Assembly: GCA_902774245.1 (NCBI GenBank)
Contig: CACYHQ010000006.1
Coordinates: forward strand, 62,001-126,000
Length of the DNA stretch: 64,000 bases
Reading direction: 5' to 3'
Source of the DNA: an uncultured bacterium
Lineage (GTDB): Bacteria; Verrucomicrobiota; Lentisphaeria; Victivallales; UBA1829
Within the stretch, counting starts at the first letter, position 1; the number at the start of each line of letters is the position of its first letter. Both the position numbers and the translations under genes were made by a program. Positions 1 through 64,000 of the stretch are shown in pieces. The notes under the pieces are model-generated. The model was not told the DNA's origin and made no database searches. It was given only the letters and a program-made list of their open reading frames with translations.

Positions 1-1
1 C

Positions 2-886
2 GTGAAATGGTATCAGGCGGCCGCGGAACAGAAGGACGAGGAGGCGCTGTACAGGCTCGGCTGGTGTTACGGGAAAGCCGTCGGCGTGGAGTATGACATG
101 CGGAAACAGTACATGTTGTGGACCTTAGCCGCAAAGCTGGGGCATGCGAAGGCTCAGTCCGAGGTCGGTGAATTTGCCATAATCTACGGAGATGATGATA
201 AATTCGGTCTCAAATTGCTTCGCAAGGCCGCGGAACAGGAGAATCCCGCCGCATTGAACATGCTCGGGACGTACTGCGAAAAGAGAAAACGGGATTTCAG
301 GGAAGCCGAAAAATGGTATCGCAAAGCCGCCGAAGCGTATCTCCGCGACGCCGAACGGGGCGATGCGGAAGCCCAGCTGGAACTGGGCATCATGTACGAA
401 ACGGGACAAGGTGTGACGAAGGATCCCGCCGAAGCCGAAAAGTGGTTCCGGAAAGCGCAGGAATCGTTTCATCGCGACGCCGAACAAGGCGATCCGTGGA
501 AACAGATGCTTTTGGGTGTGTTGTACAGTATGGGGAAATATGGAATAGAGCAGAACGACGCCGAGGTGATAAAATGGGTCGGGATGTCCGCAACCCAGGG
601 TTTCATGGAAGCGCAGGAACTTATGGGAGCATTTTACTTTCGCGGGAAGCATGTCGAAAAAGACGATGCCGAAGCCGTCCGCTGGTATCGCAAAGCCGAA
701 GCCCAGGGCAGCGAGTCCGCCCAGAGTTTTTTTGAGAAACATCCCGAGCTTCTCTCCCCCGGTGCCGGAAAGCCTGAAGCTGCCGGGACAACGGAAGATG
801 CCGGAACGCAATCCGCGCCCGGGACTTCCTATCCCCCGGTCGACGAAGTCTTCCGCGCTCTGGAGCGCTTCAAAAACTCCAAATGA
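2..886 (+). CDS. Sel1-repeat (TPR-like) protein, 5' partial
   Basis: The reading frame is open from the window edge, so the true start and any signal peptide probably lie upstream; the GTG at position 2 is only the first available codon. At least five Sel1-like repeats are visible, with the typical motifs AEAQLELGIMYETGQGV, AEKWFRKA and AVRWYRKAEAQG. These fold as short helix pairs and normally serve protein-protein contacts. The last 40 residues are Gly/Ala/Thr/Pro-rich and look disordered. A second Sel1 protein lies about 1.3 kb downstream, so this is a small cluster of related proteins. Partner and role are unknown. Family assignment is secure; the start is not. Confidence 0.85.
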   Translation: MKWYQAAAEQKDEEALYRLGWCYGKAVGVEYDMRKQYMLWTLAAKLGHAKAQSEVGEFAIIYGDDDKFGLKLLRKAAEQENPAALNMLGTYCEKRKRDFREAEKWYRKAAEAYLRDAERGDAEAQLELGIMYETGQGVTKDPAEAEKWFRKAQESFHRDAEQGDPWKQMLLGVLYSMGKYGIEQNDAEVIKWVGMSATQGFMEAQELMGAFYFRGKHVEKDDAEAVRWYRKAEAQGSESAQSFFEKHPELLSPGAGKPEAAGTTEDAGTQSAPGTSYPPVDEVFRALERFKNSK

Positions 887-906
887 TTCCGCCGTTAGAC
901 GAATCC

Positions 907-997
907 TTCCAACTTTCAGCTCGAAACGAACAGGACCTGACCTGCTGTTAAATCCGGAATCAGCAACACCAATTCCACGGAGAAATAACATGAAACA
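907..997 (+). repeat. Duplicated leader sequence, copy 1
   Basis: About 90 bp ending at the ATG of the following gene is nearly identical to 4057-4148. Both contain CAGCTCGAAACGAACAGGAC, then CGGAATCAGCAACACC, then GGAGAAATAACATGAAACA. Differences are a few substitutions and 1-base indels. It supplies the ribosome binding site (GGAGAAA) of the downstream gene. The two downstream proteins are not visibly related, so only the expression leader seems to have been copied or conserved. Confidence 0.85.
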
Positions 998-1874
998 TCC
1001 TCCCGGCAGCGAAGCAAAACCGAAACGAAAGCGGCTCAGGTCATGCCTGATCGTGTTCCTCGGATATCTTGCAATTTCCCTCGTCATCGTCTGTGTCTTC
1101 GGCGGATGCTGCATAAAGTGCGCGATAGATTATAATTGTCCCCGAAGAGCCAGACTTGAAGACCGTCATTTCGGGCTGTCTCCCGATGGCCGCGAGATCG
1201 TATATTCTTCCGTGCTGGGCATCTACCGACAAAATGCTCTGGGTGTTTATAACATACGTTCGGAAGGACCGCATTTTGAGAAACGGATTCCGATGGACCC
1301 CGTCCCGGACGGAATGTTCCGCTTCACCCTGGTGGTCGAGGAAGATCCGTCACAGGCTCGAGCCATAATCAACACAAGTAGATTCTGGACTTCAAATTGG
1401 AATGACCCGGTGGGTTATATTCTTCCTTTCCAACTGGCGTCCATCGGAGGGATCAACACCTTTCCCGATTACTATCACGACTTCTGGCCCGATGGCACTT
1501 TTCTTTTAAAAATTCATCCCGACGACCGGGATAAACTGTCACAGCCGTTTTCCATTCCCATCAGAGATTTTGGCAAAGCGCATCTTCGAAATAAGACCGT
1601 CCTTGTATTCCCACGTGGAAGACAAGAAAACCGTTATGAGGTTTTGACTGCCGGAAGCCCCCGCGAGGAGGATTACATTCCTGAGACGGATAAGCGTGTT
1701 TTGTTGCCGCCGCCGTTCGAGGACGAATTCTTTGCCATCGCAAAAGAAGAAACAAGAGAACACGGCGTGAAAGGCGGATTATTCCTTGTTGGCGGAGCTT
1801 TCCTTCTGGATGTGGTATGCCTGCCCGCCGAGGTGCTGTACTGGATCGGACGGGAAATATATCGCCGTTTCTGA
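990..1874 (+). CDS. Hypothetical membrane protein
   Basis: 294 aa. The ATG at 990 was chosen over the longer upstream frame because a GGAGAAA ribosome binding site sits just before it and the same leader precedes another ATG at 4141. Residues 1-15 are basic, then residues 17-40 form a hydrophobic membrane segment or signal anchor ending in a Cys-rich stretch (GGCCIKC). A second hydrophobic segment lies near the C-terminus (GGLFLVGGAFLLDVVCLPAE), distantly reminiscent of the YceK/YidQ-type lipoprotein tail. The middle part looks soluble. I recognise no family and assign no function. It lies between two Sel1 genes. Confidence 0.7.
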   Translation: MKHPPGSEAKPKRKRLRSCLIVFLGYLAISLVIVCVFGGCCIKCAIDYNCPRRARLEDRHFGLSPDGREIVYSSVLGIYRQNALGVYNIRSEGPHFEKRIPMDPVPDGMFRFTLVVEEDPSQARAIINTSRFWTSNWNDPVGYILPFQLASIGGINTFPDYYHDFWPDGTFLLKIHPDDRDKLSQPFSIPIRDFGKAHLRNKTVLVFPRGRQENRYEVLTAGSPREEDYIPETDKRVLLPPPFEDEFFAIAKEETREHGVKGGLFLVGGAFLLDVVCLPAEVLYWIGREIYRRF

Positions 1875-1881
1875 AACAATC

Positions 1882-1938
1882 TGAGGAGAAATGATCCATC
1901 CACTCAACCGTAGCTCTTCCCCGCCGTCCTGTCACGGG
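1882..1938 (+). repeat. Degenerate duplicated trailer sequence, copy 1
   Basis: The sequence just after the stop codon resembles 5289-5343: both have AGCTCTTCCC, then GCCGT, CTGTC and a CGG. It follows the gene whose leader is also duplicated, so both ends of a gene cassette may be shared while the coding parts differ. Similarity is short and partly degenerate. Confidence 0.45.
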
Positions 1939-2069
1939 CGGCAGGGAGCGGAATCAACCGGGCTTGCCAGTTATCACGCCTCAATGCGGAACTCCTGCAA
2001 CTGGTCGTCCCGAAGACTCATCCCGGCAGGCTTCGGGCAGGAAGTCGGCGGGAAAGATGACTTTTTCCT

Positions 2070-2152
2070 TTGCATTTCCGGCATTTTACGCTTGATTATT
2101 TGTTTGGAGCGTGGTATAATAAAGTTGTGATTCCTCACCTCCATCGGCAACA
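2070..2152 (+). repeat. Duplicated promoter region, copy 1
   Basis: About 80 bp closely matches 3341-3426, starting TGCATTTCCGGCATTTT and running through the promoter to CTCCATC(G/A)GCAACA. It carries a complete sigma70-type promoter upstream of the Sel1 lipoprotein gene. Confidence 0.85.
2092..2120 (+). promoter_or_regulatory. Sigma70-type promoter of the Sel1 lipoprotein gene
   Basis: TTGATT at 2092-2097 and a perfect TATAAT at 2115-2120 are separated by 17 bp. The same promoter is duplicated at 3363-3391. The predicted transcript start near 2127 rules out the upstream in-frame ATG at 2070 as the start of the next gene. Confidence 0.8.
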
Positions 2153-2171
2153 CTATGAAAGAACCGAAAGC

Positions 2172-3191
2172 ATGTCGAACACGAAAATGAGACGAAACAT
2201 CTTCCTCGCGGTCGTTCTGGCTGTCGCGGCGTTCACCGGGTGCGGCATGAGCGAGAAAGCCATTCTCGCGGAACTGAATGCCGGCAATGCTGCTCTCGAT
2301 GCAAAGGATTACGAAACGGCTGCGAAGCATTTTGAGTCGGCTGGAAAGCATGGAAATGCCGAGGCGCAGTACAAACTCGGCGAATGCTACGCGACCGGCA
2401 ACGGCGTCGAAGCGAGCGCGTCCGAGGCTGTGAAATGGTACCGCAAAGCGGCGGAACAGGGGCACGCCGAGGCGCAATACCAGATGGGCCGATGGTACGA
2501 CGGAACGCTGGTGATCAACAGCAACACGGAAATGCACTTTGAATTCTGTGCAAACGAGGATGAGGATGACGAGGAAGCCCTGAAATGGTACCATAAAGCC
2601 GCAGAACAGGGGCATCAGGACGCAAAAATGTGGATTAAAAATCACGATCTGTGGGCGGCGGAAAAGGGCGACGCCGAGGCGCAATACCGAGTCGGCTGTT
2701 ACTATCTGGAAACTCAGTCTTTTGACCTCAGTGATATGGCCGCGGATTATTTCCGAAAGGCCGCCGAACAGGGACACGAAAATGCGAAAGAGAAACTGAA
2801 AGAACTTGAACGGGCATACACGGCACGGGAAAAAGACCGTCCGCAGGATGACGAAAAAGACGATACGATCGTCACCAAACGGACGGAATTGATAGAAGCC
2901 GGGAAGTATTGCTATATCGTGGTTTCGATGGGAAACACGAATCTATTTATCTGGAGTTACCTCAAGGCGCGTTATCGGGAGAGCGAAGACTTCCGCTACA
3001 TCAAAACATCGATCTATGATACCAAAAACCATGATTTGATCTTCTTCGAAAACGGAAAAGAGCTGTATGTTTTCGATAATCTTGATCTTTTGGAATACAA
3101 CGGGAAAAAGTACGATATCGAGACGCATCGCAACGTGTTCGTCGATGACGATAAACTGGGGGTAGGCATGTCTATCCGGACATTCCGGTAA
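2172..3191 (+). CDS. Sel1-repeat lipoprotein
   Basis: 339 aa. The start at 2172 lies downstream of the promoter and gives a lipoprotein signal: basic MRRN, a hydrophobic stretch, and the lipobox FTGC, so the mature protein should be lipid-anchored. Sel1 repeats follow at roughly residues 55-110, 150-175 and 195-235 (motifs AEAQYKLGECYATGNGV, AVKWYRKAAEQGH, AEAQYRVGCYYLE). After the repeats comes a charged stretch and a C-terminal domain of about 100 residues that I do not recognise. Probably an envelope scaffold for protein contacts; no partner is indicated. Confidence 0.85.
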   Translation: MSNTKMRRNIFLAVVLAVAAFTGCGMSEKAILAELNAGNAALDAKDYETAAKHFESAGKHGNAEAQYKLGECYATGNGVEASASEAVKWYRKAAEQGHAEAQYQMGRWYDGTLVINSNTEMHFEFCANEDEDDEEALKWYHKAAEQGHQDAKMWIKNHDLWAAEKGDAEAQYRVGCYYLETQSFDLSDMAADYFRKAAEQGHENAKEKLKELERAYTAREKDRPQDDEKDDTIVTKRTELIEAGKYCYIVVSMGNTNLFIWSYLKARYRESEDFRYIKTSIYDTKNHDLIFFENGKELYVFDNLDLLEYNGKKYDIETHRNVFVDDDKLGVGMSIRTFR

Positions 3192-3340
3192 TCCGAAATC
3201 TTTTTCGTCCACGCTTACAATATCGCCGAGAAACGATTTGGACGAACTCGGGGAAGTTATGCTGAGCGCCGGAAAAACACCTTCCCGACTGGGGAACGCC
3301 CCGACAACAGATGTTCGATCAATGATTCTCGGCGTTTCCC

Positions 3341-3426
3341 TTGCATTTCCGGCATTTTCCGCTTGATTATTTGTTTGGGGTGTGGTATAATAAAGTTGTG
3401 ATTCCTCAAACCCTCCATCAGCAACA
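3341..3426 (+). repeat. Duplicated promoter region, copy 2
   Basis: Near-identical to 2070-2152, including the -35 and -10 boxes and the start of the 5' untranslated region. The rest of the 250-bp gap (3192-3340) holds no gene I can support. Confidence 0.85.
3363..3391 (+). promoter_or_regulatory. Sigma70-type promoter, duplicate copy
   Basis: TTGATT (3363-3368), a 17-bp spacer and TATAAT (3386-3391) match the copy at 2092-2120. It should drive the small membrane protein gene at 3442. Confidence 0.8.
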
Positions 3427-3441
3427 ACTTGAAAACCTGAA

Positions 3442-4029
3442 ATGATGTCGAAATCGGAAAAACTGAATGTCATCGGCTGTTATCTGCTGGTTCTCGTCGG
3501 GGTGGCGTTGATGATCTCGAATCTTGTGTGGAAGATCATTGTGGTCGCAGTCCTGGCGATTCTGGGAGCCGTCGTGTTCTATCTGCTGCTCAAACCCGAC
3601 AAGCCGAAAAAGAAGGATGCGAATCCTGCCACGCCGGAAAACATCGACGAGCTGCTGGAACAGTACGGCACGGACGACAAGCCGTCGCCGAAAATGGCGA
3701 AACTGGTGAAATCGAAGAGCGAATCGAACCTTTTCCGATACGGCAAAGTCGTGTATGACGACTACACCTTTTTCGACATCACGGCGTGCCATTCCCAAAC
3801 GTATCAGGGGAAACGCTTTTACCGGATTTCGGCCGAGGAAAACGCCTCGGAGGAAGAGTATTTCATCTGCGAAGCCCCGGACGACCGCGCCGTCTATCTC
3901 TTCTCGCTCAATCCCGATGTCCGCGCGTTCACCGAGGAAGTCGAGACGAACCCGGAGGACGACAGCTTCCACCCGTGGAAGGAATACGATTCGCTGGATG
4001 ATTTCCTGAAGTCACTGATGAAAGACTGA
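3442..4029 (+). CDS. Hypothetical two-pass membrane protein
   Basis: 195 aa. Near the N-terminus are two closely spaced hydrophobic segments (about residues 8-28 and 31-50), followed by a Lys-rich stop-transfer (KPDKPKKK). The remaining 140 residues are acidic, soluble-looking and of unknown family. ATG 3442 is followed directly by a second in-frame ATG. The gene shares its promoter sequence with the Sel1 lipoprotein gene, so the two may be co-regulated. No function assigned. Confidence 0.7.
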   Translation: MMSKSEKLNVIGCYLLVLVGVALMISNLVWKIIVVAVLAILGAVVFYLLLKPDKPKKKDANPATPENIDELLEQYGTDDKPSPKMAKLVKSKSESNLFRYGKVVYDDYTFFDITACHSQTYQGKRFYRISAEENASEEEYFICEAPDDRAVYLFSLNPDVRAFTEEVETNPEDDSFHPWKEYDSLDDFLKSLMKD

Positions 4030-4056
4030 ACCGACATCAAAGATCGGAACATACTA

Positions 4057-4148
4057 TTCCAACCTTCAGCTCGAAACGAACAGGACCTGAACCTGCTACC
4101 GAACCGGAATCAGCAACACCAATTCCATAGGAGAAATAACATGAAACA
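4057..4148 (+). repeat. Duplicated leader sequence, copy 2
   Basis: Near-identical to 907-997, including the AGGAGAAATAACATGAAACA start context. It precedes an unrelated secreted protein gene. Confidence 0.85.
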
Positions 4149-5301
4149 CCGATTATTTCTGATCGCAACTTTGTTCGCCTGTATGCCGGGCGTATTCGCC
4201 GCGTCGGCAGAGGATGCCGCATCGTCACCCGCGCAAAAGGAGACGGGAAAGATCATTTCAGTCCCCGATATTAACGAGTCAGATCTGAAACCATTTATTC
4301 TCAAACATGAAGGTGCTTTTCTGAGATCGGTTCAAAATAATGGACATATTCAAGAGCTTATTTCAAGAGACTATAATACCAGTTTTCGTTTTGATCAGGA
4401 GGAACATCTGCAGTATTCCGCAAAAGTACTTTTAGAAAAGATAAAAAAGTATCCGGGAACCATCGTAATGCCCCCCGCCAACATACTGATGATTTCTTTT
4501 CCGGAGAATATTGAAAGTCTGTTTCATACTTCCAAAAAAGGAAACATGAATCATCAATCGGTCTCTTCAGAAATTGTTCGTTCGATCCGGATATCGGACA
4601 ATCAAAAAGAGAAGAATTGCAGTGTCGTTTTCCAAATCAATGAATCAGGAAAGCATGCTTTATGCAAAAATATTGTCGATACATATTACGACTATCAGAG
4701 ATCATCGCGAATCAATACCTGGTCAAATGCGCGGATTCCTCAGAAAAAAACGCCATTTCATTTCAATGCCTATTTTGACACGAGCTTTCATGGTTCCTAT
4801 GTATTGGATGCGACATACTACAACATGACGATAAATGTTAAAGCCGATTCCTCCGACAGCGATACCATCGAATCAATTCAATCAATCTTTGATCCGATTG
4901 TCAAAATTTTTCATGGACACGAAACCATAAAAAATGTACCCAATGTGGATTATTACAATTTAACTCCGACCGTCAAAGATGACAGCCATCACACGACGAC
5001 ATTTAAACTGGATTGCATTGTGAAGGAACAACACAACGGGATACCTCAAAAAAACTGGGTGCTTGCCGTTTCTGATAAGGGGGAACTGTCTGTCGATAAG
5101 TTTTCCTCTCATCTTACCCCAAAAAATGAAACGATAGAGTATTCCTCCATTCCCAATTCCTTCGATACCGTTTTCCTGACGCTCCCTCTGGGCGAGAAGT
5201 CCGCGACCTTGACGTTCTACTTCATCTCCGAGGACGGCACACAGTATTCCGCCCAGAGCATCACCCTGAACGCGCCAGAGAAACAACTTGAGGGGAAATA
5301 A
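4141..5301 (+). CDS. Hypothetical secreted protein, AT-rich
   Basis: 386 aa. ATG 4141 follows an AGGAGAAA ribosome binding site. Residues 1-20 form a signal peptide ending GVFA, with likely cleavage before ASAED, so the product is exported. No domain is recognised; the body is rich in Ser, Thr, Asn and His with alternating beta-like stretches. Base composition is clearly lower in GC than neighbouring genes, and A/T-ending codons are frequent in the middle of the gene, which suggests recent acquisition or relaxed constraint. It sits in the duplicated-leader cluster. Confidence 0.7.
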   Translation: MKHRLFLIATLFACMPGVFAASAEDAASSPAQKETGKIISVPDINESDLKPFILKHEGAFLRSVQNNGHIQELISRDYNTSFRFDQEEHLQYSAKVLLEKIKKYPGTIVMPPANILMISFPENIESLFHTSKKGNMNHQSVSSEIVRSIRISDNQKEKNCSVVFQINESGKHALCKNIVDTYYDYQRSSRINTWSNARIPQKKTPFHFNAYFDTSFHGSYVLDATYYNMTINVKADSSDSDTIESIQSIFDPIVKIFHGHETIKNVPNVDYYNLTPTVKDDSHHTTTFKLDCIVKEQHNGIPQKNWVLAVSDKGELSVDKFSSHLTPKNETIEYSSIPNSFDTVFLTLPLGEKSATLTFYFISEDGTQYSAQSITLNAPEKQLEGK

Positions 5302-5343
5302 TCAACCCGCGCAGCCGAGCTCTTCCCTGCCGTGCTGTCGCGG
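5289..5343 (+). repeat. Degenerate duplicated trailer sequence, copy 2
   Basis: Resembles 1882-1938 immediately after the stop codon of the gene with the matching leader. Weak, short similarity. Confidence 0.4.
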
Positions 5344-5402
5344 TCCAGCATTGCCCCCCGCGTTTTAACGTAAAAATAACGTTGAAAAGGCGTTTTATCC
5401 TG

Positions 5403-5430
5403 TTGAAAAACCGTCATTTTGTGCTATGTT
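5403..5430 (+). promoter_or_regulatory. Promoter of the GH97 gene
   Basis: TTGAAA (5403-5408), 16-bp spacer, TGC then TATGTT (5425-5430). This matches the promoter style seen before several other genes in the window. Confidence 0.7.
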
Positions 5431-5488
5431 TACAGTGAATCGGAATCTTCGTCCTGACTTTTAACCTTCATCCATAGGAAACCAGACC

Positions 5489-7537
5489 ATGAAGTTCTCA
5501 CTCTCCATGAAAGCGGCACTCTCCTGCGCCGCGGTCTTCATCGCCGCCGGACTTTGCTCCGCCGCCGATCCCTTTCTGACCTCGCCGGACGCGGACAAGA
5601 CGATCCGCGTGTACCTCGACGAAGGCAACGTGCTCCGCGTGGAGCGTAACGCGTCGGAAGTCTTCCAGGTCCGCCTCGGCCTGAAGTCGAACAAGGCGGA
5701 ATACGATTTCTCGCAGCTGAAGCTCGCGGGGCAGGTGCCGTCCGGCAGCAGCGTCGCGCTCGTGACCGAGAAGTACACGGCAGTGAACGGCAAGCGCTCC
5801 GAACGCACTGTCCGCATGAACGAAAAGACGCTCGTCTTCGGCGAAGGCGAGAAGCAGATCGGCGTGATCGTGCGCGCGGGCAGCGATTCCTTCGCGTTCC
5901 GCTACAGCGTCGGCGGCTCCGGCGACGTCGAATTCCAGGGCGAATCCACGTCGTTCGTGTTCCCGCTGACCGACGGATTCCGCATGCAGCGCCGCGTGAC
6001 CAGCTACGAAGACCGTTACATCGCCTACACGGCGGACCAGCTCCGCGGCGGTCCGCAGGGCGGCCAGGGCGGTCAGCGCGGTCCCGGAGGTCCGGGCGGC
6101 GGCCGCGGCGGACGCGGCGGCGCCAACCGGAACTGGAACTATCCTCTGCTCTTCAACTCCGCCGACAAATCCACGTGGGGCCTCCTCTCCGAGACGTGGT
6201 TCGACGGCACCTACTGCGGCACCTATCTGGTGTCCTCCGTCGACGACAAGGGCGTGAGCTTCACCACGCATTATCCGGATCCCGGCGAAGGCGCGAACCA
6301 GGGCGCGGTCAACCCGACGACCACGCTCCCGTGGAAATCCCCGTGGCGCTGCGTCGTGATCGGCACGCTCGCCGACATCGTGGAATCCACGCTCATCGAC
6401 GACCTCGCGCCCGAATGCGCGGTGCCGGACGTCTCCTGGATCACCCCCGGCGTGGCGTCCTGGGTCTACTGGGCGTACAACCACGGCAGCAAGGACTACC
6501 AGATCGTGAAGGACTACATCCTGCTCGCCTCCGAAATGAAGTGGCCGAACGTCCTGATCGACTGGGAATGGGACGTGATGGGCAACGGCGGCAACATCGA
6601 CGACGCGCTCAAACTCGCCAAGGAGAAGAACGTCGGCGTCTGGCTGTGGTACAACTCCGGCGGAAAGCACAACTACGTCGGCGGCGGCCCGCGCGACCGT
6701 TTCAACACCCATGAATCCCGCGAAAAGGAATTCGCCTGGCTCACCGAAAAGACCGTCAAGGGCGTGAAGATCGACTTCTTCGAGAGCGACAAGCAGAGCA
6801 TGATGCAGTACTACGTCGACATCCTGAAGGATGCCGCGCCGCACAAGATCATGGTCAACTTCCACGGCTCCACGCTCCCGCGCGGCTGGTCCCGCACCTA
6901 CCCCAACCTCATGTCCATGGAGTGCGTCTGGGGCGCGGAACAGTACAACAACCACCCGATGATGACCGAACCGGCCGCCGAACACAACACCACGCTGCCC
7001 TTTACGCGCAACGTCGTCGGCCCGATGGACTACACCCCCACCGCGTTCACCAACTCCCAGCACAAGCACCTCACCTCCCACGCGCATGAACTCGCGCTCC
7101 CGGTCGTCTTCGAATCCGCCTGCCAGCACATGGCGGACCGCCCGTCCGCGTTCCGCGCCCTCCCCGAAAAGGTGAAGGACTTCATCGCCGGCCTCCCGAC
7201 CACCTGGGACGACACCAAGTACCTCGGCGGCGAACCGGCCGACTTCGTGATCCTCGGCCGCCGCAAAGGCGACACCTGGTACGTCGGCGGCATCAACGGC
7301 AAGAACGAGACGCGCGAAGTCAAGTTCACCGTCCCCGGCAAGGCGGGCGACACCTACTCCTTCCGCAAGATCGCGGACGGCAAGGACGTCGATTCCAACT
7401 ACTTCATCAACGGCGACGTGAAGCCCGACGATCCGCGCGCCTGGGACATCGTCGAAGGCACCGCCAAAGCCGGCGACGTCATCACCGTCCGCATGATCGG
7501 CCGCGGCGGCTTCTCCTTCCGCTTCATCAAGAAGTGA
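5489..7537 (+). CDS. Secreted glycoside hydrolase family 97 protein
   Basis: 682 aa with a signal peptide (residues 1-25, cleavage near CSAA). The order is typical of GH97: N-terminal beta-sandwich (about 30-310), catalytic TIM barrel (about 315-570), C-terminal beta domain. Family landmarks include VLIDWEWD, VWLWYNSGG, VKIDFFESD and SMECVWGAEQ. GH97 enzymes cleave alpha-glucosides or alpha-galactosides. Inverting SusB-type members lack an Asp in the VKIDFF position, whereas retaining members have it as nucleophile; Asp429 here therefore favours the retaining, alpha-galactosidase-like subgroup (inference). Residues 187-212 are an inserted Gly/Gln/Arg-rich loop within the N-terminal domain. 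ATG 5489 follows AGGAAA. It stands alone with its own promoter and terminator, not in a SusC/D-type locus. Confidence 0.88.
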   Translation: MKFSLSMKAALSCAAVFIAAGLCSAADPFLTSPDADKTIRVYLDEGNVLRVERNASEVFQVRLGLKSNKAEYDFSQLKLAGQVPSGSSVALVTEKYTAVNGKRSERTVRMNEKTLVFGEGEKQIGVIVRAGSDSFAFRYSVGGSGDVEFQGESTSFVFPLTDGFRMQRRVTSYEDRYIAYTADQLRGGPQGGQGGQRGPGGPGGGRGGRGGANRNWNYPLLFNSADKSTWGLLSETWFDGTYCGTYLVSSVDDKGVSFTTHYPDPGEGANQGAVNPTTTLPWKSPWRCVVIGTLADIVESTLIDDLAPECAVPDVSWITPGVASWVYWAYNHGSKDYQIVKDYILLASEMKWPNVLIDWEWDVMGNGGNIDDALKLAKEKNVGVWLWYNSGGKHNYVGGGPRDRFNTHESREKEFAWLTEKTVKGVKIDFFESDKQSMMQYYVDILKDAAPHKIMVNFHGSTLPRGWSRTYPNLMSMECVWGAEQYNNHPMMTEPAAEHNTTLPFTRNVVGPMDYTPTAFTNSQHKHLTSHAHELALPVVFESACQHMADRPSAFRALPEKVKDFIAGLPTTWDDTKYLGGEPADFVILGRRKGDTWYVGGINGKNETREVKFTVPGKAGDTYSFRKIADGKDVDSNYFINGDVKPDDPRAWDIVEGTAKAGDVITVRMIGRGGFSFRFIKK

Positions 7538-7588
7538 GAACAAGATGAAAGCCCGCTGAAATAAGCAGGCTGATTTCTAAAAACAGTT

Positions 7589-7632
7589 CGTCCGCTTCCA
7601 CGGCGCACACCGTTCGGAAGCGGACGTTTTTT
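7589..7632 (+). terminator. Rho-independent terminator after GH97
   Basis: CGTCCGCTTCC (7589-7599) pairs perfectly with GGAAGCGGACG (7616-7626) and is followed by TTTTTT. It also separates this gene from the convergent operon on the other strand. Confidence 0.9.
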
Positions 7633-7705
7633 ATGGTTTGAAATGGGGAGCCCGTCTTCGCGCGTTCAGTTCATGACTGGATTGCGGACAGGGCGGTTCA
7701 GCGTA

Positions 7706-8791
7706 TCACTTCGGGACGAAATGATACTGCGATGCCCGTCTTTGTTTGAACTCGGGGTCGACGACCAGGACTTTGGACAGCACTTCCGTGCAGCGTCCGC
7801 AGTGCGTGCAGCTGGTCGCGCATTTGCCGCCGATGCCACTCTCCGCCCAGTCCGCCGGGAACCGTTTGTTGTCGAGGATGTACGGCCGGAAGAAGAACGT
7901 GTAGACCGGGTCGAGGAGGCCCAGCAGATTGCCGTCGTAGCTGCGCTCGCAGTAGGCACGGATGATGCGCTCCGGATCGGGGACCGCGCGGGTCGAGAGT
8001 TTGACCACATCGACCTCGTCCTCGTAATAATGCAGGTCTTCCGGGCGAATCCAGGACGAACGCAGGATCTCCTCATACTGCTTCTTCATGTACATGTTGA
8101 TGCAGCGCGACGGCTGGATGCCCGTACGCTTCGTTTCCGGCACGGTCCGGCTCAATCCGTGCGAATTGATCGTCTCGTGGAAGAAATGGAACGGACAGTT
8201 CCGCAGGCAGCTTCCGTTCACGAGCATGCACAGCTTCTTGCCGTGGTCGCGGGTCCATTTGCGGAACGCCCGGAGCGTGGGCAGATCGCGCTGGAGATCG
8301 CGGCTGATGTAGTAGGAATCGAACATCGGCGCCATGTATTCCATGGAGATGATGCTGTCCACGCGCGCGTTCACGGACGCCCGGATGTCGATCTTCGGGA
8401 AATCGCGCTTGATGATCTGCGCCAGGTACGGCGAGATGACCGTGACGGTCTCCGGCAGGATGCCCCGGCTGTCCATGTCGGCCAGCGCGCCGATCACGCG
8501 GTCATGCTGTGCCGCCGTAAACGCCTCTTCGCCGTAGCACATGGCGTTGATGAGCAGATCTAGCGAAAGCCCCTTGGAGCGAGCCCAGCGCATATCCTCG
8601 GTGACGATGCCTTTCAGCTTTTCCGTTTCGCCGACCATTCTGCGGGCGTTTTTCAGATCCGGCCAGGAAAAGAACACCTCCTGAATGTGGTCCTGATAGC
8701 GTCCTACAACATCCTGAAATTCGCATTTGGCGTTGCCGAAGAAATGTCCGACCGCGTATTTCTTTCTGACGTGCTGTATCTGCTTGTCCAT
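7706..8791 (-). CDS. Cys-rich U32-like TIM-barrel protein, paralogue 3
   Basis: 361 aa. The start at 8791 (MDKQIQ) has an AAAGGA ribosome binding site and aligns with its paralogues; a TTG 39 bases upstream is less likely. It is the third of three tandem paralogues. Shared landmarks are AVGHFFG near the N-terminus, an LLINAMCYGEEA segment, ASVNARVDS, a CMLVNGSCLRNCP Cys motif mid-protein and a C-terminal CTHCGRC cluster. The pattern resembles the U32 peptidase-like family (UbiU/UbiV/YhbU type), whose members use conserved Cys residues for a 4Fe-4S cluster and often act in RNA or quinone modification. That assignment is by motif resemblance only. Substrate unknown. Confidence 0.6.
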   Translation of the reverse strand: MDKQIQHVRKKYAVGHFFGNAKCEFQDVVGRYQDHIQEVFFSWPDLKNARRMVGETEKLKGIVTEDMRWARSKGLSLDLLINAMCYGEEAFTAAQHDRVIGALADMDSRGILPETVTVISPYLAQIIKRDFPKIDIRASVNARVDSIISMEYMAPMFDSYYISRDLQRDLPTLRAFRKWTRDHGKKLCMLVNGSCLRNCPFHFFHETINSHGLSRTVPETKRTGIQPSRCINMYMKKQYEEILRSSWIRPEDLHYYEDEVDVVKLSTRAVPDPERIIRAYCERSYDGNLLGLLDPVYTFFFRPYILDNKRFPADWAESGIGGKCATSCTHCGRCTEVLSKVLVVDPEFKQRRASQYHFVPK

Positions 8792-8823
8792 GGAGGGGTT
8801 CCTTTGGATGGGCCGGGGAAGGT

Positions 8824-9996
8824 TCAGCAACCCGGCATAGTGAACGGTTTCGGGGCCGACACAGAGTATTTGGAAAAGTCCGGCAGATCCGGGTCACGCT
8901 TGTAGACGAGCTTCAGGACTTCCGTGCATTTTCCGCAGTGCGTGCAGTCGATGGCGCATTTCCCGGCAATCTTCCCTTCGCTCCATTCCTTCGGAAACGC
9001 CTTGTTGTCGAAAATGTACGGACGGAGGAAATACGAATAGTTCGGGTCCAGCAGTTGGATCAGATCGCCGTCGAACTCTCCGGCCGTATACGCCTTCAGG
9101 ATCAGGTCGGGACGGTCGGCCTCGCGCGTGGAGAGCTTGTAGACAGAAACATACGGATCGTACTTATGCAGGTCTTCCGGGCGGATCCAGGACCCGCGGA
9201 GGATTTCCTCATACTGCTTGGACTGGATGAGCCCGACACACAGGGTCGTTGCGATATCGAGTTCCTTCGATTCGCTGAAAACGTGCCGGAAATCGTGTGC
9301 GAGCATGGTCTCGTGGAACGTCTGCCACGGGCAATAGCGCAGGCAGCCGCTGTTCGCCAGCATGCAGATCTTCTTCCCATTCCTTTTGCCCCACTCGGCA
9401 AACATTTTCACGGTCGGCAGATCGCGCTGGAGGTCGCGGCAGAGATAGAACGAATCGAACTCCTCCGATACGTATTCCATGGCGAGTGTGGAGTTCAGAC
9501 GCATGTTCACGGAAGCCCGGCGGTCGATGGACGCGTTGAACTTCTTCGTGATGTGCGCGATGAAAGGCGAAGTGGTGGTGATAATCTCCGGCAGGATGCC
9601 TTCCTTGTCCAATGTCTTCAGGTTCGCGTAATAATCCTCCCTCTGCTCCGCGGTCAACGCCTTGTCCCCGTAGCACGTCGCATTGATCAGCAGGTCCAGG
9701 CGCATCCCCTTCGAACGGCAGAACCGCATATCGTCGATGACCTGTTTTCTGAGCGGCGTGGGATCGCCATTGATCTCGCGCGCGGAAAGCAGTCCCGGCC
9801 ACGGGAAATAGACTTCCTGCAGGAACGGCGCATACTTTTCCGCCAGATCGCGGAAGGAAACGCCGGCCCGTTTTCCGAAGTAATAGCCGAATGCGAACTT
9901 GCGTTTATGATCAGGGGAGGAGTTTCCAAGCCGGACCCGGCGCAAATTCTGGACCGGAATAGCCCTCTGACTTAATTGATAGGATGGCCATTTCAT
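8824..9996 (-). CDS. Cys-rich U32-like TIM-barrel protein, paralogue 2
   Basis: 390 aa. Starts 2 bases after the stop of the upstream paralogue, so it is translated from the same mRNA; AAAGGA lies about 10 bases before the ATG. It has an N-terminal extension of about 30 residues relative to its neighbours before the shared FAFGYYFG motif. Key conserved segments: VYFPWPGL, NATCYGDKA, ASVNMRLNS, CMLANSGCLRYCPW and CTHCGKCTEV. Cys spacing C-x5-C-P and C-x2-C-x2-C suggests metal or Fe-S binding. Probably the same biochemical class as its neighbours with a different specificity. Confidence 0.6.
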   Translation of the reverse strand: MKWPSYQLSQRAIPVQNLRRVRLGNSSPDHKRKFAFGYYFGKRAGVSFRDLAEKYAPFLQEVYFPWPGLLSAREINGDPTPLRKQVIDDMRFCRSKGMRLDLLINATCYGDKALTAEQREDYYANLKTLDKEGILPEIITTTSPFIAHITKKFNASIDRRASVNMRLNSTLAMEYVSEEFDSFYLCRDLQRDLPTVKMFAEWGKRNGKKICMLANSGCLRYCPWQTFHETMLAHDFRHVFSESKELDIATTLCVGLIQSKQYEEILRGSWIRPEDLHKYDPYVSVYKLSTREADRPDLILKAYTAGEFDGDLIQLLDPNYSYFLRPYIFDNKAFPKEWSEGKIAGKCAIDCTHCGKCTEVLKLVYKRDPDLPDFSKYSVSAPKPFTMPGC

Positions 9997-9998
9997 GA

Positions 9999-11156
9999 TT
10001 ATGATCCTTTCCTGTTCGAAGCAAGCCCAACAGTCGAATTATCCTCTTTCTTCGGGGCAAGCAAATCGAACGAGTGCACCAGGGAAAAACCGTCCAAACG
10101 GGCACCCGGATTGATGTCGTATTTCGTAACCTGTTCCAGGACCTGTTCGCACTTTCCGCAATGCGTGCAGTTTTCCGCGCATTTTCCGGCGATGCCGCTG
10201 GTCACCCAGTCAGCCGGAAACGACTTATTGTCGACGCGGTTCGGACGGAAACCGAGTCCATGATAGGGATCCATCAGCCGCAGCAGGTTGCCGTCATAGG
10301 ATGCGTTGACATACGCCTCCACGATTTCCATCGGGAACTTCGCCTCGCGGGTCGAAAGCTTGATCGTCTCAAGCTCCGGTTCGAACACATGGATGTCTTC
10401 GGGACGGATCCATGTGCACCGCAGGAAATCCGACAGCATTTTCTTCTTGGAGAAAATCGAATTGCACACCAGATCCATATTCTGGTATTCCATTTCCGGG
10501 AACGTGAACGTAAAGCCGTGCGAAAGAAGCGTCTCGTGGAAGACCTGCCACGGGCAGTTCCGCACGCATCCGCTGTTCGCCAGCATGCACAGTTTCTTGT
10601 CGTGATCCTTGCACCATGCGGCCATCTTATGGAACGTCGGAAGATCGCGCTGGACGTCACGGCAAATATAGTAGGAATCGTACAGGGGCGCGATGTATTC
10701 CAGCGCAAGCGTGTTCCGTAAACGCATGTTCACGGATGCCCGGACTTCGATATCGGGAAAATTCAGCTTGAAGACCTTCGCGATATAGGGCGACGTGGTC
10801 GTGACGATCTCCGGATACAGTCCAAGCTCGTCCAGATGTTTGATGATCCCGACAATCTGAAGCCGCTGTTCCTCCGAGAAGCCCTTCTCGGCGTAGCAGG
10901 TCGCATTCGCCAGGATATCCAGCTTCATGCCATGCTCACGGCAGTATTTCAGATCAGCCACAATGCGCTCTTCGTCGTCCGGTTTGTCATAGATTTTGGC
11001 GCGTGCGTTCGAGAGGCCGGGCCACGGGAAATAGACTTCGCGGAGTCTGGGCGCGAACCGCTTCGCCAGCTCGGCGAAGGACAGCGGATCGTCCGGTTTT
11101 TCCGTCAGGTAGTGTCCGACGGCGAATTTAGTTCTGGCTATCTTTTTTGAGCTCAT
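9999..11156 (-). CDS. Cys-rich U32-like TIM-barrel protein, paralogue 1 (first gene of operon)
   Basis: 385 aa from ATG 11156 (MSSKK). An alternative ATG at 11219 has a GGAG upstream, but it falls inside a good promoter (-10 at 11218-11223), so the shorter form is preferred; it also matches the length of the third paralogue. Shared motifs: FAVGHYL, VYFPWPGL, NATCYAEK, ASVNMRLRN, CMLANSGCVRNCPW, and CTHCGKCEQV. The C-terminal tail after the Cys cluster is longer than in the others. Three diverged copies kept side by side in one operon suggest subunits of one enzyme, or parallel modifications of related substrates. Confidence 0.6.
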   Translation of the reverse strand: MSSKKIARTKFAVGHYLTEKPDDPLSFAELAKRFAPRLREVYFPWPGLSNARAKIYDKPDDEERIVADLKYCREHGMKLDILANATCYAEKGFSEEQRLQIVGIIKHLDELGLYPEIVTTTSPYIAKVFKLNFPDIEVRASVNMRLRNTLALEYIAPLYDSYYICRDVQRDLPTFHKMAAWCKDHDKKLCMLANSGCVRNCPWQVFHETLLSHGFTFTFPEMEYQNMDLVCNSIFSKKKMLSDFLRCTWIRPEDIHVFEPELETIKLSTREAKFPMEIVEAYVNASYDGNLLRLMDPYHGLGFRPNRVDNKSFPADWVTSGIAGKCAENCTHCGKCEQVLEQVTKYDINPGARLDGFSLVHSFDLLAPKKEDNSTVGLASNRKGS

Positions 11157-11217
11157 ATTAATAAAACAATCCGTATCAAACGGGGTGAATGACAAATGTA
11201 TCGTTCTGCTTCTTTTC

Positions 11218-11247
11218 ATAATGTAACTCCGGCGCGTCATTTGTCAA
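11218..11247 (-). promoter_or_regulatory. Promoter of the three-gene Cys-rich operon
   Basis: On the minus strand a perfect TTGACA (complement of 11242-11247) is followed after 18 bp by CATTAT (complement of 11218-11223). The predicted start leaves about 55 nt of leader to ATG 11156. No Shine-Dalgarno is evident before that ATG. Confidence 0.6.
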
Positions 11248-11320
11248 GCCGTTTTCTCCGAAAAAAACATGAAAAAAAGTCTGAAATCGATTTTTTTTCA
11301 TGAAAACAGTTGATTCCTGC

Positions 11321-11349
11321 TTGCAATCCATTTGATTCTATGCTATAGT
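11321..11349 (+). promoter_or_regulatory. Promoter of the PEGA-like lipoprotein gene
   Basis: TTGCAA (11321-11326), 17-bp spacer, then TATAGT (11344-11349) preceded by TGC. Confidence 0.7.
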
Positions 11350-11397
11350 TTATTACGGTTACGCATTATCTTACTTCAGAAAGGATTTCATCCAAAA

Positions 11398-12009
11398 ATG
11401 AAATACATGTTCCTTGCTGTGTTTTCCGCTCTCGTCCTGACACTCACATCCGGCTGCTCCTTCTTTGCCCGCGGCGAACAGATCGTCGCCGTCACGGTCA
11501 CGCCGAGCGACGCCACCGTCATCGCAAACGGGGCGGAGTACCGCATGCTTTCGCCTATGTACCTGTCGGTGCCGACCAGAGACGCGCTCCTCATCACGGC
11601 GTACAAGCCGGGCTACCGCACCGCCTACTACGCCGCTGACAGCGAACTCAGTTCCACCGGCAAACTTGATGCCCTCGGCAGCATCTTCATCCTGCCCGCC
11701 GCGGGACTCCTTTCCAACGGCGCCTGGCGGTTCACCGAGAGCAATGTCGTAATCAACCTCCAGCCGCTCCCGGATCCAGAAGAATCCGCCATCGAACAGG
11801 AAGCAACCCAGCGTAAACGTCAGGAATTCGCGCGCGAGCTCAACGACCAGGTACTCAATCAGCCGGCGATCCCGGTTACGGATGCCAACGCGAAGACTTC
11901 CGATATCCGTTCCGTGGACAAAAACGGCGTATCCGTGGTCAGCCAGGAACCGCTTGACAAACCGGCTCCCGCGGATCCGGACGATATTTCGATCAAGTCG
12001 AAAGACTGA
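11398..12009 (+). CDS. Small lipoprotein with PEGA-like domain
   Basis: 203 aa. ATG 11398 was chosen because it follows AAAGGA and a promoter, and starts a lipoprotein signal with lipobox TSGC at about residue 20. The mature N-terminal half (ITVTPSDATV-type strand, then LSVPTRDALLITAYKPGY) resembles PEGA-type beta domains found in surface lipoproteins. A hydrophobic segment (GSIFILPAAGLLSNGAW) follows. The last 70 residues are charged and probably disordered. It is flanked by its own promoter and terminator, so it is monocistronic. No specific function can be assigned. Confidence 0.65.
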   Translation: MKYMFLAVFSALVLTLTSGCSFFARGEQIVAVTVTPSDATVIANGAEYRMLSPMYLSVPTRDALLITAYKPGYRTAYYAADSELSSTGKLDALGSIFILPAAGLLSNGAWRFTESNVVINLQPLPDPEESAIEQEATQRKRQEFARELNDQVLNQPAIPVTDANAKTSDIRSVDKNGVSVVSQEPLDKPAPADPDDISIKSKD

Positions 12010-12051
12010 GCCGCATCACGTTTCTTTCCGAAGAACGCACGTGCTTTCTTC

Positions 12052-12088
12052 CGCCGGAGGCTTGCGGAGCTTCCGGCGTTTTGTTTTT
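12052..12088 (+). terminator. Rho-independent terminator
   Basis: CGCCGGA (12052-12058) pairs with TCCGGCG (12072-12078), followed by TTTTGTTTTT. Ends the lipoprotein transcript before metH. Confidence 0.85.
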
Positions 12089-12164
12089 ACCGGCGGACGG
12101 TTGCGTCCGGTTTACCCCCCCCGCGGGGTTTGACACAACGAAATACTGAACTCAACGGAGGCTC

Positions 12165-15701
<3,537 letters not shown>

Positions 15702-15702
15702 C

Positions 15703-15732
15703 TTGAAAAATAGAAAAAAGACGGCATATTAA
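15703..15732 (+). promoter_or_regulatory. Promoter between metH and the MTHFR fusion gene
   Basis: TTGAAA (15703-15708), 18-bp spacer, TATTAA (15727-15732), starting right after the metH stop. It suggests that the downstream gene can be expressed independently. Confidence 0.55.
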
Positions 15733-15779
15733 TAAACTGTAATAAACGCAAACTCTAATCAATCCAGCGGAACTACCCC

Positions 15780-17612
15780 ATGTCACAGACTCTACAAAAT
15801 GCCCTGAACGACCGCATCGTGATCTTCGACGGCGCGATGGGCACCGAAATATACCGGCGGAACTTCTTCGTCAACATCTCGTTCGAAAACCTCTGCCTCG
15901 CGCGGCCCGACGTGATCCGCACCATCCACACGGCGTACCTCGACGCCGGAGCCGAGGTCCTCACGACCAATTCCTACGGCGCGAACCGCGCCAAGCTCAT
16001 GAAGTTCGGCCTCGCCGAACAGACCGCCGCAATCAACGAGGCCGCTGTCAAGCTCGCGCGCGAGGTGGCGGGCGACAACGCCATGGTTGCCGCGTCCGTC
16101 GGCCCCGTCGGCGAACTCCCGTCGTACCTCAATCCGCTCGACATCCTCTCCGAACAGGTCTCCGTGCTCGCAAAGGCCGCGCCCGATTTTCTGATGTTCG
16201 AGACGCTCGCCAGTCTCGCCGACCTCGACCTCGCGCTGAAGGCCGCCGCGTCGTCCGCGGACGGCGTGCCGTTCGTGCTCAGTTTCGCGCTGGATGAAAA
16301 CGCGGAGACGGCCAAAGGCGAACCGGTCTCCGCCATTCTGGAGCACATCACCGCGGCCCCGGTCCAGCCGGTCGCGTTCGGCCTCAACTGTTGCAGCGGT
16401 CCCGGCTCGATGCTCCGCGCGCTCGAGACCGTCCTGCCGCTCATCGACAAAAAGTTCCCCGTGATCGCCCAGCCCAACGCGGGCAGTCCGCGCAGCGTGG
16501 ACAACCGCATGCTCTACATGTGCAGTCCGGAGTATTTCACCACCTACGCCATGCGCTTCGCCCAGCTCGGCGTGCGCGGCATCGGCGGCTGCTGCGGCAC
16601 CTCGCCCGAGCACATCGGCGACATGGCGCGCAGCATCAGTCCGCTCGCGAAACACGCCCACGTGGTCGAGATCGCGCCGTCCGAACCGTCCGTCCCGCTC
16701 CTGGATCCCGTTCCCGCCGCCGAAAAAAGCTCCTTCGCCGCTAAACTCGCCTCCGGCAAGTGGGTGAACGCGGTCGAGATCGTCCCGCCGCAGGGCTACC
16801 TGCTCGACACCACCATCGCGAAGGCGAAACTCTGCGCCGAGGCAGGATTCGACGTCATCAACATCCCGGACGGCCCGCGCGCCAGTTCCCGCGTCTCCAC
16901 CATCGTGACCGCGATCAAGATCCAGCAGGAAGTCGGCATCGAGACCGTCCTGCACTGCTGCTGCCGCGACAAGAACGTGATCGGCATTCAGGCGGACCTG
17001 CTCGGCTGCGCCGCCATGGGAATCCACAATATCCTGTTCATCACCGGCGACCCGCCGAAGCTCGGCGACTACCCGTTCGCGTCCGGCGTGTTCGACCTCG
17101 ACTCCATCGCCGCCGTGAAGGTGCAGGCCGCGCTGAACCGCGGCGTCGACTTCGGCGGCAAATCCATCGGCAAACAGACCGCCGCCTTCTGCCTCGTCGG
17201 CGCGGACCCGAACGCCATCGACATGGAGCGCGAACTCCGCCGCATCCGCGAGAAGATCGACGCCGGAGCCGAGACGGTCGTGACCCAGCCGGTCTTCGAC
17301 ACAGCCCCGCTCTTACGCTTCATCGAAGCCGTCCCAGAGCTCGCCGACGGCTCCGTCCCGGTGATCGCCGGTATCTGGCCGCTCGCCAGCCTCCGCAACG
17401 CCGAGTTCATGAAGAACGAGGTGCCGGGCGTGGTCGTCCCCGACTCCGTGATGGAACGCATGGCGCGCCCCGAAACGCGCGAGGAACAGCGTCTGGAGGG
17501 CATCGCCATCGCCCGCGAGGCCGTCGACGCCATCCAGTCCGCCGTCCGCGGCATCCACGTGAGCGCGCCGTTCGGCAACGTCCAGACGGCAATCGCCGTG
17601 ATGAAGCATTAA
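15780..17612 (+). CDS. Bifunctional homocysteine S-methyltransferase / methylenetetrahydrofolate reductase (YitJ-like)
   Basis: 610 aa. The N-terminal half (1-295) is a zinc homocysteine methyltransferase barrel: VIFDGAMGTE, ETLASLADL, and Zn ligands Cys204 (GLNCCSG) and Cys271/Cys272 (GGCCGTSP). The C-terminal half (about 320-605) is a MetF-type flavin reductase: VEIVPPQGY, HCCCRDKN, NILFITGDPPK, KIDAGAETVVTQPVFD. It would make 5-methyl-THF, the methyl donor of MetH next door, and could itself methylate homocysteine from another donor. The N-terminal half is clearly paralogous to the MetH N-terminal barrel. The fused architecture is known from Bacillus YitJ. Confidence 0.92.
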   Translation: MSQTLQNALNDRIVIFDGAMGTEIYRRNFFVNISFENLCLARPDVIRTIHTAYLDAGAEVLTTNSYGANRAKLMKFGLAEQTAAINEAAVKLAREVAGDNAMVAASVGPVGELPSYLNPLDILSEQVSVLAKAAPDFLMFETLASLADLDLALKAAASSADGVPFVLSFALDENAETAKGEPVSAILEHITAAPVQPVAFGLNCCSGPGSMLRALETVLPLIDKKFPVIAQPNAGSPRSVDNRMLYMCSPEYFTTYAMRFAQLGVRGIGGCCGTSPEHIGDMARSISPLAKHAHVVEIAPSEPSVPLLDPVPAAEKSSFAAKLASGKWVNAVEIVPPQGYLLDTTIAKAKLCAEAGFDVINIPDGPRASSRVSTIVTAIKIQQEVGIETVLHCCCRDKNVIGIQADLLGCAAMGIHNILFITGDPPKLGDYPFASGVFDLDSIAAVKVQAALNRGVDFGGKSIGKQTAAFCLVGADPNAIDMERELRRIREKIDAGAETVVTQPVFDTAPLLRFIEAVPELADGSVPVIAGIWPLASLRNAEFMKNEVPGVVVPDSVMERMARPETREEQRLEGIAIAREAVDAIQSAVRGIHVSAPFGNVQTAIAVMKH

Positions 17613-17641
17613 TCCGGTTTGAAACGCGAGGAGGGTCAGCC

Positions 17642-18502
17642 ATGCGTCGCCTGTTCAACTTGGTCTTGCTTCTGGCCCTGCTGTGCTTGACCGCCTGTTC
17701 GGACGAACACAAATCCGCGCCGGGCGGCGTGGTCTCGCTTTCGCCCGCGCTGACAGAGCTGATCTGCCATCTGGGGCAGGAAAAACGCCTGGTCGCCCGG
17801 AGTACCGCGTGCGACTGGCCGGAAAGCGTGAAAAAGCTTCCGACCGCGGGCGATTTCGCCGAGCCCGAGCTCGAACGCATCCTCGCCATGAAGCCCGCGC
17901 TGGTCGTCTCCAACGAGTTCGTGAACCCGAAGGATGCCGACGCGCTGCGTCAGGCGGGGATCGCGGTCGAACTCCATCCGTGCGACGGGTTCAACGATTA
18001 CCGCGAATGGGTCATCCTCATGGGAAAACTGCTGGATTGCCCGCACGAGGCGGAAAACGAGCTGAAACGCACCGACGGCCGCATCGCAGGATTCGAGGCT
18101 GAATTCAATTCCTCTCAGAAGAAAACTCTCCGCGCACTCTATGTGATTTGGGACAGTCCGCTCCTCACCGCGGGCGCGGATTCCCTTCCGGACGCCGTCG
18201 GGCGTCTCGCCGGGCTGGAAAACATCGTGAAATCGGAGAAGGGCTACCCGTCCATCTCGCTCGAATTCGTGCTGAAGGAGGACCCGGACGTGATCGTCTG
18301 GTTCGCGCACGACAAGGACTGGAAATCGAATCCGTCCTGGAGCGGCATCCGTGCGATCCGCGAGGGACGCGTGCTGATCCCGCGCGACGACTCCGCGCTG
18401 CTCCGCCCGGGACCACGCATCTTCGACGGCATCGCGGACCTGAAATCCGACCTCGAAACGATGTTTGCGGACAAAGAAACCTCCGGGGACGCACAGCCAT
18501 GA
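17642..18502 (+). CDS. btuF: Cobalamin ABC transporter substrate-binding lipoprotein
   Basis: 286 aa. ATG 17642 follows a strong GAGGAGG. The lipobox LTAC gives a lipid-anchored binding protein. The fold is the BtuF/FecB type: VVSLSPALTELICHLG near the start, then LPTAGDFAEPELERILAMKPALVVSN, typical of cobalamin/siderophore binders. It starts 30 bases after the MTHFR fusion gene and overlaps the permease by ATGA, so it is co-translated with it. Position next to metH makes vitamin B12 the likely ligand (inference); haem or siderophore binding cannot be excluded on sequence alone. Confidence 0.85.
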   Translation: MRRLFNLVLLLALLCLTACSDEHKSAPGGVVSLSPALTELICHLGQEKRLVARSTACDWPESVKKLPTAGDFAEPELERILAMKPALVVSNEFVNPKDADALRQAGIAVELHPCDGFNDYREWVILMGKLLDCPHEAENELKRTDGRIAGFEAEFNSSQKKTLRALYVIWDSPLLTAGADSLPDAVGRLAGLENIVKSEKGYPSISLEFVLKEDPDVIVWFAHDKDWKSNPSWSGIRAIREGRVLIPRDDSALLRPGPRIFDGIADLKSDLETMFADKETSGDAQP

Positions 18503-19461
18503 AGACCGCGCGCATCATCCTGATCTACCTCGCCGCCGCGCTTGCCGCCGCCGTCTGCGGCGTGCTGTTCGGCGCAACCCGCATCCCGTTGTCCGAGTTC
18601 GTACAGGACGGCGCGCTGAATCCCATCGTGGAACTCCGCATCGTCCGCACCGCCGCGGCTGCGGTCGTCGGCGCTTCGCTGGCGGTCTCCGGGCTAATCT
18701 TCCAGGCCGTACTCCGCAACTCGCTGGCGGAACCCTATCTGCTGGGCGTATCCGGAGGCGCGGGACTCGGCGCGGCGGGCGCGATCCTGCTCGGTTTCAG
18801 CGCGTGGGGGTTCATGTCCGTGCCGCTCTTCGCCCTGCTGGGCGCGGTGACGGCTAATCTGCTGGTCTTTGCGGCGGTCCGCAGGCGCACGGCGGAAGAA
18901 CTCCTCCTCGGCGGCGTGATGATCGGCACGCTCGCCTCAAGCCTGCTCATGGTGCTCATCACGTTTTCGCATTCGCGCGACATGGCGGGCGTGGTGTGGT
19001 GGATGCTCGGCAGCGTGCAGAACGTGGATCCCGCGCGCCAGCTCGCGCCGACCGCCGTCCTGCTCTGCGCCGCCACGGTCTTTCTGCTCTTCCGCGCGGG
19101 CGACGTCGACCTGCTCACGTTCGGTCCGGAATACGCATGGAACCACGGCGTGAACGCCCGTCTGATGACGGTCATCCTGCTCGCGCTCGCCTCGCTTCTG
19201 GCGGCGGTCACGGTGTCCATGGCCGGGATCATCGGGTTCTGCGGACTCGTGGTGCCGCACATCGTGCGCCGTCTGCACGGCGGTTCCCACCGGAAGATCC
19301 TGATCCCCGCCGCGCTCGCCGGAGCGGTCTACCTGATGCTGGCGGACATCCTCGGGCGCGTGGTCTCGCCGGTCCGCGAGCTCCCGGTCGGCATGGTCAC
19401 GGCGGCGGTCGGCTGTCCGGTCTTCCTCTGGCTTTTGAACAGGAGCCGCGCCGGATCATGA
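18499..19461 (+). CDS. btuC: Cobalamin ABC transporter permease
   Basis: 320 aa, about ten membrane segments, BtuC/FecCD family. Motifs: VVGASLAVSGLIFQAVLRNSLAEPYLLG near the N-terminus and VSMAGIIGFCGLVVPHIVRRLHG, the cytoplasmic coupling region that contacts the ATPase. Start ATG overlaps the btuF stop (ATGA) and the stop overlaps the btuD start in the same way, giving a tightly coupled btuF-btuC-btuD unit. Confidence 0.9.
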   Translation: MKTARIILIYLAAALAAAVCGVLFGATRIPLSEFVQDGALNPIVELRIVRTAAAAVVGASLAVSGLIFQAVLRNSLAEPYLLGVSGGAGLGAAGAILLGFSAWGFMSVPLFALLGAVTANLLVFAAVRRRTAEELLLGGVMIGTLASSLLMVLITFSHSRDMAGVVWWMLGSVQNVDPARQLAPTAVLLCAATVFLLFRAGDVDLLTFGPEYAWNHGVNARLMTVILLALASLLAAVTVSMAGIIGFCGLVVPHIVRRLHGGSHRKILIPAALAGAVYLMLADILGRVVSPVRELPVGMVTAAVGCPVFLWLLNRSRAGS

Positions 19462-20225
19462 AGCTGACAGCGGAACAACTCGTCTACACGCATCCCGGGG
19501 CGCGCGAACCGCTTCTGAACGGCGTTTCCCTCGAGATCGCGCCGGGCAGGATCGCCGCGCTGCTCGGACGCAACGGCTCCGGCAAATCGACGCTCGTGCG
19601 TCTGCTGTCCGGCTACCTGAGCCCCGATTCCGGCTCCGTCACGCTCGACGGACGCCCCGTTTCCGAATGGTCCCCCGTGGAACGCGTCCGGCGTCTGGCG
19701 GTCGTCCAGCAGCACGTCGCCGTACCGCTCACCGACTACACCGTCCGGGAGACCGTCGCAATGGGCCTGACCGGCGTGTCGCGTCTCTCCGGCGCGCTCT
19801 CGCCGGAACAGTCCGACTGTCTCGAACGCACGCTCGAAATGCTGGATCTGACCGAACTGAGCGGGCGTCTGTGCGGCACATTATCGGGCGGGGAACGCCA
19901 GCGCGTTTTCACTGCGGCGGCACTGGTGCGGTCGCCGGGCCTGCTTCTGCTCGACGAACCGACGTCCGCCGCCGATCCCGCCGTCACGCGGAAGATCGTG
20001 TCGTTGCTCCGCCGCCTCGCGCCCGAGGTCGGCATCCTGGTCGTCACGCACGACCTCCAGCTCGCGCTGGACTGCGCCGGATACGCGATGCTCCTGCATG
20101 AGGGCCGCATCACGGCGGAAGGCAACCCCTCTGACATTCTCACGCCTGAAACCCTTCTGCCCGTCTACGGCTGCCCGTTCCGGCGCTTCGATTGCGGGGG
20201 CCGCCCGGTGATTCTGCCGGAATAA
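19458..20225 (+). CDS. btuD: Cobalamin ABC transporter ATP-binding protein
   Basis: 255 aa. Walker A is GRNGSGKST, the signature is LSGGERQRV, Walker B is LLLLDEPTSA, and the switch His lies in LVVTHDLQLAL. The closest general type is BtuD/FecE. It powers the importer formed with the two preceding genes. A short intergenic region and a promoter for tyrS follow. Confidence 0.9.
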   Translation: MKLTAEQLVYTHPGAREPLLNGVSLEIAPGRIAALLGRNGSGKSTLVRLLSGYLSPDSGSVTLDGRPVSEWSPVERVRRLAVVQQHVAVPLTDYTVRETVAMGLTGVSRLSGALSPEQSDCLERTLEMLDLTELSGRLCGTLSGGERQRVFTAAALVRSPGLLLLDEPTSAADPAVTRKIVSLLRRLAPEVGILVVTHDLQLALDCAGYAMLLHEGRITAEGNPSDILTPETLLPVYGCPFRRFDCGGRPVILPE

Positions 20226-20249
20226 TGCCCGGAAAACGCCGGAATCGGA

Positions 20250-20278
20250 TTGCAGAAAGACGGAATCCGTGCTATATT
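20250..20278 (+). promoter_or_regulatory. Promoter of tyrS
   Basis: TTGCAG (20250-20255), 17-bp spacer, TATATT (20273-20278) preceded by TGC. Confidence 0.7.
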
Positions 20279-20312
20279 AGATAGATATATCCATTTTCGG
20301 AAAGGAACAACT

Positions 20313-21599
20313 ATGGAACAGAACGCTTTCGATGTGCTGCGGGAACGCGGCTTTATTTATCAGTGCACCGCCGAAGACGAGGTGCGCGAACTTCTCGGCA
20401 GGGAAAAAGTCCGTTTCTACGTCGGATTCGACCCGACCGGCAGCAGCCTCCACGTGGGACACCTGCTCCCCGTCATGGCAATGCGCATCATGCAGAAATG
20501 CGGCCACACCCCGATCGTGCTCGTCGGCGGAGCGACCGCCCTCGTCGGCGACCCGTCCGGCAGGTCCACGGAGCGTCCGATCCTCACGAAGGAGACTGTG
20601 GCGCACAACGTGGAGTGCCTGAAGTCCCAGCTCCAGCGGTTCATCTCCGTGGACAACGCGATCTTCACGAACAACGCCGACTGGTTCGGCGGCATGCTGT
20701 ACCTCGACTTCCTGCGCGACATCGGCTCCAAATTCAGCGTGAACCGCATGCTCCAGGCGGAATCCGTGCAGATGCGCCTCAATTCCGAGGTCGGCGTCTC
20801 GTTCCTCGAGTTCAACTACATGATCCTGCAGGGCTACGACTTCCTGCACCTCCATCGCACCTGCGGCTGCCGCCTCCAGCTCGGCGGACAGGACCAGTGG
20901 GGCAACATCACCTGCGGCACCGAACTGGTCCGCCGCCTCGAACAGAAGTCCGTCTACGGTCTCACGATGCCGCTCCTCATGGACAAGGACGGCAAGAAGT
21001 TCGGCAAGTCCAACGGCCAGGCCGTCTGGCTCGATGCCGAACGCTTCAGCACGTTCGACTACTACCAGTTCTGGCGCAACACCGACGACTCGCAGGTCGA
21101 AAAGCTCATGCTCGGGTTCACCGCGCTCCCGGTCGATGAGGTCAGGCGCCTTTGCGCCCCCGGCGGCAACATCAACCGCGCCAAGGAGATCCTCGCCTAC
21201 GAAGCCACCGTGCTCGCGCACGGCAAAGCCGAGGCTGAAAAGGTCTTCTGCGCCGCCGGAACCAAGTTCGGATTCGCCGACGAGGCGGGTGCGATCCCGA
21301 CCTCCAGCGAGATCGCGAAGATCGATCTCGCCGCCGTCCGCCGCGTCGCCGCCGCCGACCTCCCGACGTTCAATCTCGAACTCCCCGCCGAGGGCATCAA
21401 CATCATCACGCTCCTCGTGCAGGCGGGCCTCTGCAAGACGAACAGCGAGGCGCGCCGTCTGATCCAGGGCGGCGGAGCCTACTGCGGCGACGAACGCATC
21501 GCCGGAATCGACCGCGTGGTCACGGCCGCCGACTTCACCGACGGCGCCCTGATCCTGAAGGTCGGCAAGAAAAACCTCAAGCGGGTGGTCATCGGGTAA
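20313..21599 (+). CDS. tyrS: Tyrosine-tRNA ligase
   Basis: 428 aa. Charges tRNA-Tyr. Class I motifs are HVGH (residues 47-50, HIGH box) and KKFGKSNG (KMSKS-type loop). Tyrosine-pocket segments YVGFDPTGSSLHVGH and QLGGQDQWGNI are intact. A C-terminal S4-like RNA-binding domain (LVQAGLCKTNSEARRLIQGGG) is present. ATG 20313 follows GGAAAGGAAC and lies downstream of the promoter. No T-box leader is seen. Confidence 0.96.
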   Translation: MEQNAFDVLRERGFIYQCTAEDEVRELLGREKVRFYVGFDPTGSSLHVGHLLPVMAMRIMQKCGHTPIVLVGGATALVGDPSGRSTERPILTKETVAHNVECLKSQLQRFISVDNAIFTNNADWFGGMLYLDFLRDIGSKFSVNRMLQAESVQMRLNSEVGVSFLEFNYMILQGYDFLHLHRTCGCRLQLGGQDQWGNITCGTELVRRLEQKSVYGLTMPLLMDKDGKKFGKSNGQAVWLDAERFSTFDYYQFWRNTDDSQVEKLMLGFTALPVDEVRRLCAPGGNINRAKEILAYEATVLAHGKAEAEKVFCAAGTKFGFADEAGAIPTSSEIAKIDLAAVRRVAAADLPTFNLELPAEGINIITLLVQAGLCKTNSEARRLIQGGGAYCGDERIAGIDRVVTAADFTDGALILKVGKKNLKRVVIG

Positions 21600-21745
21600 T
21601 CCCCATCTTCCATCCGCTTTCTCAGAAGAAAGGACCGCTTCATGGCCGTGTTCAGACATCCGGCAACGGACGTGCGGAACGCCGCGTGCGGTCCTCTCTT
21701 TTTGCCCGTATTTCGCCTCTTTTCAGCTCAGACGGAGGCCGCGCC

Positions 21746-23131
21746 ATGAAGGAAAACGGCTGTCTCCTGCGGTTCGACGAAGGCACGGTCGTGCTAGAGG
21801 GCTCCCACGAAGCGGCGGCGCTCGTCATCGACCTCGTGACCGACGATCCGCGCATCGGCGCATGGCGCGCGGAAGCCTGCCGCTACGAGGCGATCATGCG
21901 GCGGCTGTACGCGGGCGGGATTCAGCCTGACGACCGCGCCCGCGACTACACCGTTTTCGGCGCGCCGCTCCGCACGAAGTTCAAGCCGATGCCCCACCAG
22001 AGCGCCGCGCTGTCCGCGTGGCTCGCCGCCAAATGCCGCGGCATTGTGGCCATGCCGACGGGTTCGGGCAAGACCTTCCTCGCGTTCCTGGCGATCGCCG
22101 CCGTCCGGCGCTCCACGCTGGTCGTGGTTCCGACGATCGACCTGCTGCACCAGTGGGCGTCCCAGCTCGAACGCGCCTTCGAGGTGCCGGTCGGCATGCT
22201 CGGCGGCGGCAGCAGCGACGTCCGGCAGATCACGGTCAGCACCTACGATTCCGCCGTGCTCCGCATGCCGCAGATCGGAAACAAGTTCGGGCTGGCGATC
22301 TACGACGAATGCCACCATCTGCCCGGCGAAGTAAACCGGCTGTCCGCCTCGCTCTGCCTCGCGCCGTACCGCCTCGGACTCTCCGCCACGCCGGACACCG
22401 GCGATACGTTCCCGGTCATGTGCGACCTGCTCGGCCAGCCGGTGTACCGGACCGAGATCAACGAACTGGAGGGCGGCGTGCTGTCGCCCTACCGCACCGT
22501 GCGGCTCCGCCTCGGCCTCACACCGGAGGAGACCGCCGAATACAACGCCGCGCACACCAAATACGTCGCGTTCCTGCGCGCCAACAACATCCTCTTTCAG
22601 GACAATTCCGGTTGGAGCGACTTCATCGCGCTGTGCGCCCGGCGTCCCGGCGGACGCGAGGCGTATCAGGCGTATCTGCGTCAGCGCGCCATCGCCCGCT
22701 GCGGCTCGGCGAAGCTCCGCGAAGTCTGGCGCATCATCCGCGAAAACCCGTCCGCTCGCACGATCGTGTTCACGGCGGACAACGACACCGCGTACCGCAT
22801 CGGCGAGACGCTCTGCCTGCCCGTGCTGACCCACAAGACGAAGGCGGCCGAACGCAAGGACTTCCTCGAACGGTTCCGCCAGGGCGAATATCCCGTACTC
22901 GTCACGAGCAAGGTGCTGAACGAGGGCGTGGACGTCCCCGAGGCCAACATCGGCATCGTGGTCTCCGGCAGCGGCTGTACGCGCGAACACGTCCAGCGCC
23001 TCGGACGCATCCTGCGCCGCGCCGAGGGCAAGGAGGCCGTGCTCTACGAACTCGTGAGCGATGGCACCAGCGAAATGAACGTGAGCGACCGCCGCCGCCA
23101 GAACAGCGCGTATTCCCGGAGGCGCTACTGA
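21746..23131 (+). CDS. XPB-family DNA helicase (bacterial XPB)
   Basis: 461 aa. ATG 21746 follows ACGGAGG. The N-terminal 80 residues match the small damage-recognition-like region of XPB proteins; then Walker A MPTGSGKT (103-110), DECH box (187-190), SATP (213-216) and a RecA2 domain with TSKVLNEGVDVPEA and QRLGRILRRAEGKEA. XPB is a 3'-5' superfamily 2 translocase of nucleotide excision repair and transcription, found in archaea, eukaryotes and a minority of bacteria. It overlaps by one base (TGATG) the next gene, a Bax1-like nuclease, which is the archaeal XPB partner. Together they probably unwind and incise damaged DNA. Confidence 0.9.
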   Translation: MKENGCLLRFDEGTVVLEGSHEAAALVIDLVTDDPRIGAWRAEACRYEAIMRRLYAGGIQPDDRARDYTVFGAPLRTKFKPMPHQSAALSAWLAAKCRGIVAMPTGSGKTFLAFLAIAAVRRSTLVVVPTIDLLHQWASQLERAFEVPVGMLGGGSSDVRQITVSTYDSAVLRMPQIGNKFGLAIYDECHHLPGEVNRLSASLCLAPYRLGLSATPDTGDTFPVMCDLLGQPVYRTEINELEGGVLSPYRTVRLRLGLTPEETAEYNAAHTKYVAFLRANNILFQDNSGWSDFIALCARRPGGREAYQAYLRQRAIARCGSAKLREVWRIIRENPSARTIVFTADNDTAYRIGETLCLPVLTHKTKAAERKDFLERFRQGEYPVLVTSKVLNEGVDVPEANIGIVVSGSGCTREHVQRLGRILRRAEGKEAVLYELVSDGTSEMNVSDRRRQNSAYSRRRY

Positions 23132-24348
23132 TGCTGACGAAGGACCTCATCCGCGCCCGCCTTTCCGGCGAGTCTATCAAACCGCAGTTCGTCCGCACGG
23201 ACGACCCGGAGATACTGCGTTACGCCGAGGCGCTGATCCTGCTCTACGGCGAGGGTGTCGGCACGACCGCCGCCGAACTCGACGAATCCGCCGCCGCGCT
23301 CGCCGCCGTATTCCGCGATAAGAAGCTCGCAGAGGGGCTGCACAAGACCGTCCGCGACCGCGCCGAATTCTCCCTGCCCGCCGACTACGACTACCCCGCC
23401 GCCCGCGTCGAACTCTTCCGCGGGACCGCCGCACTGCTGCGTTCCGGCAACGCGCCGGGATCGCTCGACGATGTCCGGACCGCCGTGTTCGCCTCGGTCC
23501 CGTCCGCAGCCGAAACGTTCGCGCAGGGGATCTACTGCGATCTGCCGGAGTGCGAACGCCTCCTGCCGATGAAGAAGATGCTGGTGCGCGAGGTGCCGGA
23601 ACGCTACAACGTCTCGCTCGTACAGTCGCTCCTGCTCTTCGCCTCGAAATTGACCGTGACGATCCCCGCGAAATCGGAACCGGCCTTCCTCCGCCGCCTT
23701 TTCCGCTACATGAAGTTCTTCCGGCTGCTCTTCACCGCCGAAATGACCGGAAAGGACGCCATCCGCCTCACGTTCGACGGGCCTGCGAGCGTGCTGGAAC
23801 ACAGCGCGAAATACGGCCTCCAGATCGCCTCGTTCTTCCCCGCGGTCTGCCAGCTCCCGCAATGGAGCATCGCCGCCGAGGTCATATGGAAGGACCACTA
23901 CCGCAAGCTCAAACTCGACGAATCCAGCGGCCTTGTGAGCCATTACGCCAACTTCGTCGCATACCAGCCGGAGGAGATCCGCATGTTCTCCGACTATTTC
24001 CGCACCTCGCAGACCGGCTGGACGCTCGACGACATGCCCGGCTGGATCCCGCTCGGCGGACAGGCGCTGCTGTTCCCCGATTTCGTGTTCCGCGACGGCT
24101 CCGGCCGCGAATACCCGATGGAGCTGTTCCATCTCTGGCACGCGGCTCAGCTCGAACAGCGTCTGGCCTGGTGCGAGGCGCACCCCGAACGCAACCTTCT
24201 GCTCGGCGTGGACCGTTCCCTGCTGAAAAAGGACGGCGTCCTGAAGGAACGCCTTGAGGCGAGCAGGTATTTCCAGTCGCACGGCTTCCTGTTCCGGGAC
24301 TTCCCCGGCGTGGAGAAAGTCTCGAAGCTGCTGGACTCCCTCGCCTGA
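23131..24348 (+). CDS. Bax1-like nuclease (DUF790 family)
   Basis: 405 aa. Its start overlaps the XPB stop by one base, so the pair is translationally coupled. The N-terminal MLTKDLIRARLSGESIKPQF is typical of DUF790/Bax1, the structure-specific nuclease that binds XPB in archaea. The C-terminal part contains FPDFVF (Pro316-Asp317) and YPMELFHLWH (Glu331), the PD-(D/E)xK-like catalytic pattern. The middle helical region has RYNVSLVQSLL, also typical of the family. Expected role: cutting DNA bubbles made by XPB during repair. Confidence 0.85.
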   Translation: MLTKDLIRARLSGESIKPQFVRTDDPEILRYAEALILLYGEGVGTTAAELDESAAALAAVFRDKKLAEGLHKTVRDRAEFSLPADYDYPAARVELFRGTAALLRSGNAPGSLDDVRTAVFASVPSAAETFAQGIYCDLPECERLLPMKKMLVREVPERYNVSLVQSLLLFASKLTVTIPAKSEPAFLRRLFRYMKFFRLLFTAEMTGKDAIRLTFDGPASVLEHSAKYGLQIASFFPAVCQLPQWSIAAEVIWKDHYRKLKLDESSGLVSHYANFVAYQPEEIRMFSDYFRTSQTGWTLDDMPGWIPLGGQALLFPDFVFRDGSGREYPMELFHLWHAAQLEQRLAWCEAHPERNLLLGVDRSLLKKDGVLKERLEASRYFQSHGFLFRDFPGVEKVSKLLDSLA

Positions 24349-24519
24349 AGCCATCTTCGCCGGGAAGCCGGAAAAATATCCGACAAAATGCTCTTTCCGG
24401 CTTGAATCCCCGCCGTTTCCGGGTTACATTACTATTAAAATCTAGCGGACGCTTTTTTCGGTTTTCCGCTGTTTTCGTGTACTATTCCTGACACCCCATA
24501 TTCCCCGGAAACAAACCCT

Positions 24520-25989
24520 ATGAACCTTGAAGTCATCGTTTTCATCCTCTATCTCCTCTGCATGCTCGGAATCGGAGTCTATTTCTTTATCAAGGACCGC
24601 AAGGGCGGCGAAAAGACGTTCTTCCTGGGGGACCGCAAGATGGGCGCGTGGGTCGGGGCGCTCTCCGCGGGCGCGTCGGACATGAGCGCGTGGGTGCTGA
24701 TGGGGCTTCCGACTTCGGTCTACGCGTTCGGGCTCGGCAAGATCTGGATCCCGGTCGGACTTGTGGCGGGCTACACGGCGAGCTGGCTGATCGAAGCGCC
24801 GCGCCTGAGGAGGTTCTCCATCGTGTCCGGCGACGCGATCACGATCCCGCAGTACCTCTCGAACCGGTTCCTGGCGAAATCGAAGGCGCTGCAGGTGATC
24901 TGCGCGGTCGTCTTCCTGCTGGCGTACACGGTCTACGCGGCGTCCAGCATCAAGGCGTGCGGCACGCTGTTCCACAAGGTCATCGGCATGGACCCGATGA
25001 CGGCGATGTATCTCGCCGTGTTCATCATCGTGGGGTATACGTTCATGGGCGGGTTCTCCGCCGTGTGCTGGACCGACTTCTTCCAGGGGCTGCTCATCCT
25101 CGGCGCGATGCTCCTCGCTCCGGTGTTCGCTTTCCTCATGATGGACTTCCTCGGCGAGGCCATCGAAGCTTCCGACCCCTACTGGAATCCCGCCGCGGAC
25201 TGGCACGACATCGTGTCCGGGCTGGCGTGGGGGCTGGGCTACTTCGGGATGCCGCACATCATCATCCGGTTCATGTCGATCAAGTCGCAGAAGACACTGA
25301 AGGTGTCCGCCTGGATCGGCATCGCGTGGACGGTCCTGATCCTGATCTTCGCGGTGCTGATCGGCATCGTCGGGCGCCTGAACTTCGGCATAGATGACGA
25401 TATGGAGAAAAACGAACTGGTCTTCGTTCAGATGGTCCGCAGTCTCTTCCCCGCTTTGTTTTCCGGCGTCCTGCTTTCCGCCGTGCTGGCGGCCTCCATG
25501 AGCACCGCCGACAGCCAGCTGCTTTCCGCCTCGTCCTCGCTCGCCAGCGACGTCTACAAGCCGATCGTCCGCAGGAACCGCGCGTCCGACCGCGAACTCA
25601 TGTGGGTCGGGCGTCTCGTCGTGCTCGCGGTCGCCGTCGTCGCGCTCGTGATCGCCGCGAATCCGAACTCCGGTTCCATCATGGGCCTCGTGGAAAACGC
25701 CTGGGGACTCTTCGGCGCGGCGTTCGGTCCCGCCATCCTCCTGTCGCTCTTCTGGCGCAAGTTCAATTTCGCGGGTGCGGTCGCCGGCATCGTGGTCGGC
25801 GCGGCGGTCGACATCTGCTGGCTCGTCTTCCTGAAACAGACCGGCATCTACGAGATCCTGCCCGGATTCGCCGCCGGAGCCGTCGCCGCGTTCGTCGCCT
25901 CCAAACTCGCCGGCACCCCGTCCGAAGACGTCTTGAAACTGTACGACGACGCCGTCGCGTACGTCGACATCTACGCATACGAAGACTGA
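24520..25989 (+). CDS. putP: Sodium:solute symporter, PutP family
   Basis: 489 aa with about 13 membrane segments (SSS family). Landmarks: KTFFLGDRKMGAWVGALSAGASDMSAWVLMGLPTS-like N-terminal region, the YTFMGGFSAVCWTDFFQG segment and SAVLAASMSTADSQLL, which carry Na+-site residues in PutP and vSGLT. Na+/proline import is the most likely activity; other SSS substrates are possible. The upstream 170 bp contains AT-rich sequence but no clear promoter. The start has only a weak ribosome binding site (CCGGAAACAAACCCT). Confidence 0.85.
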   Translation: MNLEVIVFILYLLCMLGIGVYFFIKDRKGGEKTFFLGDRKMGAWVGALSAGASDMSAWVLMGLPTSVYAFGLGKIWIPVGLVAGYTASWLIEAPRLRRFSIVSGDAITIPQYLSNRFLAKSKALQVICAVVFLLAYTVYAASSIKACGTLFHKVIGMDPMTAMYLAVFIIVGYTFMGGFSAVCWTDFFQGLLILGAMLLAPVFAFLMMDFLGEAIEASDPYWNPAADWHDIVSGLAWGLGYFGMPHIIIRFMSIKSQKTLKVSAWIGIAWTVLILIFAVLIGIVGRLNFGIDDDMEKNELVFVQMVRSLFPALFSGVLLSAVLAASMSTADSQLLSASSSLASDVYKPIVRRNRASDRELMWVGRLVVLAVAVVALVIAANPNSGSIMGLVENAWGLFGAAFGPAILLSLFWRKFNFAGAVAGIVVGAAVDICWLVFLKQTGIYEILPGFAAGAVAAFVASKLAGTPSEDVLKLYDDAVAYVDIYAYED

Positions 25990-26043
25990 TCCGGACACAT
26001 ACAAACAGAAAATGCTGTTTTTTCCCAACGAAAGGAATGTCCG

Positions 26044-27861
26044 ATGAATAACGCCTCAGAGAAGTATTCCGTGACCCAGTATTCCATCAGTTCGATACTG
26101 GGCTATATTGATGCCGGAGACATTGCAATCCCGGAAATTCAGCGCCCATTTGTCTGGAAGGGGAAACAGGTCCGTGATCTCATAGATTCGCTTTATAACG
26201 GCTATCCGACCGGATACCTCATCATCTGGCAGAATCCCGATGTAAAACTGAAAAATGGAGAGCGGTCCATCGGAAAGAAAATCCTGATCGACGGTCAGCA
26301 ACGTGTTACCGCCCTGATGACGGCGATCGGAGGGTATCCCGTCCTGAATGAAAACTATGAACAGAAACAAATCGCAATAGCATTTAATCCACTTGCCAAA
26401 GGGGAAGAGGAGTTGTTCGCGGTACGCACTCCTGCTCATGACAAAAGTTCTTTCTGGATTCCGGACATTTCCGTAGTATTCCGTGCGGATTTCGACAGTT
26501 ACGAGTTCATAAACAGCTATGCTGAAAAGAATCCGGCCGTGGACAAAAAAGATTTGAACAAAGCCATCAACAAACTGTTAAGCATCAAGAATTGTCAATT
26601 GGGCGTCATCACTCTTATCCCGCAGTTGGACATCAGCGAAGTCACAGAGATATTTGTACGCATCAATTCCCAAGGGAAACGATTAAACGAGGCGGATTTT
26701 GCCATGTCGAAAATTGCCGCGGATGAACGTTTCGGCGGAAACATGCTTCGCAAGGCGATAGACTATTTCTGCCATTTGGCTGTTGATCCGGCTTTTTACA
26801 GTCAATTGTCCAGCGGCGATCGCGAGTTTATGGCTTCGGAATACGCAGCCAAGCTGAAGTGGCTCAAAGACGATTACGACAACATTTACGATCCCGACTA
26901 CAATGACATGCTGCGTGTTTCCTTTATGCATCAGTTCGGCCGGGGAAGACTCGGAGATCTGGTAAGCCTGCTTTCCGGACGTGATTTTGCGGACCGGACA
27001 TTCAAGGAAGAAATAGCAAAAGACAGTTTCGAGAAGCTTTCCGCCGGTGTCATCAATTTCATGAACCAATATACCTTCGAGCAATTTGTTCTGGCTATCC
27101 GGGCAGCCGGTTTTATCAATCCCAAGCTTTTGAATTCCAAAATGACTTTGGATTTCGCGTATACCCTTTATCTGTTGCTGAACAACGGAAATGAGATTCA
27201 AAAAATCGAAATCAAGCCGTGTGTTCAGAAATGGTTTGTCCTTTCAACGCTTACCGGCAGATACGTCAGTTCTCCTGAATCACAGATGGACCGTGACCTG
27301 CGTGCGATTGCCGCCAAGGGATTTCTGCCGTTCTTCAGGGAAGTTGAAAGCGCCGAATTGTCCGATACGTTCTGGGAAGTCGGATTGGTTCAAAACTTGG
27401 AAACATCCTCTATTTCCAGTCCGTTCTTCAACACCTTTTTAGCCGCGCAGGTACATGCGGGTGACCGTTCCCTTCTCTCCAGCAGCGCAAAAGTTTCCGA
27501 TTTGCTTTCCGCCGGAGATGTACACCATATCTTCCCCAAGGAGTTCCTGAAGCAAAACGGCATCGTTGACAAAGCCGTGTACAATCAGGTCGCGAACTAC
27601 GCATATCTGGATACAGGAGTGAATATTTCCGTAGGCAAAAAAGCGCCTCGTGAGTATTTTACGGCCGCATTGGAGCAGTGCTCTACCAAAGAATTGCGAG
27701 TTGGAACAATTGTGGATGAAGAACAATTGCGTGACAGTTTGTCCGCGAACTGTATTCCGTCCGGCGTTTTTGACATGACGGCGGATGATTATCAGACATT
27801 CCTGCAGGAACGTCGTGTTTTAATGGCTAGGAAAATCAAAAAATACTACAACAGTCTGTGA
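26044..27861 (+). CDS. DUF262/DUF1524 (GmrSD-like) nuclease
   Basis: 605 aa. ATG 26044 follows AAAGGAA. The N-terminal DUF262 domain shows IPEIQRPFVWKGKQV and the hallmark ILIDGQQRVTAL, a ParB/Srx-like nucleotide-binding fold. The C-terminal DUF1524 HNH nuclease shows DVHHIFPKEF with a later NISVGKK. GmrSD, SspE and BrxU proteins with this architecture cut modified phage DNA or act as NTP-fuelled phage defence. It stands alone with no methylase or modification genes beside it. Base composition is markedly lower in GC than neighbouring genes, consistent with horizontal acquisition. Phage defence is inference from family. Confidence 0.85.
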   Translation: MNNASEKYSVTQYSISSILGYIDAGDIAIPEIQRPFVWKGKQVRDLIDSLYNGYPTGYLIIWQNPDVKLKNGERSIGKKILIDGQQRVTALMTAIGGYPVLNENYEQKQIAIAFNPLAKGEEELFAVRTPAHDKSSFWIPDISVVFRADFDSYEFINSYAEKNPAVDKKDLNKAINKLLSIKNCQLGVITLIPQLDISEVTEIFVRINSQGKRLNEADFAMSKIAADERFGGNMLRKAIDYFCHLAVDPAFYSQLSSGDREFMASEYAAKLKWLKDDYDNIYDPDYNDMLRVSFMHQFGRGRLGDLVSLLSGRDFADRTFKEEIAKDSFEKLSAGVINFMNQYTFEQFVLAIRAAGFINPKLLNSKMTLDFAYTLYLLLNNGNEIQKIEIKPCVQKWFVLSTLTGRYVSSPESQMDRDLRAIAAKGFLPFFREVESAELSDTFWEVGLVQNLETSSISSPFFNTFLAAQVHAGDRSLLSSSAKVSDLLSAGDVHHIFPKEFLKQNGIVDKAVYNQVANYAYLDTGVNISVGKKAPREYFTAALEQCSTKELRVGTIVDEEQLRDSLSANCIPSGVFDMTADDYQTFLQERRVLMARKIKKYYNSL

Positions 27862-27929
27862 GGTTGAGCGGGTTTTCTTGAATACCCATTCTCATAAATA
27901 CTCCCCCACACTTCGTCCTCTGAACAAAA

Positions 27930-27960
27930 CTCCCGCCGGGATGGTTGATCCGGGCGGGAG
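27930..27960. terminator. Bidirectional terminator between convergent genes
   Basis: CTCCCGCC (27930-27937) pairs with GGCGGGAG (27953-27960), extended inward by GGAT/ATCC after one mismatch. T-rich tracts follow on both strands (TGTGTTTT on plus, TTTTG on minus). It lies between the DUF262 gene and the convergent esterase gene. Confidence 0.7.
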
Positions 27961-27993
27961 CGTGTGTTTTAGAATCAGAACAGGATTCTCAGC

Positions 27994-28887
27994 TTATTTT
28001 TTTCTTTGGGCGAAAAGCCAGTCGAGCGTGGTGTAGTCGTTGTAGCAGATGTCCCAGGCGTTGTGCGCGATCAGCGGATATTCGCGGTAACTGCACTGCG
28101 TGTTGCCGGCCTCCTGCAGGAACTTGAAGAAGTCGCGCGTGAGCTCGGTGCGGACCGTCTCGTCGTAGTCGCCCTGGTACAGCGCGATCGGCATATCCTT
28201 CATGCGTTCGGCCTCCTCGCGGGTGCCTCCGCAGCAGATCGCCACACAGCCGGCGAAGAGGTCGGGATTGCGGCCCGCGAGCTCGACCGTGCCGTGTCCG
28301 CCCATGGAGAACCCGGTCACGTAGATGCGCGCGGGATCGGCGTCGAATTCCTTCATCTTCGCGCGGACCAGCTTCGGCAGGTTGGCGAACACGCTTTCCG
28401 GACGGATGATGCCGTCGCCGCCGCGCTGGACGTTGTTGCCCCAGCCCTCGCTCGCGGGGCACTGCGGCGCGAGCACGACGACCTTGGTATTCTTATGGGC
28501 GAGGATGTAGGAAACGATCTCGGCGAATCCGTAGCGGAGCTGCGATTTGTTGTCGCTGCCGCGTTCGCCCACGCCGTGCAGGAAGACCAGCACGGTCGGC
28601 TTGCCGGAGGCGTCCATGTTGTACGTGCCCTCGCAGTAATTGATCTTGATGCCGTCTGCGTCAAACGTCTTCGCGGTCACGCGGGTGTTCCTGAAGATGG
28701 CGTCGTCCTTCTGCTGCTGGCTCGCGCCGTTCGGGAGCAGCGGGAAAAGGGGCTGTTCCTGGCCGGGCGCGTAGGTGTTGACGGGCTTGTTGTACTGGTC
28801 ACAGGTGTCGCCGCAGCAGCACGAGGCAAGCATGGCGGAAGCGGAAAGACAGACGGCGGAACCGATGAGTTTGAACGAATGACGCAT
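27994..28887 (-). CDS. Lipoprotein alpha/beta hydrolase (esterase/dienelactone-hydrolase-like)
   Basis: 297 aa from ATG 28887, which follows AAGGAG; a longer frame starts upstream but lacks support. Lipobox MLASC puts the lipidated Cys at residue 23, followed by CCGDTC. The hydrolase core has VFLHGVGERGSDN (oxyanion loop), VVVLAPQCPA, GFSMGGHGTVELA with the nucleophile Ser, and YQGDYDETV with a probable catalytic Asp. Similar proteins are predicted carbohydrate esterases or PHB-depolymerase-like enzymes. It probably acts on ester-linked polymers at the cell surface, in line with the GH97 and GH9 enzymes nearby. Confidence 0.8.
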   Translation of the reverse strand: MRHSFKLIGSAVCLSASAMLASCCCGDTCDQYNKPVNTYAPGQEQPLFPLLPNGASQQQKDDAIFRNTRVTAKTFDADGIKINYCEGTYNMDASGKPTVLVFLHGVGERGSDNKSQLRYGFAEIVSYILAHKNTKVVVLAPQCPASEGWGNNVQRGGDGIIRPESVFANLPKLVRAKMKEFDADPARIYVTGFSMGGHGTVELAGRNPDLFAGCVAICCGGTREEAERMKDMPIALYQGDYDETVRTELTRDFFKFLQEAGNTQCSYREYPLIAHNAWDICYNDYTTLDWLFAQRKK

Positions 28888-29213
28888 GGGAAACTCCTTG
28901 CAAAAATGTGGATGAAGCATGAAATGAAACGATTTTCGACTAATATACCGCGTCTTCGGAGCTTTGTCAAATCCGCCCGCCTCGATTCGGATGGAAAAAG
29001 CAAACGGCGGCGAGGCATCGTCCGTCCGGCAGGAATCATAAAGCCAAAAACATGGAAGAAAAACTGTTTTTTTGCTGAAAACGGGCTTGCTTTTCCCTGA
29101 AAAGATTGTATTTTATATAGATAAAAACCGAGGCGGAGCAGAACGTTCGATCCTGTTCCGTCCGTCCCTGTGTTTTCTGACTCAACTTTTCGAACAAGAA
29201 AGGATACCTCACA
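28888..29213. other. Divergent intergenic region, no gene seen
   Basis: 326 bp between the minus-strand esterase and plus-strand LemA genes. It must hold both promoters. AT-rich sequence near 29090-29125 (ATTTTATATAGATAAA) probably includes the lemA promoter, but I cannot fix -35/-10 boxes with confidence. No RNA gene recognised. Confidence 0.5.
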
Positions 29214-29801
29214 ATGAAACAATTCATGCTCTTTGTCAGCATTCTGGCCGTGGTCGTGCTCTTCGGCGGCTGCTACATCATCGGACAGCGCAACGCCCTG
29301 ATCTCCCTCGACGAAAACGTGAACGAGGCATGGTCGAACATCGATGCGGATCTCCAGCGCCGCAACGACCTGATCCCGAACCTGGTCGCCACCGTGAAGG
29401 GCTACGCCACGCACGAAGAAGAAGTCTTCACCGGCATCGCCGACGCCCGCAGCAAACTCGCCGGAGCCACGACCATGCAGGAGAAGGCCGAAGCCGACGC
29501 AACCCTGACCGCCGGACTCGGCCGCCTGCTCGCCATCGCGGAAAATTACCCCGAACTGAAGGCGAACGAAGGCTTCCTCCGTCTCCAGGATGAACTTGCC
29601 GGCACCGAAAACCGCATCAAGGTCACCCGCAAACGCTACAACCAGGACGTCAAGACCTTCAACCGGTCGATCCGCCAGTTCCCCGGCTCCCTCTTTGCCG
29701 GAAATCTTCCGTTCATCGGCCTGAATCTCGAACCGCGCGAATACTTCGAGCCCCCGGCGGGCCACGATGCCGTGGTCAACGCGCCGAAGGTCCAATTCTG
29801 A
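29214..29801 (+). CDS. lemA: LemA family protein
   Basis: 195 aa. ATG follows AAAGGA. One N-terminal membrane anchor (residues 4-22; GGC within it could also be a lipobox), then the LemA helical bundle: LDENVNEAWSNIDADLQRRNDLIPNLV and ENRIKVTRKRYNQDVKTFN, a highly typical pair of motifs. LemA proteins are membrane-tethered, with an extended helical bundle outside the cytoplasm, and have no agreed biochemical role. It is followed by a TPM-domain gene, the usual partner in many bacteria. Confidence 0.92.
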   Translation: MKQFMLFVSILAVVVLFGGCYIIGQRNALISLDENVNEAWSNIDADLQRRNDLIPNLVATVKGYATHEEEVFTGIADARSKLAGATTMQEKAEADATLTAGLGRLLAIAENYPELKANEGFLRLQDELAGTENRIKVTRKRYNQDVKTFNRSIRQFPGSLFAGNLPFIGLNLEPREYFEPPAGHDAVVNAPKVQF

Positions 29802-29818
29802 TTTGAGTTCATTTCTCC

Positions 29819-29854
29819 CGGGCAGACAATCAAGCGTCTGTCCGGTTTTTTCTT
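29819..29854 (+). terminator. Hairpin terminator/attenuator between lemA and the TPM gene
   Basis: CGGGCAGAC (29819-29827) pairs with GTCTGTCCG (29836-29844), followed by GTTTTTTCTT. It may lower expression of the downstream gene relative to lemA. Confidence 0.8.
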
Positions 29855-29905
29855 AAACCAACGGAAATAACGGGCGGACAGCCGCGGAAAAGAAAGAAGG
29901 AAACG

Positions 29906-30823
29906 ATGAGCAGCAAGGGCAGACATTTCGGGTTCTGGGAATCGATGTTCCCGAACCAGCTTGGGAACCTGTGTTTCATCGTCTTTCTGTTCAGCCTGGT
30001 GCTGTTCGTCCTGTATGCCGGATTCGACCTGAACGTCTTCGATCCGGACGATTTCAAGTCCACGGACGAGCGCATCCCGGCTCTGGGTACGCGGCGCGTG
30101 GTCGACGAGGCGGGCGTGCTGACGCAGTCCGAGATCGACACGCTGACGGCTCAGATCGACGCCTACGAGGCGGCCTCGAAAGGCCAGATGGCCGTCTTCA
30201 TCATCCGGTCGCTCCACGGCGACGCGATCGAGGAGTTCTCCCTCGCCGTCGCCGAAAAATGGCAGATCGGCTGGCGCGGCGAGGACAACGGCGTCCTGCT
30301 GCTCCTGGCCATGGACGATCGCGAGAGCCGTCTGGAGATCGGCTACGGCCTGGAAGGCGTCATCAACGATGCCCGTGCGGGCGACATCCTGCGCGACATG
30401 GCACCCTACATGCGAATGGCGCAATACGAAAAAGCGATCTCCTTCGTCATCGCAAGCGTGGCGGCGTTCGTCCTGAACGAGAACGGACCGGAAAAATCCG
30501 CTGTGATGGATGAAGACGAAGAAACGGACGGCGGCTATTCCTATTCCTCGCCCGCGAACGCCCCCGAAGAAACCCTGTTCGCCATCATCGGCATCTGCAT
30601 CGTTCTTGAGCTCATCGGCACGATCATTGCCCGCTGCATGATCCACCCGGACGTCAAAAAATCCGTCGGACTGGTCGTCATGATCTTCCTCATGTATCTG
30701 TTATGGGAGGTCCTGAAGGGAATGCTCCGCGGAGGCGGCCGGGGCGGCAGCGGCGGCGGCAGCAGCCGGAGCGGAGGCGGGGGCGGCAGTTTCGGCGGAG
30801 GCGGCGCGTCCGGGAGATGGTAA
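29906..30823 (+). CDS. TPM-domain (YgcG family) membrane protein
   Basis: 305 aa. ATG 29906 follows AAGGAA. Order: N-terminal membrane segment (about 20-42), TPM domain (about 58-195) with VVDEAGVLTQSEIDTLTAQI and EIGYGLEGVINDARAG, then two membrane segments (about 220-270) and a C-terminal Gly/Ser tail (GGGGGSFGGGGASG). This is the standard YgcG architecture. TPM proteins are membrane-associated and have been linked to photosystem or acid-phosphatase functions elsewhere; the role here is unknown. Genomic pairing with LemA is well established. Confidence 0.9.
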   Translation: MSSKGRHFGFWESMFPNQLGNLCFIVFLFSLVLFVLYAGFDLNVFDPDDFKSTDERIPALGTRRVVDEAGVLTQSEIDTLTAQIDAYEAASKGQMAVFIIRSLHGDAIEEFSLAVAEKWQIGWRGEDNGVLLLLAMDDRESRLEIGYGLEGVINDARAGDILRDMAPYMRMAQYEKAISFVIASVAAFVLNENGPEKSAVMDEDEETDGGYSYSSPANAPEETLFAIIGICIVLELIGTIIARCMIHPDVKKSVGLVVMIFLMYLLWEVLKGMLRGGGRGGSGGGSSRSGGGGGSFGGGGASGRW

Positions 30824-30966
30824 ACCGGAAAACAGTTTTCAGCGGCGGTTGGCCCATGAATAACGACAACATAGAAATCATGTTAGCGGATAGCAGAGAA
30901 TGAGTTGGAAGAAAGGAACAAAAACGGCAAAAATCTAATTGTTTCGGCGTTTTTTCAGAAAAAGCA

Positions 30967-30995
30967 CTGGCATTTTAGAAAAAACGTGCTATGTT
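30967..30995 (+). promoter_or_regulatory. Promoter of the NYN-cold-shock gene
   Basis: CTGGCA (30967-30972), 17-bp spacer, TATGTT (30990-30995) preceded by TGC. The predicted start is near 31002, at the edge of an inverted repeat. Confidence 0.55.
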
Positions 30996-31002
30996 AAGGC
31001 TT

Positions 31003-31029
31003 GAAATGTTTCGAGTGTGAAACGATTTC
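31003..31029 (+). promoter_or_regulatory. Inverted repeat at the 5' end of the NYN-cold-shock mRNA
   Basis: GAAATGTTTC and GAAACGATTTC form a near-perfect dyad around GAGTGT, placed just after the promoter. It could be an operator or a 5' RNA hairpin. The product carries a cold-shock RNA-binding domain, so RNA-level autocontrol is possible but unproven. Confidence 0.4.
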
Positions 31030-31084
31030 AGTATCATCCCGTATTATCTGAACAGAACTAAAATTTGGAAAGGACTTGCCCGCC

Positions 31085-32098
31085 ATGGACGCGAAAAATG
31101 ACTCTAAACTGATCCGGATCGGCATCTTCTACGACGGAAATTATTTCTATCACGTCAGCAACTATTACTATCACGGCCATCCGCGCAGGAGCCGCATCAG
31201 CGTCCCCGGCCTGCACAGCCTCATCCGCACCATGGTGGCGGAACGCGAACATGTCAGCGAGAACCTCTGCCGCATCGTCGACAGCCATTATTTCCGCGGC
31301 CGCCTGACCGCCGCCGAAGCCAATCTGCGGCATCTTCTTTTCTCCGAACGCAATTTCGACGACGTCCTGACGCGTGAAGGCGTCGTGGCGCATTTCCTCC
31401 CCGTCAGCCACGGATCCGAGAAGGGCGCGAATATCTCGCTCGCCCTCGAAGCCTACGAACAGATGGTCCACACCGGATTCGACGTCGTGGTCCTGGTGGC
31501 CTGCGACGGCGATTATGTCCCGCTCGTCCGCAAGCTCAACTCCCTCGGTGCGCGCGTCATGGTGATCGGCTGGGAGTACGCCTACGAGGACGACAACGGC
31601 GGACGCCGCCAGACCATGACATCCGGCCGTCTGATGGCCGAAGCCACCTACGGCATCTGGATGCAGGACATCATCGAAAAACAGCTCTATCCGCAGGACA
31701 AGATCGACGCGCTGTTCGTCTCCGGCAACGCCGGAAATTATCCCCAGTCCGAGGGCAGCGAACCGGAAGACGACGGCTACGAGGAAGAGGACGACTACGA
31801 CGAGAGCTTCCCGGCCGAACGCCGCCGCGGCACCGTGGTCCAGCTGAAGAGCGGATACGGATTCATCACGCCGGAGCGGGGCGACCACGATTTCTTCTTC
31901 CTGTGGGAAGACCTCGACAACTGCGAGTTCGACGATCTCAGAATCGGCGAAAAGGTCGAGTTCGAAGTCGGCACGAACGACCGCGGCGAATGCGCCCGAA
32001 AGGTCCTCTGGCTGGATCCCGACGGAATCCCGTACGCCGCGCCGTCCGCACCCGAAAACGACGAAAAACAGGACGACGGAAACGACCAGTCTTTCTAA
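31085..32098 (+). CDS. NYN-domain RNase fused to a cold-shock domain
   Basis: 337 aa. ATG 31085 lies about ten bases after AAAGGA; a TTG nine bases upstream is too close to it. The N-terminal 1-215 is a NYN/LabA-type PIN-like nuclease: GIFYDGNYFY with Asp17 and Asn19, ISLALEAYEQM and VLVACDGDYVPLVR with Asp141 and Asp143, the expected acidic metal site. An acidic linker (about 222-242) leads to a cold-shock domain (about 246-310) with RNP1-like KSGYGFI and RNP2-like DFFFLW. The cold-shock domain would supply single-stranded RNA binding, so the protein is probably an RNA-processing or decay enzyme. Confidence 0.85.
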   Translation: MDAKNDSKLIRIGIFYDGNYFYHVSNYYYHGHPRRSRISVPGLHSLIRTMVAEREHVSENLCRIVDSHYFRGRLTAAEANLRHLLFSERNFDDVLTREGVVAHFLPVSHGSEKGANISLALEAYEQMVHTGFDVVVLVACDGDYVPLVRKLNSLGARVMVIGWEYAYEDDNGGRRQTMTSGRLMAEATYGIWMQDIIEKQLYPQDKIDALFVSGNAGNYPQSEGSEPEDDGYEEEDDYDESFPAERRRGTVVQLKSGYGFITPERGDHDFFFLWEDLDNCEFDDLRIGEKVEFEVGTNDRGECARKVLWLDPDGIPYAAPSAPENDEKQDDGNDQSF

Positions 32099-32102
32099 TT
32101 CA

Positions 32103-32118
32103 GGATCACCTCCTTTCT
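32103..32118 (+). other. 16-base match to the 3' tail of 16S rRNA in a 3' UTR
   Basis: GGATCACCTCCTTTCT, five bases after the preceding stop codon, equals the conserved 3' end of many bacterial 16S rRNAs, including the anti-Shine-Dalgarno CCTCC. No 16S rRNA gene surrounds it. On the minus strand it reads as a perfect extended Shine-Dalgarno but no start codon follows at usable distance. It may be a chance relic or an RNA element that pairs with ribosome binding sites. Confidence 0.5.
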
Positions 32119-32181
32119 GAAACTCGCCGGGCGCATTGGAAATACGTGGCGGTCGGCCTCTGACAAATAAAAACCGTATTT

Positions 32182-32994
32182 ATGAAAATGCCCGCGGACA
32201 GCTTCATTCATCAGTGTGGAGACATGGTATTCCAGCTCAAAGACGAGGCAGTATCCCTGGTCTCGTTCCTGGGCGACGTCACCGCCGCGTTGTGGGAAGG
32301 CATCCGCCACCCGAAACGCCTCCGCTGGAAGGATTTCCTGTTCTACATGAACACCTGCGGCCCGGACGGCGTGCCGATCACGATCATGATCAGCGCGCTG
32401 ATGGGCGTGGTGCTGGCATATCAGGCCGAGGTGCAGTCGCACAAGTACGGCGCGGACAATTTTCTGCCCATGGTCATCGGCTGCACCATCCTGCGCGAAC
32501 TCGGTCCCCTGATGGTCGCCATCGTCGCGACTGGACGCAGCGGATCCGCGTTCGCCGCCGAGATCGGCACCATGAAGATCTCGGAGGAGCTCAACGCGCT
32601 TCAGACCATGGGCATCCGCCCCACGCGGTTCCTGGTGGTCCCGAAGATGTGGGCGATGCTGCTCATGCTGCCGCTCCTGACTGTCATCGGCGATTTCGTG
32701 GGGTGCGCGGGCGGCTACATGGTGATGCGGTCCGAACTCGGTATGCCGCTGGACGTCTTCCTGCGGCTGACCCGGCAGGGCGTAGCGGTAAAGTATTTCA
32801 TCGAAGGCGTCCTGAAGAGCGTCGTCTTCGCCTACATCATCACCATGACGGGCTGCTGGCGCGGATTCCGTACCGGAAACGACGCGATCGCGGTCGGACG
32901 TTCCACAACTTCGGCAGTCGTGACCAGCATCCTCTTCATCGTGCTGGCGGACGCCTTCCTCGCGAAACTTTTCACCGTGTTCTACGGATGGTGA
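32182..32994 (+). CDS. mlaE: MlaE-family ABC transporter permease
   Basis: 270 aa. MlaE/YrbE permease with about five membrane segments. Motifs: MSALMGVVLAYQAEVQ-like region, GCTILRELGPLMVAIVATGRSGSAFAAEIGTMKISEELNALQTMG, the family's long conserved cytoplasmic loop. It forms the membrane core of a lipid transporter with the two following genes. The ATG has no obvious Shine-Dalgarno; an in-frame ATG 6 bases later is an alternative. N-terminal 50 residues precede the permease domain. Confidence 0.9.
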   Translation: MKMPADSFIHQCGDMVFQLKDEAVSLVSFLGDVTAALWEGIRHPKRLRWKDFLFYMNTCGPDGVPITIMISALMGVVLAYQAEVQSHKYGADNFLPMVIGCTILRELGPLMVAIVATGRSGSAFAAEIGTMKISEELNALQTMGIRPTRFLVVPKMWAMLLMLPLLTVIGDFVGCAGGYMVMRSELGMPLDVFLRLTRQGVAVKYFIEGVLKSVVFAYIITMTGCWRGFRTGNDAIAVGRSTTSAVVTSILFIVLADAFLAKLFTVFYGW

Positions 32995-33003
32995 GGCTGA
33001 GCC

Positions 33004-33828
33004 ATGCCGGACAACATCACATCCCCCGCCCCCGCCGCAAATCCGAACGTCACGCCCGCCATTGAGGTCCGCGACCTCTCTATCGGCTACGGCTCGCGCG
33101 TCGTGCTCGAAAACCTGAATTTCCGCATCGAACCGGGCCAGATCGTGACCATTCTTGGCGGCTCCGGCTGCGGCAAAAGCACCCTGCTCAAGCACATCAT
33201 CGGCCTCTACAAGCCGCTTCACGGCGACATCCTCATCAACGGGCGCAGCATCGTGACCGCGAACGAACAGGAGAAGCGCTCCATTATGTCCGAGTTCGGC
33301 GTAGCCTACCAGGGCGGCGCGCTCTTCCGTTCGCTGAACCTCGCCGAAAACATCGCCCTCCCCATGGAGGAGCTCACGAGCTGGAAGCGCGACGAGATCA
33401 GAAAACGCGCCTCCGAAAAGCTCGCGCTCGTCCACCTGGACGGCTTCGAAGAATACATGCCCTCGGACCTCTCCGGCGGCATGATCAAACGCGCCGCTTT
33501 CGCACGCGCCCTCGCCCTCGACCCGAAACTCCTCTTCTTCGACGAACCGTCCGCCGGTCTCGACCCGCTGACCTCCGACATGCTCGACAACGTGATCATG
33601 GAGATCCGCGAGAAGACCCATGCCACGATCATGATGGTCACGCACGAGCTCCCGAGCATCTTCCGCGTCTCCGACCGCGTGATCATGCTCTCCGCGGAAA
33701 AGAAGGGCATCGTGGACGACGGTTCGCCCGCGTATCTCCGCGACCACAGCAACGACGAATACGTCCGCACGTTCCTTTCGCGCGGCGGCACCTACAAAAG
33801 CAACAGCACGGAGCCGGATCATGCCTGA
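33004..33828 (+). CDS. mlaF: MlaF-family ABC transporter ATPase
   Basis: 274 aa. Walker A GGSGCGKST, signature LSGGMIKRAAFARAL, Walker B LLFFDEPSAGLD and switch MVTHEL; the GGMIKR form is characteristic of MlaF. Starts nine bases after mlaE. It drives phospholipid movement between inner and outer membrane together with MlaE and MlaD. The N-terminal 15 residues are Pro/Ala-rich. Confidence 0.92.
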   Translation: MPDNITSPAPAANPNVTPAIEVRDLSIGYGSRVVLENLNFRIEPGQIVTILGGSGCGKSTLLKHIIGLYKPLHGDILINGRSIVTANEQEKRSIMSEFGVAYQGGALFRSLNLAENIALPMEELTSWKRDEIRKRASEKLALVHLDGFEEYMPSDLSGGMIKRAAFARALALDPKLLFFDEPSAGLDPLTSDMLDNVIMEIREKTHATIMMVTHELPSIFRVSDRVIMLSAEKKGIVDDGSPAYLRDHSNDEYVRTFLSRGGTYKSNSTEPDHA

Positions 33829-33873
33829 CACGCCGGCCGTTTCCATGTCATTTTCAGGAAGGAATCCCGCATC

Positions 33874-34887
33874 ATGAACGACAACAGCAAATTCAAACTC
33901 GGACTGTTCATCATCCTGGCCACCGCCGTTTTTTTCGCCGCGCTCTTCATCCTCGGCACGATGGACCGTTTCAAGGAGAAAGCCCACATCTCCACGCTCG
34001 TTTCGGAATCGGTGCAGGGGCTTTCCGTCGGCTCTTCCGTGAAGTATCAGGGCGTTCCCATCGGCAACGTGTGCGAGATCATGATCTACCCCACCGACAA
34101 CGTCATCCGCATCGACATGGAGATCAATATTTCCAAGTTCAAAGTCCAGCAGGCAAACCATGCTCCGGTCACCATCCCGATCGAAACTTTCAACGAACAT
34201 GTCGCCGAAGCGGTGAAGAAAGGCCTGTGCTGCCGCATGGAACTCGAAGGCATCACCGGCGGCAAATACATCGAGCTTCAGCTAGACAAGAATAGCGAAC
34301 CGCCGAAGTATGACATCGCGGAGTTCGGACTCGAATATACCTACGTCCCCAGCCAGCCGTCGCTCATCAGCGACCTCCGCGGCAGCGTCACCTCCATCCT
34401 CGCCAAGCTCGAAAGCATCGACTACAAGGGCATCAGCGACCGCACGAACGCCGTGCTCGACTCCATCAACGAGCGCGTCAACTCGCCGAAGTTCGACGAG
34501 ACGATCGACAACGTGAACGCCATGGTCACCGAGGCGCGCAAGAGCATCGAAAACCTCGAAAACCTCACGAATTCCGATATCCGCGACAAGATCGACACCA
34601 TCTCGAAGAACGTCAATACCGCCGTCACCGCGGTCGAATCCCTCACGAAGTCCGTCGAAGTGGAGATCAAGTCCATCGAATTCGGCAAGATCGCCGAGAA
34701 CTTCCGCTCCTTCCTCTCCACCGCCATCCGCACCAGCAAGACGCTCGATGAAACGCTCTTCAACGTCGACAACGGCGTCGATGCGCTGATCGAGTTTATC
34801 CAGTACATCGACAGCGATCCGGCGTCTCTGATCCAGGGCAAGCAAAAGCCGAAATTCGACGACGAAAAAGGCGGGAAAAAGCGCTGA
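33874..34887 (+). CDS. mlaD: MlaD-like MCE-domain protein
   Basis: 337 aa. ATG follows GGAAGGA. One N-terminal membrane segment (about 9-28), an MCE domain (about 38-125) with VQGLSVGSSVKYQGVPIG, and then a long helical region (about 160-310), longer than in E. coli MlaD, suggesting a tube-like or needle-like extension as in other MCE proteins. The protein probably forms a hexameric ring that carries lipids across the periplasm. No mlaB or mlaC is adjacent; the long helical part may make a soluble shuttle unnecessary (inference). Confidence 0.88.
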   Translation: MNDNSKFKLGLFIILATAVFFAALFILGTMDRFKEKAHISTLVSESVQGLSVGSSVKYQGVPIGNVCEIMIYPTDNVIRIDMEINISKFKVQQANHAPVTIPIETFNEHVAEAVKKGLCCRMELEGITGGKYIELQLDKNSEPPKYDIAEFGLEYTYVPSQPSLISDLRGSVTSILAKLESIDYKGISDRTNAVLDSINERVNSPKFDETIDNVNAMVTEARKSIENLENLTNSDIRDKIDTISKNVNTAVTAVESLTKSVEVEIKSIEFGKIAENFRSFLSTAIRTSKTLDETLFNVDNGVDALIEFIQYIDSDPASLIQGKQKPKFDDEKGGKKR

Positions 34888-34958
34888 TCGCGCCCGTTCG
34901 ATACGGCCCGGCAGACAGAAGCCCACTATCCGTTTTTGCGTCGCTTACGAGAACCAGC

Positions 34959-36686
34959 ATGACCTCTCCGAACGGCACGCCGCAGACCGACAGCGGCACT
35001 TCCCGCGTCCCGCGGAAAAAGACGGTGTTTGCTGTGGCAGCGGCGGCCGCCCTGATCCTGGCATGCGTGCTTGCCGGAGGAATCGTCAGCCTCAAAAACA
35101 GTTCCGCCGGCCATCCATCCACATTCGGCGCGGACGGCTATGTGCGCTCGGCTACGTATTTCGGGGATGCGTGGCACATCAATTTCTGGAACAGCGAAAT
35201 GGAGCACCTGGAACGGGACATGAAGCAGATCCGGGAGGACGGCTTCGACAGCGTGATCCTGGTGATCCCGTGGAAGGAATTCCAGCCGGGCGTGGAGCCG
35301 GTCGCATACAGCGATTACGCGTTCGATCAATTGGACCGGGTGATGAACGCGGCCGGCGCGGAAGGGCTGAAGGTCTATGCCCGCGTCGGCTACATGTGGG
35401 ATTTTGTGAACGACGCGAACGAAGATATTCACGAACGCATCATACGGCTCTTTCACGACAGGGGAACACGCAACGCCTGGCTGGAATACCTCCGGACTCT
35501 GTACCGGCGCCTGAGCGGGCATGCGTGCTTCGCAGGAGGCTTCCTGACCTGGGAGGACTACATGCCGCCGTTTCTGGGGTTCAGCGACGCGCCGTCTCTG
35601 CAGGACCGGATCGACGCCGCGAAGCGGATGGGATTTCAGGAACATGTACGTTCGCAGTACCCCCTGAAGGATTACAACAAAACCTTCAACGTACAGTACG
35701 GCTCCTACGACAGCATTCCGTATCCGCGCCGGACCGAACCCGCGATACGCGCGATGTACGATTTCTTCGACCGGAGTCTGAACAGGCTTCTGGCGGACGG
35801 ACAGGCCGTTTTTCCGAACCTGTCCCTGGAGGTCCGGCTGGACGGGGATCCGATGTTCGACGCGAAGGGCAAACCCGCCGGGTATTATAAGCATGAGGCG
35901 ACCTTTCCGTGTCAGGACGCGGACTACACCGCGGCGATGTACGGGATCCCCATGGACTTCGTGAACAACGGGGAACGCGTCAAGGCGAAGGAAGCGATGC
36001 GGCATACGGCGGACATCCTGCACTTTCTCGCCCGGCACAACGGCGGCAAGCCGGTTTACATCGAGCAGTTCCTCTACTATGACAACACGCCGAAGTTCGA
36101 GCACAACGCGCGGCTGGAGGACGGCGAGATCGGCAAATATCTCCTGACCTGTCCGGACGTGCTCCGGAAATACTCCGCGGGATACGGCGTGTGGACCTAC
36201 CGCGATTATTACGACAACAGGCTGTACAACAACGGTTTCTTTTTGCGGGAGCGCGGCTGGGAGACGGAGGGAAATGTCGCGTTTGAAAAAACGGGGGATT
36301 CCACCGTCTGCCGTCTGACCGCGCCCGCGCTGCTCCGCCAGCAAATCCCGGACGTGCGAGACAAACAGGAGGAACCGGAGCTGACGGTTTCCTTCGAGGT
36401 GACCGAGTGCGCGGCCCCCAACACGATCACGGTGATCATGGGGACACAGAGCCAGAGCATGACAGTGGATCGTCCCGGCGTGTACAGGACCGTTTTCCCC
36501 CATGAGGGGAAGATCCGGCTCTTTGCGCTGGAACTGGAAACCGGTACGCTGGCCGTGGACAATCTGCGGCTGTATTCGCACATTCAGAACGGACTGCTGT
36601 ACGACCCGGACAACCGGCCGCTGGCTCAGCGTGACAATATCAAAAAGATGAACGAGATCCTCGCCGGACAGCCGAACGACCCCTGA
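34959..36686 (+). CDS. Membrane-anchored putative glycoside hydrolase
   Basis: 575 aa. A basic N-terminus (PRKK) and a membrane anchor (about 21-46) are followed by a TIM-barrel-like region (about 55-430): FDSVILVIPWKEFQPG, GLKVYARVGYMWDF, FLTWEDY and WTYRDYY, a GH5/GH42-like look. A C-terminal beta-sandwich (about 440-555) resembles carbohydrate-binding modules. Catalytic acids cannot be named with certainty; a Glu in TWEDY and another in VYIEQFL are candidates. It is not closely similar to a family I can name. The start has no strong ribosome binding site. Confidence 0.55.
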   Translation: MTSPNGTPQTDSGTSRVPRKKTVFAVAAAAALILACVLAGGIVSLKNSSAGHPSTFGADGYVRSATYFGDAWHINFWNSEMEHLERDMKQIREDGFDSVILVIPWKEFQPGVEPVAYSDYAFDQLDRVMNAAGAEGLKVYARVGYMWDFVNDANEDIHERIIRLFHDRGTRNAWLEYLRTLYRRLSGHACFAGGFLTWEDYMPPFLGFSDAPSLQDRIDAAKRMGFQEHVRSQYPLKDYNKTFNVQYGSYDSIPYPRRTEPAIRAMYDFFDRSLNRLLADGQAVFPNLSLEVRLDGDPMFDAKGKPAGYYKHEATFPCQDADYTAAMYGIPMDFVNNGERVKAKEAMRHTADILHFLARHNGGKPVYIEQFLYYDNTPKFEHNARLEDGEIGKYLLTCPDVLRKYSAGYGVWTYRDYYDNRLYNNGFFLRERGWETEGNVAFEKTGDSTVCRLTAPALLRQQIPDVRDKQEEPELTVSFEVTECAAPNTITVIMGTQSQSMTVDRPGVYRTVFPHEGKIRLFALELETGTLAVDNLRLYSHIQNGLLYDPDNRPLAQRDNIKKMNEILAGQPNDP

Positions 36687-36747
36687 CCGCACCGGTATAA
36701 CCTGCCTTCACACCAATCCTTTTCAATACACACCTAGGAGAACCATA

Positions 36748-37296
36748 ATGAACGTCCTGATCCTGAACGGAAGCCCCCGCAAGAACGGCAACACCTCCAA
36801 CGCCCTGCACGCCATCGAAGACGGCCTGAAAGCCCGCCACACGGTCGAATCCCTGAACGTCTATGACTTCACGTTCAAGCCCTGCCGCAACTGCGACGCC
36901 TGCAAGCGCAACGGCGGAAACTGCATCCAGATCGACGACTCGGTCAAAATCATCGACAAAGTCGCCGCCGCCGACCTCGTGATCTTCGGCTCGCCCGTCT
37001 ACTGGTGGGGCGTCTCCGCCCAGCTGAAGGATGTCGTCGACAAGTTCTATTCGAAGGACGACGCCTCCGCGAAGCCCACGCTCCGCACGAAGAAGAAAAT
37101 CGGCATCGTGGCATGCGGCGCGGATTCCCTCAGCAATCCCGAATACAAGCTCATCTCCGACCAGTTCCACTGCATCGCGGAATTCCTCGGCTGGGAAGTC
37201 GTCCTGGACGAATCCATCTGCGCCGCCGCGGCCGACGATCTGGCGAAGGACGCCGCGCGTCTCGCCGAGCTCAAAGCCACTGCGGAAAAACTCTGA
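36748..37296 (+). CDS. Flavodoxin-like NAD(P)H:FMN oxidoreductase
   Basis: 182 aa. ATG follows TAGGAGAA. The FMN phosphate loop is NGSPRKNGNTS and a second FMN contact is GSPVYWWGVSAQLK. Between them is FKPCRNCDACKRNGGNC, a Cys motif typical of the iron-sulfur flavoprotein-like branch, though the exact cluster spacing is not proven. It probably transfers electrons in the cytoplasm; physiological partner unknown. A terminator follows. Confidence 0.85.
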   Translation: MNVLILNGSPRKNGNTSNALHAIEDGLKARHTVESLNVYDFTFKPCRNCDACKRNGGNCIQIDDSVKIIDKVAAADLVIFGSPVYWWGVSAQLKDVVDKFYSKDDASAKPTLRTKKKIGIVACGADSLSNPEYKLISDQFHCIAEFLGWEVVLDESICAAAADDLAKDAARLAELKATAEKL

Positions 37297-37324
37297 TTCC
37301 CGCTCATCTTTCTTGTTTTTTCAA

Positions 37325-37358
37325 CCGCCGGATTTCCTCGTGTTTCCGGCGGCTTTTC
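37325..37358 (+). terminator. Rho-independent terminator
   Basis: CCGCCGGA (37325-37332) pairs perfectly with TCCGGCGG (37345-37352), followed by CTTTTCTG. Confidence 0.75.
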
Positions 37359-37444
37359 TGTGTTTCGGTCTCAGAAACACGATTAATGGCAACAAACGCT
37401 TTCCGAAAGGGCTTGAAAAGGAATCAGAAATTCCGTTTTTTCAC

Positions 37445-37472
37445 TTGAAATCGTTTCGCGGATGGATATATT
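37445..37472 (+). promoter_or_regulatory. Promoter of the GH9 gene
   Basis: TTGAAA (37445-37450), 16-bp spacer, TATATT (37467-37472). Confidence 0.7.
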
Positions 37473-37550
37473 ATTCGTTAAACTAAATCTCATCAGGTCC
37501 GGTAACCTCAAACCAATGGCGATACCCCCCGCCAAATAAGGATCATCAGC

Positions 37551-40202
37551 ATGAACGTCCGCTCTTGTTCCCTGTTCGTCGCGGCCGCTCTGGCCGCGTT
37601 CCCCCTCGTTTTTGCCCAGGCCCAAGCTCCGGCCGCCGGTCAGCAGCCTCAGCTGGGTCAAATGCAGCCCCGGCAGAATCAAGGCCAGCGTCAACGCCAG
37701 CCCCGGCAGAATCAAGGTCAGCGCCAGCCTCAACAGCAACTGCCCCCACGCCCCGCGGGCCGGGAAACGGAACTCCTCCTGAACGACAAGGGCTATTTTG
37801 AACGGCCCGGCGTCAACGTTCTCGTGTTCAGCAACGCATTCACGGGCGGGTTCAACGATGAGAAGAACTCCGGCATCGAGATCATCCATCACGGCGTGCG
37901 GACCGTGCAGGGCGGCGCGGTGCGACTCGGCAAGACCCCGGAACAGTGGGACCTGGTCCCCGCGTCCCCGTCGCGTCGGGTGAACCCGGAGAACAACTCC
38001 ATTGAGGTCACGATGCGCTACAACGACTACCGGTTCGACTCCCGCGTGGTGGTGACCGGAAAAGGCAGTGCCGTGGAGATTTCCGTGTATCTGGACCAGC
38101 CGGTTCCCGAGGCTCTGGTCGGCCAGGCCGGATTCAACCTCGAATTCCTGCCGTCCCAGTACTGGAACAAGACCTACGTCATGGACGGCCGTTTCAGAAG
38201 GTTCCCGCGCTACGCCGCCAGCGATACCGAGGCGGTCCCGAACGAAAAGAAACCCATGCAGTACCGCGGATTCCGCACCTACGACGACCGCGGCACGGAC
38301 AAGTTCGTCGACCCGCTGCCGCTCGACAAGGGCAATTCCATTATCATCGCGCCCGATGCGCCCGAACGCATGATCAAAATCACCTCGGACGAGGCCACGC
38401 TGGAGCTGTATGACGGTCGCATCCTCGCGCAGAACGGCTGGTATGTGCTCCGCAGTCCTCTGCCCGCGAACAAGACCGGCAAGGTCATCACGTGGGTCGT
38501 CGAGCCGCACGCCGTCCCCGGCTGGATCCGCGAACCGAACATCGGTTTCTCCCAGGTGGGATACGTCCCCGACCAGCCGAAAGTCGCCGTGATCGAGCTC
38601 GACAAAAGCGACCGGGTGATCGCGAACGCGGCGCTCTTCCGGATCGGCGAGGACGGCACGGAAAAGCTGGCCTACCAGGGCAAGACGTCCCTCTGGGGCG
38701 AATACTACAAGTACAAATACGTGAAGTTCGACTTCAGCGAGGTGAAGAAGCCCGGCATCTACTACATCCGTTACGGCGAACACAAGACCGGAAACTTCAT
38801 CATCGACGATTCCGTCTACAACTGGATCACCAACGCCACCAGCGACGTGTGGATCCCCATTCACATGAACCACATGACCGTGAACGAAGCGTACCGCGTC
38901 TGGCACGGGGAACCCTTCAAGGAAGGCTATTTACAAGCCCCGCCGAGCAATCACTTCGACAACCATTTCCAGGGCCAGAACACCGGTATCAAGCCCGACG
39001 GCACCCACTACGAGCCCTACGAGCTGATCCCCGGGCTGAACGTGGGCGGCTACTTCGACGCGGGCGACTTCGACATCGAGACCGGCGCGAACATCAACGT
39101 GGTCTCGACCCTGATCTCCGCCTGGGAACTCTTCCGCAACAAGCGCGACGAGACGTTCGTGAGCGAGGAACAGCGGTACGTCGACCTGCACCGCCCGGAC
39201 GGCAAGCCCGACCTGTTGCAGTACATCGAGCACGGCGTGCTGAACCTGGTCGCGCAGGCCGAGAACATCGGGTTCATGTCCTCGACGCTCTCCAACTCGG
39301 TCCTCGACAACTATCACCATCTGGGCGACGCCGCCGCCATCACCGACGGCCTGCACTATGATCCCTCGCTGAAACGCTTCGAGGTCTCCGAGGACGGCAA
39401 GCGCAGCGGCATCCCGGACGACATGTGGGCGTTCACCAACCGCAACCCCGGCCCCGATCCCGGCACGGCCGCCATGTTCGCCGCCGCCGCGCGCGTGCTG
39501 AAGGGCTACAACGACGAGCTCGCGGAACGCTGCCTGAAGCAGTCACAAAAACTTATGGGGACGAATCCCCGCGGCAATATGAACCTCCTCCTCCAGCTGT
39601 ACCGCACGACAGGCGAAAAGGAGTACCGCGACATGTTCGAGCAGCAGATCTGGCAGAATCTGGGCCGCAACGGCAACAACGGCATCCGCACCGCGCTCGA
39701 CGCGATCCCGTACATGGACGCCGAGTACAAGAAGAAACTCGAGCCCTACGTGAAGCAGTTCAAGGAATACATGGACAACTTCGACCGGCTCAATCCGTAC
39801 GGCGTGCCCATCGGCGAAGGCAACTGGGCGGGCAGCGGCTCCGTGGTCAGCTTCGGCGCGACGGCATGCCTCGCCAACATCTACTTCCCCGACATCATCG
39901 ACAAGAGCTACGCCTACAAGGCCGCATCGTTCATGTTCGGCTGCCACCCGTACCACAACTACTCGCTCGTGGCCGCCGTCGGCGCGGCGCGTCCGAAGGA
40001 AGTCTTCTACGGCAACAACCGCGCGGACTTCTCGTTCATCCCCGGCAACGTCGCCCCCGGCGTGCTGTTCCGCCGACCCGACCACTTCGAGAACTTCGAC
40101 GACTGGCCGTTCCTGTGGGGCCAGAACGAAGGCACGATCGCGGGCAACTGCGGTTATCTGATCTTCGGCGAAGCCCTCAAGACGATGGCGAAGAAAAAGT
40201 AA
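37551..40202 (+). CDS. Secreted glycoside hydrolase family 9 enzyme
   Basis: 883 aa. Signal peptide 1-22, then a Gln/Pro-rich linker (about 23-70) containing two copies of PRQNQGQRQ. Residues 75-325 form an extra N-terminal domain I do not recognise. An Ig-like cellulase N-domain (about 328-420, NIGFSQVGYVPDQPK) precedes the GH9 barrel (about 425-880). Catalytic features: GGYFDAGDFD (Asp503/Asp506, base region), CHPYHNYSLV near the C-terminus, and the proton donor Glu860 in GQNEGTIAGN. GH9 enzymes cleave cellulose or other beta-glucans by inversion. The large unknown N-domain is unusual. Own promoter and terminator. Confidence 0.88.
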   Translation: MNVRSCSLFVAAALAAFPLVFAQAQAPAAGQQPQLGQMQPRQNQGQRQRQPRQNQGQRQPQQQLPPRPAGRETELLLNDKGYFERPGVNVLVFSNAFTGGFNDEKNSGIEIIHHGVRTVQGGAVRLGKTPEQWDLVPASPSRRVNPENNSIEVTMRYNDYRFDSRVVVTGKGSAVEISVYLDQPVPEALVGQAGFNLEFLPSQYWNKTYVMDGRFRRFPRYAASDTEAVPNEKKPMQYRGFRTYDDRGTDKFVDPLPLDKGNSIIIAPDAPERMIKITSDEATLELYDGRILAQNGWYVLRSPLPANKTGKVITWVVEPHAVPGWIREPNIGFSQVGYVPDQPKVAVIELDKSDRVIANAALFRIGEDGTEKLAYQGKTSLWGEYYKYKYVKFDFSEVKKPGIYYIRYGEHKTGNFIIDDSVYNWITNATSDVWIPIHMNHMTVNEAYRVWHGEPFKEGYLQAPPSNHFDNHFQGQNTGIKPDGTHYEPYELIPGLNVGGYFDAGDFDIETGANINVVSTLISAWELFRNKRDETFVSEEQRYVDLHRPDGKPDLLQYIEHGVLNLVAQAENIGFMSSTLSNSVLDNYHHLGDAAAITDGLHYDPSLKRFEVSEDGKRSGIPDDMWAFTNRNPGPDPGTAAMFAAAARVLKGYNDELAERCLKQSQKLMGTNPRGNMNLLLQLYRTTGEKEYRDMFEQQIWQNLGRNGNNGIRTALDAIPYMDAEYKKKLEPYVKQFKEYMDNFDRLNPYGVPIGEGNWAGSGSVVSFGATACLANIYFPDIIDKSYAYKAASFMFGCHPYHNYSLVAAVGAARPKEVFYGNNRADFSFIPGNVAPGVLFRRPDHFENFDDWPFLWGQNEGTIAGNCGYLIFGEALKTMAKKK

Positions 40203-40221
40203 AAGGCATAGAAAAGTCAAA

Positions 40222-40255
40222 GCCCCGGATCCTGCGAAAGGTCCGGGGCTTTTTG
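40222..40255. terminator. Rho-independent terminator, GH9 gene
   Basis: AGCCCCGGA (40222-40230) pairs with TCCGGGGCT (40243-40251), with TTTT after it. It also lies at the end of the convergent ald gene. Confidence 0.9.
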
Positions 40256-40280
40256 CTGGAATTGTTCGGAGGGGATCAGG

Positions 40281-41393
40281 TCAGATCAGGGAGGCGAGGT
40301 CCGTGAACTCGTAGCCGTGCGCGGCGGCAACGTTTTTGTTCGTGAGCTTGCCGAGGTAGCAGTTCACGCCGGAGGCAATGACCTTGCTTTCCTTGCAGGC
40401 TTCCTCCAGGCCGCCCTTCGCGATCCGGAGTCCGTAGCGCAGCGTGGCGTTCGTGAGCGCGATCGTGCTGGTGCGCGGCACCGCGCCGGGCATATTCCCC
40501 ACACAGTAATGCACCACGCCTTCCTCGATGAATACCGGATCGTCGTGCGTGGTCACGTGCGAGGATTCGCCGCAGCCGCCCTGGTCGATCGCCACGTCCA
40601 CGAACACCGCGCCGTCCTTCATCTCGGGCAGATAGCGCCGCTTGAAGAGTTTGGGCGTGGAGCCGCCGGGAATCAGCACGGACCCGATCACCAGGTCGGC
40701 GTCCTTCAGCACGCGTTCGATGTTGCTGTCCGAGCTCACCAGCGTCTGGATGTGCGCGCCGAACATGTTGTCGAGCTCTTCGAGGCGCTTCAGGTTGATG
40801 TCGAGGATCGTCACGTTCGCGCCCATGCCGACCGCGATCTTGCACGCGTTCATGCCGACCGTGCCGCCGCCGAGGATCACCACGTTCGCCTTCGGTGTGC
40901 CGGGGACGCCCGCCAGCAGGATGCCTTCGCCGCCGAACTTCTTCTCCAGGTACTTCGCGCCCTCCTGGATGGAGAGACGGCCCGCGATCTGCGACATCGG
41001 GGCGAGGCACGGCAGGGAGCGGTCGGATTCCTGGATCGTCTCGTACGCGACCGCCTTGACCTTGCCCTTCAGCAGGGCGTCGGTCTGCTCCCTGTCGGCG
41101 GCGAGGTGCAGGTAGGTGTAGAGGATCAGGCCCTCGTGGAAGAGGCCGTATTCGCTTTCGAGCGGCTCCTTCACCTTCACCATCATGTCGACCAGATGCC
41201 ACACGTCCGCCGCGTTGTCGATGATGCTCGCACCGGCGTCAACGTATTCGTTGTCGGAGAACCCGGAGCCGACCCCGGCGCCGCGTTCCATGTACACGTG
41301 ATGCCCGGCGGCGACGTAATCCCGGACGTTGTCCGGCGTGAGCCCGACGCGGAATTCATTGTTCTTGATTTCTTTGACGCATCCGATTTTCAT
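40281..41393 (-). CDS. ald: Alanine dehydrogenase
   Basis: 370 aa from ATG 41393, the normal N-terminus MKIGCVKEIKNNEFRVGLTP. Catalyses NAD-dependent alanine = pyruvate + ammonia. Landmarks: YLHLAADREQTDALL, VAYETIQ, the NAD Rossmann loop VVILGGGTVGMNA, IGSVLIPGGSTPKL and GNMPGAVPRTST. A promoter lies 100-130 bases upstream. It links carbon and ammonia metabolism, as do gltBD further along. Confidence 0.95.
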   Translation of the reverse strand: MKIGCVKEIKNNEFRVGLTPDNVRDYVAAGHHVYMERGAGVGSGFSDNEYVDAGASIIDNAADVWHLVDMMVKVKEPLESEYGLFHEGLILYTYLHLAADREQTDALLKGKVKAVAYETIQESDRSLPCLAPMSQIAGRLSIQEGAKYLEKKFGGEGILLAGVPGTPKANVVILGGGTVGMNACKIAVGMGANVTILDINLKRLEELDNMFGAHIQTLVSSDSNIERVLKDADLVIGSVLIPGGSTPKLFKRRYLPEMKDGAVFVDVAIDQGGCGESSHVTTHDDPVFIEEGVVHYCVGNMPGAVPRTSTIALTNATLRYGLRIAKGGLEEACKESKVIASGVNCYLGKLTNKNVAAAHGYEFTDLASLI

Positions 41394-41493
41394 GGTGTTC
41401 AGCCTTTCTGTTTGTTGCCCCCGAAAACGGGGCGGAAATCTCCGTCGGTCCGTGTTTTTGACAGACGGGTGTTGGTCTTGTCGTGTGTTATAT

Positions 41494-41521
41494 AAAATAA
41501 CGGCGGGATCCCATTTTTCAA
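41494..41521 (-). promoter_or_regulatory. Promoter of ald
   Basis: Minus strand: TTGAAA (complement of 41516-41521), 16-bp spacer, TATTTT (complement of 41494-41499). Confidence 0.6.
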
Positions 41522-41551
41522 GCTCCCCGAAAAACAAAATGACCTGTTTTT

Positions 41552-42226
41552 TCAGAGGACAGACTGGTCGGGCTCCAGTGTGCGTTCAGTCTCTTGCGTC
41601 TTTTTTTTCAGATACTCGGAGCCGACAGTACCGTCTCTCCTCAAAAAGAGAAGATGATCGTATCCTTCGAACAAATGCCATTTGACGCGCATCGTGATGA
41701 ACCTGTCCTCGGGATCAGTCGAATCCTCGGGAGGAGCATGATATGTCGCAGAATCGAGGTCAAAGAAAAAAGTCTTCCGGAAATCGCTCTTCTGGATCCC
41801 CAGCGTTTCCAGCAGGGAACGCATGTCCTGCTGAGGCGGATAACTCCCGTGTTCCGTTTTGTAAGCTTCCAGGCGTAATGAAACGCGTATCATGTTCTCT
41901 GTCGTGAGATTATTGTCCGATTTGAGCACGGCTTCTCCGAGAGCGTTGATGATATTTGCGGCGATAAAGATGAAAAGGGCTCCAAGAAGCAGCAGGAGGA
42001 CCAGTTTCGCGACATTTCCCGCCGTCTGTCGAGGAGACTGGTCCGGCGGAGCCTTTTCTTCCTCTTTTTTCGCTTTGGATTGAAAACGCATTTCCGTCGC
42101 GATGATCGCGATTGCGGCAACGAGCCCCAGCAGCGGGAAAACGCTCGCCGCAACGATGAACACCAGCGGATAGATCAAATACCTGATCCGAAGCTTCGAT
42201 AAAAACGTTGTAAACTTGTTCTTCAT
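41552..42226 (-). CDS. Hypothetical membrane protein with pseudopilin-like C-terminus
   Basis: 224 aa. ATG follows AAGGAG. Two hydrophobic segments (about 17-42 and 70-95) with a Lys/Glu/Pro-rich cytoplasmic stretch between them. The C-terminal part (RLEAYKTEHGSYPPQQDMRSLL, later YDHLLFLRRDGTVG) looks like the globular part of type II secretion GspG-type pseudopilins. However, the N-terminus lacks a prepilin cleavage site, so it is not a standard pseudopilin. Function unknown. It lies downstream of a secreted metallopeptidase gene on the same strand. Confidence 0.6.
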   Translation of the reverse strand: MKNKFTTFLSKLRIRYLIYPLVFIVAASVFPLLGLVAAIAIIATEMRFQSKAKKEEEKAPPDQSPRQTAGNVAKLVLLLLLGALFIFIAANIINALGEAVLKSDNNLTTENMIRVSLRLEAYKTEHGSYPPQQDMRSLLETLGIQKSDFRKTFFFDLDSATYHAPPEDSTDPEDRFITMRVKWHLFEGYDHLLFLRRDGTVGSEYLKKKTQETERTLEPDQSVL

Positions 42227-42253
42227 TTTGTCTCCTTCGTGATCGGGGCACGG

Positions 42254-43840
42254 TCAGCTCGTCGGCATCGTGAACGTGCCGCAGGGGAGCCAGTCGGTGG
42301 TGGTCCCGTCGGAGTAGACGCCCTGGACCGCCCAAGTGTGCCTGCCGCTGGCGATGCCGGACAGTGTATAGGTGCTCTGTTCGTCGAGGTCGAATACCCT
42401 GTCGTCCACGCGGAGCTTGTACTTGACGATCCCGGTGTCGGGCGTGGCGGGGGTGAAACTGAACTTCGCGGACTGCGTCCTGCGGTTGATCCCGGTCTTC
42501 GGATCGCGCACGCCGCCGATCGTGTACGTCTTCGATTCGGCGGTTCCGTCGGAATCGACGACTTTCCATTGAAGCACGGAGTTTTTCGGGAGTTTGAACT
42601 GGTGGGAAACGGTCCTGCTCTCCTCGCCCCAGTCCTTGTCGTTGACCTGTTTCCACTCGCCGGATTCGCCGTTCCGGTACAGCAGCCTGTCGACGGAATT
42701 GATCGTGATCGCCTTCGAGTTGTTGTAGTTTCTGACCTTCTGCACCGTGAACGTGCCGGTGAACTCGTAGCTCGAATCAGAGAGCTTCAGCTTGGACGAG
42801 AAATCCGTGACCTCGATCGGCGCGTCCAGTACGTCGATGATCCGGTCGCCGTCGGAATCCCGCCAGCCGATCATTTCCAGCGATTGCGGCGAAGTGACGT
42901 GCCGTTCGAACGCAGTCGAGATCGAACTGTTCATCAGGCTGGGCACGATGCTGTTCCGGTCCGGGTTGCCGTCCGGGGCGTTGGTGTTCTGCACGCCGTA
43001 ATACCCGGCGCGGTCCGTATACCTGCCTTGCCCCGGATACTCGTCGGCCGCGCCGAAGATGTGCGCCATTTCGTGCGCGAAGGACTGGGAGGAATACCAG
43101 TCATAGGCTTTGGAGTACGCCACGAGGATATAGGTGTCGGAAACGCCCTCGTACTGCCGTCCCAGGGTGTAGGATCGGTAATTGTCCGAAAAGTAGTGGT
43201 CGCGGTCGTTGTCGGCCTTCACCACGAAGATGTTGAACGCGAAATCGGCGTTGTATTTCTCGATCGTGTCGGCGGTATACCGGTACAGCATCCCGGTTTT
43301 GTCGCCGGAATACCCCTGCGCGTTCAGAAATTCGCCGATCCACAGCCTGTCGTCGCGCATCGCGCTGTGCGTGACAGGTTCGTAGGAGGTCCGGAACGGC
43401 GTTTCCGCGTGCTCCACGTCGACCGTGAAATGCAGCTTGCCGATGTAGTTCTTCCGCTTCCACATCTCCTCCCACCAGGCGCAGGCTTTTTTGACGTGGG
43501 CGATCACCTTCGCGATCTCGTCCTTGCTCCAGGTCTCGGATTTGGCGTCGATCCTGCCGTCGCATTCGAACAGCACGAGGTTGACGCGGATCTCGCCCGC
43601 CATGAACGCCGAGGTGTCGTATTGCCCTGCGCCGAAGGGCCGTTTCAGCTTCGTTTCCGGCTGCGCGACCGCCCCTGCTCCGGGCGGACGGGTCCATTGT
43701 CCGCCGCCAAAGCCATTTCGGCCACCGCCGAAGCCGTTGCGGTTTCCGAAATTTCCGAATCCGCCCCGGTTCCCTTGCGCGAACGCAACCGCGCAGCAGA
43801 ACAGGATCAGGGCGCACAATATCGTTTGAATTCGTTTCAT
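42254..43840 (-). CDS. Secreted zinc metallopeptidase with Gly-rich linker
   Basis: 528 aa. Signal peptide 1-21, then a Gly/Asn/Phe-rich linker (about 22-60, GNRGGFGNF, NGFGGG repeats). The catalytic domain contains AHEMAHIFGAADEY, the HExxHxxGxxD zinc motif of metzincin-like peptidases, with SLMN downstream as a possible Met-turn. Two C-terminal beta domains follow (about 340-525, ending in an Ig-like GRHTWAVQGVYSDG). It is exported and probably a surface or extracellular protease, but the specific peptidase family is not identified. Its ATG overlaps the stop of the upstream YigZ-family gene (ATGA). Confidence 0.75.
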   Translation of the reverse strand: MKRIQTILCALILFCCAVAFAQGNRGGFGNFGNRNGFGGGRNGFGGGQWTRPPGAGAVAQPETKLKRPFGAGQYDTSAFMAGEIRVNLVLFECDGRIDAKSETWSKDEIAKVIAHVKKACAWWEEMWKRKNYIGKLHFTVDVEHAETPFRTSYEPVTHSAMRDDRLWIGEFLNAQGYSGDKTGMLYRYTADTIEKYNADFAFNIFVVKADNDRDHYFSDNYRSYTLGRQYEGVSDTYILVAYSKAYDWYSSQSFAHEMAHIFGAADEYPGQGRYTDRAGYYGVQNTNAPDGNPDRNSIVPSLMNSSISTAFERHVTSPQSLEMIGWRDSDGDRIIDVLDAPIEVTDFSSKLKLSDSSYEFTGTFTVQKVRNYNNSKAITINSVDRLLYRNGESGEWKQVNDKDWGEESRTVSHQFKLPKNSVLQWKVVDSDGTAESKTYTIGGVRDPKTGINRRTQSAKFSFTPATPDTGIVKYKLRVDDRVFDLDEQSTYTLSGIASGRHTWAVQGVYSDGTTTDWLPCGTFTMPTS

Positions 43841-44457
43841 GGCATCACTCTTTCATCATTTGGGATCTGTTCGCGGGGAAGGGCCGCGCCGTTGGTGAGG
43901 TCGCGGACCATGGCGGAAAACGCGGCGAAGTTCGCGGTCGGGATCTCGCCGGAAAGCGTCACGCCTGCACTGAACTCCTCGCCGGTGACCGCAACCGCGA
44001 ATTCCGCGAGACGGCGGCGCACGGTCTCGTACTGGAGATAGCTCAGCGCGAGCATAAAACGCGTGAGCGGGACGAGTTCGGCGGTCGGCGCGTCGGCGAG
44101 CGCCAGCTGGGCACTTTCGGTGTAGGCGCGGACCAGCCCGCCCGTGCCGAGCAGAATCCCGCCGAACCAGCGCGTCACGGTGAGCAGGACGTTCGTGATC
44201 CCGCTGCCCTTCAGCACCTCCATCACGGGGCGTCCGGCGGTCCCGGAGGGTTCGCCGTCGTCGGAACACCCCATCACGCCGCCCTGCGGCCCGCAGACGA
44301 ACGCAAAGACGACATGATTCGCATCAGCATAGACGCGCTTGCGTTCGCGCTGAAGCTCGCGCGCGGCCTCGGGCGAGGCGACCGGAGTCGCTTCGGCGAG
44401 GAAACGCGATTTGCGCACAATGAGTTCGGTGCGTGTACCCTGGCGCAGGATCAGCAT
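43837..44457 (-). CDS. YigZ/IMPACT family protein
   Basis: 206 aa from ATG 44457; a longer frame upstream has no homology. The UPF0029/Impact N-domain is clear: KSRFLAEATPV, ANHVVFAFV, GCSDDGEPSGTAGRPVMEVL and TRWFGGILLGTGGLVRAY. A C-terminal DUF1949-like ferredoxin fold follows (about 135-200). The family is linked in E. coli to ribosome-associated or proline-peptide functions and in eukaryotes to translational control through GCN2. The stop overlaps the start of a secreted protease, an odd functional pairing. Confidence 0.9.
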   Translation of the reverse strand: MLILRQGTRTELIVRKSRFLAEATPVASPEAARELQRERKRVYADANHVVFAFVCGPQGGVMGCSDDGEPSGTAGRPVMEVLKGSGITNVLLTVTRWFGGILLGTGGLVRAYTESAQLALADAPTAELVPLTRFMLALSYLQYETVRRRLAEFAVAVTGEEFSAGVTLSGEIPTANFAAFSAMVRDLTNGAALPREQIPNDERVMP

Positions 44458-44777
44458 GAGTTCATCAAACCTTAGTTTTAAATCCGTATTCCGAAAAGAG
44501 TTTCTACACAATACACCCGTCAGCGCAATAATGCAAGCCGGAAAAAGGAGAAAACGCCGCCCCGCGAACAAAAAGAAGCCGCATTCCTGCATACCGCGAA
44601 GATGTTCTCCGAGCGAGTGCGGCATCTTTTGTCTAAAAAAGTCAGAAAAACGTTGTTTTTTTCGATTTTTCCTGCAATAAACGGAACGGGAGATTCGTTA
44701 AATAGAAAAATATGTCCCTTTTATCCAGACAAAACAACCGATCTTTCCTAACAAAACAAACAGTAAAGGAGATTTGT
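44458..44777. other. Divergent intergenic region, no gene seen
   Basis: 320 bp between the divergent YigZ and esterase genes. It contains GCCGCA/TGCGGC inverted arms far apart (about 44578-44630) and AT-rich sequence from 44640, where the esterase promoter probably lies (TTGTTT, then AATAAA about 17 bp later is a weak fit). No RNA gene recognised. Confidence 0.4.
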
Positions 44778-46343
44778 ATGACACACAAACTGAACAAGAT
44801 GCTGGCTTCCGGCTCGATCATCGCCGGATCTCTGCTCCTCGCATCCGTGCTTTCCGCACAGGCTCCGGCTGGCGCTGGCGCGGCTCCCGCTGGCGGCGCA
44901 CCCGCCATGGGCGGCTTCGGCGGATTCGGCGGCGGCCAGGGCGGTATGCCCCCGATGGGCGGATTCGGCGGCGGCCAGGGCGGCTTCGGCGGATTCGGAC
45001 AAGGCGGCGCGGCTCCCGCTGGCGCAGGCGCGGCTCCCGCTGGCGGAGCTCCCGCCATGGGCGGCTTCGGCGGATTCGGCGGCGGCCAGGGCGGTATGCC
45101 CCCGATGGGCGGATTCGGCGGCGGCCAGGGCGGTCAGGGTGGATTCCCCGGATTCGGCGGCGGCCAGGGCGGTATGCCCCCGATGGGCGGCCAGGGCGGT
45201 CAGGGTGGATTCCCCGGATTCGGCGGCGGCCAAGGCAGTATGCCCCCGATGGGCGGCCAGGGCGCAGGCGGACAGAGACCTGCCGGCGGCATGGGCGGAT
45301 TCCCCGGATTCGGCGGCGGCCAGGGCGGCATGCCCCGTATGGGCGGCATGGGCGGCGGTATGCCCCGCATGGGCGGTATGGGCGGCATGGGCGGTCAGCA
45401 GCGCGAAGCGAAACCCGAAAAGAGAGAAAAGATGGAATCCATCGCCTCCACCCGGACCGAGTTCCCCGACAACAAGTTCAAGGAAATGCCGCAGGAATAC
45501 AACAATCCCAACGAAAAATCCGGCAAGGTCGTGTCTTTCAAGTACAAAACGCGCGACAATTCGAAGGAAGGCAGCGCCGACGTCGAGAAGACCGCCCTCA
45601 TCTATCTGCCCGCGGGTTATGACGAGAAGGACACCAAGACCCAGTACAACATCCTGTACCTGATGCACGGCGGCGGCGGAAACGAGAACCAGTATTTCCA
45701 CGGCGTAGATCAGAACAGCCAGATGAAGAACGTACTCGACAACATGATCGCCAAGGGCGACATCAAGCCCCTCATCGTCGTCACGCCCACCTACAACGTG
45801 CCGTACGCCAGCGACATGAGCAGCACCAGCATGAACTTCCACCTCGAGCTCGTCAAGGACCTGATCCCGGCCGTCGAAAAGCAGTATCACACCTATGCCA
45901 AGGACGTCACCAAGGAAGGCATCCACGCCTCCAAGTGGCATCGCGCGTTCAGCGGATTCTCCATGGGCGGCGTCTGCACCTGGGGCGTCTTCGATCACTG
46001 CATCGACCAGATCGGCTGCTACATCCCGATCAGCGGCGACAGCTGGATCGCAGGCATGGGCAACGGCGAAGGCTCCGCGAAGTATCTCGCGGAAACCTTC
46101 ACCCAGAGCGGCTACAAGCCCACGGATTTCCGCGTCTACGCCGGCTGCGGCAGTCCCTCCGACATGGCATACGGGAATCTGACTCCCCAGATCGATGCCA
46201 TGAAGAAGCATACCGAAATCTTCAAGTATTGCGATAATTTCAAGGACGGTAACCTGTATCAGGCCTTCTCCGAAAAGAGCGGTCATGACAACACCACGAT
46301 CATGAACATCCTGTACAACGGCCTCCCGAAGATGTTCGAATGA
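44778..46343 (+). CDS. Secreted esterase with long Gly/Gln/Met-rich repeat region
   Basis: 521 aa. ATG 44778 follows AAAGGAG. Signal peptide about 1-28 (ends SAQA), then roughly 185 residues of low complexity built from GGFGGFGGGQGG, MPPMGG, GGQGGFPGFGG and APAGAGAAPAGG units. From about residue 225 comes an esterase D/feruloyl-esterase-like alpha/beta hydrolase: TALIYLPAGYDEKD, YLMHGGGGNENQ and FSGFSMGGVCTW with the nucleophile Ser, plus HDNTTIMN with the likely catalytic His. Such enzymes remove acyl groups from plant polysaccharides. The repeat region may act as a flexible spacer or surface-binding segment. Confidence 0.85.
   Translation: MTHKLNKMLASGSIIAGSLLLASVLSAQAPAGAGAAPAGGAPAMGGFGGFGGGQGGMPPMGGFGGGQGGFGGFGQGGAAPAGAGAAPAGGAPAMGGFGGFGGGQGGMPPMGGFGGGQGGQGGFPGFGGGQGGMPPMGGQGGQGGFPGFGGGQGSMPPMGGQGAGGQRPAGGMGGFPGFGGGQGGMPRMGGMGGGMPRMGGMGGMGGQQREAKPEKREKMESIASTRTEFPDNKFKEMPQEYNNPNEKSGKVVSFKYKTRDNSKEGSADVEKTALIYLPAGYDEKDTKTQYNILYLMHGGGGNENQYFHGVDQNSQMKNVLDNMIAKGDIKPLIVVTPTYNVPYASDMSSTSMNFHLELVKDLIPAVEKQYHTYAKDVTKEGIHASKWHRAFSGFSMGGVCTWGVFDHCIDQIGCYIPISGDSWIAGMGNGEGSAKYLAETFTQSGYKPTDFRVYAGCGSPSDMAYGNLTPQIDAMKKHTEIFKYCDNFKDGNLYQAFSEKSGHDNTTIMNILYNGLPKMFE
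44878..45132 (+). repeat. 150-bp in-frame tandem duplication in the esterase gene
   Basis: About 105 bp at 44878-44982 recurs at 45028-45132 with only a few substitutions, giving a 150-bp (50-codon) period. A second, 66-bp period follows (GGATTCCCCGG at 45141 and 45207) and a looser third copy at 45297. All periods are multiples of three, so the repeats expand without breaking the frame. Confidence 0.85.
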
Positions 46344-46409
46344 TCCGGTTTATTCCCTGACACGGCCCTGAAAAGTCGTGCCGGGGAACAGTCGATCCTC
46401 ACGCATCGC

Positions 46410-46446
46410 CTCAACCCCCTGCCATTCGCGGGGGGTTGAGTTTTTT
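46410..46446 (+). terminator. Rho-independent terminator after the esterase
   Basis: CTCAACCCCC (46410-46419) pairs perfectly with GGGGGTTGAG (46431-46440), followed by TTTTTT. Confidence 0.92.
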
Positions 46447-46473
46447 ATATACCTTCAATCAAAAGAACTTCGG

Positions 46474-46501
46474 TTGAAAAAAGCTGAAGGAAAGGTATAT
46501 T
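46474..46501 (+). promoter_or_regulatory. Promoter of the thioesterase gene
   Basis: TTGAAA (46474-46479), 16-bp spacer, TATATT (46496-46501). Confidence 0.7.
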
Positions 46502-46591
46502 ATTACATTCGTTTCTCTCACCATGCGGTCTATTTCGAACCGGATCGCAGGCGTGTTTCAGAGGAGCAACCGTAATGATTGGAGAACAAAC

Positions 46592-47098
46592 ATGAAAGTC
46601 ATCGGGCAACAGCGCAACAGCCGGATGTGCGTGATCTGCGGATTGGACAACCAGTTCGGCGTTCAGGCGCCATTCTATAACATGACCGACGGAAGCGTCG
46701 CATCGCCGTTCCGCTACCGGGCGTGGCATCAGAGCTACCCCGGACGGGTTCACGGCGGCATGATTACCGCCATGCTGGACGAAATGGGCCTCCGGGGATT
46801 GTGGGCGGCCAGAAACGACGACGCGGAGTTCGGCGTCACCATCTCCCTTGAGACCCGCTACCGGAAGCCCGTCCCCTACGATGCCGATCTCCTGGCCACT
46901 GGAAAACTGATCGAAGACCGTTCCAGGCTGTTCGCCGTGGAGGCAAAAATCCTGACCGTCGACGGCGAAGTGCTGGCCGAAGGGATCCTCCGGTATCTTC
47001 ATCTGCCTGTGAATCAGATCGCCGAAGGGACTACGGTCCACGACGAAATGCCCTACAGTCCCGAGTGCAGGATCACGGAGCTCCCGATCCCCGAATAA
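46592..47098 (+). CDS. PaaI-like hotdog-fold thioesterase
   Basis: 168 aa. ATG 46592 follows TTGGAGA; the longer frame from 46523 lacks a ribosome binding site. The hotdog core is visible: HGGMITAMLDEMG (central helix with the family's acidic residue), then TISLETRYRKPVPYDADLLATG and a last strand AEGILRYLHLP. The N-terminus has CVICGLDNQFG, a short Cys motif seen in some PaaI-like proteins. It probably hydrolyses an acyl-CoA; the substrate is not indicated. Confidence 0.85.
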   Translation: MKVIGQQRNSRMCVICGLDNQFGVQAPFYNMTDGSVASPFRYRAWHQSYPGRVHGGMITAMLDEMGLRGLWAARNDDAEFGVTISLETRYRKPVPYDADLLATGKLIEDRSRLFAVEAKILTVDGEVLAEGILRYLHLPVNQIAEGTTVHDEMPYSPECRITELPIPE

Positions 47099-47143
47099 CC
47101 TCAACCCCGGACGCCCGCATCCCCAATCAAGGAAACTCACAAT

Positions 47144-48628
47144 ATGAAAAAACTCTTCCGTCTTTTTGCGATTCTTTTCCTTGCCGTCACGATCCTCACG
47201 TCCTGCTCCGACAAAAAGGGCAAACCGCTGATCGTCGCCTGCGCGGTGTCCACCTCGCCATACTGCTATTATGTCGGCGACGCAAACACCACTGTCGCGG
47301 GGATCGACATCGACCTCATCAACGAGATCGGGAAGGAACTCGGACGCCCGATTCAGATCCGGATCGTCCCGTTCCAGTATATTTTCACGCTCATATCCCA
47401 GGGGGAAGCCGACATCGGTGCCGCGGGAATCACGATCACGCCGGAACATTCCGAAGACAACCTCATTTCCTCGCCCTACGACACATCCTCGCAGGTCATC
47501 GTCGTGCCGAACGGGGCCGCCATCAAGGATGAATCCGCTCTGAAAACCGCCAGAGTCGCAGTGCAGGAAGGAGCCAGCGATATCGAACTCCTCCGTGAAA
47601 CGGTCAAACCGGAAGCGGTCATCCCGTTCCTGACGCTGGAAGAGATCGATACCGTGTTCAACCGCCGCCGTGCCGATGCCGCCGTCCTGGATGCCATGCA
47701 GGCGGATTCCCTTATCAAGGCAAACAAAAGCAAGTACAAAATCCTGGGAAAGCCTCTGAGCAGGCTTCAGTACGGGCTCGTCTTCAACAAGGAAGATTCC
47801 AGGCTCGCAGCAGCCGCCAACAAGGTCATTGAAACGTTCAAAGTGTCCGGCGCGCTTCAGAAAAGCCGGGCGAAACACTTCGATGAGCTCAACAACATCC
47901 CCCCTGCCCGCAGAAACGAAGATAAAGGCAAGCCGTTCGTCGTCTGCCTCGAATCCTCGTTTGCGCCGTTCGTCCTCATGAACAGGAACCAGCTGGTCGG
48001 CATGGATATCGAGATCGCAAAGGACATCGCAAAAGAGCTGAAACGCCCCCTGCGGATCAAGATCGTGCCCTTCCACGAGGTACTTCCCCTCGTGGAATCC
48101 GGGTCCGCCGACATGGGCGCATCCGGCATCTCCATCACGCCGGAACGGGAAAAGCTCGTGCTGTTCTCCCAGCCGTACGAAAGCACTGTCCGGCGGATTC
48201 TCGTCAACACCGATGCCGCGTATGCAAAGCTTGACGACCTGAAGGGAAAAGTGATCGGAGCAAAGAGAGGCACCAAGAGCGAGGACTTCGCCATCGAAGA
48301 GCTTCAGGCGGAAAAGACGGTCCACTTTGACAACTCCATGCAGGGCATCCTGGGCCTCCTCGAACACAAGATCGACGCATACATCGACGACGGCGGCGAA
48401 GCCGATCTCGCCTCGGACAAGATCGCCAGCATCGACGGCAGAAGAGTCAAAAAACTGGATGTTTCCATTCCTCTGGAGGAATACGGTTTCGCGTTCCAAC
48501 TCGGCAATACCGACGCGAAAGCCGCCGCGGACAAGGTCATCGACACTAAACGCCACAGGGGCGAGATCAACGCCCTCTCGCGCAAGTACACGTCCATCTA
48601 CATGACGCTTGACATGGAGAATCTCTGA
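47144..48628 (+). CDS. Tandem double solute-binding lipoprotein (SBP family 3)
   Basis: 494 aa. Lipobox LTSC at about residue 21. Two full periplasmic amino-acid-binding domains are joined head to tail: domain 1 about 27-255 (VAGIDIDLINEIGKELGRP, GEADIGAAGITITPE) and domain 2 about 263-490 (LVGMDIEIAKDIAKELKRP, GSADMGASGISITPE). The matching motifs show internal duplication. These folds bind polar amino acids for ABC uptake. No permease or ATPase gene is adjacent, so it either serves a transporter elsewhere or acts as a sensor. Domain 1 lacks several residues common in the ligand pocket, so the two sites may differ. Confidence 0.88.
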   Translation: MKKLFRLFAILFLAVTILTSCSDKKGKPLIVACAVSTSPYCYYVGDANTTVAGIDIDLINEIGKELGRPIQIRIVPFQYIFTLISQGEADIGAAGITITPEHSEDNLISSPYDTSSQVIVVPNGAAIKDESALKTARVAVQEGASDIELLRETVKPEAVIPFLTLEEIDTVFNRRRADAAVLDAMQADSLIKANKSKYKILGKPLSRLQYGLVFNKEDSRLAAAANKVIETFKVSGALQKSRAKHFDELNNIPPARRNEDKGKPFVVCLESSFAPFVLMNRNQLVGMDIEIAKDIAKELKRPLRIKIVPFHEVLPLVESGSADMGASGISITPEREKLVLFSQPYESTVRRILVNTDAAYAKLDDLKGKVIGAKRGTKSEDFAIEELQAEKTVHFDNSMQGILGLLEHKIDAYIDDGGEADLASDKIASIDGRRVKKLDVSIPLEEYGFAFQLGNTDAKAAADKVIDTKRHRGEINALSRKYTSIYMTLDMENL

Positions 48629-49041
48629 CGGCTGCAAACGTCTCAGACGGCAATATCCTTCCCTGCCCGGATCCGGCAGCTTAGGAAGGATAGCGCAAGT
48701 CTGTGCCGCGTCCGCTTTTTACTGTCAGACCAGCAGGCCTCTGCGGCTTCCTCGAATATGCACAGGGAAAAAGAATCGGCGAATCTGCCAGCCTGCTCCA
48801 GTACCATGAAGAGACAGGACCTGGGACCTGTCTTCGCCGACTTTGAGCATGATCCTGACCTCGGTCACGCCGTAACCCCTGACGCGGTTTTGAGTCTTCG
48901 ACTGTTTTTGACATAGGAAAAAGAGAAACGCCGGAAAGATCAGGGAGACAGCCTGAAAGAAGCCGGCATCGGATCTTTTTTATCAGACAAGGGCGGTGAA
49001 TAACAATAGAAAAGTCGATGTGACCGCCTTGAAATCAGGGC
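48629..49041. other. Intergenic region with no supportable gene
   Basis: About 410 bp. A 77-codon minus-strand frame (48681-48914) is Arg-rich and its neighbouring frames carry protein-like stretches with stops, so it may be a decayed gene, but I cannot name it. GACAGG and CCTGTC form a small hairpin at 48813-48832. No terminator with a U-run is seen directly after the binding-protein gene. Confidence 0.4.
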
Positions 49042-49094
49042 AAAAAAATGGAGCCAACGCTCGGAATCGAACCGAGGACCTGTTCATTACGAGT
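49042..49094 (+). repeat. Attachment site attL (53-bp direct repeat)
   Basis: Identical to 53936-53988. It spans the tRNA-Thr 3' end (CCA), T arm, variable loop and the 3' side of the anticodon stem through the anticodon loop, plus seven A residues beyond the CCA. It is not itself a complete tRNA gene because the acceptor 5' strand and D arm are missing. Confidence 0.92.
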
Positions 49095-49171
49095 TCTCTG
49101 CAATAAAAATTATTTCTCGCTTATTATAAATAAATTATGGAGATTTAGTGTTTTTAATTGCGTATAAGTTG

Positions 49172-49199
49172 TTGATAAATTTTGATTTTATGCTATATT
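49172..49199 (+). promoter_or_regulatory. Promoter of the integrase gene
   Basis: TTGATA (49172-49177), 16-bp spacer, TGC then TATATT (49194-49199). Host-like promoter style. Confidence 0.7.
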
Positions 49200-49257
49200 A
49201 TAGGCAGGAAATACAAAAGATGTAAATCAACCTCAATTCCCGAAAGGAAACGCAATC

Positions 49258-50742
49258 ATGGCGACCACCCCCAAGAAAGCCAAAGCGGACGCAGGAAGCA
49301 AGACAGCCCCGACCGTCTCCCAAGACCAGTACACAAAGCGCACCGGAAGAAAGAAACGGTATCGCGAAAAGGGCGCGGGCTCAATCTACAAGCGGGGAAA
49401 ACGGTTTTATCTGCGTTCGATGATAAACGGAAAGATTATCACAAAGGCGTTATTGAACCAAGACGGCGAACCATGCACAAGCGAGAAAGAAGCAGAAAAA
49501 GCGGCAGAGGCTTTCCGGAAATATAACCTTGTCGTGACAAAACAAGACTATATCAACCAAGTTGCCGAGGTAAAGAGCTTGAAGCGGCAGTACAGCTTAA
49601 CGATTCGCTCGGCGTGGAGGACATATTGCCAACAGCCGACACGTCCGGACAGCGGGGAGAAGACGCTTTCAAAGTACGAGAGCATGTTCCGCTGTTTCAC
49701 AGATTGGCTTGCAATCGAGCATCCGGAAATCGAACACATTTCCGCAATAGATTACGAGATTGCATCTGCTTTCATGGATTCGCTATGGAATGACGGGCTA
49801 TCTGCTGTAACCTATAACGCATATCTTCAAGCCTTGAGGATGATTTTCAAGCATCTGCGGGGAGTTGCCGAGCTTGAAAAGAATCCCTTCGAGGAAATCC
49901 CGAAGAAACCCAACGCCGCCGTTTCCCGCAAGGAATTTACCGAAGAGCAAGTCAAGGCGATTTTCAGAGGATTCAAAGACGGCTTCAAGTACCAATTGAA
50001 GACGGGGAAAGAAAAATACTACACTCCGCTTTACAAAGACGAGATGCGTGTTTTGTTCCTGCTCTGCTGTTATACGGGATGCCGAGGGCAGGACGGTTGC
50101 TTGATGCAATGGCGCGATATTGATTTGGAAAACGGCTTGATTTCATTCGTTCCGCGAAAGACGGCCAAGAAATCCGGATACAGACATGTTGAGTTAAGAA
50201 TCTTTCCGGTTTTACTTGATGCGCTCAAAGATGCGGCACGATGGAGAGACGACAACAAACACGGAGAAGATTTCATTTTGCCTCACATAGCAGACCGATA
50301 CAGGAAAAACCCGTCCGGAATCCAAAAAGACACGATGAAGATTATTCGGTTGGCTACAGGACTTGAAACCACATTGCAGAAAGACGATTTGAACGGCAGA
50401 CAGCGCAAAATCGGCGCAAACGCATACGGGCTACACTCGTTCCGCCACACATTCGTTTCTCTCTGCGCCAACGCAGGCGTTCCGCTTTCAGTTGTTGCCG
50501 AAATCGTGGGACATGGAAACCCGGCAATGACCGCGCATTATTCACACGCAAGCCAAAAGGCCAAAGGGGAAGCAATAAAAACCCTGCCGATGTTTTGCGA
50601 ACCTACAGCCGAACAGGAAGACGAAGTAATCGAGGAGGAGTTTAGCCAACGCCGAAAATTGATTTGCGATGCGTTACCAAGGGCGACCGCAGAAGCACTT
50701 TCAGCAATAGAGACAGCCTTAAAAGAGTACAATCTACTGTAA
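49258..50742 (+). CDS. int: Tyrosine site-specific recombinase (integrase)
   Basis: 494 aa. ATG follows AAAGGAAA. A Lys/Arg-rich N-terminal arm-binding region (about 1-65) precedes a SAM-like core-binding domain (about 110-205) and the catalytic domain (about 228-440). Catalytic residues: Arg276 (TGCRGQD), a Lys near 302, His393 and Arg396 (HSFRHTF), His419 (VGHGN), and the nucleophile Tyr428 (HYSHAS). All key residues are present, so it should be active. It would recombine the 53-bp tRNA-derived sites. A terminator follows within 35 bases. Confidence 0.95.
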   Translation: MATTPKKAKADAGSKTAPTVSQDQYTKRTGRKKRYREKGAGSIYKRGKRFYLRSMINGKIITKALLNQDGEPCTSEKEAEKAAEAFRKYNLVVTKQDYINQVAEVKSLKRQYSLTIRSAWRTYCQQPTRPDSGEKTLSKYESMFRCFTDWLAIEHPEIEHISAIDYEIASAFMDSLWNDGLSAVTYNAYLQALRMIFKHLRGVAELEKNPFEEIPKKPNAAVSRKEFTEEQVKAIFRGFKDGFKYQLKTGKEKYYTPLYKDEMRVLFLLCCYTGCRGQDGCLMQWRDIDLENGLISFVPRKTAKKSGYRHVELRIFPVLLDALKDAARWRDDNKHGEDFILPHIADRYRKNPSGIQKDTMKIIRLATGLETTLQKDDLNGRQRKIGANAYGLHSFRHTFVSLCANAGVPLSVVAEIVGHGNPAMTAHYSHASQKAKGEAIKTLPMFCEPTAEQEDEVIEEEFSQRRKLICDALPRATAEALSAIETALKEYNLL

Positions 50743-51213
50743 ATCAAATCTTTATACCGTTTTGTTCTTTTTTCCGGAGAAAGCAAAACTTCTCCGGTTT
50801 TTTTGTTGCTTTGAATTTAAGAGTTGACACTTTTGAGCTCGATTTTAGAAAAAAGTTCACAAACCGCAATCTTATTATCATATCATTGCAAGAAAAATAT
50901 ACCGTCCGGAAAAAGCTCGGAGGATTTTGTTAAAAACAGATACATAGGGGGAGATTCTTTTCCGGTTTTTGAGCTCAAAAATGAGGCAACAGGAGAAAAA
51001 CTTTCCCCAAAAACAATTTGCGAAAAGTACCTGTTGTTTTTGTTTCTATGCGCCGAAAACATAAATTCTTTTATTTTTTCTCTTCTTTTTGGGGGAAAGG
51101 CAGGACTTCTAAACCGCTTTTTTCTCTGCTTATCACAAGAATAAGTTGACATTGATGGGATAAGCAAGCGCGAGCAAAAAAGTTGCTTGCATAAACTCTA
51201 TGGAGGCTTGCCG
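50743..51213. other. AT-rich spacer in the element
   Basis: About 470 bp between int and the first excisionase-like gene. Frames of 89-106 codons exist but have no ribosome binding site or recognisable protein, so I do not call them. TTGACA occurs twice (50824 and 51146) without a well-placed -10. GCAAGC at 51164-51169 and GCTTGC at 51185-51190 form an inverted repeat just before the next gene, a possible operator. Confidence 0.4.
50774..50804 (+). terminator. Rho-independent terminator after int
   Basis: CCGGAGAA (50774-50781) pairs perfectly with TTCTCCGG (50790-50797), followed by TTTTTTT. Confidence 0.9.
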
Positions 51214-51537
51214 ATGCAGACCAACACAACCATTCCCAAAGACGTTATCAACGCAATCAAGACCGTATTGGATTTGGAACCAACGGCAACGATTGAAACG
51301 AAAGAAGCCGTCTTGGAAATCCTCAACAAAAACGGGAGAATTGGAAAAATCACGATTCAGAAAAACCGGAAAATGATAAATGCAAAGAGAGCAATGGAAA
51401 TCCTTGAAGTTTCCCGCCCGACCCTTGCGGAATACTGCAAGACGGGGAAGCTCACAGAAATCAAGCTCTCTTCTCGAAAAACCCGGTTTTACGAGGATGA
51501 AATCGAAAACTTTGCTTTGTTCGGCAACAAAAACTAA
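51214..51537 (+). CDS. Excisionase/AlpA-like helix-turn-helix protein 1
   Basis: 107 aa. ATG 51214 (MQTNTT) has GGAGG eight bases upstream, better than the in-frame ATG at 51187. The C-terminal half is a MerR-like HTH_17 domain: NAKRAMEILEVSRPTLAEYCKTGKL followed by the wing KTRFYEDEIENFA. Such small proteins act as excisionases or as regulators of integrase genes. The N-terminal half is an unrecognised helical segment. Paralogue of the next gene. Confidence 0.75.
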   Translation: MQTNTTIPKDVINAIKTVLDLEPTATIETKEAVLEILNKNGRIGKITIQKNRKMINAKRAMEILEVSRPTLAEYCKTGKLTEIKLSSRKTRFYEDEIENFALFGNKN

Positions 51538-51550
51538 AAGAGGGGGAAAC

Positions 51551-51853
51551 ATGAATACTCAACTTGCAAAGCGTATTGAGACGATAATCAACGAACAGAA
51601 CAAGAAAACTCTCCGGCTTGTTTTTGACGCAATCAAGGAAAAAACGCCTGATTCCGTCCCGCAGATTCCGAGACAGAGGAAAACGATTTCAACGGCAGAA
51701 GCAATGGCGATATTGGGCTGTTCTCGGATTCTGCTGATGGGACTTGCGGAAAAGGGAAAGATTCATTGCTTCAAGATTTCCCCTCGCAAACTCCGTTTCT
51801 ACCTTGACGAAATACAGAGCCTCGCGGAATACGGCGACCGGGATTTGAATTGA
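51551..51853 (+). CDS. Excisionase/AlpA-like helix-turn-helix protein 2
   Basis: 100 aa. ATG 51551 follows AGGGGG, 13 bases after the previous stop. The C-terminal HTH_17 domain is STAEAMAILGCSRILLMGLAEKGKI with the wing KLRFYLDEIQSLAEYG, the same pattern as the previous protein, so they arose by duplication. One may direct excision and the other regulate, as in AlpA/Cox systems. Confidence 0.72.
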   Translation: MNTQLAKRIETIINEQNKKTLRLVFDAIKEKTPDSVPQIPRQRKTISTAEAMAILGCSRILLMGLAEKGKIHCFKISPRKLRFYLDEIQSLAEYGDRDLN

Positions 51854-51866
51854 GGGGGGATGGGAA

Positions 51867-52895
51867 ATGAAACCACCTGATTTCTACCAGTTGCCGATGT
51901 TCCTATTTCGAGAAAGACGCAACAAACACTTATCCGAGCTTGGGATATTCGTTTTTTCTGTTGTTGCCACCTATTGCAAGCATAGTTCGGGAAAGGCTTT
52001 CACAGGCGGCTATGATGCTCTTGCTAAACTCTGCGGGACTTCAAAAGGTAATATTAAGCAGATTATGACGAAAATCAAATCTCTTGGATATGTTGTCGTT
52101 GAAAGAGGAAAGATTTCTCTTTCCGATGAGACACAACAACGCATAGAAACGGATAAACGACATCTAAAGCTCTTTCAAAGCGTTCTCGGACTTGATTTGA
52201 GCTTGAGACAAAAGCTGTTATACTCTTTGCTTGAAAGCTATCGTTCAACAGAAAAACAATCTGTTGATAAAGATACGATTTGCACAGAGCTTCAAATCCC
52301 AAACAGAACACTTCTTGAAGATTTGCGGAAATTGGAGAACAGAAAACTTGTTTTTCAGACAACAACGGGCTATCAAGCCGTCTCTCTTGATGAGGAACAG
52401 GGGGCAAAAACACTAACCTTCGAGAAGCAAAAATACTCACCTTCGGAGACAAAAACACTAACCTTGAAATACAAAAACACTAACCTTCCAAGCTCACCGT
52501 CCTCTAACACATCTAACATATCTAACAACAATCCAACGATCTCTCAATCTTCGGATATTCCGGAAACGGAAGAAGAGAGTACAACACCGGAGATTTCACG
52601 GGAAAGCTACGATTTGGAAATGCTGAAACGTGTTGAGATAATCTATTGTGAAGCTCTCGAAAAAACCGATGGTTTTTATCCGAGCATCCATGAGGTTGAG
52701 TTGTGGATAGCAAAAACCAATTGGGAAAACTGGAAACCGCCATATTACACGTTCGCCACATTTTTTCAGCTCTTACAGCGAGGCAGGATGAAGGACACTC
52801 AAGAAAGAGCAAAACGTGAAAGAAACAGGGCGATACTGGAAATTGAGCTATCCAAGATTCAGGAACAGCTCAAAGAAAGGATGCGTGTTGCATGA
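51867..52895 (+). CDS. Winged-helix replication-initiator-like protein
   Basis: 342 aa. The N-terminal 1-85 looks like a winged-helix/helix-turn-helix domain (GIFVFSVVATYCKH, FTGGYDALAKLCGTSKGNIKQIMTKIKSLGYVV), the fold used by phage O-type and plasmid RepA-type initiators. A second helical DNA-binding-like region follows (about 110-165, DTICTELQIPNRTLLEDLRKLENRKLV). A low-complexity Ser/Asn/Thr linker (about 180-245) is encoded by the iteron region, and a C-terminal helical domain completes it. The layout (DNA-binding domain, linker coding for origin repeats, C-terminal domain) parallels lambda O. Replication role is inferred from fold and iterons; no direct homologue named. Confidence 0.6.
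   Translation: MKPPDFYQLPMFLFRERRNKHLSELGIFVFSVVATYCKHSSGKAFTGGYDALAKLCGTSKGNIKQIMTKIKSLGYVVVERGKISLSDETQQRIETDKRHLKLFQSVLGLDLSLRQKLLYSLLESYRSTEKQSVDKDTICTELQIPNRTLLEDLRKLENRKLVFQTTTGYQAVSLDEEQGAKTLTFEKQKYSPSETKTLTLKYKNTNLPSSPSSNTSNISNNNPTISQSSDIPETEEESTTPEISRESYDLEMLKRVEIIYCEALEKTDGFYPSIHEVELWIAKTNWENWKPPYYTFATFFQLLQRGRMKDTQERAKRERNRAILEIELSKIQEQLKERMRVA
52405..52487 (+). repeat. Four iterons inside the initiator gene (putative replication origin)
   Basis: CAAAAACACTAACCTT occurs at 52405, 52450 and 52472, with a degenerate copy CAAAAATACTCACCTT at 52428. Spacings are 23, 22 and 22 bp, about two helical turns. The copies fall in different codon phases (1, 0, 1, 2), so the similarity is maintained at the DNA level, not by the protein. 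An AT-rich stretch with repeated TCTAACA motifs follows (about 52500-52545) and could be the unwinding element. Confidence 0.78.
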
Positions 52896-53022
52896 CCGTA
52901 GCCCCCCACAGCCCCCCGTCACTTTCCCCCCTACGTATTACCAAGAACAGAAACCATACGTTTTCCTGCCACAGAGAAACGCATAAGCCCAAAAACCGTA
53001 AACCGACTAAACGGAGGTAATC

Positions 53023-53247
53023 ATGAAATTTGAAACCTATGACGAACACACGAACACCCTGACTTATCGTATCGACCTCGCGGAAGCAGTCAAAATGAAT
53101 TTTGCGCTTCCTGCATTTTTGCGGGAGCGCATAGAGATTGAACGACAGCTCCGCGAAGCAGACCCCGAAACGAGAAAACGGTTTTTCCAAGAAAAGAAAC
53201 GTGTATCGTTCCTTGAACCGGATGAAATCGCCAAGTTGGAGCAATAA
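53023..53247 (+). CDS. Small hypothetical protein of the element
   Basis: 74 aa. ATG follows a strong GGAGGT with 5-base spacing. Charged, mostly helical; no domain recognised. It is two bases upstream of the zinc-finger-like gene and probably co-translated. The preceding 127 bp (52896-53022) holds C-rich sequence without a clear signal. Confidence 0.65.
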   Translation: MKFETYDEHTNTLTYRIDLAEAVKMNFALPAFLRERIEIERQLREADPETRKRFFQEKKRVSFLEPDEIAKLEQ

Positions 53248-53249
53248 CC

Positions 53250-53522
53250 ATGAAATATAAGCGTTTTTCCTGCCGTTTCTGCGAAAAGACGTTCTTTTCC
53301 GAGAAGACACGGACGGCGCATGAGCTTTACTGCGCGTGGAATCCTGCACAACGCCGCTGTTTTACTTGCCGTTGGTATTTACCCGAAACATACGCCTGTA
53401 GAAGAGATGCGTATTTCAACCCGACTACGGGGAAAAGCCGTCCTATTCGGAAAGGAAACTGTTTCCGATGGGAAGCAAAGCAAGAAGAGCAGAAGAAATC
53501 GCCACCGCCCAAAGCGATTTGA
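53250..53522 (+). CDS. Small zinc-finger-like protein
   Basis: 90 aa, two bases after the previous stop. The N-terminus has a C2HC-type finger: Cys-Arg-Phe-Cys, 12 residues, His, three residues, Cys (motifs FSCRFCEKTF and TAHELYC). A second Cys group follows: CFTCRWYL, TYACRR, then GNCFRW. Two zinc sites are therefore likely. Probably nucleic-acid or protein binding within the element; no known family matched. Confidence 0.65.
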   Translation: MKYKRFSCRFCEKTFFSEKTRTAHELYCAWNPAQRRCFTCRWYLPETYACRRDAYFNPTTGKSRPIRKGNCFRWEAKQEEQKKSPPPKAI

Positions 53523-53625
53523 AGACGCACAACGCCGAACCGAAGCCCCGCCCCCTAAAACGGGACGGGCTTTTTGTTTCCTGCCGTCAAATGGCCGGAA
53601 AACGCATGGAAAGGAAATCGGAGGC

Positions 53626-53835
53626 ATGACACGGGAATATACGTATCATGGCGGAGAGAGACAAATGTTTTTGATTTCGCGCGCGACCTGTTCAAAAGGA
53701 ACGCAAACAGAAACACATCTTGAGGGCAGACGGCGAACACGCCCCCACAGGCCAAGAGAAGACCGGACAGAGGTGAAAGCCCACCTTAAAAGCAAGGGAA
53801 CGCCCGAAAAACTATCCCACCTCAAGAAAAAGTAG
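53626..53835 (+). CDS. Possible small basic protein
   Basis: 69 aa, rich in Arg, Lys, His and Thr. ATG lies next to GGAGG (too close) and 11 bases after AAGGA. No family recognised, and the frame continues from a longer one overlapping the zinc-finger gene, so it may be non-coding. The rest of 53523-53942 shows no other supportable gene. Confidence 0.3.
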   Translation: MTREYTYHGGERQMFLISRATCSKGTQTETHLEGRRRTRPHRPREDRTEVKAHLKSKGTPEKLSHLKKK

Positions 53836-53935
53836 ATAAGTTGTTTATAAATCTTGCTCGAAACAGTTCAAAAACAAGGAAAACAAGAGGATTTAAGGAA
53901 ACGAGGAAAACGGCGTAATCTCTTGAATTTGAGCA

Positions 53936-53988
53936 AAAAAAATGGAGCCAACGCTCGGAATCGAACCGAGGACCTGTTCATTACGAGT
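53936..53988 (+). repeat. Attachment site attR (53-bp direct repeat)
   Basis: Identical to 49042-49094; overlaps the 3' half of the intact tRNA-Thr gene. Identity stops right after the anticodon loop. Confidence 0.92.
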
Positions 53989-54018
53989 GAACCGCTCTAC
54001 CGACTGAGCTATGTTGGC
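53943..54018 (-). tRNA. tRNA-Thr (anticodon CGU)
   Basis: 76 nt with encoded CCA. Read on the minus strand: acceptor GCCAAC/GTTGGC with an A-C mismatch at the seventh pair, D arm GCTC/GAGC, anticodon stem GTTCA/TGAAC with loop CTCGTAA (anticodon CGU, complement of 53983-53985), T arm CTCGG TTCGATT CCGAG, discriminator T. It decodes ACG. It is the integration target of the adjacent element, whose repeat restores the 3' half. Confidence 0.96.
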
Positions 54019-54028
54019 ATTCCATGAA

Positions 54029-54055
54029 AATATAATCTAGCACAGAATCCGTCAA
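54029..54055 (-). promoter_or_regulatory. Promoter of tRNA-Thr
   Basis: Minus strand TTGACG (complement of 54050-54055), 15-bp spacer, TATATT (complement of 54029-54034); predicted start about 4 bases before the mature tRNA. Confidence 0.55.
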
Positions 54056-54189
54056 AAATCAAGGTGAAAAGCGTTTTTTTTGACAAAAAAGTAAAACCGG
54101 AAGGCATTTCAAGCCCGATTCCTGAATTGTACGATTTTCGAGAAATACTGACGCTTATCGCATGAGATGAAAGGAATCCGGCTTCGGTT

Positions 54190-55719
54190 TCAGAATTCTT
54201 TTTTGAGGCCGAGGCGGTTCATGCGGTAGTTCATCATGCGCGGAGAAAGCCCGAGCTTGCGGCCGGCGGCGGAAAGGTTGCCGTCGTTCTTGCGGATGGC
54301 GTCCTGAAGAATCTCGCGCTCGTAGTTGGCGAGCAGGACTTCGAGCGTGGAGGAATCGTCGCCAATGGTAGCGGCGGGCGATCCGGAAGAAGACGCGCCG
54401 ACGGCCTGGAGCGAGGGCGGCAGGTTCTGTGCCTGGACGCAGTCATCGGTAGCGGTGAGCACGGCGCGTTCCATGCAGTTTTCGAGTTCGCGGACGTTGC
54501 CCGGCCAGCTGTAGTTCATGAGCAGGTGGATCGCGCCGGGCGAGAGCTTGCGAATCGCCTTGTTGTACTTCACGTTCAGGTTCTCGATGAAATACTCGGC
54601 GAGCAGGATGATGTCGCTCTTGCGTTGGGCGAGCGGCGGCATCATGATGGGGAAGATGTTCAGGCGGTAATACAGGTCCTCGCGGAAGAGCTTCTTCTCC
54701 ATCAGCTCCTCGAGGTTGCGGCTGGTGGCGGCGAGAAACCGCACGTTGGAATGCAGCTCTTCGTTGCTGCCGACGCGCGAGAAAGTGCGTTCCTGCAGGA
54801 ACCGCAGGAGCTTCACCTGGGTCTGCATGGTCAGGTCGCCGATCTCGTCGAGGAAGAGCGTGCCGCCGTCGGCGGCCTCGGCGCGTCCGATGCGGCGGCT
54901 GACCGCGCCCGTGAACGCGCCTTTTTCATGCCCGAAAAGCTCGCTTTCGACGAGGTTTTCCGGGAGGGCGGCGCAGTTCAGCGTGATGAACGGCTTGTCC
55001 TTGCGCCCCGAGAGCTCGACGATGGCGCGGGCGAGGAGTTCCTTTCCGGTGCCGCTGGCGCCCCGGATCAGGACTGTGGCGTCGGACGGTGCGACCTGGC
55101 GGAGCTGTTCATAGACGAGCTGCATCTCGCGACAGTTTCCGATCATCTTGCCGGGGGCCTTCTGGAGCATGCTGCGGAGCTTGCGATTTTCCTCGAGCAG
55201 GGATTCGCGTTCGTCGTGGATCTCCACGCAGGCGGCCGCGGCATCGGCGGTGATGTTCGCGATGATCTCCAGGAACGCGACGTCGCTGTCAAGGTCGGTG
55301 TCCGGCAGAACGGGACGGTCGATGGAGAGCGTACCGATCACGTTTTCGTGGTGGATCAGCGGGACACAGATGAACGCGACCTGTTCGGTGTAATGCCGCG
55401 CGCCGGTCCTGTTCAGGAACCGGGCGTCGTTGCGGAGGTCCGGGATCACATGGCTGTGTCCGGTCTCGGCGACGTGTCCGGTGATGCCCTCGCCGATGCG
55501 GTAGTGTCCGAGCTTCTTTTCCGTTTCGGCGAGTCCACAGGAGACCTCGATCTTCAGGGTGTCGCCGTACAGAAGGGCGAACGTGCCCCGGATCATGCCC
55601 ATGTCGCTTTCGAGAATGGCGAGGACGCTTTCGAGGAGCGCCTGCACATCGCGTTCACGGGTGATGACCGAGCTGACCTTCTGAATGACGAGGAGTTGCG
55701 GACTGGCAAGTTTATTCAT
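54190..55719 (-). CDS. NifA-type sigma54-dependent transcriptional activator
   Basis: 509 aa. N-terminal GAF domain (about 20-165), AAA+ domain (about 192-425) with Walker A GASGTGKE (220-227), the sigma54-contact loop GAFTGA (267-272), Walker B TLFLDEIGD and the sensor/arginine-finger region FREDLYYRLN, then a Fis-type helix-turn-helix (about 460-505, NLSAAGRKLGLSPRMMNYRM). It is an intact enhancer-binding protein of the GAF class, like NifA. Its position next to gltD-gltB, and sigma54-type promoters in front of gltB and purF, suggest it senses nitrogen or a small metabolite and drives those genes. No Shine-Dalgarno precedes the ATG. Confidence 0.93.
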   Translation of the reverse strand: MNKLASPQLLVIQKVSSVITRERDVQALLESVLAILESDMGMIRGTFALLYGDTLKIEVSCGLAETEKKLGHYRIGEGITGHVAETGHSHVIPDLRNDARFLNRTGARHYTEQVAFICVPLIHHENVIGTLSIDRPVLPDTDLDSDVAFLEIIANITADAAAACVEIHDERESLLEENRKLRSMLQKAPGKMIGNCREMQLVYEQLRQVAPSDATVLIRGASGTGKELLARAIVELSGRKDKPFITLNCAALPENLVESELFGHEKGAFTGAVSRRIGRAEAADGGTLFLDEIGDLTMQTQVKLLRFLQERTFSRVGSNEELHSNVRFLAATSRNLEELMEKKLFREDLYYRLNIFPIMMPPLAQRKSDIILLAEYFIENLNVKYNKAIRKLSPGAIHLLMNYSWPGNVRELENCMERAVLTATDDCVQAQNLPPSLQAVGASSSGSPAATIGDDSSTLEVLLANYEREILQDAIRKNDGNLSAAGRKLGLSPRMMNYRMNRLGLKKEF

Positions 55720-55727
55720 GATAATAT

Positions 55728-55756
55728 AATATACATGTTTGGTTATGTTTTATCAA
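55728..55756 (-). promoter_or_regulatory. Promoter of the sigma54 activator gene
   Basis: Minus strand TTGATA (complement of 55751-55756), 17-bp spacer, TATATT (complement of 55728-55733). The predicted start is only about 2 bases before the ATG at 55719, so the mRNA may be leaderless. Confidence 0.65.
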
Positions 55757-55803
55757 GGGGAAAACACCATCTCCTTTCATGTTTCGCGTCAAATCAATCC
55801 AAA

Positions 55804-57183
55804 TCATGCCAAATCGCGGATAATCTCCTGAACCGTTTTCTTCGCGTCGGCCATTGCGCGGACCACAAGCGAAGCGCCGGTGGTGCAGTCGCCGACAGTG
55901 TAGACGCTGCGTTCCGGGTCGGCGATCAGGCCGTTGCGGGGCGTCATTTTGAGCTTGAGATCGGCGGAAGGCCCCTTGGGATCGGCTCCGGTGAAGCCCA
56001 TGGCGAGCAGGATCAGGTCGGCTTCAATGACGCGCGTGGAGTTTTCGACCGCGACGGGCTTCAGCGGCCTGCCTTCGGGCGTGGTCTCCCACTTGACGGA
56101 ATGCACCTCGACTCCGGTCAGGACGCCGTTTTCGCCGAGGAACCGGTCGCTCGCCACGTTCCACTCGCGTTCGCAGCCTTCCTTGTGGCTGGAGCTGGTG
56201 CGGAGCATCCACGGCCAGGCGGGCCACGGCGTGGATTCGGAACGCGTCTCGGGCGGCATGGGCATGATCTCGACCTGTTTCACGCTCGCCGCGCCCTGAC
56301 GGATCGCGGTCCCGGCGCAGTCGCTGCCGGTGTCGCCGCCGCCGATGATGAGCACTCGCTTGCCCTTTGCGCTGACGGGGAGCGTGCGGAGTTCGCCGCC
56401 GTTCACGCGGTTCTGCCCCTGGAGGAATTCGAGCGCAAAGTGGACACCGTTCAGGTCGCGGCCGGGGATGTTCAGGTCGCGGGCGCACGGAGTCCCGGTC
56501 GCGAGCACGACAGCGTCGTAGTTGCGGAGGAGATACTGCCCGGCGACGTCGAGCCCGATGCGGCAGTCGGTCTGGAATTCGATCCCCGCCTGGCGCATGA
56601 GGGAGATGCGGCGGTCGATGACGCGTTTGTCGAGCTTGAAATCGGGGATGCCGTAGCGGAGCAGTCCGCCGGGCTTGTGGTTCGCTTCGAATACCTTGAC
56701 GCTGAATCCTGCGCGGTTCAGCGCCTCGGCGGCGTACAGGCCGGACGGGCCGCTGCCGACGACGGCGATGCGCTTGCCGTTGCGGAGCGCGGGGACGACC
56801 GGCTTCACCCAGCCGTTTTCAAACGCGGTCTCGACGATGACTTTTTCGCACTGGCGCACCATCACGGGGTCGTCGTTGACGCCGTTGCAGCAAGCGCCCT
56901 CGCACAACGCGGGGCAGATGCGGCAGGTGAACTCGGGGAAGAAACTGGTCTCGGAGAGGATGCGCCAGGCGGTCAGCCAGTCGCCGGATGCGGCGGCGCT
57001 GTTGAAATCGGGGATGACGTTTCCGAGGGGACAGCCCGCGCCGTGGCAGAACGGGACGCCGCAGTTATGGCAGCGGAGCATCTGCTCGCGGATCTGCTCG
57101 GGTGCGAGGCGGACTTCGACTTCATTGAAATCGCGGACGCGTTCGTCCGCGGGACGGTAGATATCATGAATGCGTTCGATCAT
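55804..57183 (-). CDS. gltD: Glutamate synthase small subunit
   Basis: 459 aa. ATG 57183 (MIERIHDIYRP) was preferred over a TTG two codons upstream; AAAGGAG lies about 10 bases before it. N-terminal Fe-S domain: CHNCGVPFCHGAGCPLGN and CRICPALCEGACC, two 4Fe-4S clusters. Then FAD binding VVGSGPSGLYAAEALNRAG, an NADPH domain with LIIGGGDTGSD and the terminal FAD contact VYTVGDCTTGASLVV. It passes electrons from NADPH to GltB, which makes glutamate from glutamine and 2-oxoglutarate. Starts 18 bases after gltB. Confidence 0.95.
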   Translation of the reverse strand: MIERIHDIYRPADERVRDFNEVEVRLAPEQIREQMLRCHNCGVPFCHGAGCPLGNVIPDFNSAAASGDWLTAWRILSETSFFPEFTCRICPALCEGACCNGVNDDPVMVRQCEKVIVETAFENGWVKPVVPALRNGKRIAVVGSGPSGLYAAEALNRAGFSVKVFEANHKPGGLLRYGIPDFKLDKRVIDRRISLMRQAGIEFQTDCRIGLDVAGQYLLRNYDAVVLATGTPCARDLNIPGRDLNGVHFALEFLQGQNRVNGGELRTLPVSAKGKRVLIIGGGDTGSDCAGTAIRQGAASVKQVEIMPMPPETRSESTPWPAWPWMLRTSSSHKEGCEREWNVASDRFLGENGVLTGVEVHSVKWETTPEGRPLKPVAVENSTRVIEADLILLAMGFTGADPKGPSADLKLKMTPRNGLIADPERSVYTVGDCTTGASLVVRAMADAKKTVQEIIRDLA

Positions 57184-57201
57184 GGTCAATTGGCTCCTTT
57201 C

Positions 57202-60200
57202 TCAGCGGGCGGCGTGTGCGAGTGCGTTTCGGTATTCGACGGGGAAGATGCGGACGAATTTCGGGCGGTACTGCTCCCAGTCGGAGAGCATGCGCGCAGC
57301 CTTCCTGCTGCCGGTTTCGTGGAAATACTCCTCCAGCAGGGACTTCAGCTCGTGTTCGGCTTCGGTGCCGGACTCGATGCTTTCCAGGTCGATGCCGTCC
57401 GTGCTGCAGCTGAGGTCGAAATGGCCCTTCTCATCGTAGATGTACGCCAGCCCGCCGGTCATGCCGGCGGCGAAGTTCACGCCCACGTGTCCGAGCACGA
57501 CCACGCGGCCGCCGGTCATGTATTCGCAGCCGTGGTCGCCCACGCCCTCGGCGACGAGCGTCATGCCGCTGTTGCGGATGGCGAAGCGTTCGCCCGCGAT
57601 GCCGTAGAGGAAGATCTTGCCCGAGGTGCCGCCGTACCCGATCACGTTTCCGGCGATCACGTTGTTCTCGGCGTCGTAGCCCGCGTTTTCGGGCGGACGG
57701 ATCACGATCTTGCCGCCGGAAAGGCCCTTGCCGACGAAGTCGTTCGCCTCGCCCTCCAGACGGAGCGTGACGCCCTTCGGCAGGAACGCGCCGAAACTCT
57801 GTCCGGCGGTGCCGGTGAGGTTGACCTGGATCGTGTCCTCGGCGAGCTTGTTTTCGCCGAACTTCTCCGCCACGATCCCGGCAAGTTCCGCGCCCGCGGT
57901 GCGGTCGGAGTTCGTGATGACGGTGGAAATGCTTTCCTTTTTTCCGTTCAGTTTCAGCTTCGGCAGGATGGCGCGGCGGTCGAAGTTCACGAGTTCATAC
58001 GGCGCTTCGTTCGCGTCGAAATGAACCGCGTTGCCCTTGACCTGCTCGAAAATCTTGCTGAAATCGAGGCGGATGGTCTTGTAGAAATCGACCGCATGAT
58101 TCGTTTCGAGCAGGTCGGAGCGTCCGCACGCCTCTTCCAGCGAATGCAGGCCGAGCGAGGCGAGGTGTTCGCGGACCTCCTGCGCGATGAACCGCAGGAA
58201 GTTGATGATATATTCGGGCTTGCCCGCGAAGCGTTTGCGGAGCTCGGGATCCTGCGTAGCCACACCCATCGGGCAGGTATTGCTGTGGCACTGGCGCATC
58301 ATCACGCAGCCGATGCAGACGAGGATCGTGGTGGCGAATCCGAATTCCTCCGCGCCGAGCAGCGCGGCGATGACCACGTCGCGCCCGGTCTTCAGCTGGC
58401 CGTCCACCTGGAGCTTGATCTTGCCGCGCAGGCCGTTCAGCACGAGCGTCTGCTGGGCTTCCGCCACACCGAGTTCCCACGGGAGTCCGGCGTGCTTGAT
58501 GCTGGTGAGCGGGGACGCGCCCGTGCCGCCGTCGTGGCCGGAGACCAGCACCACGTCAGCGTGCGCCTTGGCGACGCCCGCGGCGACCGTGCCGACGCCG
58601 AGCTCGGAGACGAGTTTCACGGAGATGCGCGCCTTCGGGTTGGCGTTGCGGAGGTCGTAAATGAGCTGGGCGAGGTCCTCGATGGAGTAGATGTCGTGGT
58701 GCGGCGGCGGGGAGATGAGCGTGACGCCGGGCATGGCGTGGCGGATCTTCGCGACGAATTCGTTGACCTTGTGGCCGGGCAGCTGTCCGCCCTCGCCGGG
58801 CTTGGCTCCCTGCGCCATCTTGATCTGGATGTCGCGGGCGTTGCGGAGGTATTCGATCGTGACGCCGAACCGTCCGCTGGCGACCTGCTTGATCGCGGAA
58901 TTGAACTCGGTGCCGAAACGTTCGGAGTTCTCGCCGCCCTCGCCGCTGTTGCTCATCGCGCCGACCGCGTTCATGGCTTTCGCGATGGTCTCGTGCGCCT
59001 CGGGACTGAGGGAGCCGAGGCTCATCGCGCCGGAAACGAAGCGTTTCAGGATGCTTTCGACGCTTTCGACCTCATCGACGGAGATCGCGCGTTTCTTTTT
59101 GAACTGGAAGAGGCCGCGCAGGGTGCACAGGCGGTGCGCCTGGTCGTCGATCATGCGGCTGTACTCCTTGAACTTGCCGTAATCGCCTTTCTGCACGGCC
59201 TGACGGAACGTGCCCAGCGATTCGGGCGTCCAGAGGTGCGCCTCGCCGTCCTTGCGGTAACGGTACTGGCCGCCGCCGGGGAGCAGCGGGGATTCGGCGC
59301 ATTCCGCGGCGGACGCGCGCAGGACTGCCTCGTGGGCGATCTCCGCGAGTCCGATGCCGCCGACGCGGCTGGCCGTGCCGGGGAGGAATTCGCGGAGGAA
59401 ATCGGGATTCAGGCCGACCGCCTCGAACGCCTGCGCGGAACGGTAGCTCCGGAGCGTGGAGATGCCAAGTTTGGACATGATCTTCAGCAGGCCCTTGTCG
59501 ACTGCCTTGATGTAATTGCTCGCGGCGGTCACGGGATCAAGCCCGAGCGCGCCGGAATTCGCCAGCGCGGACACCGTGGCGAGCGCCAGATACGGATTCA
59601 CCGCGGTCGCGCCGTAGCCCAGCAGCAGCGCGAAATGCATGACCTCGCGCACCTCGCCGGACTGCACGATCAGGCCGGTTTCCGGACGGAGCCCGGCGTC
59701 GACCAGAGCGCGGTTCGCGGCGGAACACGACAGCAGGCTCGGGATCGCCGCCTGCCCCTCCGGCAGATCGCGGTCGGACAGGATCAGGATGTGTTCGCCC
59801 GCCTTCGCGGCCGCGACTGCCTGTTCTTCGAGGTTTTTCAGCGCGGCGCGCAGCGCGGCCTCCCCGCCCTTCGCCGGGAATCCGCAGCTCAGGGTGCGCG
59901 AACGGTACCCCTGCACGCCGAAGTTCTGAAGATGGCGGAGCTCGTCGTCGGTGAGGACCGGGCGGCGGAGTTTGATGAGGCGGGCGTGTTCGGGCGTTTC
60001 CTCCAGGATGTTGCCCTTGTTGCCGATGTAGGTCATCAGGCTCATCACAAGTTCCTCGCGGATCGGATCGATCGGCGGGTTCGTGACCTGCGCGAAGAGC
60101 TGTTTGAAATACTGGAACAGCAGCTGCGGACGTTCGGAGAGCACGGCGAGCGCGGCGTCGTTGCCCATCGACCCGACCGGCTCCTTGCCCTGGATCGCCA

Positions 60201-61617
60201 TCGGCTTCAGGATCACATCCATGTCCTCGCGGGTGTACCCGAAGAAACGCTGTCTGTGCGTCAGGTCCTCCTCCGGGCGCGAGGCGGTGATGTCGGTGAA
60301 GAGGCCGTGCACGGAGAGGCGGTTCTCCTCGACCCAGCGGCGGTACGGCTTGCTGCGCGCCAGACGGTTCTTGACCTCCGAATCCGGCACGATGCGGTGA
60401 TTCTCCATGTCCAGCAGGATGATCTCGCCGGGTTTCAGGCGGCCCTTCAGCTCCACGTCTTCGGCGGGAATATCCAACACGCCGGTCTCGCTCGCGAGCA
60501 CGAAAAGACCGTCTTTACATTTTGTGTATCGTGCCGGACGCAGGCCGTTGCGGTCCAGGATCGCGCCCGCGTTCACGCCGTCGGAGAACGCGATGGCGGC
60601 GGGACCGTCCCACGGCTCCATGAGCGCGGAGTGGTATTCGAAGAACCCGCGCACGTCGCGTCCCATATAATATTTCGCGCCCCACGCCTGCGGGATCAGC
60701 ATCAGCATGGCGTGTTCCGGGGAACGCCCCGCGGCGACGAGCAGTTCGAACATGTTGTCGAGCGAGGCGGAATCGCTCTGTCCGGGTTCGATCAGCGGGA
60801 GCAGTTTCGCGAGGTCGTCGCCGAACAGCTCGCTCTTCAGGAGATGCTCGCGCGCCTTCATGGCGTTCAGGTTGCCGCGCAGGGTGTTGATTTCGCCGTT
60901 GTGCGCCAGGTAGCGGAACGGATGCGCCAGCTGCCACGTCGGGAACGTGTTCGTGCTGTAGCGCTGGTGCACGATCGCGAGGCGCGAACGGAATAGCTCG
61001 TCGTCGAGGTCGGGATAGAACTGTTCCAGCTGGGTCGCAAGAAGCAGTCCTTTATAGACGATATTGCGCGACGACATGCTGCAGATGTAAAGGTCGAGCT
61101 TGCGCTTCTCGATCAGGCGGCGCATCACGAAGAGCTTGCGTTCGAACGCCGCGTTGTCCTCGAAATACCGTCCGTCGATGAAGAGCTGACGGATCACCGG
61201 CATGTTCTTGCGGGCGGTGCGGCCGATCTTCTCCGGCACGACCGGGACTTCGCGCCAGCCCAGGACGCCGCCGCCTTCCGCGCGGATGACGTCTTCCACA
61301 TCCTGTTCCGCGCCGAGTCCGCCGAAGACCATCGCAACGGCGTATTTCCCGGCTTCGGGCAGTTTCTTCACGCCGGATTTCGCACGGAAGAACTCATCGG
61401 GCATGGAGAGCAGAAGCCCGGCGCCGTCGCCGGTTTCCGGATCGCTTCCGGCCGCGCCGCGGTGCATCAGGCGGCACAGGATCGTAATTCCTTTTGTTAC
61501 AATATCGTGCGATGCGCGCCCGTTGAGGTCGGCGACCATGCCGACGCCGCATGCGTCATGCTCCTGCCGCGGATCGTAGAGTCCCTGCGGTTGCTGTCGA
61601 AAGATTTGCTGTTCCAT
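57202..61617 (-). CDS. gltB: Glutamate synthase large subunit
   Basis: 1471 aa, normal length. ATG 61617 gives a 22-residue propeptide (ending DPRQEHDA) before the N-terminal nucleophile Cys23 (CGVG) of the class II glutamine amidotransferase. Then the central domain (about 440-750), the FMN/synthase barrel (about 800-1200) with ISPPPHHDIYSIEDL, GHDGGTGASPL and the 3Fe-4S segment CIGCVMMRQCHSNTCPMG, and the C-terminal GXGXG beta-helix. AAAGGC before the start is a weak Shine-Dalgarno. A sigma54-type promoter lies about 50 bases upstream, and gltD follows in the same operon. Confidence 0.96.
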   Translation of the reverse strand: MEQQIFRQQPQGLYDPRQEHDACGVGMVADLNGRASHDIVTKGITILCRLMHRGAAGSDPETGDGAGLLLSMPDEFFRAKSGVKKLPEAGKYAVAMVFGGLGAEQDVEDVIRAEGGGVLGWREVPVVPEKIGRTARKNMPVIRQLFIDGRYFEDNAAFERKLFVMRRLIEKRKLDLYICSMSSRNIVYKGLLLATQLEQFYPDLDDELFRSRLAIVHQRYSTNTFPTWQLAHPFRYLAHNGEINTLRGNLNAMKAREHLLKSELFGDDLAKLLPLIEPGQSDSASLDNMFELLVAAGRSPEHAMLMLIPQAWGAKYYMGRDVRGFFEYHSALMEPWDGPAAIAFSDGVNAGAILDRNGLRPARYTKCKDGLFVLASETGVLDIPAEDVELKGRLKPGEIILLDMENHRIVPDSEVKNRLARSKPYRRWVEENRLSVHGLFTDITASRPEEDLTHRQRFFGYTREDMDVILKPMAIQGKEPVGSMGNDAALAVLSERPQLLFQYFKQLFAQVTNPPIDPIREELVMSLMTYIGNKGNILEETPEHARLIKLRRPVLTDDELRHLQNFGVQGYRSRTLSCGFPAKGGEAALRAALKNLEEQAVAAAKAGEHILILSDRDLPEGQAAIPSLLSCSAANRALVDAGLRPETGLIVQSGEVREVMHFALLLGYGATAVNPYLALATVSALANSGALGLDPVTAASNYIKAVDKGLLKIMSKLGISTLRSYRSAQAFEAVGLNPDFLREFLPGTASRVGGIGLAEIAHEAVLRASAAECAESPLLPGGGQYRYRKDGEAHLWTPESLGTFRQAVQKGDYGKFKEYSRMIDDQAHRLCTLRGLFQFKKKRAISVDEVESVESILKRFVSGAMSLGSLSPEAHETIAKAMNAVGAMSNSGEGGENSERFGTEFNSAIKQVASGRFGVTIEYLRNARDIQIKMAQGAKPGEGGQLPGHKVNEFVAKIRHAMPGVTLISPPPHHDIYSIEDLAQLIYDLRNANPKARISVKLVSELGVGTVAAGVAKAHADVVLVSGHDGGTGASPLTSIKHAGLPWELGVAEAQQTLVLNGLRGKIKLQVDGQLKTGRDVVIAALLGAEEFGFATTILVCIGCVMMRQCHSNTCPMGVATQDPELRKRFAGKPEYIINFLRFIAQEVREHLASLGLHSLEEACGRSDLLETNHAVDFYKTIRLDFSKIFEQVKGNAVHFDANEAPYELVNFDRRAILPKLKLNGKKESISTVITNSDRTAGAELAGIVAEKFGENKLAEDTIQVNLTGTAGQSFGAFLPKGVTLRLEGEANDFVGKGLSGGKIVIRPPENAGYDAENNVIAGNVIGYGGTSGKIFLYGIAGERFAIRNSGMTLVAEGVGDHGCEYMTGGRVVVLGHVGVNFAAGMTGGLAYIYDEKGHFDLSCSTDGIDLESIESGTEAEHELKSLLEEYFHETGSRKAARMLSDWEQYRPKFVRIFPVEYRNALAHAAR

Positions 61618-61667
61618 GTTTTTGCCTTTCTTCGTCAAGTTCAAATTGAAATAGATCAGCGGTGTTT

Positions 61668-61683
61668 AGCAAATCCCATGCCA
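61668..61683 (-). promoter_or_regulatory. Sigma54-type promoter of gltBD
   Basis: Minus strand TGGCAT-GGGAT-TTGCT: the invariant GG (complement of 61681-61682) and GC (complement of 61669-61670) are separated by exactly 10 bp, as in the -24/-12 consensus TGGCAC-N5-TTGCA. Predicted start near 61657, about 40 bases before the gltB ATG. No convincing sigma70 promoter is seen for gltB. Confidence 0.72.
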
Positions 61684-61716
61684 ACGCTCATTTCAGCGGA
61701 AACGCGACCAACACTT

Positions 61717-61731
61717 TTACAGGTTTTGTAA
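61717..61731. promoter_or_regulatory. Dyad operator 1, TTACA-N5-TGTAA
   Basis: Perfect 15-bp inverted repeat TTACAGGTTTTGTAA, centred 58-67 bp upstream of the gltB promoter. Same architecture as 61748-61762. Position fits an upstream activating sequence for a sigma54 activator. Confidence 0.68.
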
Positions 61732-61747
61732 TCATGTAATTTCGTAT

Positions 61748-61762
61748 TTACAAATCGTGTAA
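61748..61762. promoter_or_regulatory. Dyad operator 2, TTACA-N5-TGTAA
   Basis: TTACAAATCGTGTAA, centre 31 bp (three helical turns) from dyad 1, so both would be bound on the same DNA face. An extra half-site TGTAA at 61735-61739 lies between them. Confidence 0.68.
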
Positions 61763-61794
61763 TATCCATTCGCCGTTCCCGCCTCACCGCCGTT

Positions 61795-61810
61795 TGGCAT
61801 GTTTTATGCT
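61795..61810 (+). promoter_or_regulatory. Sigma54-type promoter of purF-carA
   Basis: Plus strand TGGCAT-GTTTT-ATGCT: GG at 61796-61797 and GC at 61808-61809 with 10 bp between. One departure from consensus (A for the first T of TTGC). Predicted start near 61820, about 50 bases before the purF ATG. Confidence 0.6.
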
Positions 61811-61872
61811 TTATCACCCCACGAAAAACAGTATCAAAATCTTCTTAACTCCGCACGGAAAGGAGTACCGCA

Positions 61873-63594
61873 ATGTCTGATGCGGTCAAACACGAATGCG
61901 CGGTCGCGCTGCTCCGGCTTCGCAAACCTCAGGAATACTATTTCAGCAAGTACGGCAGCGCCGACTACGGATTCAGCAAGATGGCGCTCCTGCTCGAAAA
62001 ACAGCACAACCGCGGACAGGACGGCGCCGGGATCGCGTCGCTGTATTTGAATCCGGAACCGGGTCTGCCGGCGTATCGCGTGGAACGTTCCGCCGCCTCG
62101 GAAGACCCGCTGGCGGACCTGCTCGGACGGTGCGGCGGCGCGCCGGGATTCGACGGCGGCATCCTGCTGGGACATCTGCGCTACGCGACCTACGGACGGC
62201 ACGAGGAATCCGCCTGCCATCCGTTCGTGCACGATTCGAACTGTCTGCGGCGGACCCTGCTGCTCGCGGGGAATTTCAACCTCACGGGCGCGCACGACCT
62301 CTTTGATAAATTTCTGAAGCTCGGACACCATCCGAAAAGCAAGGCGGACGGCTACCTGATCCTCCAGATCATCGCGCACTACCTGGAACAGGACTCCAAT
62401 CTTCACCCCGGTTCGCCGGACTGGGCGAAGATCCTGCGGCAGGCATTGAACGGCCTTGACGGCGCGTTCACGCTCTGCGGCTTCAACGGCGCAGGCGACG
62501 CTTTTACCATCCGGGACCCCCATGCGATACGTCCCGGATATTTTTATTTTGACGACGAGGTATTCGCGGCGGCGAGCGAACGTCCCGCGATCCAGGCGGC
62601 GTTCGACTGCGCCACGTCCGAGGTCATGGAGATCCCGCCGGGCAAGGCGGTGATCGCGCGTGCGGACGGCGGGGTGGAGATCCTCGACTGTCTGGAGCCC
62701 GCCGAACGCCGCAGCTGCGTCTTCGAGCGCATCTATTTCTCGCGTCCGAACGACGCGGACATCCACCGCGAACGCAAACGCCTCGGCAAATCTCTTGTTC
62801 CGGCGGTGCTTCAGGCGGCGGACAACGATTTCGACACGACATTTTTCAGCTATATCCCGAATTCCGCGCGCGTCAGCTACCATGGCATGCTCGAAACGCT
62901 CTTCACGATGGCGGCGCATCAGGACCGTCTCGTGCGCTTCGGCGAAATCGCGATCAAGGACGCGAAATTCCGCACGTTCATCGCCGACGCCGACAGCCGC
63001 CGCGAGCTCTACATGCACGTCTACGACGTGACCTACGGGCTGATCCGGCCGGGCGTGGACACGCTGGTCGTGCTGGACGACTCCATCGTGCGCGGCAACA
63101 CCATGCGGAACGCGATTCTGCCGATCCTCGACCGCCTCGGCCCGAAACGCATTATTGTGGCGAGCTCCGCGCCCCCGGTCAAATACCCCGACTGCTACGG
63201 TATCGACATGGCGTGCGCGGGCGATCTGGCGGCGTTTCAGGCCGCGGTCGCGATCCTGAAGCGCACCGACCGCGAAAGCGTTCTGAACCGCGCCTGCGAG
63301 GCGGCGAGGAAAGCGCTCTCCGGCGGCGCGCCAAACGAAAACCACATGCGCGACATCTACGACGCCATTGAGGAGAACGAGCTCCACGAAGAGATCGCGC
63401 GTCTCCTCACTCCGCCCGGACTCAAGGCGGAACTCAAGGTCGTCTACCAGACCGTCGAGGCGCTGCATTCCTGCTGCCCGGACTACCCCGGCGACTGGTA
63501 TTTCACGGGGGACTACCCCACGCCCGGCGGCATCCGCACGGCGAACCGCGCGCTGGTGAACTTCATGGAAAACAATCAGGAAAGAGCATACTGA
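61873..63594 (+). CDS. purF: Amidophosphoribosyltransferase (PurF-like)
   Basis: 573 aa. ATG follows AAAGGAG. First step of purine synthesis: glutamine plus PRPP to phosphoribosylamine. A short propeptide precedes the likely N-terminal nucleophile Cys9 (KHECAVALL). The glutaminase domain shows HNRGQDGAGIAS and LLGHLRYATYG; the phosphoribosyltransferase domain shows the PRPP motif VVLDDSIVRGNT and SSAPPVKYPDCYGIDM. It is longer than E. coli PurF (505 aa), with an extended C-terminus ending in a YPGDWYFTGDYPTPGG segment, as in a Bacteroidetes-like long form. It is one base from carA. Confidence 0.9.
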   Translation: MSDAVKHECAVALLRLRKPQEYYFSKYGSADYGFSKMALLLEKQHNRGQDGAGIASLYLNPEPGLPAYRVERSAASEDPLADLLGRCGGAPGFDGGILLGHLRYATYGRHEESACHPFVHDSNCLRRTLLLAGNFNLTGAHDLFDKFLKLGHHPKSKADGYLILQIIAHYLEQDSNLHPGSPDWAKILRQALNGLDGAFTLCGFNGAGDAFTIRDPHAIRPGYFYFDDEVFAAASERPAIQAAFDCATSEVMEIPPGKAVIARADGGVEILDCLEPAERRSCVFERIYFSRPNDADIHRERKRLGKSLVPAVLQAADNDFDTTFFSYIPNSARVSYHGMLETLFTMAAHQDRLVRFGEIAIKDAKFRTFIADADSRRELYMHVYDVTYGLIRPGVDTLVVLDDSIVRGNTMRNAILPILDRLGPKRIIVASSAPPVKYPDCYGIDMACAGDLAAFQAAVAILKRTDRESVLNRACEAARKALSGGAPNENHMRDIYDAIEENELHEEIARLLTPPGLKAELKVVYQTVEALHSCCPDYPGDWYFTGDYPTPGGIRTANRALVNFMENNQERAY

Positions 63595-63595
63595 C

Positions 63596-64000
63596 ATGGA
63601 CGAATATAAGGATTTGTGGAAACAGCAGCGCGAACGGAAGGCGTTTCTCGCGCTCGCGGACGGCACGGTCTTCCACGGCTACGCGTTCGGCGACCTGCAC
63701 GACCGCACGGGCGAAGCCGTGTTCAATACCGGCATGACCGGATATCAGGAGATCATCTCCGACCCGTCCTACGCGGGGCAGTTCGTGACGCTCACGACCG
63801 CCGAGGTCGGCAATTACGGCTGCACGCAGGAGGACATGGAATCGCGGAGCCTCTTCCTCAACGGCTTGATCATACAGGAACTCAATCCCGCCTCGAACTG
63901 GCGTTCCCGCGAGGAACTGTCTGCGATCATGAAGCGGTACGGCAAACCCGGCCTCGCCGGAGTCGACACGCGCGCGCTGACGCTGCATCTGCGCACGAAA
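63596..64000 (+). CDS. carA: Carbamoyl-phosphate synthase small subunit, 3' partial
   Basis: 135 codons present, cut by the window end. ATG 63596 lies one base after the purF stop and follows AGGAAAG. The CarA N-terminal domain is clear: LALADGTVFHGYAFG, GEAVFNTGMTGYQEIISDPSYAGQ, and PGLAGVDTRALTLHLR. The C-terminal glutaminase domain is beyond the window. With purF it forms a transcription unit of glutamine-using nucleotide genes. Confidence 0.93.
   Translation, partial: MDEYKDLWKQQRERKAFLALADGTVFHGYAFGDLHDRTGEAVFNTGMTGYQEIISDPSYAGQFVTLTTAEVGNYGCTQEDMESRSLFLNGLIIQELNPASNWRSREELSAIMKRYGKPGLAGVDTRALTLHLRTK

Follow-up and report, generated by a model that had tools for sequence, protein, structure and literature searches.

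Nitrogen control by sigma54 is known mainly from Proteobacteria, where NtrC and NtrB govern glnA and glnK-amtB through this sigma factor and a palindromic enhancer. Divergent sigma54 promoters sharing one enhancer are known at nif and flagellar genes, and in NifA the GAF domain senses 2-oxoglutarate or a PII protein. In Geobacter sulfurreducens, the operons for glutamine synthetase (GS) and glutamate synthase (GOGAT) are under RpoN (PMC2725144). In E. coli, genomic SELEX with RpoN yielded a 31-32% in-vitro peak at cvpA-purF-ubiX, given in the tables of that study (PMC8743547).

The locus described here lies between gltB and a purF-like gene in a stretch of 64,000 nucleotides (the window; bases 62001-126000 of contig C6) from a genome that is 86% complete at 2.84 Mb. 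The closest named relatives of its activator (ACT) and of its PurF-like protein are from Lentisphaerota, including Victivallis and Victivallales records, which makes Victivallales the likely order of the host. As with NtrC/NtrB, predicted sigma54 control of glutamine synthetase and ammonium transport is accompanied by a palindromic enhancer; unlike NtrC, ACT carries a GAF domain instead of a receiver, and the glutamine synthetase, glnN, is type III. NifA regulons share with the ACT system the GAF-AAA-HTH order, sigma54 promoters, upstream palindromes and the nitrogen theme. However, although nifA (TIGR01817) is the best NCBIfam match of ACT, its 452.4 bits are under the equivalog cut-off of 528.85, and the putative targets are ammonia assimilation and nucleotide synthesis. 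With the divergent nif and flagellar promoters the locus has in common one predicted enhancer between two sigma54 promoters, but it differs in that, across genera, the placement favors two distances separated by about one turn, and in joining nitrogen assimilation to glutamine-using nucleotide synthesis.

That sigma54 controls the synthesis of glutamine and glutamate is known; what is new is that nucleotide amidotransferases are added to it, and the geometry. In the main text of the Geobacter study (PMC2725144), purF, carbamoyl, purine and pyrimidine do not occur. Sigma54 control of purF-carA had been put forward as an arrangement not known to be described, and no account of sigma54 control joining purF, gltB and carA was found among the matches listed in the open-licence literature, which does not imply absence from print; the available parts of PMC4641369, PMC12316311, PMC4591121 and PMC3333781 do not describe it either. 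The claim is narrowed by the E. coli peak, as a result of which sigma54 near purF is not wholly unmentioned; the available text of PMC8743547 shows no functional purF test and contains neither gltB nor carA. In this Lentisphaerota lineage, purF, carAB and pyrG, whose products drain glutamine into nucleotide synthesis, appear to share the switch of glutamate synthase and, in relatives, of glutamine synthetase.

Leftward from the gap run gltB, the large subunit of glutamate synthase (57202..61617 on the minus strand, start codon at complement 61617; NCBIfam NF008730, 1706.6 bits, above the cut-off of 1047), gltD, the small subunit (55804..57189, minus strand; TIGR01317, 508.8 bits, above 447.7), and, as the final gene of the cluster, ACT (54190..55719, minus strand, 509 aa). 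Rightward run the gene of a long PurF-like amidophosphoribosyltransferase (61873..63594, plus strand, 573 aa) and carA (63596..64000, plus strand; Pfam CPSase_sm_chain), which continues past the window end. Beyond the window follow pyrG (L043:711-2330) and carB (L043:2314-5586) in overlapping frames, and the genes of this purF-carA-pyrG-carB operon are separated by a 1-bp gap or overlap. The homology of the window PurF-like protein to solved PurF is clear (E. coli PurF 1ecb, phmmer E 6.6e-25), while its 130.5 bits on TIGR01134 are below the PurF equivalog cut-off of 350; its Lentisphaeria relatives are named class II glutamine amidotransferase or amidophosphoribosyltransferase. It contains a cysteine near the N-terminus (KHEC) and the motif VVLDDSIVRG, and is a candidate amidophosphoribosyltransferase. 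A second PurF-like protein is encoded at L286:1123-2766 (G000:C2); it lacks the N-terminal cysteine of the window protein, because its probable start is MGGFFG, and it could supply basal purine synthesis. The rpoN gene, on which the original prediction depended, is present in the source genome (PF04552, E 4.7e-60).

In the gap, the sigma54 -24/-12 core of gltB (TGGCATGGGATTTGCT, complement 61668-61683) and that of purF (TGGCATGTTTTATGCT, 61795-61810, plus strand) are both GG-N10-GC and near consensus. Between them lie two TTACA-N5-TGTAA dyads, palindrome 1 (TTACAGGTTTTGTAA, 61717-61731) and palindrome 2 (TTACAAATCGTGTAA, 61748-61762), spaced 31 bp around a midpoint at 61739.5, from which the GGs of the cores are 58 and 57 bp away. 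The predicted cores, dyads and spacing were thus recovered base for base and at exactly the predicted coordinates. A further TGTAA half-site lies between the palindromes (61735..61739) and is kept in 10 or 11 of 11 genomes per column. No sigma70-like promoter was found in the gltB/purF gap, and an Rfam scan of the regulatory regions gave no match. Many of these promoters have, ahead of their -24 box, a loosely defined element resembling TTTTCCGCTSAAA (61685-61705 and 61781-61794 in the window); an ad-hoc pattern for it fits 39 of 94 promoters. The exact dyad occurs twice in the source genome, both times in this gap, and the backward control pattern is also found twice. A single palindrome is therefore not remarkable alone, and the count of two exact dyads in the genome was dropped as sole evidence.

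Conservation was assessed in 137 genomes of the order, 80 of which had matches to gltB at E<=1e-200. After eight genomes without the gltB N-terminus were left out, 72 upstream regions were examined: 49 had a divergent glnN (33) or purF (16) as next gene, 22 did not, and one (G079) ran off its contig end. Cores were called at 0.86 or more of a score built on the consensus, and dyad pairs at no more than 2 mismatches over 20 half-site bases with centres 29-34 bp apart. Both cores were found in 45 of the 49 divergent-layout genomes and the dyad pair in 41, compared to 0.04 and 0.0 expected from 100 dinucleotide shuffles of each of the 49 orthologous gaps; a chance origin of cores and dyad pair was therefore rejected. 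As predicted, these elements are conserved both in close and in more distant relatives. The exceptions were eight genomes without a qualifying dyad pair and four with the right core only, the left being absent. Among the 22 regions without divergent glnN or purF none had both cores; four of them (G064, G065, G066, and G074) do have a dyad pair, without both cores and without ACT at E<=1e-180. Exact N5 pairs with a gap of 8-24 bases occurred once each in 15 of the 137 genomes (backward control, 0), in 13 cases between gltB and glnN or purF and in the other two before glnN.

Within the genus of the window, the footprints of 11 genomes of the window's type were aligned. The purF core was the best conserved feature of those measured (14 of 16 columns invariant), and the gltB core had a mean column conservation of 0.96 with 10 of 16 columns invariant. 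In palindrome 2 all 10 half-site columns were invariant while the N5 varied and the surroundings drifted too; in palindrome 1 it was 8 of 10, with the N5 partly kept. The gltB/purF gap is a real, strongly conserved regulatory region. One member of the genus, G007 (92% complete), had no matches to long purF, gltB or ACT and retained the glnN core and dyads; either loss or a missing contig would account for this.

The distance from the midpoint of the dyad pair to the GG of each core was determined in 41 genomes, giving 79 values, which are not independent since the genomes are related, and which were grouped after they had been seen. All 63 distances below 80 bp fell at 56-61 or 65.5-70.5 bp, with none between 61 and 65.5, and the modes near 57.5 and 68 bp differ by about 10.5 bp, or about one helical turn. 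The group mostly went with the dyad spacer: with N5 dyads 33 of the 36 distances below 80 bp were at 56-61 (three at 68.5-69.5), and with N4 dyads 25 of 27 were at 65.5-70.5 (two at 56-58). In window-type gaps (11 genomes) both distances were 56-61, and in genus g13 both were 67-70.5 in eight of nine gaps. The remaining 16 of 79 distances were 86-281 bp, so one arm can drift: 151-281 bp separate the dyads from the left promoter in G014, G015, and G022, and 91-115 bp from the right promoter in G119, G129, and G104. Equal service of both promoters is therefore not evident in every genome. The mirror symmetry on which the original prediction was built is real in the window. Among 38 genomes with a measurable distance on either side, left and right values agreed within 4 bp in 23; symmetry is thus common, and perfect symmetry was rejected as a general rule.

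Gene order in the relatives extends the predicted purF-carA unit, which is present, in two ways: the operon is longer, as described above, and in 33 of the 49 genomes glnN comes first. In nine loci that read beyond glnN, purF and carA were next in all nine, pyrG in eight and carB in four, several loci ending earlier. The fullest order, pieced together from several loci, is ACT<dapL<dapF<gltD<gltB<|>glnN>purF>carA>pyrG>carB>. With glnN as the commonest first right-hand gene and purF and carA behind it, the arrangement looks like a GS/GOGAT switch that also carries nucleotide enzymes. Four g3 genomes and G015 also have purF directly behind the right core, with both cores retained; in the g3 genomes no carA, pyrG, or carB turned up downstream of purF, and the same was true of carA and carB in G015. 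The dapF- and dapL-like genes lie between gltD and ACT in L204, L200-L203, and L090 (the dapL name is inferred from Aminotran_1_2); at the switch of G123 (L204) they stand on the left and no gltBD is found there.

In the window's genus, except in G006, glnN is at a separate locus, to which it was likely relocated; it has its own sigma54 core and an imperfect dyad pair there. In the source genome these dyads are 30 bp apart, with 2 mismatches in total and a midpoint 59.5 bp from the GG; ten of the 12 genus genomes have a pair with 2 mismatches, while G002 and G008 have 3 and 4, respectively. A search of this genome for further dyad sites had been suggested; exact copies turned up nowhere outside the gltB/purF gap, and the glnN site with its sigma54 core is an imperfect one. 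The source-genome glnN is split into two overlapping frames (L063:6323-7636 and 7539-8432), likely by an assembly indel, since ten other genomes of the genus have one frame of more than 700 aa.

The activator at the end of the gltBD cluster proved to be of the predicted GAF type, with the Pfam domains GAF, Sigma54_activat and HTH_8 and no receiver domain. It has the features of a bacterial enhancer-binding protein, namely an AAA+ domain (PF00158) with GAFTGA (residue 267; Walker motif GASGTGKE at 220) and an HTH. Directly before ACT lies a sigma70-like promoter, TTGATA-17-TATATT (55728..55756, minus strand), which is seen in 11 of the 12 ACT-bearing genomes of the genus, G006 being the exception; G015 and G026 have it too. 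In G024 and G016 (L214 and L215), the activator gene contains one in-frame TAG each, at different positions. At E<=1e-180, ACT was detected in 43 of the 49 divergent-layout genomes (not in G129, G131, G077, G076, G073, and G075) compared to 0 of the 22 without this layout. This contrast is weak evidence: a further search at E<=1e-100, which covered 12 of the 22, found a more distant homologue in every one of them; as the outcome shifts with the E-value threshold, presence or absence of ACT was rejected as a clean marker. In G015 and the four g3 genomes ACT and gltBD lie on different contigs.

A stronger link between ACT and the dyads is the match between recognition helix and dyad spacer. The helix R-M-[MI]-x-Y-R went with N5 dyads in 19 of 19 tips, and R-[VI]-x-H-Y-[KQ] with N4 dyads in 20 of 20. 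The 41 dyad-pair genomes, from which the four without ACT were dropped, make up these 39 tips together with G020 and G027, labeled N4 on the basis of the dyads upstream of ACT; the tree was built from the residues before the HTH, and where a genome had two ACT-like proteins the best match was used. Since Fitch parsimony counts two changes, the independent evidence amounts to one or two events. In addition, G016, G020, and G027 have a perfect TTACA dyad 35-41 bp upstream of the ACT start. A sigma70-like promoter, TTGACT-16-TATATT, overlaps this dyad in G020 and G027, as would be compatible with autorepression.

On these grounds we regard it as highly probable, judging from sequence, that the gap is one two-way sigma54 enhancer from which ACT would switch on both gltB-gltD(-ACT) and purF-carA-pyrG-carB. 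The original reading of one activator on one enhancer is thereby supported by the neighborhood in many, not all, relatives, by the dyads before ACT in three genomes and by the helix-spacing match. As two dimers on the same DNA face, ACT would occupy the palindromes, whose spacing is three helical turns, and the oligomer formed there would reach sigma54 polymerase on either side. Basal ACT would come from its own sigma70-like promoter, and its level would rise by read-through from gltBD. The GAF domain may sense nitrogen state, via 2-oxoglutarate or a PII protein. Nitrogen limitation would then co-induce GOGAT along with enzymes that have to compete when glutamine is scarce, with glnN of the window's genus as a separate member of the same regulon; the gain would be that glutamate synthase, glutamine synthetase and the enzymes taking glutamine nitrogen into nucleotides are raised together when nitrogen is short.

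A fuller version of this reading, on which we are evenly divided, is a phase-locked mirror enhancer: a single NifA-like ring would serve two promoters that lie on the same DNA face at a distance of 57.5 or 68 bp, joining GOGAT (in relatives also glutamine synthetase) and the first, glutamine-consuming steps of the purine, pyrimidine and CTP pathways in one nitrogen switch, and dyad spacing and helix would have changed together, the usual promoter distance shifting with them by one turn. The two-distance mirror geometry and the helix tracking site spacing would make these genomes a natural series, both for how one ring serves two promoters and for the evolution of site specificity.

The dyads might instead serve one promoter only, the other having a different site or activator, in which case co-location would reflect packing and not co-regulation. 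Several genomes that keep one promoter at 56-70 bp while the other has drifted to 86-281 bp would suit this, as would the second activator of the source genome (receiver, AAA+ and HTH_8, with a histidine kinase). We consider it unlikely in view of the 45 of 49 genomes that retain both cores and of the paired distances in the 11 window-type gaps (56-61 bp) and in eight of nine g13 gaps (67-70.5 bp). An assignment of the dyads to another regulator, for example a repressor, with ACT acting elsewhere, strikes us as improbable. TTACA/TGTAA half-sites are simple and used by unrelated regulators, four divergent-layout genomes with a dyad pair (G129, G131, G076, and G073) had no ACT at E<=1e-180, and the overlap with the sigma70-like promoter at ACT in G020 and G027 is repressor-like. 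The helix-spacer match in 39 of 39 labeled tips and the dyads beside the ACT gene in three genomes argue for ACT itself, and none of the motifs tried for Crp/Fnr, NtcA, TyrR, NifA, or NtrC occurs in the window gap, so these sites were rejected. The NifA motif (TGT-N10-ACA) was seen in 3 of the 49 gaps and the NtrC motif (GCAC-N7-GTGC) in none.

It is very improbable, in our view, that purF merely kept the old promoter of glnN after glnN had left, so that the purF core would be a relic and an unseen housekeeping promoter would drive purF-carA. Such an origin would agree with glnN as first right-hand gene in 33 of 49 genomes and purF next in all nine loci that reach it, and purine and pyrimidine synthesis are required under all conditions. 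Against it, the purF core is the best conserved of the features measured (14 of 16 columns invariant in 11 genomes), no sigma70-like promoter was found in the gap, and purF stands directly behind the right core, with both cores kept, in the four g3 genomes and G015 as well. The reading we prefer thus remains the two-way enhancer used by ACT.

In the source genome as a whole, the pattern TGGCAYGNNNNWTGCW matched eight sites, compared to three for the backward control. They lie at gltB, purF and glnN, divergently from glnN, at an ammonium-transporter operon, at a secretin-domain gene and, the last two, on C7 and C8. A second amtB-type operon has TGGCACGGGATGTGCT. The sigma54-activator family gave six matches in this genome, of which two were strong, ACT and an NtrC/AtoC-type response regulator with receiver, AAA+ and HTH_8 domains that adjoins a histidine kinase. 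Two 113-aa proteins precede the ammonium-transporter genes (L062:5290-5628 and L216:2525-2863), each behind a sigma54 core; they look PII-like by eye, and the glnK-like one, when searched, had no Pfam or NCBIfam match.

In L063:5828-6009 (G000:C5, complement), a sigma54 core pointing leftward, some 255 bp ahead of that of glnN, is followed by a terminator-like hairpin of 13 bp, whose loop (CTCTTTTCCGTGTTTTTGGGC) is invariant, and by a run of Ts. Eleven of the 12 genus genomes have this core, and the hairpin was seen in all 10 with enough sequence (folding z -2.8; no Rfam match); a small RNA driven by sigma54 and divergent from glnN may be encoded here. A long frame running antisense to glnN ends within this candidate and is likely spurious. 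The sigma54 core upstream of the secretin-domain protein (TGGCACGGGATTTGCT, L066:5567-5582) is a perfect one.
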